Shown here piece by piece: positions 1 through 43,446 of a DNA stretch of 43,446 bases (the stretch's first letter is position 1; every line of letters starts with the position of its first letter). The notes beneath the pieces are model-generated. The model did no database searches. It was not told the DNA's origin and was given only the letters and a program-made list of their open reading frames with translations. The position numbers and the translations under genes are program-made. The DNA comes from Deltaproteobacteria bacterium (GTDB lineage Bacteria; Desulfobacterota; Desulfobacteria; Desulfobacterales; Desulfosalsimonadaceae): contig JAADHK010000101.1 of NCBI GenBank assembly GCA_013151835.1, forward strand, positions 1 to 43,446, in the 5' to 3' direction.

Positions 1-57
1 GGCAGCCCCGTTGTATGCGGCCTTGATGCCGATGTTTTTAATATATTCCAGATCCAT
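1..57 (-). CDS. Inositol monophosphatase family protein, N-terminus only (partial)
   Basis: Reading leftwards from an ATG at 57, 19 codons are open to the window edge and begin MDLEYIKNIGIKAAYNGAA. This resembles the amino terminus of deltaproteobacterial inositol monophosphatase (SuhB-like) proteins, which start with a short helix before the metal-binding core. The catalytic motifs lie outside the window, so the family call rests on the first residues and is tentative. A purine-rich AAGGA stretch lies about 14 bases upstream of the ATG. The gene is 48 bp downstream of hflX in the same direction and may be the last gene of that operon. Confidence 0.45.
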   Translation of the reverse strand, partial: MDLEYIKNIGIKAAYNGAA

Positions 58-105
58 GAGGATCTTTTTATCCTTAGCTTATGGGTGGCGTCAATGAAAT
101 AGTGG

Positions 106-1740
106 TTACGTCCCGCGCACTTCCTCTATTATGGATGCCATTTTATCAATAAGCGGCGTCAGGGTTTTTGCCTGTTTCGCGCATATCGGTATTGCGTCAA
201 GCCTTGCCGCCATTTCGGACGCAGGAAGTTGTCCTGCGAGATCGATCTTGTTTAATACCGAAATCAGCGGTATCTCGCCGAGTCCGAGATCGCGCACGAT
301 CTGTTCCACGGCGCAAATCCGGTCTTCAAAGGCCGGGTTTGAGGCATCAATGACATGGAGCAGCAGGTCGGCCGTATAAAGCTCCTCAAAAGTGGCCTTA
401 AACGCGGTATAGAGCTCCTTTGGCAAATTCCGGATAAACCCCACCGTATCGGTGATAATCACCTCCGTGTCCCGTGGAAACCTGAGCCTCCGGCTGGAAG
501 GGTCAAGGGTGGCAAACAGCCGGTTTTCAGCCAGAACCCGGCTTTGGGTCAGGGTGTTTAAGAGTGTCGATTTTCCGGCATTGGTATATCCTATGATCGA
601 AATAATCGGCAGGCCTCGGCGGATCCGTTTCCCGCGCTGCCGGGCGCGGCTTTTCCTGACATTTTCAAGCCCCTTTTCCAGGCGTTTGATCCGATTACGT
701 ATCGCCCGGCGGTTTATTTCAAGCTTGGTCTCCCCGGGTCCCCTCCCTCCAATCCCGCCGGTCAGGCGGGACATGGCGGTATTTTTATAAACCAGCCTCG
801 GAAGGATATATTTTAACTGGGCCAGTTCCACCTGAATTTTTCCTTCCCTGGACTGCGCGCGCTGAGCAAATATATCAAGGATAAGCTGCGCCCGGTCAAT
901 GACCTTCAGGTCGGTTCGGTCCGTTATGCCCCTGACCTGGGAGGCCGAGAGTTCCTGGTCAAATACAATCATGTCCGCGCCCGAGCGCATGGCCTTGACC
1001 GCAAGCTCGGCGAGTCGGCCGACGCCGAGGAGGAAACGGGGATTTGGTTTTTTTCTATGCTGGATAATCACGTCAACAACCCGGATTCCGCCCGATGCCG
1101 CAAGTTCACGCAATTCATCGATGGACGCTTGTGCCGTGTGGCGGGGTGTGGAGGTGACGCTAACGAGTATGGCCCTCTGTGCCTTGGATTCTACCTTTAA
1201 GCCCTTTTGGCGCAGGGACAATTCGTTTTCAAGCGCCCGCACAAGGGCGGAAAAATCAATAGTATCATTTGCGGCTAAAAAGGGCGGAAGTATGCTGTGC
1301 GACTGATCGGAGCCGGATGAGGGCAGGATATGGGCCGCGTGGATCAGGTCGGGAAGCCCCTTTTTTGTCAATGTTACCGCCGCCATGAGATCAAGTCGTA
1401 AAAGGGCGAGATCTGTAAGGTCCTCTTCCGAAAGCGGCTCGCCTGAAAGGTGGGTGTGTACGCAACGCAAGCCTCGGAGCCGGCCAGGCGGGGCCATGAA
1501 CCGGCTCATATCCGGGATCATTATCCTTCTGTGATCTCCTATGATAACGGCAAAAATTTTACCCGACCGGTCGATCAGCACCCCGGTCTGACGTCGGGTT
1601 TCATACGAGACGGCGCATAGTTCTTCCATGAGTTGGGCGGATGCAATGGAACCGCCTCCACACCTCAAGCGGCAAATATTTTCTATCCTGGTGATCTGCC
1701 TGGCTTTCAGGCCCTGTGTGTTGCCATGGATTTTATTCAT
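106..1740 (-). CDS. hflX: Ribosome-associated GTPase HflX, long form
   Basis: HflX is a GTPase that binds the 50S subunit and splits or rescues ribosomes under stress. The HflX core starts near residue 188. It includes the GGIGGRGPGETKLE segment, then the G domain with Walker A GYTNAGKST, the DTVGF switch and the NKID specificity motif. The protein has 544 residues against about 426 in E. coli; the excess is an N-terminal domain of about 185 residues. That domain carries HTHLSGEPLSEED at 95-107, which resembles a JAMM/RadC metal motif. The start ATG overlaps the dnaB stop codon by 4 bp (ATGA), so translation is probably coupled. The family is certain; the role of the extra domain is unknown. 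Confidence 0.95.
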   Translation of the reverse strand: MNKIHGNTQGLKARQITRIENICRLRCGGGSIASAQLMEELCAVSYETRRQTGVLIDRSGKIFAVIIGDHRRIMIPDMSRFMAPPGRLRGLRCVHTHLSGEPLSEEDLTDLALLRLDLMAAVTLTKKGLPDLIHAAHILPSSGSDQSHSILPPFLAANDTIDFSALVRALENELSLRQKGLKVESKAQRAILVSVTSTPRHTAQASIDELRELAASGGIRVVDVIIQHRKKPNPRFLLGVGRLAELAVKAMRSGADMIVFDQELSASQVRGITDRTDLKVIDRAQLILDIFAQRAQSREGKIQVELAQLKYILPRLVYKNTAMSRLTGGIGGRGPGETKLEINRRAIRNRIKRLEKGLENVRKSRARQRGKRIRRGLPIISIIGYTNAGKSTLLNTLTQSRVLAENRLFATLDPSSRRLRFPRDTEVIITDTVGFIRNLPKELYTAFKATFEELYTADLLLHVIDASNPAFEDRICAVEQIVRDLGLGEIPLISVLNKIDLAGQLPASEMAARLDAIPICAKQAKTLTPLIDKMASIIEEVRGT

Positions 1741-3128
1741 ATGGATTTTGCGGGATGGGGGGAATAGCCCTGGAGGGTCAGTTCCTCAAACCGGGTGTAT
1801 TCACCCATAAAAACGAGTTTTACCTTGCCGGAAGGCCCGTTGCGGTGCTTTGCCACATCGATTTCCGCAATTCCCCTTTCCGGGTTTTCTTCTTCCTTGT
1901 TATATTGCTCATCACGGTAGATGAAGATGACAAGGTCGGCATCCTGTTCAAGGGCTCCTGATTCTCTGAGGTCTGATAACTGGGGGTGTTTATCCGACCG
2001 CTCTTCCAAGCGTCTGTTTAATTGTGAAAGGGCGATGATCGGTATGTTCAGCTCTTTTGCAAGGCCTTTTAAGGATCTGGACATCTCGGAAATTTCAAGA
2101 TCCCTTCGCTCCATGGCGATACGGGGTTTCATGAGTTGAAGATAGTCTATGATGATAAGGCCCAGGCCCTTTTCCCTTTTCAGGCGCCTGGCCTTTGTCT
2201 TTATGTCAAGAGACGAGAGTTCGGATGAATCGTCAATGTATATGGGGGTTTGTGTCAGGACTCCCATGGCGTTGCTGAGACCCTCCCATTCCTCATCGTT
2301 GAAAAATCCGTCGCGCACCTTGGTTGAGCTGGTCCTGGATTCCGAGCATAACATGCGTGTAGTGAGCTGTTGTCTTGACATTTCAAGTGAAAAGACCGCC
2401 ACGGGCACATTGGCTTCCACGGCCGCGTTCCTGGCGATGTTCAGGGCCAGGGCGGTTTTTCCCATACCCGGCCTTGCGGCCAGAATGATCAGATCCGATC
2501 CTTGAAAACCGGATGTAAGTTCGTCTAAGTGTGAAAATCCGCTGGGAACTCCGCTCAGGCGGCCGTTGTTGCCCCTGCGGTTTTCAATCTCCATGGCGGT
2601 TGAGTAGATAATATCGCCTATATGCAGGAGATTCTGCTTGCCCTTGTGGTCGGCGATGTCTGAAAGCGAGGCTTCGGCTGAATCTATAACGTCATCCAGG
2701 CTCCCGGTTTCTGCAAAGCACTTGCTTACGATCCCGGTGGCTGCATTGATAAGCTGGCGTAACACCGCCTTGTCGTGAATGATTCTGGCATAGTGTCGGG
2801 GATTTGCCGCAAAAGGCGCCGTATCGACTATCCGGGTCAGAAATGCCGCTCCGCCCACTGCATCGAGTTTACCCATGGCCTTGAGCCGGTCGGCAAGGGT
2901 CACGAGATCAACCGGTTCGCCTTCGGAAGAGAGTTCCGTTATGGCGGTGAAAATTTTTTTATGGGCACCCTTATAAAAATCTTCCGCAGATACGATTTCG
3001 AGTATATCCAGCAGAGTGTTGTTGTCCAGCAGGACCGCGCTTATCAGCGATTCCTCCGCTTCAAGGCTCTGGGGCGGAAGTTTTTGTTTTACGGGATCGG
3101 CCTGTGACTTTAAACCGGGTTTGTTCAT
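1737..3128 (-). CDS. dnaB: Replicative DNA helicase DnaB
   Basis: This is the hexameric replicative helicase that unwinds the fork 5' to 3' and binds primase through its N-terminal domain. The 463-residue product has the N-terminal helical domain (start PQSLEAEESLISAVL), a linker, and a RecA-like motor with Walker A ARPGMGKTALALN near residue 220. Walker B IIIDYLQLM and the SQLNR and LSDLRESGALEQDAD motifs follow. Length is normal for the family. No intein or insertion is visible. The gene sits between rplI and hflX in the minus-strand operon. The rplI-dnaB-(hflX) order downstream of rpsF-rpsR is a common bacterial arrangement. Confidence 0.97.
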   Translation of the reverse strand: MNKPGLKSQADPVKQKLPPQSLEAEESLISAVLLDNNTLLDILEIVSAEDFYKGAHKKIFTAITELSSEGEPVDLVTLADRLKAMGKLDAVGGAAFLTRIVDTAPFAANPRHYARIIHDKAVLRQLINAATGIVSKCFAETGSLDDVIDSAEASLSDIADHKGKQNLLHIGDIIYSTAMEIENRRGNNGRLSGVPSGFSHLDELTSGFQGSDLIILAARPGMGKTALALNIARNAAVEANVPVAVFSLEMSRQQLTTRMLCSESRTSSTKVRDGFFNDEEWEGLSNAMGVLTQTPIYIDDSSELSSLDIKTKARRLKREKGLGLIIIDYLQLMKPRIAMERRDLEISEMSRSLKGLAKELNIPIIALSQLNRRLEERSDKHPQLSDLRESGALEQDADLVIFIYRDEQYNKEEENPERGIAEIDVAKHRNGPSGKVKLVFMGEYTRFEELTLQGYSPHPAKSI

Positions 3129-3154
3129 CGTGTCTCCACCGGGTGCCGGGAACT

Positions 3155-3172
3155 GATTTTTTACGAGTCCGT
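3155..3172. repeat. Dispersed ACGAGTCCGT word, copy 1
   Basis: TTTTTTACGAGTCCGTT lies in the short rplI-dnaB gap. The same T-run plus ACGAGTCCGT word recurs at 6791-6808 and at 19018-19032. The third copy is one end of a small inverted-repeat element, so the isolated copies may be remnants of such elements. Confidence 0.5.
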
Positions 3173-3176
3173 TAAG

Positions 3177-3620
3177 TTATTCCGGGACAACCTCAACACT
3201 AATTTCAGGCTCAATATCCCTGTATATCCGGATAGGAATCGAAAACGTGCCGATGGTTTTGATCGGTTCGGATAATAGAATCATCCGTTTCTGAACCTCT
3301 ATACCCTGTTTCGAAAGGGCGTCTGCGATATCCTTTACGGTTACCGATCCGTAGAGCCTGTCTTCATCAGCGACCCGGGCGGCGATGCGGCAGGAAATCC
3401 CTTCAAGGCTTGCTGCCATTTCCTCGGCTGTTTTTCTCTCCTTGGCCATCTGGAGATCTATTTTTTTCTTCTCCATGAGCATCTGTTTTCTGTTGGCATC
3501 CGTTGCTAAAACGGCCTTGCCCTGGGGCATTAAAAAATTACGCGCATATCCGTTCTTCACATCAACCTCTGAACCTATGATTCCGAGGGATTCAATGGTT
3601 TCCTTCAGTATAACCTTCAT
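3177..3620 (-). CDS. rplI: 50S ribosomal protein bL9
   Basis: L9 binds 23S rRNA and spans from the L1 stalk base outward on the 50S subunit. The chosen start (MKVILKE at 3620) has a GGAGG eight bases upstream; an upstream in-frame ATG at 3641 would add seven unsupported residues. The 147-residue product has the conserved N-terminal rRNA-binding domain (GYARNFLMPQGKA), a central connecting helix rich in Lys and Glu, and a C-terminal domain with LYGSVT. It lies downstream of the DUF2232 gene and upstream of dnaB. Confidence 0.96.
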   Translation of the reverse strand: MKVILKETIESLGIIGSEVDVKNGYARNFLMPQGKAVLATDANRKQMLMEKKKIDLQMAKERKTAEEMAASLEGISCRIAARVADEDRLYGSVTVKDIADALSKQGIEVQKRMILLSEPIKTIGTFSIPIRIYRDIEPEISVEVVPE

Positions 3621-3649
3621 GTTAAAAACCTCCGATGGCATTGCTGGCG

Positions 3650-4627
3650 TTAATCAAGCGGGGTTTGCGGATCTTTGCTCACCCCGAGTTTTCTGAAGTT
3701 AATCCAGATATCAAAAAAACCGAGCCCGATTATGCAAATTAGAAAAAGCTGTTGTACGCCGATGATGACATAAACAGTCATTCGCAAAAATGTGGGCACG
3801 TTTTTTAAATTAAAATAAAAAGATACAATGGCAAACCCCTGTAGCAGATAGATGGCCATAAGGATAATCATGCCGTTTGCGGCAATGAACCTCAGCGAAG
3901 AGACCGGCATGAATAATATCAGCAGACTGGCGATAACTCCCCATACCAGCGCCTCGGGGGCCTTCCATAGATTCAGGGGCCATTGTCCGGCAAAAGGCCA
4001 CCCGGCTCTCCTGAACACCTCGCGGGCTGCAAGAAGGTTCATCCATGCCGAAAGCACCAGCCCGGCTGCGGCAAGGCCGGGCAACAGCCTTAAGAGCACA
4101 TAATGTATCCGGACCTTTGCGCTGCTTATGGCGGCAATGCGATCATCCGATATGCCTAGTTGCTTATAGGCTGCAATGGTTAAATCCAGGTTTTTTGATA
4201 TATAATCCGAAAGAACCTGAACCATACCGGTTCCGGACATGTTCCCATAAACCATAAGGGCCATAATGGCAAGCCCCAGCACAGAAGCGCTGGAAAAACC
4301 GACGATGACTTCGACAGGGCTCTTTTTTTCTATCCATTCCGCCATGAAAAGCCCGAGGCTCATCATGACGAGCATCATGAATGCATCCGCCGAGAGCCCG
4401 CCGGTTAACAGGCTGATAATGACCCAGGAGAGCGTGATCGAAAAAACCGTGGCCAACCTTTCCATGCGGGTCCGGTAAAACAGCACGACAGCGGGGAGGA
4501 GCATAAAGACGATAAATCCGATGACCGGCAAAAAGGCTGAAATTGCGCAGCAACCGGTCAATGCAATCGTGGCATAAGCCATGCCTTTTGATGCGTCATC
4601 CGGAAACGGTTTCAAGAGGTGGGCCAT
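3650..4627 (-). CDS. DUF2232 family multispanning membrane protein
   Basis: The 325-residue protein is almost entirely hydrophobic with about eight predicted transmembrane segments. It matches the layout of DUF2232 (YybS-like) inner-membrane proteins, which recur between rpsR and rplI in Deltaproteobacteria and Firmicutes. The function of the family is not established. No catalytic motif is visible. The position inside a ribosomal/replication operon (29 bp before rplI, 54 bp after rpsR) is the strongest support for the assignment. Confidence 0.8.
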   Translation of the reverse strand: MAHLLKPFPDDASKGMAYATIALTGCCAISAFLPVIGFIVFMLLPAVVLFYRTRMERLATVFSITLSWVIISLLTGGLSADAFMMLVMMSLGLFMAEWIEKKSPVEVIVGFSSASVLGLAIMALMVYGNMSGTGMVQVLSDYISKNLDLTIAAYKQLGISDDRIAAISSAKVRIHYVLLRLLPGLAAAGLVLSAWMNLLAAREVFRRAGWPFAGQWPLNLWKAPEALVWGVIASLLILFMPVSSLRFIAANGMIILMAIYLLQGFAIVSFYFNLKNVPTFLRMTVYVIIGVQQLFLICIIGLGFFDIWINFRKLGVSKDPQTPLD

Positions 4628-4681
4628 TGCGGTCCCTTCCCGCTCTGATTCATGGCGCCGGTGTGGGTGCCGGCAAAAACG

Positions 4682-4927
4682 TTAGTGGTCCAGGGTGCCG
4701 ACATACGGGAGAATGGCGATCTTGCGGGCACGCTTTATGGCCAGTGCAAGAACCCTCTGGTGAAGTGCGCAGGTCCCGGTAACACGCCTGGGGATTATCT
4801 TGCCCCTTTCCGAAATGAAATATTTAAGCATCCCCTGATCCTTGTAATTAATGGAGAGCTTTTTATCCGCGCAAAAGCGGCATACCTTACGGCGGTTGAA
4901 AAAACGTCTTTTTGTGGGTGCGGCCAT
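4682..4927 (-). CDS. rpsR: 30S ribosomal protein bS18, Cys-containing form
   Basis: S18 forms a heterodimer with S6 on the 30S platform. The 81-residue product has the typical basic core ([20 protein letters not shown] and TGTCALHQR). It keeps a CxxC (VCRFC) near the N-terminus and a CxxH (CALH) later. That pattern matches the metal-binding type of S18 rather than the Cys-free paralogue used under zinc limitation. It starts 5 bp after the rpsF stop codon, as expected for partners made in equal amounts. Confidence 0.96.
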
Positions 4928-4932
4928 TTTAT

Positions 4933-5436
4933 CTACTCCTTGTCACTTGTGTCGGTCGGTTTTTCCGTTTCATCGGAAGAGGCCTCGGTCTGGTCCGTAG
5001 TTTCCGTCGTAGTTTTTGGCGGACTTTCGGCCGGGGTTCCACCGGCATCTTCCTTGTCCCCGTCGTTTGTTTTCGCCGGGGCTTCGGCCGGTGTTTCCGC
5101 AGGCTCATCCACGACTTCCATGCCTGCCTTTAAAGCCGCCGGATCTACATCTGTCTCCAGGCGCACGGTCATGAAACGCAAAATCCGATGGTCGTGACGA
5201 AACATCCGTTCGATCTCGTTGACAAGCTCGCCGTTGCCGCAAAAATCAAGCCGCACATAGTGGCCCTGTTTTTTCTTTTTAATCTCGTAGGCAAGTTTTT
5301 TTACGCCCCAGTCGTCAAACAGAAGAAGAGTCGCCTGTTTGTCGTCGATCAAGGTGCCTGCGCGTTCAAAAATGACCTTCTGGTCATCCACGCCCACATC
5401 AGCATCCACGATAAATATTGTTTCATACCTGTTCAT
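4933..5436 (-). CDS. rpsF: 30S ribosomal protein bS6 with long acidic tail
   Basis: The first ~105 residues are a normal S6 fold ([14 protein letters not shown], then [19 protein letters not shown] and [13 protein letters not shown]). After about residue 108 comes a ~60-residue low-complexity tail rich in Glu, Thr, Pro and Asp. E. coli S6 also carries an acidic tail, extended by RimK with glutamates, but this one is much longer. The gene is first in the rpsF-rpsR-DUF2232-rplI-dnaB-hflX run, with an AAAGGAGAATCA ribosome-binding site and a promoter about 130 bp upstream. Confidence 0.95.
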
Positions 5437-5562
5437 TGATTCTCCTTTCGGCTGTAAAGCCCCGGTCGGTATACCAAAACGGTCAGTATGCCATCAGGCA
5501 ATGACGATTTCGGTGTCGTGCCGGAGCAAGGATAAAAAAATATCATAATTTAAAATCTTATA

Positions 5563-5591
5563 ATTAGACCCTAAGTTATGGGCTATGTCAA
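5563..5591 (-). promoter_or_regulatory. Sigma70-type promoter of the rpsF operon
   Basis: On the minus strand, TTGACA (5586-5591) is followed by a 17-bp spacer and TCTAAT (5563-5568). That is a full -35 match and a 5/6 -10 match at ideal spacing. It points at rpsF, leaving a leader of roughly 120 nt. No other comparably good promoter lies between tRNA-Lys and rpsF. Confidence 0.7.
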
Positions 5592-5653
5592 GCAAAAACA
5601 TAGCAGTTCTCATTATGGATTTAACAAAACTGATGTTGCCATGCGTAGGTCAA

Positions 5654-5707
5654 CGTAGCGGCGGCCTTTAGGCCGCCATTAACTGGAAGGCTGAAGCCTT
5701 CCGCTAC
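5654..5707. repeat. REP-like double-hairpin palindrome
   Basis: CGTAGCGG (5654-5661) and CCGCTACG (5700-5707) close an outer stem around two hairpins. The inner hairpins are GGCGGCC/GGCCGCC and GGAAGGC/GCCTTCC, giving a cruciform or three-way-junction layout. A weaker outer inverted repeat (TTCTMATTATGGA, 12/13) flanks it at 5607-5619 and 5729-5741. It lies in the gap between rpsF and tRNA-Lys and appears once in this window. Confidence 0.6.
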
Positions 5708-5788
5708 GTGGGCCGTACCGCAGTTCTTTCCATAATTAGAATTGCCGGCAAAAACGGACTCTCGTGTACATTCGGCCTTATTGTTATG

Positions 5789-5827
5789 AAAAACAAAAAG
5801 CCTTTCAGGAGATGAAAGGCTTTTTTC
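5789..5827 (-). terminator. Rho-independent terminator of tRNA-Lys
   Basis: A 9-bp stem, AGCCTTTCA (5799-5807) against TGAAAGGCT (5813-5821), has a 5-base loop. T-runs flank it on both sides, so it could act in both directions. It ends about 35 bases downstream of the tRNA 3' end on the minus strand. Confidence 0.8.
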
Positions 5828-5861
5828 TAAAGGCGGTCGGAATACCGGCACCTGTTTTCAC

Positions 5862-5938
5862 TGGTGGGCCGTGAAGGAATCGAACCTTCAACCTACTGAT
5901 TAAGAGTCAGGTGCTCTGCCTAGTTGAGCTAACGGCCC
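5862..5938 (-). tRNA. tRNA-Lys (anticodon CTT)
   Basis: The minus strand folds into a 77-nt cloverleaf. The acceptor stem is GGGCCGT/ACGGCCC. The anticodon stem is CCTGA/TCAGT with loop CTCTTAA, giving anticodon CTT, which reads AAG. The T arm has GGTTCGATTCC, and the 3' end is encoded as ACCA. It has its own promoter (6012-6040) and terminator (5789-5827), so it is a single-gene unit. Confidence 0.95.
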
Positions 5939-6011
5939 CGTTGTAACCATGACGTCTGCAGTCACGACGTCACACATGGCAAAAAAAGCCATGCCATCGT
6001 ATAAACTCGAC

Positions 6012-6040
6012 TCTATAGCCCCATGGGTTATGCTTGTCAA
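6012..6040 (-). promoter_or_regulatory. Sigma70-type promoter of tRNA-Lys
   Basis: On the minus strand, TTGACA (6035-6040) is followed by a 17-bp spacer and TATAGA (6012-6017). It abuts the 3' end of the KptA-like gene. The predicted leader of about 65 nt contains two inverted repeats: CATGGC/GCCATG at 5975-5993, and TGACGTC/GACGTCA at 5950-5972. Confidence 0.75.
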
Positions 6041-6041
6041 T

Positions 6042-6785
6042 TTATTTTTTATGCCTTCCTGACTGTCTCCGCCCTTCCTTCCACGGGATTTTTTTCTTTT
6101 GTCCCTTTCCGGTTTTTTTGCCCGGGTGGCAAATGGCCATCTCAGGGGTGATGATATACGTTCCGGGATGTTCCATGCGGGCGCTTTCTTTTTTTTCTGT
6201 TTTTGCCGCTTTTTCCGGCTCAGTTTTTAATACGTTGCCAAGTGACGGTCCGGTGAAGGCCCCGGCCGGGACCATGTCGCATAGAAATATGAATTCTCCG
6301 AACCGGGAAAATTTTATTTCCCGGGCGGTTGATGAACTGGTGTGAATGGTTAAAAGAACTGGTTTTGGATCAAATCGTTCCCCCGCCTTTTTGGCGAGTT
6401 TCAGGTCGGCAAAGCAAGTTATTCTGCCGCCGGGCCCGGAAAACAGGCCCTTATCCAGCACGGCGGAATACGCCCTCCTGCGCACGCAGGTATAAAGGAG
6501 CTTGGGCACTTCAATACATGGTTTAAAAACCGGGAGCCTTCTCCTGTCTTTCGCGCGTATGCGATTTTCCGATATCTCCATACCGCAGTCGGGATAGAAG
6601 AGGAGTTCTTTGATATCATTTTTCCTGATATGCCGCCAGTCTTCGGTTTCGGCAAAGGCCTGGAGCAGCGATTTTAGGGTGATCCACCCGTTTTCGTCAG
6701 GCACCAGGCCGAATTCATCCGGCCTGCGCTCCAGTATATAGCGGAGGAATTTGTTTACATGTGTGATTTTATGCGCTCTGGACAT
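6042..6785 (-). CDS. KptA/Tpt1-like RNA 2'-phosphotransferase homologue with replaced active site
   Basis: KptA/Tpt1 enzymes transfer an internal RNA 2'-phosphate to NAD+. The fold can be followed along the first ~180 of 247 residues, starting HKITHVNKFLRYILERRP and GLVPDENGWITL. The family motifs are altered. The Arg-His of the first helix (LRH) is Glu20-Arg21. The QGH after the kept Arg-Ala (77-78) is Asp-Arg-Arg. The LYHGT motif is LYTCV (97-101), and the HLS motif is TCF (123-125). The normal reaction is therefore unlikely, and a pseudoenzyme or changed chemistry is inferred. The last ~65 residues form a basic tail. No clear ribosome-binding site precedes the ATG; an in-frame stop lies just upstream. 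Confidence 0.75.
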   Translation of the reverse strand: MSRAHKITHVNKFLRYILERRPDEFGLVPDENGWITLKSLLQAFAETEDWRHIRKNDIKELLFYPDCGMEISENRIRAKDRRRLPVFKPCIEVPKLLYTCVRRRAYSAVLDKGLFSGPGGRITCFADLKLAKKAGERFDPKPVLLTIHTSSSTAREIKFSRFGEFIFLCDMVPAGAFTGPSLGNVLKTEPEKAAKTEKKESARMEHPGTYIITPEMAICHPGKKTGKGQKKKIPWKEGRRQSGRHKK

Positions 6786-6790
6786 AGCTT

Positions 6791-6808
6791 TTTTTTACGA
6801 GTCCGTCA
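6791..6808. repeat. Dispersed ACGAGTCCGT word, copy 2
   Basis: TTTTTTACGAGTCCGTCA lies directly upstream of the KptA-like start codon, between the divergent kptA-like and hemL genes. It matches the word at 3155-3172 and the right end of the element at 18885-19026. Confidence 0.5.
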
Positions 6809-6918
6809 TTCTTGACACCCCGCAAGGCCTTCTGGTAGGTTACTATCCCTATTGCCGGTTTTTTTGTCAAATGCTTTGTCTTTGGCTTTTTAAATATTCA
6901 CGATTACGGGGAAGAAAA

Positions 6919-8205
6919 ATGCGTAAAAAAGAGAAATCAAATGAATTGTTTACCCGGGCCTGCGCCCTGATCCCGGGCGGTGTAAACAGCCCGGTCAGGG
7001 CGTGTGGTTCGGTAGGGGGAGAGCCCCTCTTTATTTCACGGGCCGACGGGTGCTTAATTTATGATGTGGATGACAATCAATACGTCGATTATATAGGATC
7101 GTGGGGCCCCATGATCCTGGGCCACAGGCATCCGGAGGTGATGGCCGCCATAACCGATGTTTTAAGCAGGGGCGCCAGTTTTGGGGCACCTGTCGATCTC
7201 GAGGTGCGCATGGCGGAGAAGATCACCGCCGCAGTCGACTCCATTGAAATGGTGCGCATGGTCAATTCCGGCACAGAGGCGACCATGAGCGCGGTAAGGC
7301 TTGCAAGGGGATATACCGGCCGCGATCTTGTCATAAAGTTTGACGGGTGTTACCACGGCCATGCCGACACCCTGCTCGTATCGGCCGGATCGGGCGTGGC
7401 GACCCTTTCTATACCCGGGAGTCCCGGCGTGCCCGCCGGCGTGGTGGAAAACACTATTTCTCTGAAATACAATGATGCGGCCGGATTCTCAGACATGATG
7501 GCAAGGCGGGGCGACCGGGTCGCCGCCGTTATCGTCGAGCCTGTGGCGGGGAACATGGGCCTGGTACCCCCTGACCCTGAATTTCTTTCAGTCTTGCGGA
7601 GCGAAACCGCAAAGTACTCAAACGTGCTCATCTTTGACGAGGTCATGTCCGGATTCAGGGTTGCATTTGGCGGAGCACAGGCATTGTATGGAATAACACC
7701 CGATCTAACATGCCTGGGAAAGATCGTGGGCGGCGGGCTTCCCGTGGGGGCATACGGCGGGAAAAGGGAGATCATGGAAAAGGTGGCGCCAGTCGGGCCC
7801 GTTTATCAGGCGGGGACCCTTTCGGGCAATCCCCTTGCCATGGCCGCCGGCATAGCAACACTTATGGCCCTTGACCGGCCCGGGGTTTATGAAAAAATAG
7901 AGCATCAATCTGCGCGCCTGGCTGACGGACTTGCATCCGCAGCTGCGAATGCCGGTGTTCCGGCCACAATAAACCGGGTGGGAAGTATGATGAGCCTGTT
8001 TTTTACCCCCGGGCCCGTCCGCGATTTTGAAGGCGCAAAGGGAGCCGATCTTGATCGATTTGCCCGGTACTACAATGGAATGCTTGAAAACGGTATTTAC
8101 CTTCCGCCTTCCCAGTTCGAGGCCATGTTTATCTCTCTTACCCATGAAGCCGGGGATATCGACCGAACCATAGCTGCTGCAACCCGGGTGTTAAAGAGCC
8201 TGTAA
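6919..8205 (+). CDS. hemL: Glutamate-1-semialdehyde 2,1-aminomutase
   Basis: HemL is the PLP enzyme that turns glutamate-1-semialdehyde into 5-aminolevulinate, the C5 route to tetrapyrroles. The start at 6919 (MRKKEKSNELF) has GGGGAAG upstream and matches the family start; further upstream reading has no family similarity. The 428-residue product has IPGGVNSPVRA, NSGTEATMSA, FDGCYHGHAD and IFDEVMSGFR. The Schiff-base lysine is K268 in LGKIVGGGLPVGA. Length is typical. It is followed 24 bp later by mpl. Deltaproteobacteria make heme, siroheme and cobalamin from this precursor. Confidence 0.96.
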   Translation: MRKKEKSNELFTRACALIPGGVNSPVRACGSVGGEPLFISRADGCLIYDVDDNQYVDYIGSWGPMILGHRHPEVMAAITDVLSRGASFGAPVDLEVRMAEKITAAVDSIEMVRMVNSGTEATMSAVRLARGYTGRDLVIKFDGCYHGHADTLLVSAGSGVATLSIPGSPGVPAGVVENTISLKYNDAAGFSDMMARRGDRVAAVIVEPVAGNMGLVPPDPEFLSVLRSETAKYSNVLIFDEVMSGFRVAFGGAQALYGITPDLTCLGKIVGGGLPVGAYGGKREIMEKVAPVGPVYQAGTLSGNPLAMAAGIATLMALDRPGVYEKIEHQSARLADGLASAAANAGVPATINRVGSMMSLFFTPGPVRDFEGAKGADLDRFARYYNGMLENGIYLPPSQFEAMFISLTHEAGDIDRTIAAATRVLKSL

Positions 8206-8229
8206 TATATTAAACGGTATGAGGAATAG

Positions 8230-9651
8230 ATGCAAAACGGCCTGAATAGAATTCCGGAAACCGTAAAATCGGTGCATTTTATCGCAATTTGCGGTACCGC
8301 CATGGCGGCCCTTGCCGCAGCCTTAAAAGACATGGGCATAAATGTCACGGGTTCGGATGAAAACGTCTATCCGCCCATGAGCACTTTTCTTGAAAAAAGA
8401 AAAATTCCTGTGGGCACGGGCTTTGATCCCGCAAACCTGGACTGCCGGCCGGATCTCGTGGTCGTGGGAAATGCCGTTAGAAGGGAAAATCCGGAGGCAG
8501 TGAGGGTTTGTAAAGACGGGCTTTGTTATTGCTCCATGCCTCAGGCCGTAAACCATTTTCTCGTTTCCGGCAAAAAGGCCGTGGTTGTGGCCGGAACCCA
8601 TGGAAAGACCACCACCTCGTCTATTATAGCATGGCTGCTTTACAGCGCGGGATATGATCCGACATTTATGATAGGGGGTATCGTGAAAAATTTCGATGCC
8701 AATTATCGCGTGGGCAAAGGGGAATATGTCGTGCTGGAAGGCGATGAATATGACACGGCTTTTTTCGACAAGGGGGCGAAATTTTTTCATTATCCCCCGG
8801 AGATAGCGGTCCTGACCGGAGTGGAATTCGATCACGCGGATATTTTTAAAGACCTCGATCATGTAATGGATACGTTTAACAGGTTTGTTACCGGAATCGG
8901 AAAGGAAAAACACCTGATCGCATGGGATGGGGACGAAAATGTCGTCAGATTGGCGGCCGGTGTGAGTTGCATAGTGGAACGCTACGGCGCCGGCGCCGGT
9001 TCGTGCTGGAAAATGGAAAATACGTACGTGAATCCGCCGTGGAACGGGTTTGATGTCTTTTGTGGCAACAGGTTTTTTGGTAATTTTAAAACTCGGCTTG
9101 TGGGAGGCCATAACCGGATGAACACACTTGCGGCAATCGCGGTTTGCGCGCATGCCGGGCTCTCCAGCGACCAGATAGGAACAGGGCTTGAGAGTTTTTC
9201 CGGTGTGCGGCGACGTCAGGAGATACGGGAGACAAAAAAAGGGGTGGTTGTCATGGACGATTTCGCCCATCATCCCACGGCGGTCAGGGAAACCGTGGCT
9301 GCGGTAAAGGATTTTTATCCCGACGGCCGGCTTATCGCGGTTTTCGAGCCCAGAACCAATACAAGCATGCGCTCGGTCTTCCAGGAAGTCTACCCGAAAT
9401 CGTTTGACTGCGCAGACATAATCTGTATCAGGAAGCCGCCGCTATTAAAAAAAGTCCCGGAAAACGAGCGGTTTTCATCTCAAAAGCTGGTATGCGATCT
9501 CAACTCACGGAAAAAAGAGGCCCATTTTTTTCCGGACACGGACGGGATAATCTCATTTGTGGCGGGCATTGCAAGGCCCGGGGACGTGGTTTTGATTATG
9601 TCAAACGGCGGGTTTGACAATATTCACGAAAGGCTACTTACTGCCCTTTGA
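8230..9651 (+). CDS. mpl: UDP-N-acetylmuramate:L-Ala-gamma-D-Glu-meso-DAP ligase
   Basis: Mpl reattaches the recycled murein tripeptide to UDP-MurNAc in the cytoplasm. The 473-residue product is a Mur ligase. The N-terminal Rossmann part has HFIAICGTAMAALA, the ATP loop is GTHGKTTTSS (122-131), and the central domain has LEGDEYDTAFFDKG. The C-terminal domain contains FAHHPTA and EPRTNTSMR. The ICGTAM start and the EGDEYDTA motif favour Mpl over MurC. It follows hemL closely. Its 3' end overlaps the convergent cyclic-nucleotide-binding gene by 14 bp. Confidence 0.93.
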   Translation: MQNGLNRIPETVKSVHFIAICGTAMAALAAALKDMGINVTGSDENVYPPMSTFLEKRKIPVGTGFDPANLDCRPDLVVVGNAVRRENPEAVRVCKDGLCYCSMPQAVNHFLVSGKKAVVVAGTHGKTTTSSIIAWLLYSAGYDPTFMIGGIVKNFDANYRVGKGEYVVLEGDEYDTAFFDKGAKFFHYPPEIAVLTGVEFDHADIFKDLDHVMDTFNRFVTGIGKEKHLIAWDGDENVVRLAAGVSCIVERYGAGAGSCWKMENTYVNPPWNGFDVFCGNRFFGNFKTRLVGGHNRMNTLAAIAVCAHAGLSSDQIGTGLESFSGVRRRQEIRETKKGVVVMDDFAHHPTAVRETVAAVKDFYPDGRLIAVFEPRTNTSMRSVFQEVYPKSFDCADIICIRKPPLLKKVPENERFSSQKLVCDLNSRKKEAHFFPDTDGIISFVAGIARPGDVVLIMSNGGFDNIHERLLTAL

Positions 9652-10132
9652 TCTCTTCCAGTGCTTGCTTTGCCTTGACCAGTTCGTCTGTGGTGTTTTT
9701 CAGGCGGTTTGCCATGATTTCAGCAAAGGACCTGAAGATCAGGTATTTGAAGGTCAACCGGTTGGTCTCGTCAAAGCGGTCTATTCCCGCGAGATCGACA
9801 ATGAGGCAGGAGGTGTTCTTCATGGCGTAGACCGATGCCGACCGCGCCACCCCGGTGATGACCCCCATTTCGCCGAAAACATCCCCGGTCCGGCGGAGAA
9901 TGATGAGTTCGCGGCCGTTTTTAACCACCTTGGCCTGTCCGGCGATCAGGTAAAAGACCCGCTTGTCAACCGAGTTTTCCTCTATGATGCATTCATTTTC
10001 CCGGTAAGTCCGGACTTCACTCACATCTAGCAGCCTGTTTAAATCCTCTTCCGTAAAGCATTCAAACGAGGGGATGCTTTTTAAATGCGTGATGGCTTCC
10101 TCATTATCCATCAAATAGACATCGTCTACCAT
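9638..10132 (-). CDS. Cyclic nucleotide-binding domain protein
   Basis: This is a stand-alone cNMP-binding-type domain of 164 residues. It starts with IPSFECFTEEDLNRLLDV, the usual lead-in helix. The beta-roll follows, with RRTGDVFGEMGVITG matching the phosphate-binding cassette region and ARSASVYAMKNTSCLIVD after it. No DNA-binding or kinase domain is attached, so it may act as a regulatory subunit. The cassette lacks the full RA pair of true cAMP binders (GVARSASV), so ligand binding is uncertain. The start MVDDVYL is chosen because GGAGG lies seven to eight bases upstream. Confidence 0.85.
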   Translation of the reverse strand: MVDDVYLMDNEEAITHLKSIPSFECFTEEDLNRLLDVSEVRTYRENECIIEENSVDKRVFYLIAGQAKVVKNGRELIILRRTGDVFGEMGVITGVARSASVYAMKNTSCLIVDLAGIDRFDETNRLTFKYLIFRSFAEIMANRLKNTTDELVKAKQALEEIKGQ

Positions 10133-10284
10133 AGATATTTTCCTCCGGCCTTGTTGATTTTTTAACCTGTCGAAAACGATTTTATTGAGTTTTTTTGGAC
10201 TATAGCAGAACAATGATATTTATCAAGTTTTTTACAGGCCCGTTTATTTGTCGTTTGTTACTTTATTTTTGGTTTGCCTGCAAT

Positions 10285-10319
10285 AAAAACGGCCGCAACC
10301 GGGTATCCGGCTGCGGCCG
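10285..10319 (-). terminator. Rho-independent terminator of the porin gene
   Basis: CGGCCGCA (10290-10297) pairs with TGCGGCCG (10312-10319), with a smaller CCGG/CCGG stem inside. On the minus strand a run of five T follows. It lies about 70 bp downstream of the porin stop codon. Confidence 0.8.
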
Positions 10320-10387
10320 CAGATTTTTAGGCCTTACCCGGCTAACCGATGTTCCACCGGCGGCCGGGCATTCCCGTTAAAAGATTA

Positions 10388-11698
10388 TCAGAAGTCTATG
10401 CGGGTTTCCCAGAAGGTTTCATAGGCCGCGTTGTCATAGGGTGCGACAAAGGCATCGCCCGGATCGATCATGGCGGCATAGGTTGCAAAGCTCAGGTGCT
10501 TGGAATACTGGTATTTGGCCTGGAACTGGTAGTAGTCGCCGAAATCGTCACTCTGTCCGGCTGAAGTCTCATCAAAGCTCAGCTTGGTGTAGGAAACTTT
10601 GCAGGAAAGTTTGCCGCATTTAGTGCTCACGCCGATCATGGGCATGGACAGGTTGGTGTAGGCTGCTTCGCCGCCCGTGCTGCTCATGCGGTTGTACTGC
10701 TCTCCCCTTCCAGTGGCAGGGCCGCCGGCGCCGAGATTAACATATGCCCATGCAAGAAGGTCGCCGAACTGGGGCCATCCGCCATAGTACACGTCCCATG
10801 CTTCGTTGTCGGTGGTGTTTGATTCATCGCCGCTTAAATAGGCGTAGCCGACAAAAACGCGGGGTTTGATGTTCTCGAATACGGGAATGGTGTATCCGGC
10901 CTGGAGTTTATAACCAAGGGCGTCCTGATGGATGTTGTTGGTCTTGTCGTAGTAACCGTTCTGGTAGGCGCCTTCAGCCATGTAATCAATGCCGCAGTCG
11001 AATTTGTCAGAAAGGCGCAGGCCGTACATCCAGATGTTCTTGCCTGTGCCGCCTGCCGCGCTGGCAAAACCCTGATCATCGCGGTTTAAGACATAAACTT
11101 CCTGCTGGCCGCCGATGACCGGGCAATGGCCCGTGAAATAGGCGCCCGAAAGCGTGATGTCATCGTTATTGTTATTGCCGCGGACGTTCTCCTGATCCTT
11201 GACATAGAAAAGGTCTACCTTGGATTTGTCGGTAATATTCCAGGTGAGTTTTACGCCGTCAAAATAAAGGGATGTTGACGCAAACTGGGATTGTCCGTCA
11301 AACAGGACAAACCCCGAGCCGTACATCAGGTTCTGGCGGCCGAGGCGCAGGGTTAGGGGCAGATCGAAAAATTTGTTGATATCGATATAGGCGTTTTCGG
11401 CAAAAATATTATCGCTGGTATTTTCTCCGGCGGCAGCGACTCCGGAGCCGTAATTCTGGTTGGCAAACTGGATGAATCCGGAGATATTGTCGCCAAGGTC
11501 GGCCTTGAGGTGGATGTTTGACCGTATCCTGAACACCGACCAGTTATCGCTGTCGATTTTGCTGTTAAAGTCCCACATGTTCTGCATGTTGTAGCCCCTG
11601 ACCCGGACATGTCCCCCGATCTCCAGATCAGGCGTCTGCATGGAATAGACCGGTGCCGCTAAAAGCAGGATTAGTAAAGCTAATAAAAGTTTTTTCAT
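10388..11698 (-). CDS. Outer-membrane porin (alginate-export-like beta barrel)
   Basis: The 436-residue product begins with a signal peptide (MKKLLLALLILLLAAPVYS, cleavage near residue 19). It is followed by alternating amphipathic strands rich in Tyr, Gly and Asn: IGGHVRVRGYNMQNM, WSVFRIRSNIHLKADL, LRLGRQNLMYGSGFVLFDG. It ends in Phe (ETRIDF), as expected for BAM recognition. The strand pattern and the GRQ segment resemble alginate-export-family porins. Such proteins in Desulfobacterota are usually general porins, and the substrate cannot be read here. It has its own GGGAGGGAG ribosome-binding site and terminator and looks monocistronic. Confidence 0.85.
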   Translation of the reverse strand: MKKLLLALLILLLAAPVYSMQTPDLEIGGHVRVRGYNMQNMWDFNSKIDSDNWSVFRIRSNIHLKADLGDNISGFIQFANQNYGSGVAAAGENTSDNIFAENAYIDINKFFDLPLTLRLGRQNLMYGSGFVLFDGQSQFASTSLYFDGVKLTWNITDKSKVDLFYVKDQENVRGNNNNDDITLSGAYFTGHCPVIGGQQEVYVLNRDDQGFASAAGGTGKNIWMYGLRLSDKFDCGIDYMAEGAYQNGYYDKTNNIHQDALGYKLQAGYTIPVFENIKPRVFVGYAYLSGDESNTTDNEAWDVYYGGWPQFGDLLAWAYVNLGAGGPATGRGEQYNRMSSTGGEAAYTNLSMPMIGVSTKCGKLSCKVSYTKLSFDETSAGQSDDFGDYYQFQAKYQYSKHLSFATYAAMIDPGDAFVAPYDNAAYETFWETRIDF

Positions 11699-11811
11699 GG
11701 TTCTCCCTCCCTTTTTTGTTTTTGTAAGGTTTTGCGTGATTATTCCCTGTTAATGGATTGTGTTTATATTCTGCCCCGCAACAAGCAGGACGTTATTTTT
11801 TTGTTTCTTTG

Positions 11812-11977
11812 CTAAGGGCCCACGCAAAAATAACTTCACATTTTAAGTGCCGATGCATCCCGCCTGGCTATGTTGCGAAAGCTCGGAATATTCCCGATAT
11901 TCCTGCACTTTCGCGCCTTGCCAGCCGGGCGCCTCAACACCAAAAATCTGTGAATTTATTCCTGCGCGAGCCCTAAG
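11812..11977. repeat. Long palindromic repeat element, full copy
   Basis: The 166-bp element has imperfect terminal inverted repeats: CTAAGGGCCCACGCAAAAAT and, from the other end, CTTAGGGCTCGCGCAGGAAT. The two halves form a long imperfect palindrome closing on GCGAAAG/CTTTCGC and GGAATAT/ATATTCC. A second, shortened copy in inverted orientation is at 36652-36769, with near-identical left arm and centre. The right end supplies the TAG stop codon of the 11973-12248 gene. No open frame is inside, so it is MITE-like. Confidence 0.75.
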
Positions 11978-12248
11978 TCTTATGCACCATAAAGCCGAGG
12001 GAGGCAAGTATGGCCACGGTTATCCCGAACCCGAAATATACCAATATAAAATAGTCGAGATCTTTCATGAAGCCGAACAACAGGTCCCGGTTTGAAAAAT
12101 AGCCCCAGTAGAGCGTAAACAGGTAAGTGATGATCAGGGCAAGCCGCATCCGTCCAAAAAGTGTTGCAATAGATATAAGGCCGAGGAGGATGACTACCTG
12201 GAAAAGCGGGACGGATAACCGGGTTGTAAAAAGAAGATCCATGTCCAT
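11973..12248 (-). CDS. Small inner-membrane protein, unknown function
   Basis: The 91-residue product has three predicted transmembrane segments, near residues 14-30, 35-50 and 66-86. A short soluble loop (SNRDLLFGFMKDLD) joins the last two. I do not recognise a family. A possible promoter lies at 12342-12370. The last codons run into the end of the repeat at 11812-11977, which provides the stop codon, so the original C-terminus may have been altered. It is downstream of the ArsR gene on the same strand and could be one of its targets; that is inference. Confidence 0.65.
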   Translation of the reverse strand: MDMDLLFTTRLSVPLFQVVILLGLISIATLFGRMRLALIITYLFTLYWGYFSNRDLLFGFMKDLDYFILVYFGFGITVAILASLGFMVHKT

Positions 12249-12341
12249 TTGCCGTTTTCCGTATTAGGGTCTGCGGTTAAACGTGCATTCGTAGTGGCTC
12301 TGCAGCCGGAATGAACCGAAAAAGATTACACATTTTTGATG

Positions 12342-12370
12342 TTACTATCACATGAAAAGTTAAATGTCAA
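12342..12370 (-). promoter_or_regulatory. Possible promoter of the small membrane protein gene
   Basis: TTGACA (12365-12370, minus strand), a 17-bp spacer and TAGTAA (12342-12347). The -35 is perfect but the -10 is weak. The -35 overlaps the end of the arsR coding region. This would separate the membrane-protein gene from the arsR transcript. Confidence 0.4.
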
Positions 12371-12738
12371 ACGGAGACTTGACCCCTATGCATTTTTTTT
12401 GTGCAGATAAGCTCCCTTTGGATACCCGGCAGCCTGTTGCACAGTTCTTTGATGTCAGGATCATTTTCCAGCCAGTGCTTCAACTGGCCCATAATGGTTG
12501 CGGCATAAGGGTTATCATTTCCGTCGGCCAGGGAATAGTTGACCCACAGGCCCTTTTTATGGAATGTCACCAGTCCGGCTTCTTCCAGAATTTTTAAATG
12601 CTTACTCACGCTTGACTGGGATATGTCGATGGCGGCCTGGATTTCACATACGCACATGACCCTGTGCTGGAGCATTTTCATGATTTTGACCCTGTTGGGG
12701 TCTGACATGGCTTTCATTACTTTTATAAAGTGTCTCAT
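12367..12738 (-). CDS. ArsR/SmtB family transcriptional regulator
   Basis: The 123-residue winged-helix protein has the ArsR signature: ALxDPNRVKIM-like start (MSDPNRVKIMKML), and the recognition helix SQSSVSKHLKILEEAGLV. A cysteine pair at C29 and C31 (VMCVCEIQ) sits at the alpha3 metalloid site used by ArsR proteins. Sensing of arsenite, antimonite or another thiophilic ion is therefore plausible, but the third ligand is not clear. No arsenic resistance genes are nearby. It lies 15 bp after the M48 protease gene with an AGGGGG ribosome-binding site, suggesting cotranscription. Confidence 0.9.
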   Translation of the reverse strand: MRHFIKVMKAMSDPNRVKIMKMLQHRVMCVCEIQAAIDISQSSVSKHLKILEEAGLVTFHKKGLWVNYSLADGNDNPYAATIMGQLKHWLENDPDIKELCNRLPGIQRELICTKKMHRGQVSV

Positions 12739-12753
12739 TGATCCCCCTGAAAT

Positions 12754-13593
12754 TTACGGAGTCGTCAGAAGAAGTTTCTTCCCATTAAAATACGGCAGGG
12801 CCTGGGGAATAAATTTCTGGATATCCCTGATGCGCCGCGCGTCCGATGGATGGGTGCTGAAAAATTCGGGCGAACCTTTGCCGCTTTTGTTTTTTTCCAT
12901 CCGTGTCCAGAAAGCTACGGCCTCGCGTGGGTCGTATCCCGCCATGGCCATGAACATGAGCCCAAGCCGGTCCGCCTCGCTTTCTTGAACACGGCTGTAT
13001 GGAAGCAGAAAGCCGAGCTGTGCGGAAAGCCCGTATGCGGCGGTCCATAATTGTCGCGTTGTCTCGGGTTTAGTATCCAGGGCGGTTGACAGGGCCATTC
13101 CGCCAAGCTGTGCCATGAGTCCCTGGCTCATCCTCTCGTTTCCGTGTCTGGCCACTGCATGTCCGATTTCATGCGCCATGACAACCGCAAGACCGGTTTC
13201 CGTTTTGGTTATCGGCAGAATGCCGGTATATACCACGACCTTCCCGCCCGGCATGCACCATGCATTGGCGGTATTGTCCTCCACCAGGTTGAATTCCCAG
13301 TTAAAGTCATTGGCCCTGTCCGCAAGTCCGTTTTTCACAAGGTAATTTCTCACGGCCCCGGCGATGCGGGTGCCGACCCTTTTTACCATGGCCGCTTCGG
13401 CCATATTGGGGCTCAGCTTGTGTTTTTTTAAAAAATCATCGTATTGGGTAAGGCTTGTGGCAAGTATGGTGTCGTTGGGAACGAGGGCGAGTTGATGCCG
13501 CCCGGTAAGGGGCACGGTCGCGCAGGCGGCAAGTACGAGGATGGCTGCCGCAGCCGCAAGTAAATATTTTACACCTGTTTTTCTCAAAAGCAC
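12754..13593 (-). CDS. M48 family metalloprotease lipoprotein
   Basis: The 279-residue protein starts with a lipoprotein signal ending LAAC (C24), placing it in the periplasm on a membrane. The M48 zinc motif is HEIGH at 141-145, followed by AVARH. The third ligand motif is in ESEADRLG (204-211), and STHPSDARRI is the usual C-terminal M48 motif. It lacks the TPR domain of BepA and resembles LoiP/YcaL-type outer-membrane quality-control proteases. Its cotranscription with an ArsR-type regulator is unusual for this family. Confidence 0.92.
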   Translation of the reverse strand: MLLRKTGVKYLLAAAAAILVLAACATVPLTGRHQLALVPNDTILATSLTQYDDFLKKHKLSPNMAEAAMVKRVGTRIAGAVRNYLVKNGLADRANDFNWEFNLVEDNTANAWCMPGGKVVVYTGILPITKTETGLAVVMAHEIGHAVARHGNERMSQGLMAQLGGMALSTALDTKPETTRQLWTAAYGLSAQLGFLLPYSRVQESEADRLGLMFMAMAGYDPREAVAFWTRMEKNKSGKGSPEFFSTHPSDARRIRDIQKFIPQALPYFNGKKLLLTTP

Positions 13594-13818
13594 GGCGTTC
13601 CTTTATAATTTACTGATATTTTAAGAATGTTGTTCGTCCTTCATTTTTTACGTATCTCTTGCTATCACATTGTAATCGGGTACCGCAACTATATTGATGC
13701 GCTTATTTTAATCTTTGTCTTGATTTTACAGCGCAATACGGTGTATTAATCCATTAAGCCGCAGTATTTGCCAGGCGTCGGCAGGCTGAGTGCCATAAAT
13801 TTTTCAGGAGGGATGACA
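13594..13818. other. Divergent intergenic region, M48 protease / PilZ gene
   Basis: The 225 bp are AT-rich and must hold the promoters of both divergent genes. The best forward candidate is a weak TTGATT, 18-bp spacer, TATTAA near 13720-13750. No strong palindrome or coding segment is visible. Confidence 0.4.
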
Positions 13819-14193
13819 ATGTCGCAGCAGCAAACGGAAAAAAGAAAGTATCAGCGCGTTTTTTTTGCACCGGCAAGCCGTTTGTCTGCGGATTTTGAGC
13901 AGCCCGGGATAACGGCGGTTGTTCTCGACATAAGCCTCGGTGGGATGGGTGCATCGATTAAGCGCACAAACGGCCAAAAGTTCAAAAAAAACGACCGGAT
14001 ACGTCTTTGCACCATAAAGGGCCGGGACGGACTTGAAATAAATGCCGGCTTTGAAATTGAAATCCGGTGGATCATTGATCAGCCGGGATTTGAACACATC
14101 GCGTTCGGGTGCCGGTTTCTGGATCCGCCCCAGGCATTTATGGGAGACATCGGCTCGGTCGTTGAGCGAGCCCTTGGCAAACATACCATGTGA
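13819..14193 (+). CDS. PilZ domain protein (c-di-GMP binding)
   Basis: The 124-residue protein is essentially one PilZ domain. The first c-di-GMP motif is RKYQR near residues 9-13 (RxxxR), and the second is DISLGG (D/NxSxxG) about 30 residues later. It should bind c-di-GMP and pass the signal to an unidentified partner. The ATG at 13819 is preferred to the one at 13813, because CAGGAGGG lies at 13805-13812 and would abut the earlier start. It appears monocistronic, and no cyclase or phosphodiesterase is in the window. Confidence 0.9.
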   Translation: MSQQQTEKRKYQRVFFAPASRLSADFEQPGITAVVLDISLGGMGASIKRTNGQKFKKNDRIRLCTIKGRDGLEINAGFEIEIRWIIDQPGFEHIAFGCRFLDPPQAFMGDIGSVVERALGKHTM

Positions 14194-14292
14194 GCTGTCG
14201 AAGGGACAAGGGCTCGCAGCCGCATGCAGATATGTCTTTTTGATTTCCCGCCCGGAACCCGTCGACACGCCTGATTTTTAAATTCGTAGCCA

Positions 14293-14328
14293 GTAAGGCA
14301 AATAGACAAAAATGTCGGTTTGCCTTAC
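14293..14328. other. Perfect hairpin downstream of the PilZ gene
   Basis: GTAAGGCAAA (14293-14302) and TTTGCCTTAC (14319-14328) form a perfect 10-bp stem with a 16-base loop. There is no T-run after it, so it is not a typical intrinsic terminator. It may protect the 3' end of the PilZ transcript or be a protein-binding site. Confidence 0.5.
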
Positions 14329-14412
14329 AATTATGTCTCCAGGTCTATTTCTTCATTCTTTTGTGCAGACAGATCTTCCCGTAATCAATAGAAAAACAAA
14401 GTGCCTCTGAAG

Positions 14413-14428
14413 TGGCATAATCATTGCA
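14413..14428 (+). promoter_or_regulatory. Sigma54-type promoter upstream of glnD
   Basis: TGGCATAATCATTGCA keeps the GG and GC of the -24/-12 consensus at exact spacing, and differs from TGGCAC only at the sixth base. It ends 54 bp before the glnD start. Nitrogen-metabolism genes are classic sigma54 targets. The NtrC-type enhancer site cannot be defined by eye. Confidence 0.7.
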
Positions 14429-14482
14429 AGAGGTGATTGAAGCCTTCAAGGTCTTACGGCGAATTATGAGGAGGATTGTCTG

Positions 14483-17116
14483 TTGCAAGCCCGCGTCAAT
14501 GAAAAAACAGCCTGCACCGCGCCTGCGGCAAATCTCGCGCAAGGACGGGAAGCCCTTTTTGCATCCCTTGTAAAGACAACGCCCGAGGCCTTTATACTCG
14601 AAAATGCCGGACTTTTAGATACATATTTTACGGAAAGTTTTGCTCAAAGCCGGTCGGGGCCGTCCCTGGATTTTGTAAAAAATCCCTTTGCCGTTATCGC
14701 CCTGGGCGGATACGGGCGGTCCGAGCAATGCGTCCATTCCGACGTGGACGTCATGATTCTGTTTCGTAAATCGGTTCCGAAAAACGCGGATGAACTTGTT
14801 CGGGATATTGTTTATCCCTTGTGGGATATCGGCCTGGAAGTGGGCCATGCTGTTCGGTCCATCAAGGAATGCATCGTGATGGCCAGAGACGATTCCGAGG
14901 TTTTGGCCTCGTTTATAGACGCGCGTTTTGTGTGCGGCATGTCCTGCCTGTTTGATGCGTTTTCGGCACGCATTGCAGATCGCATCCTGTCGGGGCGCGG
15001 GGCGGACCGGGTGATTCGTGGCCTGGTGGATTTGAATTTGAAGCGCCATGACGAGTACGGCGATTCCGCCTTTCTCCTTGAGCCGAACCTGAAGGAAGGG
15101 GCGGGCGGTCTTCGCGATTATCATATTCTCCGCTGGATCGGCAACATTCGATTTAATAGTAAAACGTTGGTGGATCTCGAACATCAAGGCATACTTACGC
15201 ATCACGAGTATACGGATTTAACCGGGGCGCTTTTTTTTATCTGGGGCGTGAGAAACCGTCTCCATGTGTTGACCGGCCGTAAGTGTGACCGTCTTTATTT
15301 TGACCATCAGCTTTTACTTGCAAATGAAATGGGCTACAGGGCGAAGAACGGGCAGCAGCCCGTTGAACGGTTAATGAGCGAGCTTCATTTAAAAATGGGG
15401 CTCATAAAGGACCAGCTTTTGCTGGTTTTATACGAGCTGGGGTTTGAAATTCCCACACGTCGGCGTTTTTCTTTCAGCAAAAAAGCCGGTCCGGAAGGGA
15501 TACTGATCACAAAAGGGGGGCTTGAGTTCTCTTCGTCCGAGCGGATTATAAAATCGCCGCAACTACTGATCCGGATTTTTGAAACAAGCGCACATCTGCG
15601 TGTTCCACTGACCCGTGAAGCGTTGAGCCTGGTAAGGGAGTTTTGTTTTCTGGTAAAAAAAGACTATTGGAAAAAGCCCGGCGTGAAGGAGGCATTTGAA
15701 AATATTCTCCGGGCGCCCGTATCGTCCGGAACTGTTTTCGAGCAGATGTTGAATTCCGGGTTGCTGACCCGCCTGATACCGGAATTTGCCGCCATCGTGG
15801 ACAGGATCCAGTTTGATGCCTACCATATCTACCCGGTGGGCAGGCACCTGATCCGCACGGTGCAAATTCTTAAATCCTTTGCCGGGTCCGGTGATGCAAG
15901 CCAAGGCGGCAGGCTTGCCGGGCGATTGTTTTCCGGATTGAAAAAAAAGCGGCTTCTTCTGATTGCCGCGCTGATACACGACATCGGCAAGGGTGTTTCC
16001 GGGGATAAGCATTCCCTGGCCGGTGCCGAAATGGTCCCTGCGGTCCTTTCACGCATGGGCTATGATGAAAAGGAGATTGATACGGTCGGGTTTCTTGTGG
16101 AACATCATCTTCTCCTGGTGAAAACCGCAACCCGCAGGGATATCTACGATGAGGAGACCGCCCTGATGGTGGCGCGTATCGTGGGGCGCGCAAGCCGTCT
16201 TAAAATGCTTTATCTTTTAAGCATCTCGGATGCAATGGCCACCGGCCCCAAGGCATGGAACGACTGGACGTCCGCATTGCTCAGGGGCCTTTTTTTAATG
16301 ACCATGCATACCCTTGAAAATAAGGGGATTGCATCTGTAGCCGCAGGCCGGCGCATGGCGGAAAAGCTTGATTCAGTGTGCGGGAAATGTGCGAAAATAC
16401 CGGGTATTGATGCAGAGCGGATACGGGAGATACTTACCCCAAGATATCTTCTTGCCATGGCCGCAGATGAGATATTGTCACATCTGCGGCTCTATTCAGG
16501 CCTTGATGAGATGGGTTTTGCATGGGATATTTCGGGGAGGCCCGATTCGGATACCCGGAGAGTCGCAATCTGCACAAAGGACAGGCCCGGCCTTTTTTCG
16601 GCCATTGCGGGCGTCTTCGCCTTAAACGGGATTGAAGTACTTGATGCACAGATCTATACATGGAAAAACAATATCGCCCTGGATGTCTTTACGGTTCACC
16701 CGCCGCTGGATCTGATATTTGAAAAAAGCTGCTGGAAAAAGGCGGCAGAAGACCTGCGGGCCGCCATTTTAAATCCTGCGGTGCCGGTAATGAAAATGCT
16801 GAAAAAGGCAAAATCCGGCGCAAGAAAGACCGCAGTGGATAAGCGGCCCTCCAGGGTGGTGATCGACAACCATGCTTCGAGCTTTTTTACAATCATAGAG
16901 GTGTTCACCCATGACTCACCGGGCCTGCTTTACAGGATAACCGATACGTTGAGCCGTTTTGGGCTTGATATAATGGTCGCAAAGATAGCCACTAAGGTCG
17001 ACCAGGTGGTGGATGTGTTTTACGTGCGGGATGAAGGAGGCGGAAAGCTGGAATCCGGGGATGCGAAGACAAATCTTAAAAAAAGTCTGCTTGCCGCATT
17101 GGAGTACAGGGCTTGA
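14483..17116 (+). CDS. glnD: [Protein-PII] uridylyltransferase/uridylyl-removing enzyme
   Basis: GlnD senses glutamine and modifies or demodifies PII proteins. The 877-residue product has all family domains. The nucleotidyltransferase motif is GGYGRSEQCVHSDVD (75-89), with catalytic Asp87 and Asp89. A helical PII-uridylyltransferase domain follows, then an HD domain (ALIHDIGKG) for UMP removal. Two C-terminal ACT domains (VAICTKDRPGLFSAIAGVFA and EVFTHDSPGLLYRITDTL) bind glutamine. The start codon is TTG with GAGGAGG nine bases upstream. A sigma54-type promoter precedes it and glnA follows. No PII gene (glnB) is in the window. Confidence 0.95.
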   Translation: MQARVNEKTACTAPAANLAQGREALFASLVKTTPEAFILENAGLLDTYFTESFAQSRSGPSLDFVKNPFAVIALGGYGRSEQCVHSDVDVMILFRKSVPKNADELVRDIVYPLWDIGLEVGHAVRSIKECIVMARDDSEVLASFIDARFVCGMSCLFDAFSARIADRILSGRGADRVIRGLVDLNLKRHDEYGDSAFLLEPNLKEGAGGLRDYHILRWIGNIRFNSKTLVDLEHQGILTHHEYTDLTGALFFIWGVRNRLHVLTGRKCDRLYFDHQLLLANEMGYRAKNGQQPVERLMSELHLKMGLIKDQLLLVLYELGFEIPTRRRFSFSKKAGPEGILITKGGLEFSSSERIIKSPQLLIRIFETSAHLRVPLTREALSLVREFCFLVKKDYWKKPGVKEAFENILRAPVSSGTVFEQMLNSGLLTRLIPEFAAIVDRIQFDAYHIYPVGRHLIRTVQILKSFAGSGDASQGGRLAGRLFSGLKKKRLLLIAALIHDIGKGVSGDKHSLAGAEMVPAVLSRMGYDEKEIDTVGFLVEHHLLLVKTATRRDIYDEETALMVARIVGRASRLKMLYLLSISDAMATGPKAWNDWTSALLRGLFLMTMHTLENKGIASVAAGRRMAEKLDSVCGKCAKIPGIDAERIREILTPRYLLAMAADEILSHLRLYSGLDEMGFAWDISGRPDSDTRRVAICTKDRPGLFSAIAGVFALNGIEVLDAQIYTWKNNIALDVFTVHPPLDLIFEKSCWKKAAEDLRAAILNPAVPVMKMLKKAKSGARKTAVDKRPSRVVIDNHASSFFTIIEVFTHDSPGLLYRITDTLSRFGLDIMVAKIATKVDQVVDVFYVRDEGGGKLESGDAKTNLKKSLLAALEYRA

Positions 17117-17167
17117 CGGTGGTTCTTATCGGGTTTTCGATCCTATTGTATGGGCGGACACCCGTCG

Positions 17168-17196
17168 TTGTGAGAAAAATGTAAGATTGATACAAT
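17168..17196 (+). promoter_or_regulatory. Possible separate promoter of glnA
   Basis: TTGTGA (17168-17173), 17-bp spacer, TACAAT (17191-17196), 37 bp before the glnA start. It would allow basal glnA expression independent of the sigma54 promoter upstream of glnD. Confidence 0.45.
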
Positions 17197-17232
17197 AACC
17201 GTAAATTTAATTTTTTAAGGAGGAACAAAAAG

Positions 17233-18648
17233 ATGTCTCAAGCTAAAGAAGTTTTGGAAATGGTGAAAAAAGAGGGTATTCGGGTGGTTGACCTGCGGTT
17301 CATGGATTTTCCCGGGATATGGCAGCATTTCACCGTGCCATCCTCGGAACTCGATGAATCCAGCTTCGAGGATGGCTTCGGGTTTGACGGATCAAGCATC
17401 CGGGGGTGGCAGCCAATCGACGCAAGCGATATGCTGGTCGTCCCGGACGCCGCAACGGCCAAGATCGACCCTTTTTATGAAGAAAAAACCCTGGTGCTTA
17501 TCGGTAACATCGTCGATCCCATCACCCATGAGCCGTATTCCCGTGACCCCCGCCACGTGGCCAGCAAGGCCGAGGCCTACCTCCAGCAGACCGGTATCGG
17601 CGATACGGCCTTTATCGGACCCGAGGCGGAATTTTTCATTTTTGACGATGTCCGTTTTGAATCCGGTAAAAATTCATCATTTTATGCGGTAGATTCCGAG
17701 GAAGGCATCTGGAATTCGGGCCGGGACGAAATGCCCAATCTCGGGTACAAGCCCCGGCACAAGGAAGGGTATTTCCCGGTTCCGCCCACTGACAAGTTCC
17801 AGGACATGCGGACCGAGATGCTCCTGACCCTTGAGGATCTTGGATTTGATGTGGAATGCCAGCACCATGAGGTGGCCACTGCGGGCCAGGCCGAGATTGA
17901 CATGCGGTTCAAGCCTCTACTCCAGATGGGGGATCAGCTCGTATGGTTCAAATATGTGCTCAAGAACGTTGCCAACCGCTATAACCGCACGGTAACCTTC
18001 ATGCCCAAGCCGCTGTTTGAGGATAACGGTTCGGGGATGCATACCCACATCAGCATATGGAAAGACGGGCAGCCCCTGTTTGCAGGTAACGAATACGCGG
18101 GTGTATCAAAAACAGCGTTGTATGCTATCGGCGGTATCCTGAAGCACTGCAAGGCGATTTGCGCATTTACAAACCCCACGACCAATTCCTACAAGCGGCT
18201 CGTACCCGGTTTCGAGGCCCCGGTCAACCTGGCCTATTCCAGCCGGAACCGGAGCGCGGCGGTGCGTATCCCCATGTATTCACCCTCCCCAAAGGCCAAG
18301 CGGCTCGAGTTCAGGACGCCGGACCCCTCCTGCAATGGATATCTTGCATTTTCCGCACTGCTCATGGCGGTGCTTGACGGGATCGAGAACAAAATAGATC
18401 CGGGTGAGCCCCTGGACAAGAACATCTATGATCTGCCGCCCGAAGAACTGGCCCAGATATCATCGGCTCCTGGATCACTTGACGAGGCCCTGGCGGCATT
18501 AAAAGAGGATCATGATTTTCTGCTCAAGGGGGATGTCTTTACCCAGGACGTAATCGACATGTGGATTTCGTATAAGACTGAAAACGAGATCAATCCTGTC
18601 AAACTTCGGCCTCATCCCCATGAATTTTTTCTTTATTATGACATTTAA
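17233..18648 (+). CDS. glnA: Glutamine synthetase type I
   Basis: GlnA makes glutamine from glutamate, ammonia and ATP as a dodecamer. The 471-residue product carries the beta-grasp [12 protein letters not shown] and FDGSSIRGW. Next come the metal and substrate motifs ([34 protein letters not shown]), and [12 protein letters not shown] and AVRIP. The adenylylation site is the Tyr of NIYDLPPEE, typical of the I-beta subtype controlled by GlnE. The start has AAGGAGG nine bases upstream. It lies 116 bp after glnD and ends at a strong terminator. Confidence 0.97.
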
Positions 18649-18670
18649 AAGACAGATTTAACCTGTATTC

Positions 18671-18710
18671 AAAAGGCGCGGGCCGTGAAATTCGGTCCGC
18701 GCCTTTTTTT
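18671..18710 (+). terminator. Rho-independent terminator of glnA
   Basis: GGCGCGGGCC (18675-18684) pairs with GGTCCGCGCC (18694-18703), followed by seven T (18704-18710). It starts about 25 bp after the glnA stop codon. Confidence 0.92.
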
Positions 18711-19061
18711 GTACATTAGCCAATCATCTTATTGTGATTCCGCAAGTTGTCTGGTATGTAAAACGGCTATGGACCAAGCAGGGCAGGTCACCGCGCCTGC
18801 CAAAAGGTCTTAGAAGTCATAGTGCTCCCTTTTATTTATTGTAAAAAAGTGATCATTGCCCCTGTTCAAACTCGGATATAAGGGCTCGTAAAAAGCTTCA
18901 TATGCACGGCTCGCGCAACGCCGCAGATGAACTTCCAAATAACTCATTTATAATATCTTGAAATTATAGATAAGTTGTTTTTCGATACAGTGGCGTTCAA
19001 ATTACCATAAAAAAGCTTTTTACGAGTCCGTCAATAATTATATTATAGAAAGGATGATAAG
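18711..19061. other. Noncoding gap glnA / glycosyltransferase
   Basis: This stretch holds no convincing gene. It contains a small GGCAGG/CCTGCC hairpin near 18780-18802 and the inverted-repeat element at 18885-19026. A promoter for the plus-strand glycosyltransferase operon must lie near its right end, but none stands out. Confidence 0.6.
18885..19026. repeat. 142-bp inverted-repeat (MITE-like) element
   Basis: CTCGTAAAAAGCTT (18885-18898) is repeated exactly in inverted orientation at 19013-19026. The interior is AT-rich and has no reading frame of note. The right end continues into AGTCCGTCA, the word also found alone at 3155-3172 and 6791-6808. This looks like a non-autonomous element. 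Its left flank, TAAGGGCTCG, recalls the ends of the repeat at 11812. Confidence 0.6.
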
Positions 19062-19847
19062 ATGGAGCAGAGTATAACCCCTCAAATTTCCATTGTGGTA
19101 CCTGTTTACAATGAAGAGGATAACATTGCTATCCTGGGCTCCGAGATCAACGCCGCAATGGCCGGCGTGCCCTGGTCATGGGAATGTGTGTGGATCGATG
19201 ACGGGTCATCCGACACCACGGTCATGGGCCTTGAAAAACTCGTGGATTCCGATCCCGCGCATCACCGGTATGTGCTGCTGGCAAGAAACTTCGGCCAGGC
19301 TGCGGCAATGTACACGGGTTTTCGATCCGCCGCAGCCCCTGTTATCGTAACAATAGACGGTGATGGCCAGAACGATCCGGCGGACATCCCCAGGCTGGTT
19401 GAACGTTTTTTTGAGACAAATGCGGATCTGATCAACGGGGTGAGGAAAAAGCGGCATGACAGCATTGTCAGAAAAATTTCGTCCAGGATCGCAAATGCCT
19501 TCAGGAACTGGATGACAAGCGAGACGGTAACGGACGTGGGGTGCTCGCTCAGGGCCTTTAAGTCTGAATTCGTCCGGGATATTCCCCTGTTCAAGGGGAT
19601 GCACCGGTTCCTGCCGACCCTCATGCGTTTAAACGGGTGCGCATCAATCGAAGAGATTCCGGTAAATCACCGGCCGAGGGAGCGCGGGGTTTCCAAGTAC
19701 GGCATTCACAACCGTTTGTGGGTCGGGCTGGCCGATACCTTTGGAATCAAGTGGTTGAAGGTCCGCTGGGTCAGGCCTGAAATCGGGAGGACCTCGGGTA
19801 TGCCGGCTGCGTCCGGCGAAATCCCGGACAAAAAGGAGAAAATATGA
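19062..19847 (+). CDS. Family 2 glycosyltransferase (DPM1/ArnC-like)
   Basis: The 261-residue GT-A protein has VVPVYNEEDNI at the N-terminus, DDGSSDTT, and TIDGDGQNDPADI (the DxD-type metal site). The C-terminal part has VNHRPRERGVSKYG. This fits polyprenyl-phosphate glycosyltransferases, which load a sugar from a nucleotide donor onto undecaprenyl phosphate. Unlike many of these, no C-terminal membrane segments are present. Its ATGA overlap with the LAB_N gene, followed by an ArnT-like gene, suggests a three-step lipid-linked sugar pathway. Confidence 0.9.
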   Translation: MEQSITPQISIVVPVYNEEDNIAILGSEINAAMAGVPWSWECVWIDDGSSDTTVMGLEKLVDSDPAHHRYVLLARNFGQAAAMYTGFRSAAAPVIVTIDGDGQNDPADIPRLVERFFETNADLINGVRKKRHDSIVRKISSRIANAFRNWMTSETVTDVGCSLRAFKSEFVRDIPLFKGMHRFLPTLMRLNGCASIEEIPVNHRPRERGVSKYGIHNRLWVGLADTFGIKWLKVRWVRPEIGRTSGMPAASGEIPDKKEKI

Positions 19848-20113
19848 CTGATAATATATGGATGGGGGTCGGGTTTTTCGCCCAGGCCCTGTTTTCCGCA
19901 CGTTTTTTTGTACAATGGCTTGCCTCCGAAAAGGCGGGAAAGAGTGTTATGCCGATTTTATTCTGGTACTTCAGTATCGGGGGCTCATCGATCCTTCTGG
20001 CCTATGCCGTTCACCGGATGGATCCGGTCTTTATTCTGGGCCAGTCCTTCGGGCTGGTGATCTACCTGCGAAATCTATATCTTATCCGAAGGGAGAAGAA
20101 AACTCTTGCCTGA
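19844..20113 (+). CDS. LAB_N (lipid A biosynthesis N-terminal) domain protein
   Basis: The 89-residue membrane protein has about three hydrophobic segments. It shows the LAB_N pattern: an N-terminal FFAQALFSARFFVQWL, then SVMPILFWYFSIGGSSILLAY, and GQSFGLVIYLRNLYLI. Related proteins occur fused or adjacent to lipid A and arabinose/galactosamine transfer enzymes, with no defined catalytic activity. The domain belongs to the PQ-loop-like/small-transporter class, so flipping of the lipid-linked sugar is a reasonable guess. It overlaps its neighbours by 4 and 8 bp. Confidence 0.88.
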   Translation: MTDNIWMGVGFFAQALFSARFFVQWLASEKAGKSVMPILFWYFSIGGSSILLAYAVHRMDPVFILGQSFGLVIYLRNLYLIRREKKTLA

Positions 20114-21857
20114 TAAAATTGTCGACATGGAACCAGGGGCATCTTCCGGGGCAATGGGAGGGCAGCCTGTTTTGACCTCGACTTCGAGTCCGGTTTCGAC
20201 TAAGGGCCGGTCCGGGGAAATGGCGGTAATCACCGGCCCGGTTGTTATTTTTCTGCTATGGGCCGGTTTTGTTGTTGCATTCATCGGCAGCCGCGGTCTC
20301 TGGAATCCGGACGAGCCCAGATATCTCCAGGTGGCCTGGGAAATGGCCGTGTCAAAACATTTTTTCGTGCCCACCTTTAACGGCTTGATCTATGCCCAGA
20401 AACCGCCCCTGCTATTCTGGCTGGCAATTGCCTTTTCACACGTGATTCCCTTTGAATATACCACCCAGGCGGTTTCAGCCATGTCCGGCCTGGGTACGCT
20501 TTTTTTAACCTATGGCATTGGTTCAAGGCTGTCGGGCCGAAGGGCGGGATTGTGCGCGGCCCTTGTTCTAATGTCCGCCGGGCTTTATGCATGGATGATC
20601 CATACCGGCAACATCGACACGCTGCTCACCTTTTTCACCACCCTTTCCATATATTTTTATATTCGGTACGCAGACAAAGGGGGCCTGGCCTGGTGGTATG
20701 CGGCATGTATTTCGACCGGCATGTCAATCCTTGCCAAGGGGCCGGTGGGGCTTATCGTTTTTCTGGTTTTTGTCTTTTCCGTAAAGGCGGTTGACAGGAA
20801 AAATCCCGTGAAACTTCCTGCGTCAAGCCTGCTTTTCGGTATGGGCATGGCCCTTGTTCCGGTGTTGCTCTGGCTTGTTCCGGCCTGCATAACCGGCGGT
20901 GCCGCCTATACAAAGATGATATTGTTTACGCAGAATGTCGGCCGGGCCGTATCCTCTTTTGCCCACAGGCGGCCCTGGTATTATTATATCACTCAGCTCC
21001 CGGCGCTCTTTCTTCCATGGAGTATCCTGATAATTATGGGTATCCCCCGGATTTTCCGGTCAATACGAGAAAAAAATCGGGACGTACTCATTTATCTCGC
21101 ATGGTTTTTATCTGTTTTTATCTGTTTTTCCCTGATTTCCGGAAAGCGGGGCAGGTATCTGCTTCCCCTGTTTCCGGCGCTTTCTCTGCTTGTGGCACAT
21201 GTTGCCGATAAATGGGGGCGCGAAGGGAAACAGTCCGTATCCCTTGTCATAATGTCCGGGATATCGGGACTGGTCATTTTAATCCTGGCCCTGTTTCCGG
21301 TTGTTGCCCTCCTTTTTGCTAAAAAACACTGGGTCTTGTCTCTTTTTCAGATTGATTTTTTCGCTCCCCCGCTTCTTATGATGTACGGGTTCTGCGTTGC
21401 GGGCGGGGCCTGCCTTTGGCTTGCACGACAATACCGGCAAGAGAGGCGGGCGGTTTTTTCCACCCAGGCCATTGCCCTGTCCGTCCTTTTCATAATGGGC
21501 GCGGCCCATGTCTATTACGTTCCGGTCATCGACGGTGTGAAATCCGTGAAAAAGGCGTCTGCCATGGTTAAATCCCTGATCCCGACCGGTGGCCATGTGG
21601 CATTTTTCCATTCCCGCTATAATAATGGCTGGAATTTTTATCTGCAAAAGCCGCACATTGAAGTTGTATCCGCAGGAGAGCTTTCGGCCGCCGCCCGGCC
21701 ATGGGACGTGGTGATCACCGATAAGCGCTATGTAAATGACTTAAAGGCATTGCCCGGTTACAGGTCGGCCGCTGATTTGCGTGCGGGCGGGGATATTTTC
21801 TATATTTTTGTGCCTAAAAGGCCACCTGCTATTGATAATTACCCGGTAGCCCACTGA
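20106..21857 (+). CDS. ArnT-like membrane glycosyltransferase (GT83/PMT type)
   Basis: The 583-residue protein has around 12 transmembrane segments and a C-terminal soluble part. The catalytic loop after the first segment has LWNPDEPRYLQVAWEM, with the Asp-Glu pair used by ArnT/PMT enzymes, followed by AQKPPLLFWL. It probably transfers a sugar from undecaprenyl phosphate to lipid A or another envelope acceptor on the outer face of the inner membrane. The start used is TTG at 20106, with GGGAG upstream; ATG at 20127 is the alternative. The donor sugar cannot be read. Confidence 0.88.
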   Translation: MPDKIVDMEPGASSGAMGGQPVLTSTSSPVSTKGRSGEMAVITGPVVIFLLWAGFVVAFIGSRGLWNPDEPRYLQVAWEMAVSKHFFVPTFNGLIYAQKPPLLFWLAIAFSHVIPFEYTTQAVSAMSGLGTLFLTYGIGSRLSGRRAGLCAALVLMSAGLYAWMIHTGNIDTLLTFFTTLSIYFYIRYADKGGLAWWYAACISTGMSILAKGPVGLIVFLVFVFSVKAVDRKNPVKLPASSLLFGMGMALVPVLLWLVPACITGGAAYTKMILFTQNVGRAVSSFAHRRPWYYYITQLPALFLPWSILIIMGIPRIFRSIREKNRDVLIYLAWFLSVFICFSLISGKRGRYLLPLFPALSLLVAHVADKWGREGKQSVSLVIMSGISGLVILILALFPVVALLFAKKHWVLSLFQIDFFAPPLLMMYGFCVAGGACLWLARQYRQERRAVFSTQAIALSVLFIMGAAHVYYVPVIDGVKSVKKASAMVKSLIPTGGHVAFFHSRYNNGWNFYLQKPHIEVVSAGELSAAARPWDVVITDKRYVNDLKALPGYRSAADLRAGGDIFYIFVPKRPPAIDNYPVAH

Positions 21858-21858
21858 A

Positions 21859-23175
21859 ATGCCTGCCGATATCATCATAACAAACGGTATCGTCGTCACG
21901 GTAAACCCGCATTTTGACATTATTAAAAACGGTGAGGTCCGGATAAAGGACGGGCGGATTACCTCGGTGGGACCTGTAGGTATGGATGCCGGCCATCACC
22001 CGGAAGCCCAGGTGATAGACGCAGGCGGCGGGATAATCATGCCTGGCCTGATCAACACCCACACCCATCTTCCCATGTCCCTGTTCCGGGGGCTTGCGGA
22101 TGATCTCATGCTTTCAGACTGGCTCAACAAGCATATCTTTCCGGCGGAAAGCAAACACATAAATGAACATACCGTCCGGATCGCAAGCCTTCTTTCCTGC
22201 GCGGAGATGCTCCTTTCAGGCACCACGACCTGCTGTGACGGATATTTTTTCGAATCAGGAGTTGCGGCGGCCGTGCGCGAATCCGGGATGCGGGCCGTTC
22301 TCGGCCAGGGAGTAATTGATTTTCCCGCTCCCGGTGCGCCTGATCCGGCCCGTAATATCGATATCGCGAGGGAATTTCTGGCCGCCGTAAAAGATACTTC
22401 TCCTTTAATACATCCGTCCGTGTTCTGCCATTCTCCCTATACCTGCTCGGGTAAAACTCTTTGCGCCGCAAAAGCTCTCGCAAATGAGTTTGGTGTCAGG
22501 TTTCAGATTCATGTGGCCGAGACAAAAGGCGAGGCTGACATGATAGAAGGCGCGGGCGGACTTTCTCCCATCGCCTATCTCGACCGGCTGGGTATTTTGG
22601 ATGAAAACACCATTGCGGTGCATTGCATATGGGTGGATGATGTTGATATCGAAATCCTTGCGGACAAGGGGGTCTGCGTCTCCCATAACCCGGAAAGCAA
22701 CATGAAGCTTGCTTCAGGCGCCGCGCCAGTGGCGGCCATGCTCGATGCCGGGATCCTGGCCGGGATAGGGACCGACGGGTGCGCGAGCAACAACGATCTC
22801 GACATGTTTTCGGAAATGGATATGGCTGCAAAACTTGCCAAGGTTTTTTCAATGGATACGATAGTTCTTGATGCACAGACCGTGCTTACGGCGGCTACCA
22901 TGGGCGGGGCATCGGTGGCGGGACTTTCTGAAATCACCGGGTCCATAGAAAAGGGCAAGGCTGCGGATATAATTATCGTAAACACCGCAAAGCCCCATCT
23001 TACACCCATGTATGATCCGGTTTCACATCTTGTGTACGCGGCCCGGGGATCGGACGTGGACACGGTCATGGTTAACGGCCGCATTCTGGTAAAAGACGGG
23101 GCCCTGGTTTATATGGATGTGGAAAAGATAATGGATGGTGTTCGGAAGGTGGCCGGGGAGGTAATGCGAGGATAG
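21859..23175 (+). CDS. mtaD: Amidohydrolase, MTA/SAH deaminase type
   Basis: MtaD enzymes deaminate S-adenosylhomocysteine and/or 5'-methylthioadenosine, salvaging products of methylation and radical SAM chemistry. The 438-residue product has the amidohydrolase metal set: NTHTHLPMSLFRG (HxH), HVAET, a His in AVHCIWVDD, and GTDGCASNNDLDM. The last, with the SNNDLDM tail, is characteristic of the TRZ/ATZ-MtaD group. It begins one base after the ArnT-like stop codon, so it is in the same transcript, although the biochemical link is unclear. The exact substrate (SAH, MTA or another aminated ring) is not certain. Confidence 0.88.
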   Translation: MPADIIITNGIVVTVNPHFDIIKNGEVRIKDGRITSVGPVGMDAGHHPEAQVIDAGGGIIMPGLINTHTHLPMSLFRGLADDLMLSDWLNKHIFPAESKHINEHTVRIASLLSCAEMLLSGTTTCCDGYFFESGVAAAVRESGMRAVLGQGVIDFPAPGAPDPARNIDIAREFLAAVKDTSPLIHPSVFCHSPYTCSGKTLCAAKALANEFGVRFQIHVAETKGEADMIEGAGGLSPIAYLDRLGILDENTIAVHCIWVDDVDIEILADKGVCVSHNPESNMKLASGAAPVAAMLDAGILAGIGTDGCASNNDLDMFSEMDMAAKLAKVFSMDTIVLDAQTVLTAATMGGASVAGLSEITGSIEKGKAADIIIVNTAKPHLTPMYDPVSHLVYAARGSDVDTVMVNGRILVKDGALVYMDVEKIMDGVRKVAGEVMRG

Positions 23176-23193
23176 ATGTCGAACGGTGTAATG

Positions 23194-23236
23194 TCGCAGC
23201 TCGGATTACGCTTTGCTGATCCGAGCTGCGATTTTA
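23194..23236 (+). terminator. Terminator between convergent mtaD and hydrolase genes
   Basis: TCGCAGCTCGGAT (23194-23206) pairs perfectly with ATCCGAGCTGCGA (23219-23231). TTTTACC follows. The T-run is short, but the 13-bp stem between converging genes makes a terminator likely. Confidence 0.7.
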
Positions 23237-23251
23237 CCTTTTAGGGGTCCG

Positions 23252-24166
23252 TCACCCGTTGACTGCATTTCGCCTGTCGGCAGGGAATGTAATAAGCTCG
23301 GTCGAGTGGGCGGCAAGCCCCTTGTGGATGGGGACAGGCTTTGTTGCCGGCGCGCGGAAACCGAAACGGCGTACGGGAACGTATTTGAGGGCCGGGACCG
23401 ACGGGTAGCAGTTCATGTAGTAAAGCGCGATTCTGTTGAATTCATCCGCCTGCTCGATATTGCAGACATGGCCGCACCTGTCTATCACATGGATGGCGGC
23501 ATTCCCGTCGCACAGGTATGCATTTATTACGAACTTAAGGAAGAGGTGGTCCTGTTCTCCTGAAATATATAGCTTTGGAACATTCACGTTAAGATGCGCG
23601 TGGGCCTTGTAGAAATCCTCGAGCGTCTCCATGAGCCGGTACCATTTTTTAAATTCCCTGCCCCCGAGCTTTTTTGCCTCCCGGACAAAGATTTTTTTTG
23701 AAAAAGCGTGGTTTTTGCGGGGCATCATGATAAAGGCAAACAGCCGGTACAGCCACATATACGGTATTATCCCCTTGATAATGCTCCCGGACCGAAGCAG
23801 GAAACGTGCCCTGAAATCGTAGCCCAGGACCGATCCGCCCATGACCAAGGATTTGACCCTGTCAGGCGCCGCAAAGGCCACGGCATCCGCGATGATTGAG
23901 CCGAGCGAGATTCCGACGATGTGAGCGGATTTTACTCCCGTATAGTCCATAACCTTTATGACGCCTGCGGCAAGAGTCTCGAATGTATAGGATTTTTTAG
24001 ATTCGTTCGTGTCGCCGTGACCGAACATATCGATGAACATGAGATTGAACTGTCCTGAAAATGCTTTTACCTGTTTGTACCAGATGTTGGAATTGCCGCC
24101 GAGCCCGTGCAGGAAAATAACCCAGTCTTTATCATTACCGCAGCATTCGGTTTTATAGGACAGCAT
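23252..24166 (-). CDS. Alpha/beta hydrolase
   Basis: The 304-residue protein has the oxyanion-region motif FLHGLGGNSNIW and the nucleophile elbow VGISLGS (Ser in GxSxG). A late acid and His follow in DRCGHVCNIEQADEFN. A lid of about 100 residues rich in Lys, Phe and Arg separates the core strands. The last ~45 residues (from YMNCYPSVPALKY) are not part of the fold and contain no recognised motif. No signal peptide is seen. Substrate is unknown. It is transcribed alone, convergent with mtaD. Confidence 0.88.
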   Translation of the reverse strand: MLSYKTECCGNDKDWVIFLHGLGGNSNIWYKQVKAFSGQFNLMFIDMFGHGDTNESKKSYTFETLAAGVIKVMDYTGVKSAHIVGISLGSIIADAVAFAAPDRVKSLVMGGSVLGYDFRARFLLRSGSIIKGIIPYMWLYRLFAFIMMPRKNHAFSKKIFVREAKKLGGREFKKWYRLMETLEDFYKAHAHLNVNVPKLYISGEQDHLFLKFVINAYLCDGNAAIHVIDRCGHVCNIEQADEFNRIALYYMNCYPSVPALKYVPVRRFGFRAPATKPVPIHKGLAAHSTELITFPADRRNAVNG

Positions 24167-24341
24167 TCATGACCTCCGTATATGTTTTAGGGAACCTGTT
24201 TGATGATGGTTGTATAATGGCATAAAAAATCATAGTTGTAATGCTAAAGGACTTGCAGAGTATTGCTAGTGTGTTTCTAGTGGCTGTTTCCGACAGCTAT
24301 TCCGGTTTTTAATAAGGTCCAACAAAAAAACTGGTGGCATC

Positions 24342-25334
24342 ATGTTGCTTCAAGTTATTCTACTGATTGTCGGCTTTGCCCTGCTTTATTGCGGGGCGGA
24401 ATGGCTGGTAAAAGGGTCGGCCAATCTGGCGAAAAGCCTCGGCGTTTCCAGCGTTGTCATCGGTTTGACGGTTGTGGCGTTCGGTACGTCCGCTCCCGAA
24501 CTGGTTGTGAGCGTAGTTGCCTCAATCCAGAATAAAAGCATGATTGCGGTGGGAAACGTGGTGGGGAGCAATATCTGTAACATCGCGCTTATTCTCGGTA
24601 TCGCCTCGTTTCTCATACCCATAACCGCGAACCGGTCCGTGGTTCGGCGGGATATTCCGTTGATGCTGGCCATATCGGCCCTTCTTTTTATCCTTTCTCT
24701 TGATTCATACATATCCAGGACCGAGGGTGTGGAATTGTTTACCGGCGTTATCCTGTATACGGCGTACAACTATTATTTATCGGCAAGGGATAAAAGAACG
24801 GCCGTACGGCGGGGAGCAACGCAAACCGCTGGCCCACTTGACACCGAACTTTCGGAAATCGGATACATTGAATCGCGTTTTATGCAGATCTTTTTGATTC
24901 TTTTGGGAATTGCGGGGGTGGTCATCGGCGCCAGGGTTATGATCTATGCCGCAGTCGTTTTGATGAGAAACCTTGGTGTCAGTGAAAAGTTTGTCGGGCT
25001 TACCATTGTCGCTTTCGGTACCTCGCTTCCGGAGCTTGCGACATCCGTGGTGGCCGCATTAAAAAAACAGATGGACATCAGTATCGGAAACCTGGTGGGG
25101 AGCAATGTGTTCAATATCCTGAGCGTTATCGGGATGGCCGCCATTATAAGGCCTGTTTCCATCCCCGGAGGATTTATCAAAAGCGGGCTGGTTGTGGACT
25201 ATGTTGTCATGATACTCGTCAGTTTTCTCCCGCTGGTGATGATGTGGAAGGATAATACGGTTAAACGGAGAGATGGTTTTATTCTTTTATGTTGTTATTT
25301 CGGGTATCTGTCGTACCTGATTCATAGGGGGTAA
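24342..25334 (+). CDS. Calcium/sodium antiporter (CaCA family, YrbG-like)
   Basis: The 330-residue inner-membrane protein has about ten transmembrane segments and two inverted alpha-repeats. The first is GTSAPELVVSVVAS with GNVVGSNICNIALILG; the second is GTSLPELATSVVAA with GNLVGSNVFNILSVIG. The GTSxPE and GSNxxN residues form the ion site, and both repeats are intact. The likely role is Na+- or H+-coupled Ca2+ export. The ribosome-binding site is a weak GGTGG. It has no obvious operon partner. Confidence 0.94.
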   Translation: MLLQVILLIVGFALLYCGAEWLVKGSANLAKSLGVSSVVIGLTVVAFGTSAPELVVSVVASIQNKSMIAVGNVVGSNICNIALILGIASFLIPITANRSVVRRDIPLMLAISALLFILSLDSYISRTEGVELFTGVILYTAYNYYLSARDKRTAVRRGATQTAGPLDTELSEIGYIESRFMQIFLILLGIAGVVIGARVMIYAAVVLMRNLGVSEKFVGLTIVAFGTSLPELATSVVAALKKQMDISIGNLVGSNVFNILSVIGMAAIIRPVSIPGGFIKSGLVVDYVVMILVSFLPLVMMWKDNTVKRRDGFILLCCYFGYLSYLIHRG

Positions 25335-25607
25335 TCACCAGCCACGGCCATAGGACGTGGCATGATGAAGCCCCCTCGAAGGGGGCAAAAGATATGGTTT
25401 TTCTTGTAGAACATATCTAAACGTCAGGTATTCGATGTTCAACGTTGGACGTTCGATGTTGGGCGTTCAAAAAATGCATTATTATGCAGCTATGGCATAT
25501 ATTTATTATCGCCGGAACGGTAGAACCTCATAGGGTCGCACGGGTATAGCCCGTGGTTTAATTAAAATCAATTGATAGTTGAGCTGTCAATAGAAAAGAA
25601 TTCCATC
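25335..25607. other. Noncoding gap with hairpins and a dispersed repeat
   Basis: GCCCCCT/AGGGGGC at 25370-25386 and CACGGG/CCCGTG near 25538-25554 form hairpins. Either could terminate the two converging transcripts, although neither has a classic T-run. The 32-bp repeat at 25429-25460 also lies here. No gene is visible. Confidence 0.6.
25429..25460 (-). repeat. 32-bp dispersed repeat (AACGTCCAACGTTGAAC type), copy 1
   Basis: Read on the minus strand this block matches 42904-42935 on the plus strand at 31 of 32 positions; its core is ATCGAACGTCCAACGTTGAA. The two copies are in inverted orientation, about 17 kb apart, and both are in noncoding gaps. Confidence 0.75.
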
Positions 25608-26603
25608 CTACACCCGTGCGCGGATAATGGCGGAATCGTTAGGCCCGGTGAAGGAAAGCCTGTACGCGTCGCTGAAACCGGCCTTATGCAGCATTTCCTT
25701 GATTTGTGTTTCCGTGTAGGCTTGGCCGTCGGGTGTGCCGAGGAGCATATTGAGGGAGAAAAGCGCAGGGAACAGGGGTGCGTCTCCGGAGTCGTCCAGG
25801 ATAAAGTCGTGGATAAAGATTACGCCTCCGGGGTCGAGTGCGCCTGCGACTTTTTTCAGGATTTTCACGCAGGCGTCCGGCCCTTCGCCGTGGAGAATGT
25901 GGGACAGCCATGCCGTATCATAGGGGCCGTTTATGCCGTCCTCCAGATAGTTTCCGGCGACAAAACCTATGCGTCCGGTCATGTTAAATTTTTCGATCGT
26001 GCGCATGGCATAGGGGCGGGTACCTTCAAGGTCGTAGATAGTGGCCGAAAGCCCCGGGTTGGCCATGCAGAAGTAGATGGCATAGGTTCCCGGGCCGCCC
26101 CCAAGATCAAGCAGGTGTTTTTTACCTTTTAAGTCCAATTCCGATGCCAGACGCGGCGCGATCTCGGAGGCCAGGTTGAACATCCCCAAAAGAAAGCTTT
26201 TCCGTTGTGTTTCATCTTCGTACTGGGGCTGTTTGCGGACCGGTTCGCCCGTCTTTACGGACTCGTGCAGCCTTGACCAGGATTGAACGAGAAAATGATG
26301 GTGCATTATCATATGGCCCACATACCGGGGGGAGTCCTTTACGAGAAAATCGGCTGAAAGTCCGGCGTTTTTGTAAATTTTCCCCTTTTTGCTCGTAAGT
26401 CCCATTGCCGCAAGGGCGTTTAAGAGCATTGCCGTGGCTCGGGCATCGGTGTTGATACGCCGGGATATTTCATCGGCCGTGGCCGGCTTTCCGGCCATGG
26501 CGGTAAAGATACCGGTGACAACCCCCGAATGAAGGGCGCATGCCTGCCAGTAGCTCCCGGAAACAGCCAGGAGCGGACCGGGGTTTTTATCTTCTGTTAT
26601 CAT
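25608..26603 (-). CDS. SAM-dependent O-methyltransferase family 2 protein
   Basis: The 331-residue protein has the plant-type/ASMT layout. A winged-helix dimerisation region comes first (PATADEISRRINTDARATAMLLNALAAMG). A SAM domain follows, with LLDLGGGPGTYAIYF near residue 170, and then HILHGEGPDACVKILKKV, where the His could be catalytic. Close relatives include BchU/CrtF and hydroxyneurosporene-type enzymes, but no pigment genes are nearby. It is the last gene of the HTH-MOSC operon (4-bp gap). The acceptor is unknown. Confidence 0.88.
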   Translation of the reverse strand: MITEDKNPGPLLAVSGSYWQACALHSGVVTGIFTAMAGKPATADEISRRINTDARATAMLLNALAAMGLTSKKGKIYKNAGLSADFLVKDSPRYVGHMIMHHHFLVQSWSRLHESVKTGEPVRKQPQYEDETQRKSFLLGMFNLASEIAPRLASELDLKGKKHLLDLGGGPGTYAIYFCMANPGLSATIYDLEGTRPYAMRTIEKFNMTGRIGFVAGNYLEDGINGPYDTAWLSHILHGEGPDACVKILKKVAGALDPGGVIFIHDFILDDSGDAPLFPALFSLNMLLGTPDGQAYTETQIKEMLHKAGFSDAYRLSFTGPNDSAIIRARV

Positions 26604-26607
26604 GAAC

Positions 26608-27075
26608 TCATTCCTGGACTGGGCTGGTCTGTTCAGGCGGGTTGTTGTCCGTGATCAGAAGCGGGTCATCCACGTGTATGGCCCCGCCCATGAGTACCTT
26701 TGCGAACACGCCCGATTTCGGCATAATGCAGTCCCCGGCCCGGTAGTAGATGGCGCAGGGTTTATGGCAGACCTTTCCGATTTGGGTAATCTCAACGAGC
26801 ACTGAATCTCCCATCCGGACACGGGTACCGACGGGGAGAAGCGGCCAGTCCACCCCTGTGGTGGTAATGTTTTCGGCAAAGTCGCCGAATCCCACATCAA
26901 GACCCTGGGCGCGCGCGGTTTCTATTTTTTCAGCCGCAAGAAAGCTGACCTGGCGGTGCCAGTCCCCGGCATGGCCGTCCCCTTTTACGCCGTGGCCGGG
27001 TATCAGTTCGGCCGTGTCCACCGGCTGCTTGGGTGTTCCCTTACTTGTACTGACGTTAATGGATACGATTTTCAT
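26608..27075 (-). CDS. MOSC domain protein
   Basis: The 155-residue protein is a single MOSC domain. The start is VSINVSTSKGTPKQPV, with GHGVKGDGHAGDWHRQVSFL and FGDFAENITTTG in the core. The C-terminal motif has CHKPCAIYYRAGDCIMPKSG, which carries the sulfur-carrying cysteine region. MOSC proteins bind or sulfurate molybdenum cofactor; small stand-alone ones often occur with MoaC/MogA. The GTPKQPV and GDGHAG segments match that small type. It lies 11 bp after the HTH gene. Confidence 0.92.
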   Translation of the reverse strand: MKIVSINVSTSKGTPKQPVDTAELIPGHGVKGDGHAGDWHRQVSFLAAEKIETARAQGLDVGFGDFAENITTTGVDWPLLPVGTRVRMGDSVLVEITQIGKVCHKPCAIYYRAGDCIMPKSGVFAKVLMGGAIHVDDPLLITDNNPPEQTSPVQE

Positions 27076-27086
27076 TTTATGCCTTT

Positions 27087-27515
27087 TTAGGAAGCTGTCG
27101 GCCGTTTTCCACCAGACCAGTCCCCGCTGAGGGAAGCGGTTTTAATATCCGAGGGAAAGGCGCGGCATTTTTTACAGATTTCAATTTTTTCGGCCCAGTT
27201 TTTATGCGGCACGCCGTTGCAGATGTTACCGTTTATAAACCAGCAGAGAAGACCGGCCTTAAATTCCCACGCCGGGCACTTTAACCTGAACTCCGGCGGG
27301 CAGGACAATATCTCCCAGCATGGCTTTAATTTTTCCGCCAGGCCTTCTTTTTGATAAAAGAGAAAGAATGACTGCCGTTCCACGTGAGCCGGGACGTTCC
27401 GCCATCCCTGCTCGTAGCTGCACACGGCCTTTATGGAAACGCCGAGCAGCTCCGCCATCTCTTTTTGGGTCTTGCCCATCCGTTTTCTGAAACTGACGAA
27501 TTCTTCGGCCTTCAA
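27087..27515 (-). CDS. XRE-type HTH regulator with Cys-rich C-terminal domain
   Basis: An N-terminal helix-turn-helix (FRKRMGKTQKEMAELLGVS, then VCSYEQGWRNVP) is joined to a domain with seven Cys: C66, C72, C80, C91, C99, C114 and C117. The CWEILSC, CPAWE and LLCWF segments resemble the two-CW type domain of anaerobe regulators, suggesting metal or Fe-S sensing. The start used is TTG at 27515, four bases after AAGGAGG; the ATG at 27530 would contain that ribosome-binding site. It heads an operon with MOSC and methyltransferase genes and has a long structured leader. A molybdenum- or tungsten-related role is inference from context. Confidence 0.8.
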   Translation of the reverse strand: MKAEEFVSFRKRMGKTQKEMAELLGVSIKAVCSYEQGWRNVPAHVERQSFFLFYQKEGLAEKLKPCWEILSCPPEFRLKCPAWEFKAGLLCWFINGNICNGVPHKNWAEKIEICKKCRAFPSDIKTASLSGDWSGGKRPTAS

Positions 27516-27709
27516 GGGACCTCCTTGCATGTTTTTTTATCTGTTCACATCCTGCAGTTATGTCCTGAAAAGCAGAACCGGCAGGCGAAAGCACTCTGCC
27601 GTTGGCCGGGAGTGAAATTATCCAATTGTCCAGGGAAACATGCTGTAAATACCCGGTTATATACAGGGTATCCGACTCCGGCAGGGACTTGTGGAAAAGA
27701 TATTCTTTG
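27516..27709 (-). ncRNA. Structured 5' leader, possible Moco/Tuco-type riboswitch
   Basis: About 195 nt separate the predicted transcription start from the HTH start codon. On the minus strand an 8-bp stem, GCATGTTT (27636-27643) with AAACATGC (27527-27534), ends next to the AAGGAGG. Inside it, TTCACTCC (27609-27616) pairs with GGATGTGAA (27544-27552). This second stem encloses two adjacent hairpins: CGGCAG/CTGCCG (27596-27601, 27579-27584) and GTTCTG/CAGGAC (27573-27578, 27562-27567). The CTTTCGCCTGCCGG segment recalls the molybdenum-cofactor RNA motif as I remember it. The MOSC gene downstream fits such a ligand. The identity is not proved. Confidence 0.4.
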
Positions 27710-27715
27710 GAAGAT

Positions 27716-27745
27716 AGTATGTTACGTTGTGATATGGAGTGTCAA
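27716..27745 (-). promoter_or_regulatory. Promoter of the HTH-MOSC-methyltransferase operon
   Basis: TTGACA (27740-27745, minus strand), 18-bp spacer, CATACT (27716-27721). It sits only a few bases downstream of the terminator of the upstream lipoprotein gene. It leaves a ~195-nt leader before the HTH start codon. Confidence 0.6.
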
Positions 27746-27748
27746 CCT

Positions 27749-27776
27749 AAAAATGACGGACCCGTAAAAGTCCGTC
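27749..27776 (-). terminator. Terminator of the beta-propeller lipoprotein gene
   Basis: On the minus strand GACGGAC (27776-27770) pairs with GTCCGTC (27761-27755), followed by ATTTTT. The stem also carries the GACGGAC-CGTAAAA theme of the ACGAGTCCGT repeat family, so it may derive from such a repeat. Confidence 0.7.
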
Positions 27777-27808
27777 AACCGGCCGGGCGCGGCAGCGCTG
27801 GCCGGGCT

Positions 27809-29758
27809 TTACGGTATCTCCTCCACGGGCGCGCTTTTGACCTCGTCGGGATCAACGGCAAAAACCGTGTCGCCGATAAAGATTCCACGGGACCAGTACG
27901 GCCATTGCGCCTGGGTCAGGGCGAGGCGTCCCTTGAAGGTAAAGCCGTTATCGCCGGAAGCCGAGTATACATAGAGACCGTCAAAGGTATGGGTTCCCCA
28001 TTCCCAGGGTTGATCCGGCAGGGTCAGATGCTCGTAGAGATTGACGGGGATGGCAAGAAGGCCTTTTTCAGAAAACCAGGTAAAGGCCTTGTGGTCGTAA
28101 AGTGCCTCGGAACCGGTTCCCCGGGCCCCGATGTGCTCGGAAAAAAGGAGTTCGGGCGCCGAGAAATCCGAGATATCGAAGATCGAGAGTTGCAGACCCT
28201 GATACCAGGTAATGCCATCCTCGACCCGGGCGTCCTTGCCCATGGCCAGAAGCAGGTCGTCGCTCATGGGGTGGAGATAGGTGGAATATCCGGGAACGGT
28301 AAGTTCTCCGGCCACCTTCGGGTTTTTGGGGTCGGACAGGTCGAGGGTAAAGAGCGGGTCGACCTTGACAAAGGTTACCAGAAAGCCCCGGGTTCCCATG
28401 AACCGGGCCGCGTACAGGTCTTCGCCGGGTGCGATCCCGTCGAGACGGCCGATGACCGCAAGTTTTGTCCCGTCCGGCTTTAGGCAGAATACGTGATTTT
28501 CCTTGTCCGTATTCCAGTTTGTGCCTGTGGATGTGGCCACCCTGAGCACCCCCTGGTATTCCCCCAGGGAGAACTGGTTGATCACCTCGCCCGGTACCGT
28601 GCCTGAAGCAACCAGCCTGGCCTTTTCTCCGGTCAGGTCGATCATGTGAATATGGGTGACGAAATCCGCTGTGCCGCTTGTGTCGAGCCAGTCGATTGTC
28701 CATGGATAATCGGTGTCCACGAGATAGAGGGACCGGGTGGACGCGTATACCGTGCCGACATCCGCGATAAAACCGATACTTGAAAAATCGGATGACGGAT
28801 CATCCAGGTCCTGGGTTAGAACAGTGACGATCCCCCCGCCGCTGGCGGGGTCCGGCCGGAGGAAATCGGGCGTGGGGACCAGGCGGCCGCTCTTAAGAAC
28901 CGCGTCGGCCGCGCCCGTAACCGTTACCTTCGGCAAAAAGGCGTCAACCGGCATGTCGGCAAGTAACAGCCGGTTTTCGCTGATCACGTTTTCGCGGTTT
29001 TTTTCTGTGCCGTCGTACCAGATGTGGATGGGTGGGAGGACCGGTAAGTATTGCAGAATCACATGAAGCCTTCCTTCGATCCTGCGGGAGCCGGAAAGGC
29101 GCCCGTCGGCCGTGATTTTCTTGATTGTTTCCGGGGCATCCGGATTTGACACATCCACAAAGAGTATGCCGACACGTGCGTTTACCGGTATCCAGTAGGG
29201 GATGCCCACAAAGTCGGCCTTAACACTCGGATCCACCGAATCAGCACCGTTCCAGGGGGTTCCCGCGTTGTTTTCAGGTGTATAGATGATAACCAGAAGG
29301 TGTCCGTAGAGGTAAAGCTCGTCAATATCGCCGTCCACGCTGATCTGCCTGGAGCCGGCCGCATCGTTTGCGTTTGTTTCGATGCCTGGACGGGCAGCCA
29401 CGATTTTCACGTGATTCTTCGATGCGATGTATAAGAAGTCGCCGTCGGTTTTTACCACGTCCCCTTCGTCAACCCCGGCCTCCTGGATGTTTGTAGTTGA
29501 AAAACTCCCCTTTTCCGGCTGGTCGGCGCCGTCGGTGCCGACCCCGTCTTCCGCGCTCGCGTACAGTATATTCGAAGAAGAGGATACGCCCGATGCATAC
29601 TGCTCGACGAAATAGTCGTGAAGCTCGGCATCACTGGTGAAATCCATGCCAACGCTCGGATTGCCGACCTCGGTTCCCCCGGAACAACCTGAAAGCAGGA
29701 ACATGGCGCAGATGAACAGGCCCATGACCGTCTGAAAGCAAAATCTCTTGGAAGTCAT
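27809..29758 (-). CDS. Secreted beta-propeller lipoprotein
   Basis: The 649-residue product has a lipoprotein signal ending LSGC (C25). TEVGNP at 29-34 follows directly, a short motif I associate with a class of surface lipoproteins in this phylum. The rest matches the C-terminal beta-propeller family (PF09826-like): EAGVDEGDVVKTDGDFLYIA near the start of the propeller, then repeated blade strands such as IHMIDLTGEKARLVASG and LRVATSTGTNW. No catalytic motif is visible, so it is probably a surface binding or sensing protein. It starts 2 bp after the TIGR02147-type regulator gene, whose end contains its AAGGAG ribosome-binding site. Confidence 0.88.
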   Translation of the reverse strand: MTSKRFCFQTVMGLFICAMFLLSGCSGGTEVGNPSVGMDFTSDAELHDYFVEQYASGVSSSSNILYASAEDGVGTDGADQPEKGSFSTTNIQEAGVDEGDVVKTDGDFLYIASKNHVKIVAARPGIETNANDAAGSRQISVDGDIDELYLYGHLLVIIYTPENNAGTPWNGADSVDPSVKADFVGIPYWIPVNARVGILFVDVSNPDAPETIKKITADGRLSGSRRIEGRLHVILQYLPVLPPIHIWYDGTEKNRENVISENRLLLADMPVDAFLPKVTVTGAADAVLKSGRLVPTPDFLRPDPASGGGIVTVLTQDLDDPSSDFSSIGFIADVGTVYASTRSLYLVDTDYPWTIDWLDTSGTADFVTHIHMIDLTGEKARLVASGTVPGEVINQFSLGEYQGVLRVATSTGTNWNTDKENHVFCLKPDGTKLAVIGRLDGIAPGEDLYAARFMGTRGFLVTFVKVDPLFTLDLSDPKNPKVAGELTVPGYSTYLHPMSDDLLLAMGKDARVEDGITWYQGLQLSIFDISDFSAPELLFSEHIGARGTGSEALYDHKAFTWFSEKGLLAIPVNLYEHLTLPDQPWEWGTHTFDGLYVYSASGDNGFTFKGRLALTQAQWPYWSRGIFIGDTVFAVDPDEVKSAPVEEIP

Positions 29759-29760
29759 GA

Positions 29761-30603
29761 TTATTCTCCTTTATCGACGCGTGATCTTGTGAGCGGAAAC
29801 ATCTGGACATTTATCTGAACGACCGAATTGCCCGCAGGATCGGATGCGAATTCGGTCAGCAGTTCCTTTCTGAATAGGGCGATCCTGTCTTTTAATTCAA
29901 GAATTCGTCCCTGTGGAATCGACAGGGTAAGACCGCTGATATCTCGGTCGGCGGCTGCAAACCGGTCGATGGATTCCGCCGCAAGAGCCATCATTTTCTT
30001 GTGGAAATTGGCAACAAGGACCGATTCCACCTCCGGGCCGGTTGAAACGATTGTATCGGCCTGTTTCCATGAGCCGGTTCCGTCCTTATTGAGCAGGCCA
30101 AGTTCGGACAGGTCGGACAGGGCTTTTTCAACCTTTGCAACCGGTACGGCCGGGTTGAGCAGGCGGGCGATTTTTTTTGCCGAAACCGGAGAGGAAAGGA
30201 TACTCACGAGTTCCCGGATGGCCGGATAGTACCATTGGGAAAAATAATTGTATGCTGTTTTCGCAAGCTTTTTTATGCTGCCGTTTGTCCCGGTAAGGAG
30301 TAGCTTTTTATAATAATAATCCTTAAGCTCGTGTTCGGATGCCTGATTCATGAAGACAAGATTTTCAAAATAGATACGCTCCGGCTTTTTTAATGAAAAG
30401 CCGCGTGCTACCTTTGCGATGCTCTCGCAGGTCAGGTTGCGTTTCTTTTCGATGACCAGTTTCAAAAAATTGGGTGAGGCAAACCCGGCCCTGGCCGAAA
30501 ACACGCGATAGGAATATCCCTGCTTTGTCGTCTTCCTGTAGTGGAACATGTCATTTAAATACCGGCGGAAATCTAGGTAGTCGAACACCGATGGTCGTTT
30601 CAT
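29761..30603 (-). CDS. TIGR02147 family (DUF4423-type) predicted regulator
   Basis: The 280-residue protein begins MKRPSVFDYLDFRRYL, then YSYRVFSARAGFASPNFLKLV, an HTH-like segment typical of TIGR02147 proteins. A C-terminal region follows (LAAESIDRF, ISGLTLSIPQGRILELKDRI, VVQINVQMFPLTR), corresponding to DUF4423. The family is known as a large paralogue set in Fibrobacter and occurs in Bdellovibrio-like bacteria; its function is not established. The start at 30603 has AAGGGGAAAG upstream; the upstream in-frame ATG at 30687 lacks one. It is coupled to the lipoprotein gene and preceded by clustered palindromes, so an autoregulatory DNA-binding role is inferred. Confidence 0.82.
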   Translation of the reverse strand: MKRPSVFDYLDFRRYLNDMFHYRKTTKQGYSYRVFSARAGFASPNFLKLVIEKKRNLTCESIAKVARGFSLKKPERIYFENLVFMNQASEHELKDYYYKKLLLTGTNGSIKKLAKTAYNYFSQWYYPAIRELVSILSSPVSAKKIARLLNPAVPVAKVEKALSDLSELGLLNKDGTGSWKQADTIVSTGPEVESVLVANFHKKMMALAAESIDRFAAADRDISGLTLSIPQGRILELKDRIALFRKELLTEFASDPAGNSVVQINVQMFPLTRSRVDKGE

Positions 30604-30715
30604 GGCCTTTCCCCTTCCGGTGACAAAAGAGTGAGGAATTGTATTGAACCTGTTTTTATCAATACCGCCTGCCGGGCACACCGGCAAGTGAAAAGGGGAT
30701 TTTTTCGATAAAAAT

Positions 30716-30806
30716 GTATTCTTTTGAATACAAAAAATTTAAAATTATCTTATTATTAAAGCATATTGATAAATATTCAATATATATTTTATTGATATAT
30801 TGAATA
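30716..30806. promoter_or_regulatory. Cluster of palindromes upstream of the TIGR02147 gene
   Basis: GTATTC-TTTT-GAATAC (30716-30731) is a perfect palindrome. TATTCAATATAT (30774-30785) is repeated exactly in inverted orientation at 30795-30806 with a 9-bp spacer. ATATTGA/TCAATAT (30763-30783) overlaps it. All share a GAATA or TTGAATA half-site. The region is very AT-rich, so some symmetry is expected by chance, but a perfect 12-bp repeat is not. It is 110-200 bp upstream of the TIGR02147 start and may be its operator. Confidence 0.55.
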
Positions 30807-30869
30807 CGGTATCGCCGCGTATTTTCCATGCTGACTGCCTCGCGGCCGACATATGGGCCTGCACCGTCC

Positions 30870-30898
30870 TTGTCATACAAAAAAAACTTTGATATTAC
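30870..30898 (+). promoter_or_regulatory. Possible promoter of nifU
   Basis: TTGTCA (30870-30875), 17-bp spacer, TATTAC (30893-30898), about 100 bp before the nifU start. A GC-rich CCCGGA/TCCGGG hairpin lies at 30951-30965 in the predicted leader. No clear IscR box is seen. Confidence 0.45.
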
Positions 30899-30995
30899 GA
30901 CTCGGGTGGTTATTATTAGTTAACCTTTCTTTAACAGCAAAAAGACGGCCCGGATCGTCCGGGAGGTCTCCCTGCAATATAGTCAAGGAGGAACC

Positions 30996-31823
30996 ATGTG
31001 GGAATACACGGACAAGGTAAAAGAACATTTCATTAATCCGAAAAACGTCGGAGAATTACCGGATGCAAACGGCATCGGGGAGGTCGGTTCAATGGCCTGC
31101 GGCGATGCGCTGAAACTCTATATCAAGGTGGATGAAAACGATCGAATCGTTGACGTCAAGTTCCAGACCTTCGGGTGTGCAAGCGCCATCGCGTCTTCCT
31201 CGGCCCTGACGGAGATGATCATGGGAAAGCCGCTTGTTGAGGCTGAAAAAATAACCAACGACGATATCGCGGACTATCTCGGGGGCCTGCCCAAGGAGAA
31301 GATGCACTGCTCGGTTCTCGGCAAGGATGCGCTTAAAAAGGCCATTGAGGATTACAGGGGAGTCGCTGCGGCCGGGCCCGAAGGGGAGATCGTGTGTGAG
31401 TGTTTCGGGGTGACGGACAAACAGATTGAAGAAGCCGTGAGCGAGAACCATTTAAAGACGATTGAGGATGTCACCAATTATATCAAGGCAGGCGGCGGTT
31501 GCGGCAATTGCCATGAAAAAATCCAGGAGATCATCGATACCTTTTACAAAAAACCCGGAGTAATTGTCCCCAAGCCCAGGAAACTTACGAATATCGCAAA
31601 GATAAAGCTCATAGAAGATACTCTTGATCGCGAAATCAAGCCTGCGTTGATGCAGGACGGCGGCAATATAGAGCTGGTCGATATAGACGGCGATGTTGTG
31701 TTTGTAAAGCTTAAAGGGACCTGCGCCACCTGCTCGGCATCCCAGCTTACACTGAAAAATTACGTGGAAATAAAGCTGAGAGAACTGGTTGCACCGGGGC
31801 TCGTGGTCGAGGAGGTGAAATAA
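30996..31823 (+). CDS. nifU: Fe-S cluster assembly scaffold NifU, three-domain form
   Basis: NifU assembles Fe-S clusters from sulfur supplied by NifS. The 275-residue product is complete. The IscU-like domain has C35 (ACGDALKL), C61 (FGCASA) and C105 (HCSVLG). The central ferredoxin-like [2Fe-2S] site has C134, C136, C169 and C172 (CECFG and GGCGNCHE). The C-terminal Nfu domain has CATC at 243-246. No nitrogenase genes are nearby; in many anaerobes this NIF-type pair is the general assembly system. The ribosome-binding site is AAGGAGG. Its stop codon overlaps the nifS start by one base (TAATG). Confidence 0.96.
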   Translation: MWEYTDKVKEHFINPKNVGELPDANGIGEVGSMACGDALKLYIKVDENDRIVDVKFQTFGCASAIASSSALTEMIMGKPLVEAEKITNDDIADYLGGLPKEKMHCSVLGKDALKKAIEDYRGVAAAGPEGEIVCECFGVTDKQIEEAVSENHLKTIEDVTNYIKAGGGCGNCHEKIQEIIDTFYKKPGVIVPKPRKLTNIAKIKLIEDTLDREIKPALMQDGGNIELVDIDGDVVFVKLKGTCATCSASQLTLKNYVEIKLRELVAPGLVVEEVK

Positions 31824-32998
31824 TGGATGTCGTCTACATGGACAACAACGCGACCACGGCCGTGGCTCCGGAGGTAAAGGACGAGATGCTTCCGTTTATG
31901 ACCGAGTATTACGGCAATCCATCGAGCATGCATACCTTTGGAGGCCAGGTGGGACGAAAGATTGTCGAAGCCCGCGAGCGCGTGGCGCAATTGATAAACG
32001 CCGACCCGTCCGAGGTGATTTTTACGAGCTGCGGCACGGAAAGCGACAACACCGCCATCCGTGCGGCCCTTGCCTCTAATCCGGATAAAAAGCATATCAT
32101 CACGACCCGGGTGGAGCATCCGGCCATCAAGAATCTCTGTGAGAACCTTGAAAAAAAGCATTACCACGTCACCTGGGTGCCGGTGGATAAAAAAGGCAAC
32201 CTGGATTGCGATTATCTCTACGACCATCTGACGGATGACACGGCGCTTGTGAGTGTCATGTGGGCCAACAACGAGACCGGCGTGGTCTTTCCCATCGCCG
32301 AAATCTCCAGGCATGCGCGTGAGCGCGGTATCGTGTTTCACACGGACGCGGTCCAGGCCGCCGGAAAGGTTTCTGTGGATGTAAAGGCGGCCGAAGTGGA
32401 CATGCTGTCCATGTCGGGACATAAAATACACGCGCTCAAGGGGGTCGGCGTACTCTATATCCGCAAGGGAACCAAATTTTCCCCGTTTATGATCGGGGGG
32501 CACCAGGAACAGGGCCGCCGGGGCGGAACCGAGAACGTGGCCTCCATCATAGGGCTTGGAAAGGCCGCGCAAATGGCCAAGGCACATCTGGGAGCCGGGA
32601 TGGAGCAGGTTAAATCGCTGCGGGACCGCTTGGAGCAGGGGCTTTTAAAAAGCATTCCAAACACCATATTAAACGGCGACAAACAAAACCGGCTGCCCAA
32701 TACCCTGAACCTGAGCTTCGAATACGTGGAAGGTGAGGCCATCCTCCTGATGATGGATAAGTATTCCATTTGCGCCTCGTCCGGATCAGCCTGCACCTCC
32801 GGGTCTCTTGAGCCGTCGCATGTCCTGCGCGCAATGGGGGTCCCCTTTACTGCGGCCCACGGGTCCATCCGTTTTAGCCTGAGTGTTTACAATACCGAAA
32901 AAGAGGTTGATTTCGTCATTGAAAAGCTTCCCCCCATTATCGCAAAGCTCCGTCAGATGTCGCCTTTCTGGAAGGAAGGGACCTGCCGCGCCCAATAA
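31823..32998 (+). CDS. nifS: Cysteine desulfurase NifS
   Basis: NifS removes sulfur from cysteine as a protein persulfide and passes it to NifU. The 391-residue PLP enzyme has MDNNATT at the start, and a PLP-stacking His in EHPAI. The Schiff-base lysine is K201 (SGHKIHALKG), and the sulfur-carrying cysteine is C324 (SSGSACTSGS). The short active-site loop is the NifS/IscS group I type. It overlaps nifU by one base, giving coupled translation, and is followed 38 bp later by cysE. Confidence 0.96.
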   Translation: MDVVYMDNNATTAVAPEVKDEMLPFMTEYYGNPSSMHTFGGQVGRKIVEARERVAQLINADPSEVIFTSCGTESDNTAIRAALASNPDKKHIITTRVEHPAIKNLCENLEKKHYHVTWVPVDKKGNLDCDYLYDHLTDDTALVSVMWANNETGVVFPIAEISRHARERGIVFHTDAVQAAGKVSVDVKAAEVDMLSMSGHKIHALKGVGVLYIRKGTKFSPFMIGGHQEQGRRGGTENVASIIGLGKAAQMAKAHLGAGMEQVKSLRDRLEQGLLKSIPNTILNGDKQNRLPNTLNLSFEYVEGEAILLMMDKYSICASSGSACTSGSLEPSHVLRAMGVPFTAAHGSIRFSLSVYNTEKEVDFVIEKLPPIIAKLRQMSPFWKEGTCRAQ

Positions 32999-33036
32999 CA
33001 AGGATTTTCGAATATGATTTCACACAGGAGCAGGCC

Positions 33037-34008
33037 ATGACCACACCCAAAAAAGACTATTCCACCTGCCGCATCGAGGCAGGCGATTATTCGGATTTTC
33101 GCAAAAAACTGCCGGGTCTGATCAATGCCGCGCTTTCCGGGTGTGCAGCCGATAGATGTTACCTGAACATCGATTTCGAGCCGGTTCCATCTACGGCCGA
33201 TGTCATCGGGCTTTTCGAAATCATCCGTGAAGTGCTGTTCCCCGGATTTTTCACTCAGGAGAAGATCGACCCGGTTAACATTAATTATCACATCGGTCGC
33301 AGGATTTCGGAGCTTTTCGATTCGCTTTCCGACCAGATAAGCCGCAGCATCCGGTATGAATGCTTCAAATATGACCAGGCCTGCACGGAATGCGATATCA
33401 GAGGCTATGAGATGGCGCTTGCCTTTATTGAATCGATCCCGTCAATCCAGGATATTCTCGATACGGATGTCCAGGCCATGTTTAATGGAGATCCGGCCGC
33501 GAAAAGCCATGATGAGATAATATTCTGCTACCCGGGCATCGCCGCGATCACGGCCCACCGTATTGCCCATGAGCTTCATCGCCTGGGCGTGCCCCTGATT
33601 CCGAGGATGATGTCCGAGTATGCCCACCGGATTACCGGGATTGATATCCACCCCGGTGCCACCATCGGGAAAAGCTTTGTCATCGATCACGGCACGGGCG
33701 TTGTCATTGGTGAAACATCCGAAATAGGGGAAAACGTACGCCTTTACCAGGGCGTTACCATAGGGGCGCTGTCGGTGCCTCAGGACCATTGCGACGAGAT
33801 GCGGGGAGAAAAACGGCATCCGACCATCGGAGACAATGTCGTGGTTTACTCCGGGGCCAGCATTCTGGGGGGTGACACGGTCATAGGAGCCGGGTCGGTG
33901 ATCGGCGGGAACGTATGGATCACGGAATCGGTGCCGCCGGATACAACCGTTATCATTGAGACCCCCAGCCTGGTTTATAAGAAGAACCGGGGGAACGGGC
34001 AGTTGTAA
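33037..34008 (+). CDS. cysE: Serine O-acetyltransferase
   Basis: CysE acetylates serine to give O-acetylserine, the acceptor for sulfide in cysteine synthesis. The 323-residue protein has an N-terminal helical domain ending in IAHELHRLGVPLIPRMMSEYAH. A left-handed beta-helix of hexapeptide repeats follows (GATIGKSFVIDHGTGVVIGE, IGENVRLYQGVTIG, IGDNVVVYSGASILG). The long N-terminal part matches the anaerobe EpsC/SAT type. Placed after nifU-nifS, it would refill the cysteine pool that NifS consumes; the operon link is inferred from the spacing. Confidence 0.93.
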   Translation: MTTPKKDYSTCRIEAGDYSDFRKKLPGLINAALSGCAADRCYLNIDFEPVPSTADVIGLFEIIREVLFPGFFTQEKIDPVNINYHIGRRISELFDSLSDQISRSIRYECFKYDQACTECDIRGYEMALAFIESIPSIQDILDTDVQAMFNGDPAAKSHDEIIFCYPGIAAITAHRIAHELHRLGVPLIPRMMSEYAHRITGIDIHPGATIGKSFVIDHGTGVVIGETSEIGENVRLYQGVTIGALSVPQDHCDEMRGEKRHPTIGDNVVVYSGASILGGDTVIGAGSVIGGNVWITESVPPDTTVIIETPSLVYKKNRGNGQL

Positions 34009-34118
34009 TAAGGACGGTGCAATACAAAGGAGCGGATTATGTGCCGGTTCCCGGTTGTCGGTTTGCAGTTACGGTGAAAAACAAAAAATGTTATGAAATC
34101 AAATGATACGATAAAAAA

Positions 34119-34901
34119 ATGAGAACAAAAAAGGTTATCGATTATATCGTAAACTGGTTGAATGATTATTGTGAAAATGCGGGAATGAACGGCTTTGCAG
34201 TGGGCGTTTCGGGCGGCATCGATTCGGCTGTTACGTCAACCCTGTGCGCCCGCACGGGCAAACCGGTCATGGCCGTAAACATGCCGATTCACCAGCCCGA
34301 AGACCAGAAAACACTTGCCGGACAACACATTGACTGGCTTGAAAAGGGATTTGAAAACCTAACGGGTGTAACCGTCGATCTGACCCCTGTTTTTAATTCC
34401 CTTGAAAACACCCTTCCCCAAGAGATCCGGACCGGGCTTCCCATGGCAAATTCCCGCTCGCGCCTGCGCATGATAACGCTCTATGCCTTTGCCGGGCACC
34501 ATAAGCTGCTGGTTGCGGGAACAGGCAACAGGGTGGAGGACTTTGGCGTGGGATTCTTCACAAAGTACGGGGACGGCGGGGTTGATCTCTCCCCCATCGC
34601 GGACCTGATGAAGTCCGAGGTCTATGCGCTTGGCCGGCAACTGGGGATAAGCCGTGCCATCCTTTCGGCGCCTCCCACCGACGGGCTGTGGCATGATAAT
34701 AGGAGCGACGAGGACCAGATCGGCGCTTCCTATGATGAGCTGGAGTGGGCCATGCGCCTTGAAGAAGCCGGCGGGGATGAAAGCTCGCTTTTACCACGGC
34801 AAAAGGAGGTCCTCTCCATTTATCGCAGCTACAACCGTGCTAACCGTCACAAGATGGAGCCGATCCCCGTGGCGAAGATTCCGGATGCCCTGCGCATTTG
34901 A
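34119..34901 (+). CDS. nadE: NAD+ synthase, ammonia-dependent type
   Basis: NadE amidates nicotinate adenine dinucleotide to NAD+. The 260-residue product has the ATP pyrophosphatase P-loop VGVSGGIDSAVTS near residues 28-40. Other motifs are NSRSRLRMITLYAFAG, TGNRVEDFGVGFFTKYGDGGVDLSPIADL and PTDGLWHDNRSDEDQIGASYDELE. There is no N-terminal glutaminase domain, so free ammonia is the nitrogen donor. No clear Shine-Dalgarno precedes the ATG. The gene follows cysE by 110 bp and is 30 bp before the radical SAM gene. Confidence 0.95.
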   Translation: MRTKKVIDYIVNWLNDYCENAGMNGFAVGVSGGIDSAVTSTLCARTGKPVMAVNMPIHQPEDQKTLAGQHIDWLEKGFENLTGVTVDLTPVFNSLENTLPQEIRTGLPMANSRSRLRMITLYAFAGHHKLLVAGTGNRVEDFGVGFFTKYGDGGVDLSPIADLMKSEVYALGRQLGISRAILSAPPTDGLWHDNRSDEDQIGASYDELEWAMRLEEAGGDESSLLPRQKEVLSIYRSYNRANRHKMEPIPVAKIPDALRI

Positions 34902-34931
34902 TCTTGACGGCGACATAAGGCAAATAAAAGC

Positions 34932-35810
34932 ATGAGATATAAAGGACAGATTTTCAGGCCGTTCAGCGAGGCGGATTCCTATTTGCTTCAGTGCACCATC
35001 GGGTGTTCGCATAACCGGTGCACCTTTTGCGGAATGTACAAGGACAGGAAATACCGGATCAGGTCCCTTGATGAAATCAAAGAAGACATCAAAATGGCAA
35101 AGGACCATTATGGGGATATTGAAAAGGTGTTTTTATGCGACGGGGACGCGGTCGCCATTCAAACCGATATCCTGCTTGAAATTTTACATGATCTTCACAA
35201 GACATTTCCGTCTCTCAGGCATGTGGGCACCTATGTGGGGCCGGTCAGCACCCTGAAAAAATCCATGTCCGAACTTACCGCCCTGCGGGCCGCCGGGCTG
35301 ACCAAGGCCTATCTGGGGGTTGAAAGCGGTGATGACCGGGTACTCGGGGATATCAAAAAAGGGGTAACCGCCGCCGAAATGCTTGAAGCCGGTCAGAACC
35401 TGGTTGCGGCGGGCATCAACCTTTCGTCCATGGTTTTGTTGGGAATCGCGGGAAAAGGGGCTCCTTCCCGGGATCATGCAATCGCCACGGCCAGGATCAC
35501 CAATCAGATGAAACCAAGGTATCTTGCGGCATTGACCACCACCCCGGTGCCCGGCACGGTTCTCTATCAAGAATTGGAAAAAGGGCGGTTTGAACTGCCG
35601 GACCCGTTTGAAACGCTTGAGGAGATGCGATTGCTATTTGAACACATCACCATGGATAACCTGAAATTCGTGGGCGTCCATGCTTCCAATTATCTGCCGA
35701 TCAGCGGGACCCTCCAGAAAGATAAGGAAAAAATGCTGGAAAGGGTGAACGCCGTGCTTGAAAACAGGGACCTGTCAGCATTGCGGCCGGAAACGGCGCG
35801 GGGGCTGTAA
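34932..35810 (+). CDS. Radical SAM protein of unknown reaction
   Basis: The 292-residue protein has an N-terminal cluster motif with cysteines spaced C-x4-C-x2-C (GCSHNRCTFCGMYKDRKYR), a pattern used by a group of HemN/Elp3-like radical SAM proteins. GDAVAIQTD and YLGVESGDDRVLGDIKKG follow, the latter being the SAM-binding strand and helix. No auxiliary cluster domain or cobalamin domain is visible, so the substrate cannot be assigned. It follows nadE by 30 bp and probably shares its transcript. Confidence 0.88.
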   Translation: MRYKGQIFRPFSEADSYLLQCTIGCSHNRCTFCGMYKDRKYRIRSLDEIKEDIKMAKDHYGDIEKVFLCDGDAVAIQTDILLEILHDLHKTFPSLRHVGTYVGPVSTLKKSMSELTALRAAGLTKAYLGVESGDDRVLGDIKKGVTAAEMLEAGQNLVAAGINLSSMVLLGIAGKGAPSRDHAIATARITNQMKPRYLAALTTTPVPGTVLYQELEKGRFELPDPFETLEEMRLLFEHITMDNLKFVGVHASNYLPISGTLQKDKEKMLERVNAVLENRDLSALRPETARGL

Positions 35811-35847
35811 AGGCTGTGCCGATACTATTGGTCAACATGGGGCCGCC

Positions 35848-36054
35848 ATGCCTGGGAAAAAACAGAAAATAAGCGTTGAAAAGCTGATCGGGTTTTTTAA
35901 AACTCTTGGCAAATCCGGTGTGGCCCCCGATGTTGCTCATGGTGATGCCGATTATTGCCAATGGAACCAGACCGAGGCCGAATATCGGCAAACACAGGCA
36001 AAATGGCTCGAAGAGGTTGGAAGGCAAAAAAAGCTAAGGGAAAATAAAAGCTAA
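35848..36054 (+). CDS. Small hypothetical protein
   Basis: This frame gives a 68-residue product rich in Lys, Glu and Gln, with LIGFFKTLGKSGVAPDVAH and a Glu/Lys-rich C-terminal helix. I do not recognise a family. The ATG at 35848 is only weakly preceded by a ribosome-binding site. An upstream ATG at 35758 in the same frame would run inside the end of the radical SAM gene. It could be real, since codon use looks like its neighbours, but support is limited. Confidence 0.4.
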   Translation: MPGKKQKISVEKLIGFFKTLGKSGVAPDVAHGDADYCQWNQTEAEYRQTQAKWLEEVGRQKKLRENKS

Positions 36055-36125
36055 ACGTAGACCTGACCCTTTATCGAACAGGCACAACACGGCAGACGGA
36101 CTTTTTTTCAAAATGGAATGAAAAA

Positions 36126-36626
36126 ATGGAAAATTCAGCTCAATATTTAGTTTACCTGTCAGCGCTCTGGATGCCGAAAGTGATCGGGGTTGCAGTGCTT
36201 CTTATTGTTTTTTTTATTCTTGCAAAACTCATGAAAAGGATCATCAATAATGCCGCCGGGCGATTGAAATTAGACGAGAATATCGCTTCTTTGCTTGCCC
36301 GTACAAGCAGTATAGCGCTTACGGTCTTTGGTGTCGTGACCGCGCTCGGAACCCTGGGTATTAACGTATCGGCGCTGGTGGCCGGCCTGGGATTGACGGG
36401 ATTTGCACTCGGCTTTGCATTAAAGGATTCGATTTCCAATCTTCTTTCCGGCATTCTCATATTGCTGTATCAGCCGTTCGAGACGGGAAACCGGATACGG
36501 ATAGCCGGCTACGAGGGGATTGTTGTTGCCATTGACCTGCGTTATACCAAGCTTGAATCCGAGGGGAACAATATCCTAATTCCCAATTCAAAATTGTTCA
36601 CGGATCCGATTATGATAATTTCGTAA
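36126..36626 (+). CDS. Short MscS family mechanosensitive channel
   Basis: The 166-residue protein keeps only the core of MscS. It has one or two N-terminal transmembrane segments (residues 16-36), the TM2/TM3 pair, and the start of the beta domain. The pore helix region has SALVAGLGLTGFALGFALKDSISNLLSGILIL, which matches the Gly/Ala pattern of the MscS pore and its following helix. The end (YEGIVVAIDLRYTKLESEGNNILIPNSKL) matches the beta domain. The C-terminal alpha/beta cage is absent. It should release solutes on osmotic downshock. The truncation may be natural, because small MscS-like proteins of this length are common. Confidence 0.9.
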   Translation: MENSAQYLVYLSALWMPKVIGVAVLLIVFFILAKLMKRIINNAAGRLKLDENIASLLARTSSIALTVFGVVTALGTLGINVSALVAGLGLTGFALGFALKDSISNLLSGILILLYQPFETGNRIRIAGYEGIVVAIDLRYTKLESEGNNILIPNSKLFTDPIMIIS

Positions 36627-36651
36627 AGCCCGGCCCTTCACCCCTATGACG

Positions 36652-36769
36652 CTTAGGGCTCGCGCAGGAATATCGGGAATATTCCGAGCTTTCGCAACGC
36701 AGCCAGGCGGGATGCATCGGCACTTAAAATGTGAAGTTATTTTTGCGTGGGCTTTGCGTGGGCCCTTAG
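36652..36769. repeat. Palindromic repeat element, shortened copy
   Basis: This 118-bp copy is inverted relative to 11812-11977 and shares both ends (CTTAGGGCTCGCGCAGGAAT and, from the right, CTAAGGGCCCACGCAAA). It lacks one palindrome arm of about 58 bp and has an 11-bp duplication near the GCCCACGCAAA end. The right end supplies the TAA stop codon of the adjoining acyltransferase gene, just as the other copy supplies a TAG. Confidence 0.75.
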
Positions 36770-37353
36770 ATTTTACCGCTCATTTGTTCAGGGTTTTTCC
36801 CGGTGACGTTTTTATAAAAGTCCTTAATGACGGCCATGTCCGCATCAATATCACCGGTCGGCATAATAGAGGGGCCAAACCCGCCCGTTTTGCGCCGATA
36901 ATCGACAAATCCCATCACAATCGGCACTTTCGCCCCATTGGCAATATGGTAAAACCCGGTTTTCCAGGCCATGACCTTCTTGCGGGTTCCGGATGGGGGC
37001 ACCACCATGATAAGCCGTTCGTTTTCCTCAAAAGCCTGAATTGTCTGGGCCACCACATTGCCAGCCTTGCTTCGATCAATGGGAATCATGCCAAGCCATT
37101 TGGAACCATATCCAAAAGGCCACCGGAACAATTCTTTTTTTGCCATAAAATATACATTCAGGCGATAAATAAAAGCCAGCAGCATGGTATAGAAAAAATC
37201 CCAGTTGGATGTGTGAGGGGCCGCAATCAGGACATATTTGGGGAAATCAGGCGGGTCGCCTTCCGTCCGCCATCCGAGCATTTTCATGAGCAGCAGGCCG
37301 ATCCAGTGCAGTACGGTCCTTAATATGGGTGTGTCAAAAATAGTATATTGCAT
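36766..37353 (-). CDS. Lysophospholipid acyltransferase family protein
   Basis: The 195-residue protein has the PlsC-type HX4D motif at H47-D52 (APHTSNWDFF). Further blocks are YFMAKKELFRWPFGYGSKWLGMIPIDR and VPPSGTRKK (the EGTR-type site, here with Ser for Glu), then FYHIANGAKVPIVMGFVD. It is shorter than full PlsC but typical of a common bacterial subgroup. It may act on glycerophospholipids or another acyl acceptor. Its stop codon lies in the end of the repeat at 36652-36769, so the native C-terminus may have been trimmed. Confidence 0.88.
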   Translation of the reverse strand: MQYTIFDTPILRTVLHWIGLLLMKMLGWRTEGDPPDFPKYVLIAAPHTSNWDFFYTMLLAFIYRLNVYFMAKKELFRWPFGYGSKWLGMIPIDRSKAGNVVAQTIQAFEENERLIMVVPPSGTRKKVMAWKTGFYHIANGAKVPIVMGFVDYRRKTGGFGPSIMPTGDIDADMAVIKDFYKNVTGKNPEQMSGKI

Positions 37354-37440
37354 GTCGACCTTTCAATATGCGGTGTTTGAGATGTTGGGTACTGGGTATT
37401 CGCAGGATCGCCCACTGTACCGAATTCCCCTCTATCGTGA

Positions 37441-39426
37441 TTAGCAGCTTTTCCCGTCCAGCACGTTTCGGATTGTTTTCGCCAATTTTGCGGTATTAGC
37501 CGGTTTCATAAGAAATTCATTGATTTGAAATTCAGGACCTGGCCGGCCGTTTATCTTGTCGGAAAATCCGGTACACAGGATCACCGGTATATCGGGCCGG
37601 ATTTTTTTGATCTCCCCGGCAAGCATGTCACCACTCATTTTCGGCATGGTCATATCCGTTATGACCAGATCAAACGCATCCGGGGATGATCGAAATGCCT
37701 CCAGAGCGTCAATGCTGCTAACCAGGGCCGTGACCGTATATCCCAGTCGCTCCAGAATTTGTTGCAGCAAGTCTGTAATCATCAGTTCATCGTCCACCAC
37801 AAGTATACGCTCCGTGCCCTTTGGCAAGGGCCCGGCGGACTCGGGCGGCAATTTTTCTGAATGTTGTCGGGTAAGCGGCAAAAAGACATTAAACGTGGTC
37901 CCTTTGCCGGGTTCGCTCTTGACGGTGATGTACCCTTTATGGTGTTTTATGATTCCATGGACCACGGAAAGCCCTAAGCCGGTCCCTTTCCCCTTTTCCT
38001 TTGTTGTAAAATAAGGGTCAAAAATTTTGTAAAGGTTCTTTTCCTCAATCCCGGTTCCCGTATCGCTTACCGTAATGCGCGCGTAATCTCCCGGCGCCGC
38101 GTCCGTGTATTTGTTAGCTGTATTTTTATCAACGGTGACTGGTCTCACATCAACCGCCAGCACGCCACCCGTATCGGACATGGCATGTTTGGCATTAACG
38201 GCCAGGTTGACGATCACCTGATTAATTCGTGTGGGATCAGCCTGAATCACCAGTTGTTCGTTACAGATATTTTCCTTTATTTCAATTGATGTGGGAATCG
38301 TTGACCGGAGCATTTTCAGGGCTTCTTTTACCAGCGAATTGATCCCGAGGGGCCTGGTTTCCGAAGTGTCATGGCGACTTAAGGTTAATAGCTGTTTAAC
38401 CAGTTCTTTAGCGCGGTTTCCGGCGACAAGCGCCTCGGTTAAGTTATCATGCAATACTGTTTTTTTATCCACATCAAATAAAGCAAGTTCCGTGTATCCG
38501 AGAACGCTTGAGAGAATATTGTTAAAATCATGGGCAATGCCGCCGGCCAGAGTGCCTATGGCCTCCATCTTCTGGGCCTGGATGAGCTGATGCCGGAGCT
38601 CCTCTTTTTCCTTTTCGGCCCGCTTGAGTTCAGTGATGTCAGAAATAAACGCAAAGGCTCCCTGAATATTGCCCGATTCATCCCGGATTGTTGTGGCATT
38701 AAAATGGGCCGGCAGGTCTTCGCCGGTCTTTTTTTTCAGGAAAATTTCATAACTGCGATGTTTCGTGCTGGATATCTTTGCGCTTTGCTCAATAAAAATC
38801 TTTTTGTTCTCATCATCAACAAAGTCTAAAGCTGTTTTACCGAGCATCTCTTGTCTGCTGTAGACCAGCATTTTACAAAGGGCCGGGTTGACCTCAATGA
38901 TTTTGCGCTCGGGATTTATCTGCCAGCACCCTTGAGATGTTGTTTCAAGAAGTGTCCGGTATTTTTTTTCGCTCTGCCTTAACTCGGAGGTTCGCTCCTG
39001 TATCAGAGTCTCCAGCAGGCCCTGTTGATCCCTGAGTTTGTCTTCGGCTTTTTTGATTCGTATGGCCGTATTAACCTGAGCGATGAGTACGGATTCATCT
39101 ATGGGTTTGCCAAGAAAGGCATCCGCTCCCGTATCAAGGCCTTTTGTAATGTCTGTTGACTCTGTTTTGATGGCCGTAATCATGATAACGGGAATGTGCG
39201 AGGTCGCTTTATTTGCTTTTAGTTTCGCGCAGACTTCGTAGCCGTCCATTTGCGGCATAATGATATCCAGTAAAATCGTATCCGGCAATTCCTGCTCGGC
39301 CTTTTTGAGTCCTTCAATGCCGGACTGGGCGGTGATAATGGTGCAGTTGGCAATGGAATTTTTCAAAATAGCGGATAATATGATTAAATTATCCTGCCGG
39401 TCGTCAATGGCTAAAATTTTGGTCAT
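37441..39426 (-). CDS. Hybrid histidine kinase, REC-PAS-HisKA-HATPase-REC
   Basis: The 661-residue soluble kinase has a receiver domain first (ILAIDDRQDN; phospho-acceptor Asp54 in LLDIIMPQMDG). A coiled linker and a PAS domain (about 155-275) follow. The HisKA has GGIAHDFNN near residue 306, then an ATPase domain with ITVSDTGTGIEE and GTGLGLSV. The C-terminal receiver begins RILVVDDELMITDL, with Asp in LVITDMTMPKM. With no membrane segments it takes input through the first receiver and the PAS domain. Its start ATG overlaps the vapC stop codon by 4 bp (ATGA), so it is translated from the vapBC transcript. The start at 39426 has GGAG nine bases upstream; the TTG at 39441 would lie in that site. 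Confidence 0.92.
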   Translation of the reverse strand: MTKILAIDDRQDNLIILSAILKNSIANCTIITAQSGIEGLKKAEQELPDTILLDIIMPQMDGYEVCAKLKANKATSHIPVIMITAIKTESTDITKGLDTGADAFLGKPIDESVLIAQVNTAIRIKKAEDKLRDQQGLLETLIQERTSELRQSEKKYRTLLETTSQGCWQINPERKIIEVNPALCKMLVYSRQEMLGKTALDFVDDENKKIFIEQSAKISSTKHRSYEIFLKKKTGEDLPAHFNATTIRDESGNIQGAFAFISDITELKRAEKEKEELRHQLIQAQKMEAIGTLAGGIAHDFNNILSSVLGYTELALFDVDKKTVLHDNLTEALVAGNRAKELVKQLLTLSRHDTSETRPLGINSLVKEALKMLRSTIPTSIEIKENICNEQLVIQADPTRINQVIVNLAVNAKHAMSDTGGVLAVDVRPVTVDKNTANKYTDAAPGDYARITVSDTGTGIEEKNLYKIFDPYFTTKEKGKGTGLGLSVVHGIIKHHKGYITVKSEPGKGTTFNVFLPLTRQHSEKLPPESAGPLPKGTERILVVDDELMITDLLQQILERLGYTVTALVSSIDALEAFRSSPDAFDLVITDMTMPKMSGDMLAGEIKKIRPDIPVILCTGFSDKINGRPGPEFQINEFLMKPANTAKLAKTIRNVLDGKSC

Positions 39427-39830
39427 ATTTTTTCGCTCCAATTTTCAACTATCAGCCCCGGCACCCGGGCAAATTCATTGACATGGTTGGTTACCAGTAT
39501 CAGGCCGGATGCCCTGGCATGGCCGGCAATCATCATATCATAGGGTCCTATGGGCTGACCGGTTTTGTACAGCGCCGCTCGTATCTGCCCGAAATGATAT
39601 GCAGCCTTGATCTCAAGGGGCAACACTTCAAGCCGGGCTATCATTGCCTCAATGTCTCTCAGGTTCCGTTCCACCTGTTGGGAATGTTCCGCGCCAAACA
39701 CCAATTCACCCAGGGAGACAGCAGAAATGCACATTTGGCCTTCATGCTGTTTAAAATGCTGTTTTACCTGTTGTGGGCGGTTTTTCATGGTATAGATGAC
39801 AATATTGGTATCCAGCAGATACTTCAGCAT
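39423..39830 (-). CDS. vapC: VapC-type PIN-domain toxin
   Basis: VapC toxins are PIN-fold RNases, often cutting tRNA. The 135-residue product has the acidic residues D7 (LLDTNIVIY), E42 (SLGELVFG) and D98 (IGPYDMMIAGHA). The TNHVNEFARVPGLIVENW C-terminus is typical of plasmid-type VapC. Its start overlaps the vapB stop by one base (TAATG). Its stop overlaps the kinase start by four bases. The active residues look intact, so it is probably a working toxin. Confidence 0.94.
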   Translation of the reverse strand: MLKYLLDTNIVIYTMKNRPQQVKQHFKQHEGQMCISAVSLGELVFGAEHSQQVERNLRDIEAMIARLEVLPLEIKAAYHFGQIRAALYKTGQPIGPYDMMIAGHARASGLILVTNHVNEFARVPGLIVENWSEKI

Positions 39831-40066
39831 TAAAAAGACTCCCGGAGTTTATCTTCGGGCTGCTTTCGTTCTGTCATAAAATCACTGGAAACGCCCGGTG
39901 CATCAAACCAGTCATCCCAGGACTGGCCTTCCGGAGTGATAATCCGCTTGTTGCCGATTGCCGTGATTTCAACAACCTTCACTGATTCAGGAAAGGCAAT
40001 CTCCTTGGGAAGACGAACCGCCTGACTTCGGTTGTTTTTAAAAATTTTGGTCTGCACATAACCCAT
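39830..40066 (-). CDS. vapB: VapB-type antitoxin
   Basis: The 78-residue protein has an N-terminal AbrB/MazE-like DNA-binding fold (TKIFKNNRSQAVRLPKEIAF, the VapB signature). A C-terminal tail with DWFDAPGVSSDFMTERKQ should bind VapC and mask its active site. Autoregulation with VapC is the family norm. The start at 40066 (MGYVQTK) is preferred over the ATG at 40072, since GGGGGT precedes it at good spacing. The promoter is at 40165-40194. Confidence 0.92.
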   Translation of the reverse strand: MGYVQTKIFKNNRSQAVRLPKEIAFPESVKVVEITAIGNKRIITPEGQSWDDWFDAPGVSSDFMTERKQPEDKLRESF

Positions 40067-40164
40067 CAGCATACCCCCGATAAAGAATTATCCATGTGGT
40101 CTTTTATGTAATTGAAATTCAGAAAACAGGGCATAAAACGCCTATGATCATTTATTTTTCATAC

Positions 40165-40194
40165 ATAATATTAAATTATTTGGGGATATGTCAA
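40165..40194 (-). promoter_or_regulatory. Promoter of the vapBC-kinase operon
   Basis: TTGACA (40189-40194, minus strand), 18-bp spacer, TATTAT (40165-40170). The region between it and vapB contains a TATGATCAT near-palindrome close to 40143-40151 that could be the VapB operator. Confidence 0.6.
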
Positions 40195-40223
40195 GAGTAT
40201 ATCCCTTCCGTCCAATCCCCAAT

Positions 40224-42845
40224 TCACCCTATCATCAACCCCACCTTGCCCAACAACTCTTCTTCGTCCACATCTCCTTTTTGAATCAGCTGGCTGATAT
40301 TATTTGCGTTCAGTTTCCTGTAATCTTCGGGGGTCAAGGCTTTTGCCGTGAGAACCAGCACCGGGATTTTAGCCATGGCCTCATTTGCCCGGATTCTATT
40401 GAGCAGCTCAAATCCGTCCATTTCCGGCATCATCAGATCTAGAATAATGCCGTCCGGGAGCGTGCGTTTTAAATACGTAAGCGCATCCTTGCCGTTGTAT
40501 GCCAGGTCAACCCGGTAGCTTTGACTCTCCAGCATTTTTTTAACCTGAATGATGGCGGCTTCATTATCCTCAATGACAAGAATTCGGCCGGTGGCTTTTG
40601 CGTCTGATTTCCCATTCGCGCCCGGTGCTTTTTGTTGCGGCTCGAAAATTTGTTCGTCCTCCACAAAATGGACGGGAACCGGCTCTTCCCATTTAACCGG
40701 CAGGATAAGCGTAAATACAGAACCTTTGCCCGAAACACTTTCAACTGCCAGATCCCCGCCAAGCATATTTGCGGATTTATATGCCAGTGTCAGCCCTAGG
40801 CCGGTTCCTTCATAGGACCTGCTGGCCCTTCCGTCCACCTGCCTGAATTCGTCAAATACATATGGCAAATCTTTTTGGGCGATGCCGATGCCGGTGTCCG
40901 CAACCGTGATAACGACTTTTCCGGCATTTTCATTCGCGGAAACTGATACGCTACCTTTTTCCGTGAATTTGACCGCGTTTGAAACAATATTTTGAATGAT
41001 CAGATGCACCATGGATTCATCGCTTTTTATGGGTGGCAGATCTTCTGACACCTGGTGGGTCAATTGAATGCCTTTTTCCCGGGCGACCGGTTCAAGGCGC
41101 TCTATGATGGTTTCAAGCAAATAGGCGAGTGAAAGCGGCTTTGGCCGGATATCCATTTTCCCGGCCTCTATTTTGGAAAGGTCCAGAATGTCGTTAATAA
41201 GGCCAAGAAGATTTTTGCCGTTGCTGCGGATGATCTCAAGATAATTTAATTCTTCTTCAGAGAGTCTGTCTTTGGCCTGGGACAAAAGAACCCGGGACAG
41301 GGCCATGACCGAGTTTAATGGGGTCCGGAGTTCGTGGCTCATGTTGGCCAGAAATTCGCCCTTTAAGCGATTGGCATCTTCCACCTGCTGTCTTTGGGCT
41401 TCCAGTTCAATATTTTGTTCCTGCAATTCTTCGGATTGGGACTTTAGTTCCTCAGTCTGGGATTGAAGCTCCTCGGTCTGTCCCTGTAGTTCCTCAGTTT
41501 GAGTCTGGAGTTCCTCGGCCTGGGCCTGGAGTTTCTCATTGTTCTCCTGGGTCACTTTCAGGAGGTTTATAATTTGCACATTTTGTGTGGCGGTGTGAAT
41601 TGAGGTTGAGAGGATGGAGGCTGCCGCTTCGAGGAATTCAATCTTAAGCGGATCTATTTCCTCAAACAGGGCCACCTCCAAAACACCGTACAATCTCTCC
41701 TCATACAGCAAGGGCTGGGCATATATGCTCCTGGGTGGTTCGCTTACGGTGCCGGTTTTAGCCTGCGCGTCTTCACTTGTGATGCCGCTTAGCAGAACCG
41801 GTTTTTTTTCAATGGCCACCTGACCCACAATCCCCTCGCCGAGCCCGAATTGGCCGGAAAAGTGTTTTCCCTCCACAAGGGCATACGATGCTTTTAGTTC
41901 ACACACGGACAGCTTTTCATCATAGATGTAAAGCGCCCCGGTGCAGGCATCCACATACCTGGATATAAAATTAAGGCCCTTTGCGACCATGGCTTCGTAG
42001 GTGAAATCGCCGGACAACTCGTTATTTAAGGTGTTCTGGCCGGTTTTGAACCAGAACTGGCCTTGCAGCCTGTCGATCAGGCTGTTGAAATCCTGCGCCA
42101 TCTGTGCAATTTCATTGTTCCCGGACAGCCCTGATTTGACAAGGGCCCCGGTTTTTGTGATTTCAGCCATGGTGTTTTTGAGGCCGGACACGCTGGAAAG
42201 AATGCTTTTTGTTATCAACCAGGTGATTAACAGGGAAAGCAACGCAACCATGCCGATAATGAGCACCGTGTTTATCAGTATCTGCTGCTGCTTATTCTCC
42301 GCCTCTTTCATGAAGTCATCTGCCTTGCTCTGGGCATAAGAAGCCAGCTCTTTCATTTTCCGGTTGAGGTTGGAAACGTAATCCGCTCCCTTTCCCCGGG
42401 CGATGCGCCCGGCGGCGTCTTTATCGCCTTTTAAAACAAGGGCTACTTCCTCCTCTTTGATAGGTTTCCAGCCGTCAAATATCGCCGTGGCTTCCTGTGC
42501 CAGTGTTTTTCCCTCTTTTCCCAGAATCAGGCGTTTGACAATGCCAAGTCGCTCATAAACATCATTTTCCGCAACTTTGACCGCTTGTATTGCCGTGTGT
42601 AATTCCAGGTCTGTGCTTGACACAACAACATCCTTCATTCCCATGTGAATTCTTAAAACTCCCGCTTGCGCTTCCAGTGCAGCGTTTGAAACTTTTAGCG
42701 GGTGTTCATACAAGGTGGAGGTCAATTTACCCAGTTCATTCATTTCGTTGACTGAAAATACCGCAAAAACGATGAATGAAAACAATACCAGCGCAAAGGT
42801 CAGCAACATTCTGCGTTTTATACTTATTTTATTCAGCCAGGTCAT
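40224..42845 (-). CDS. Membrane hybrid histidine kinase with GAF and receiver domains
   Basis: The 873-residue kinase has two transmembrane segments (about 12-33 and 190-212) bounding a periplasmic four-helix-bundle sensor. A HAMP region and a GAF domain (about 275-425) come next. A regular heptad coiled coil (about 434-490, repeating EELQ and QTEELQ) leads to HisKA with H504 (NMSHELRTPLN). The ATPase domain has ITVADTGIGIAQ and GTGLGLTL. The C-terminal receiver has ILVIEDNEAAI and IILDLMMPEMDG. The ribosome-binding site is AAGGAG. It ends 158 bp before vapB. The signal sensed is unknown. Confidence 0.93.
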   Translation of the reverse strand: MTWLNKISIKRRMLLTFALVLFSFIVFAVFSVNEMNELGKLTSTLYEHPLKVSNAALEAQAGVLRIHMGMKDVVVSSTDLELHTAIQAVKVAENDVYERLGIVKRLILGKEGKTLAQEATAIFDGWKPIKEEEVALVLKGDKDAAGRIARGKGADYVSNLNRKMKELASYAQSKADDFMKEAENKQQQILINTVLIIGMVALLSLLITWLITKSILSSVSGLKNTMAEITKTGALVKSGLSGNNEIAQMAQDFNSLIDRLQGQFWFKTGQNTLNNELSGDFTYEAMVAKGLNFISRYVDACTGALYIYDEKLSVCELKASYALVEGKHFSGQFGLGEGIVGQVAIEKKPVLLSGITSEDAQAKTGTVSEPPRSIYAQPLLYEERLYGVLEVALFEEIDPLKIEFLEAAASILSTSIHTATQNVQIINLLKVTQENNEKLQAQAEELQTQTEELQGQTEELQSQTEELKSQSEELQEQNIELEAQRQQVEDANRLKGEFLANMSHELRTPLNSVMALSRVLLSQAKDRLSEEELNYLEIIRSNGKNLLGLINDILDLSKIEAGKMDIRPKPLSLAYLLETIIERLEPVAREKGIQLTHQVSEDLPPIKSDESMVHLIIQNIVSNAVKFTEKGSVSVSANENAGKVVITVADTGIGIAQKDLPYVFDEFRQVDGRASRSYEGTGLGLTLAYKSANMLGGDLAVESVSGKGSVFTLILPVKWEEPVPVHFVEDEQIFEPQQKAPGANGKSDAKATGRILVIEDNEAAIIQVKKMLESQSYRVDLAYNGKDALTYLKRTLPDGIILDLMMPEMDGFELLNRIRANEAMAKIPVLVLTAKALTPEDYRKLNANNISQLIQKGDVDEEELLGKVGLMIG

Positions 42846-42862
42846 GGGAACTCCTTAGTTGT

Positions 42863-42935
42863 AAAGATGAACGTCGAATGCCAAAAATAAAAGATGAACG
42901 TCGAACATCGAACGTCCAACGTTGAACGTCGAATA
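42863..42935 (+). repeat. Direct repeats and 32-bp dispersed repeat, copy 2
   Basis: AAAGATGAACGTCGAA occurs at 42863-42878 and again at 42890-42905. The second is followed by the 32-bp block (42904-42935) that matches 25429-25460 in inverted orientation. The repeats sit just upstream of the membrane kinase gene. Confidence 0.7.
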
Positions 42936-42966
42936 ATGATGTCGCTACGCTCCGGCAATTATTATT

Positions 42967-43304
42967 AACCTGAAAGTCGGATAAAGCATACATTTTAAAC
43001 CAAAAACACAAGTTCATGAGCACTATATAGTTGAAAAAACATGTTTTTTTTCTTACTTTTAACATGTACATAATATATTTATACGTGCACTTTAAAGGTG
43101 GATTATGTATGGTTTTATGCAATATTATGAAAAATTCACGTCGGCGAACAGCGTGAAAAGCGACCTAATGCGATATTTACGCCTATATATGGATACGGTC
43201 TACAGTGAAAAGACCAGAAAGACCTATACGATGACAGCTTGCTAACACTGTTGTGTTTTGAAAGTATAGACCAAATAGTGTACGCTTTATCCGACTTTCA
43301 GGTT
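42967..43304. mobile_element. 338-bp element with 26-bp terminal inverted repeats
   Basis: AACCTGAAAGTCGGATAAAG at 42967 (26-bp repeat to 42992) recurs inverted at 43279-43304 with one mismatch in 26. The interior holds one short reading frame and no transposase. The flanks are ATT on both sides, a possible 3-bp target duplication. This is best read as an internally deleted insertion sequence or MITE. Confidence 0.7.
43105..43245 (+). CDS. 46-residue ORF inside the terminal-repeat element
   Basis: ATG at 43105 has AAAGGTGG five bases upstream, and the frame runs 46 codons to TAA. The product is rich in Tyr, Lys and Arg, with YEKFTSANSVKSDL and YSEKTRKTYTM. I do not recognise it. It may be the N-terminal remnant of a transposase or recombinase in an element with most of its coding region deleted. 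Confidence 0.3.
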   Translation: MYGFMQYYEKFTSANSVKSDLMRYLRLYMDTVYSEKTRKTYTMTAC

Positions 43305-43324
43305 ATTAAAAGAGAGCGTTGGGC

Positions 43325-43446
43325 TTAAGTTTTGGTTTTTCCGGCCGTTTTAATACTGGCAACGAAAATTTTGATTAATTCTTCTGTTTCATCTAAAATA
43401 TTGTCTAATAATTCAGGTTTGTTAATCAGAGGTATGCGCTGAATCA
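43325..43446 (-). CDS. Four-helix-bundle protein (23S rRNA intervening-sequence type), C-terminus only
   Basis: Reading leftwards from the window edge, a frame is open to TAA at 43325-43327. It encodes LLDNILDETEELIKIFV and ASIKTAGKTKT, an acidic helix followed by a basic tail. This resembles the C-terminal helix of S23/four-helix-bundle proteins, which are common in bacteria with many small repeats. Most of the gene is outside the window, so the call is tentative. Confidence 0.45.
   Translation of the reverse strand, partial: IQRIPLINKPELLDNILDETEELIKIFVASIKTAGKTKT

Follow-up and report, generated by a model that had tools for sequence, protein, structure and literature searches.

In this study, we examined a window of 43,446 nucleotides (the whole stretch of DNA that was analysed) in which a gene for a TIGR02147/DUF4423 regulator directly precedes one for a beta-propeller lipoprotein, and we relate this pair to similar loci in other genomes. 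The lipoprotein carries, just behind its lipid-anchored Cys, a short conserved peptide that we call the tag. The features at the locus are the following.

30603 to 29761, minus strand: TIGR02147/DUF4423 regulator gene, 280 aa, with its ATG at 30603 and its stop ending at 29761
29758 to 27809, minus strand: PF09826 beta-propeller lipoprotein gene, 649 aa, with lipobox LSGC and then SGGTEVGNP
29658 to 29677, minus strand: codons of the tag, G-T-E-V-G-N-P, the last base of the Pro codon excluded; the sole match to the pattern in the window's genome
30716 to 30731: palindrome GTATTC-TTTT-GAATAC (GTATTC-N4-GAATAC), a candidate operator conserved upstream of relatives
30774 to 30806: perfect 12-bp inverted repeat, arms 30774-30785 and 30795-30806, 9-nt loop
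30802 to 30807, minus strand: distal GTATTC half-site, 76 bp upstream of the palindrome
27754 to 27777, minus strand: terminator-like hairpin and T run, directly 3′ of the lipoprotein gene

An earlier note on this DNA had read the regulator gene as ending 2 bp before the 649-residue propeller lipoprotein, with the ribosome-binding site of the latter in the end of the regulator gene, and had described GTATTC-TTTT-GAATAC and the perfect 12-bp inverted repeat in the noncoding gap, all of which we confirm. The two intervening bases are 29759-29760, and the ribosome-binding site, of AAAGGAG type, lies inside the regulator's final codons. By our own pattern and by eye, the N-terminus of the lipoprotein, MTSKRFCFQTVMGLFICAMFLLSGC, consists of a signal peptide and a lipobox ending in Cys, followed by SGGTEVGNPSVG, while its body belongs to PF09826 Beta_propel (434.1 bits; gathering cut-off 22.4). 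The region holds eight terminator-like hairpins against 4.3 expected in shuffles, so the hairpin behind the lipoprotein gene is weak on its own. Upstream, the regulator shares its gap with a divergent NifU-type gene (30996-31823), whose promoter the palindromes in this gap could also touch. Beyond the lipoprotein, positions 27087-27530 encode a protein that has two CW domains and weakly matches an HTH. Rfam at its gathering thresholds gave no match between 27500 and 31100. Nothing pointed to a phage origin: none of the 126 pattern-matching stretches in a scan of viral_contigs encodes a relative.

The regulator is a clear member of its family, scoring 254.7 bits against TIGR02147 (NCBIfam; model positions 2-271 of 272, curated cut-off 50) and, over residues 109-271, 115.8 bits against DUF4423 (Pfam PF14394; gathering cut-off 30). 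The library entries describe a paralogous family (TIGR02147, Fsuc_second) and a domain of unknown function (DUF4423); neither a partner tag nor an operator forms part of the family description. A possible second copy in the window's genome (G000:C118) was discarded at 20.9 bits, under the cut-off, in a frame that looks GntR-type. AlphaFold modelled the regulator with a pLDDT of 89.6 and a pTM of 0.76. Using VIA-align, residues ~106-190 were placed on ArsR/SmtB (CzrA-like) winged helices (2oqg: Z 9.7, 72 residues, 2.4 Å; 1r1v: Z 9.9, 89 residues, 4.0 Å) and residues ~8-93 on HigA (6chv: Z 8.1, 77 residues, 3.0 Å), scores that are modest given mostly helical domains. Foldseek of the model against the PDB returned nothing at E ≤ 0.001 (best E 0.19), and a PDB sequence search with a 105-row profile gave weak matches only (best E 0.049). 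Fourteen positions are invariant or near-invariant in an alignment of 105 sequences, six of which (R220, Q263, N265, Q267, F269 and P270) are C-terminal and outside both HTH units. Peptide-sensing regulators of the RRNPP type are built from an XRE HTH followed by a TPR domain; in our regulator the N-terminus is HTH-like, and Pfam at E ≤ 0.001 gave DUF4423 only.

Within the window's phylum the family is rare, with TIGR02147 over the cut-off in 6 of 394 Desulfobacterota genomes. Two of these six copies run off the contig (L006) or are a fragment (L007), and all four remaining ones are followed by a tag lipoprotein, with SGGTEVGNP, GGTETGNP, AGATETGNP and AGGSDVGNP behind the Cys. Elsewhere, among 24 genomes chosen because they hold TIGR02147, the number of matches ranged from one to at least 67, three copy-rich genomes having 54, 63 and at least 67. 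An alignment of four sequences, scanned against a species-genome collection, found 54 loci, whose record titles name Desulfobacterales, Desulfuromonas, Fibrobacteria, Chitinivibrionales, Bdellovibrionales, Oligoflexia and Myxococcota, the others being titled only Deltaproteobacteria, Proteobacteria or bacterium. These scan loci were reached via similarity to four Desulfobacterota regulators and via two peptide patterns, and so do not sample the family at random; a further 100 loci were taken by place from 14 of the genomes, low-scoring copies included.

As the strict tag we took [GAS][TSV]xxGN close to the beginning of an open frame of exported type, and we removed 10 duplicates and 6 regulators running off their contigs. 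Among 109 TIGR02147 loci (scan set, Fibrobacterota and copies scoring 150 bits or more), 61 had it in the next gene, compared with 5 of 409 controls, which were other genes of the same loci; the corresponding Fisher P of 6e-43 is descriptive only, the loci being related by descent. Comparison across loci thus bears out the pairing in an operon, and the enrichment of tagged lipoprotein neighbours that the earlier note had set as a check is indeed found. The tag was most frequent in the scan set with the window and L004 added (40/50), followed by Bdellovibrionota/Myxococcota copies of at least 150 bits (14/22) and Fibrobacterota (7/37), and was seen in none of the 31 lower-scoring copies (0/12 at 120-150 bits and 0/19 below 120 bits). 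When a wide pattern was used that allows drifted forms such as GSETTN and GTETTN, 20 of the 37 Fibrobacterota loci were positive, against 14 of 409 control genes. An earlier, stricter-lipobox count, now superseded, had assigned the 156 rows (duplicates included) to 53 with tag, 28 with a lipobox and no tag, 69 with neither and 6 running off.

Individual cases show how these counts are to be read. L035 (CTGTEVGNP) and L048 (CGTEIGN) carry the tag and yet were scored negative in this count. Of the five positive controls, L019 is the second gene of a tag operon, L185 has a DUF4423-type match (92.6 bits) in front of it, L189 is several genes downstream of a regulator, and L026 and L029 look like chance. 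At L041, L045 and L054 the regulator is followed by a propeller without the tag and then, as third gene, by a small lipoprotein with TDVGNP. The L018 locus (5989-8344) has regulator and palindrome and no lipoprotein behind them; its next gene, ~540 bp on, resembles by eye the Na/Ca exchanger at 24342-25334 of the window. For copies below 156 bits, an SPase I-type secreted partner in which GNGG or VGNG follows the signal peptide was found in 7 of 33 against 7 of 409 controls, a count in which L207 is doubtful, the start of L198 is uncertain, and at least five of the seven control positives again lie in regulator operons. This motif, which stands just after the signal peptide in partners of the lower-scoring Bdellovibrionota DUF4423 copies L184, L188, L193, L196 and L201, is perhaps a sister form of the tag.

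Apart from the tag, the partner proteins have little in common. Alignment of 86 of the 96 listed partners (the omitted ones mostly duplicates; one duplicate pair, L023 and L120, kept) gave a mean column identity of 7% and the consensus C-xxx-GTExGNP, which is partly due to selection, scan-set partners without the strict tag being absent from the list. The bodies matched, at E ≤ 0.001, CarboxypepD_reg (26), Laminin_G_3 (16), DUF2341 (13), Beta_propel (6), DUF4382 (4) and LRR (3), and further Kelch, META and NosD.

The link was also examined from the side of the tag. When 18 TIGR02147-bearing genomes were searched at the DNA level for G[TS][ED]xGNP, there were 48 matches, against 11 for the reversed pattern. 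Twenty-three of the 48, distributed over 19 genes, follow a same-strand TIGR02147 match by no more than 600 bp, and one regulator operon (G396:C93, L247) contributes two more, in its third and fourth genes. Among the other 23, one has a lipoprotein-type N-terminus (G401:C249, with a D/P-rich run) and the rest mostly lack, by script, a signal peptide with Cys. Tag lipoprotein genes of these 18 genomes are accordingly found in TIGR02147 operons in 21 of 22 cases, or 21 of 24 if one includes two script-flagged matches set aside by eye, G403:C51:6443 (tag deep inside a secreted protein) and G406:C131 (GCDDGN); G408:C116 was counted as a lipoprotein on its lipobox pattern, though unflagged in the script for signal and Cys. 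At L247 a single regulator is followed by three tandem lipoproteins (656, 1755 and 868 aa), all with GTELGNP.

Throughout the phylum, GT[ED][VIM]GNP had 14 matches in 394 genomes (reversed pattern, 8), of which only two stand at the start of a lipoprotein: that of the window and that of G393 (L275/L303), beside a decayed TIGR02147 fragment. The match in G010 (L311) lies ~40 residues past the Cys, inside an apparent alpha/beta hydrolase (RGTDVGNPVLLFIHGGPG), that in G199 (L304) has a hydrophobic stretch before it and no Cys, and the remaining ten are in interior, short or signal-less frames. Lipoproteins starting with the tag are thus confined, in these 394 genomes, to TIGR02147 operons or a remnant of one. 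The propeller family provides a useful comparison: PF09826 is present in 19 of the 394 genomes, at 20 places (one per gene from 25 matches, with four second segments and one match under the cut-off left out), of which two are tagged and adjoin TIGR02147, 17 have no tag and no adjacent regulator that we could find, and one, L275, is tagged. The tag was checked by script where a lipobox was found (11/20) and otherwise by eye, the N-terminus being unclear in L287, L289 and L291. L275 (G393:C63) encodes a GTEVGNP propeller lipoprotein in a genome without a TIGR02147 match and is the sole regulator-less tagged propeller seen. Directly upstream of it, at ~1000-1150 in minus orientation, two frames, VRSLVVANFHREMLKLSAESIERHAK and NPDQVIQINVQAFPLT, correspond to a decayed TIGR02147 C-terminus, and we read this exception as a probable recent loss of the regulator.

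Turning to the upstream region, GTATTC-N4-GAATAC did not occur in 2000 dinucleotide shuffles of the gap at 30607-30995 (389 bp), and inverted repeats with arms of 12 or longer never arose when the same gap was shuffled 200 times, and arose seven times when its AT-rich core was shuffled 500 times; GTATTC-TTTT-GAATAC is solid and the 12-bp repeat only modestly surprising. As a shared element the latter did not hold up, being absent from the 11 other upstream regions inspected, and one of its arms overlaps the GTATTC half-site (30807-30802). For a shared GAATA-type palindrome, which the earlier note had proposed to look for, the outcome is in favour of the note's reading. GTATTC-N4..7-GAATAC is overrepresented ahead of TIGR02147 genes in several phyla, with 26 sites in 46,406 upstream bases against 7 in 1,033,506 others after removal of duplicates, a density ~80 times higher; spacers were N4 in 12, N5 in 11, N6 in two and N7 in one, and never N0-3 or N8-12. 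Nine of 12 Desulfobacterota-type loci have an N4 palindrome within 260 bp upstream, with nine different spacers, whereas in L015 it lies 567 bp upstream, L004 has half-sites only and L040 has GTATACAAATTGTATAC. The enrichment is limited to part of the family: the palindrome is found in 19 of 49 loci of the scan set, 1 of 37 in Fibrobacterota, 4 of 22 Bdellovibrionota/Myxococcota copies of at least 150 bits, and upstream of none of the copies at 120-150 bits (0/12) or below 120 bits (0/19). On the sequences compared, it marks one large branch of the family, not all copies. In L015, at ~200-650, a long CCCGTG-type repeat stands between palindrome and regulator gene.

In 15 of 27 rows (13 of 25 once L157 and L159, duplicates of L047 and L035, are left out), the 120 bp upstream of the palindrome contain a further GTATTC or GAATAC, against 1.27 expected, and this distal half-site therefore suggests two-site binding or looping. 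More generally, inverted repeats with arms of at least 8 were found in 39 of 155 upstream regions, a figure that includes GTATTC-type palindromes and some duplicates, against a mean of 8.9 and a maximum of 17 in 20 shuffles; other TIGR02147 branches may have operators of their own. A Fibrobacter copy, L121, has an upstream palindrome with 16-bp arms, TAAAAACTGTATCCTGTCAGGATACAGTTTTTA. Distances from the palindrome to the best sigma-70-like promoter, whose scores were weak, are scattered, several being near 17-19 and 28-29 bp. In L041, L045 and L054 a sigma-28-like element, CAACTTT-N12-GACGAAAA/GACGATAA, lies ~60 bp before the regulator match and downstream of the palindrome; by pattern it is found at five or six of 156 loci, the five-locus pattern having 8 matches in 2.26 Mb on both strands.

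From these findings, and in support of the interpretation in the earlier note, we consider it probable that TIGR02147 proteins are operator-binding autoregulators of envelope-protein operons, with the tag coupled to the regulator, the latter since the tag is hardly found without it. For binding to DNA, the support comes from the predicted folds and from the palindrome enrichment. Such a two-gene operon would encode first a cytoplasmic protein with HTH and winged-helix units, which in the window's branch most likely binds GTATTC-N4/5-GAATAC, often with participation of a distal GTATTC half-site ~57-106 bp further upstream. Once bound, it would control the operon that encodes it and, in certain genomes, a small number of other envelope-protein genes in trans. 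The second gene provides an exported, usually lipid-anchored and presumably surface-exposed protein whose body may be almost anything (propeller, lectin-like, LRR, Kelch or a short protein), and whose mature N-terminus retains G-[TS]-[ED]-x-G-N-P or a variant of it. The tag is likely to matter for the circuit of the regulator or for placement of the protein. We lean towards its being read, directly or via a third party, in a feedback loop between lipoprotein export and the regulator, because a general sorting tag would be expected without the regulator too, and yet none was found in the 394 genomes of the phylum. A more specific version, in which TIGR02147 recognises GTExGNP on the unexported precursor through its C-terminal part (R220 and Q-N-Q-F-P), is speculative and in our view rather unlikely. 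If it were true, each of up to dozens of pairs per genome would sense the export of its own envelope protein, giving a modular export-feedback system with a body free to change and a fixed tag. In an AlphaFold prediction of the natural in-frame read-through at L016 (TAA read as Q), the tag had a pLDDT of ~28-35 and docking was not predicted, an outcome that speaks neither for nor against binding. A natural regulator-lipoprotein fusion in L155 was dismissed, its long frame being a run of N in the assembly.

The same tag could instead be purely a localisation signal, for outer-membrane retention or surface export, with the regulator only timing synthesis and the cassette copied as a unit. Lipoprotein sorting and export signals act shortly after the lipid-anchored Cys, and the tag stands mostly 1-15 residues past it; some lower-scoring partners, of SPase I type, have their GN motif right behind the likely cleavage site, and the partner bodies are extracellular-type domains. 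An N-terminal lipoprotein export signal is, moreover, described for Bacteroidetes (PMC5080379). This explanation is a real possibility, although a doubtful one, as it sits poorly with lipoprotein starts in GT[ED][VIM]GNP that occur, in the 394 genomes of the phylum, only beside TIGR02147 or its remnant, and with the near-complete residence of tag lipoprotein genes in TIGR02147 operons of regulator-bearing genomes. That the tag is instead the by-product of a DNA or RNA element within the coding sequence, such as an operator or a translational coupling device, might be suspected from its location early in the second gene, not far from the stop codon of the regulator. Across 66 tag instances, however, all synonymous codons are used (four for Gly, four for Thr, two for Glu, two for Asn and four for Pro), and therefore selection acts on the protein and not on the DNA; this notion is largely refuted and hardly tenable any longer.

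With regard to the palindrome, GTATTC-N-GAATAC might be the site of another regulator of envelope genes and not of TIGR02147. Many TIGR02147 copies lack it, and it is also found before genes without an adjacent regulator, namely PF09826 propellers in L271, L022 and L034 and a subtilase in L268. The seven non-upstream sites comprise that of L015, those of the L022 and L034 propellers, three that stand before exported-type proteins of other kinds (vWA/YfbK in L037, CarboxypepD_reg in L024, VIT in L063) and a seventh with no clear target. In 15 Desulfobacterota-type genomes, the N4 form has 15 sites, two of which precede an untagged propeller lipoprotein without adjacent regulator (L271) and a subtilase (L268); three others lie inside coding genes, and those at G000:C93 (L270), G118:C57 (L261) and G395:C77 (L267), inside unrelated coding genes, were judged to be chance. 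Against such a second regulator stand the remaining 10 sites, all before TIGR02147, the much higher density upstream of TIGR02147 than in the remainder of those loci, and four of these genomes without TIGR02147 (G118, G033, G093 and G141), three with no site and one with an intragenic site only. We regard it as improbable. Finally, the neighbourhood could be chance, inherited in one lineage without functional link, since the nearest relatives of the window belong to a single group whose propellers are homologous, and the loci surveyed are related to one another. Such an origin is very unlikely, to the point of being negligible, given that the pairing recurs in records titled as Desulfobacterales, Fibrobacteria/Chitinivibrionales, Bdellovibrionales/Oligoflexia or Myxococcota, and that the second genes encode many kinds of domain that are unrelated to each other.

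To put the proposed operator-binding, tag-coupled regulator into the context of known systems, the Bacteroidetes lipoprotein export signal (LES) is the nearest known idea. According to PMC5080379, it consists of K-(D/E)2 or Q-A-(D/E)2 at the N-terminus and, like the tag, is a short set of conserved residues in otherwise different lipoproteins. The tag differs from it in its sequence (G-T-E-x-G-N-P), in occurring in other phyla and in being tied to one regulator family, and the window's residues after the Cys, SGGTEVGNPSVG, do not fit the LES consensus. Autoregulated HTH operons of the HigA-like and ArsR/SmtB-like kinds are similar in their regulator-first order, upstream palindrome and HTH or winged-helix folds; the likeness is one of fold and layout only, as the second gene here is exported, with a variable body and a fixed N-terminal tag. 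In the literature searched, which was limited to open-licence papers, we came across neither the pairing nor the tag nor the operator, and DUF4423 is named in PMC12546842. The family and the domains were already known, and the pairing, tag and operator appear to be new within that literature.

The pairing suggests an overlooked control system for cell-envelope proteins in several phyla, and provides a candidate operator, a partner and a peptide tag for a regulator family that is listed without function and reaches tens of copies in some genomes. In Fibrobacterota, Bdellovibrionota, Myxococcota and Desulfobacterota, which include cellulose degraders and predators with poorly understood envelope proteins, the N-terminal tag offers a sequence handle by which to find such exported proteins. 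The tag can also be repeated in tandem, with three repeats in L025 and four in L251 (G401:C149), ~35-40 residues behind the lipid-anchored Cys.
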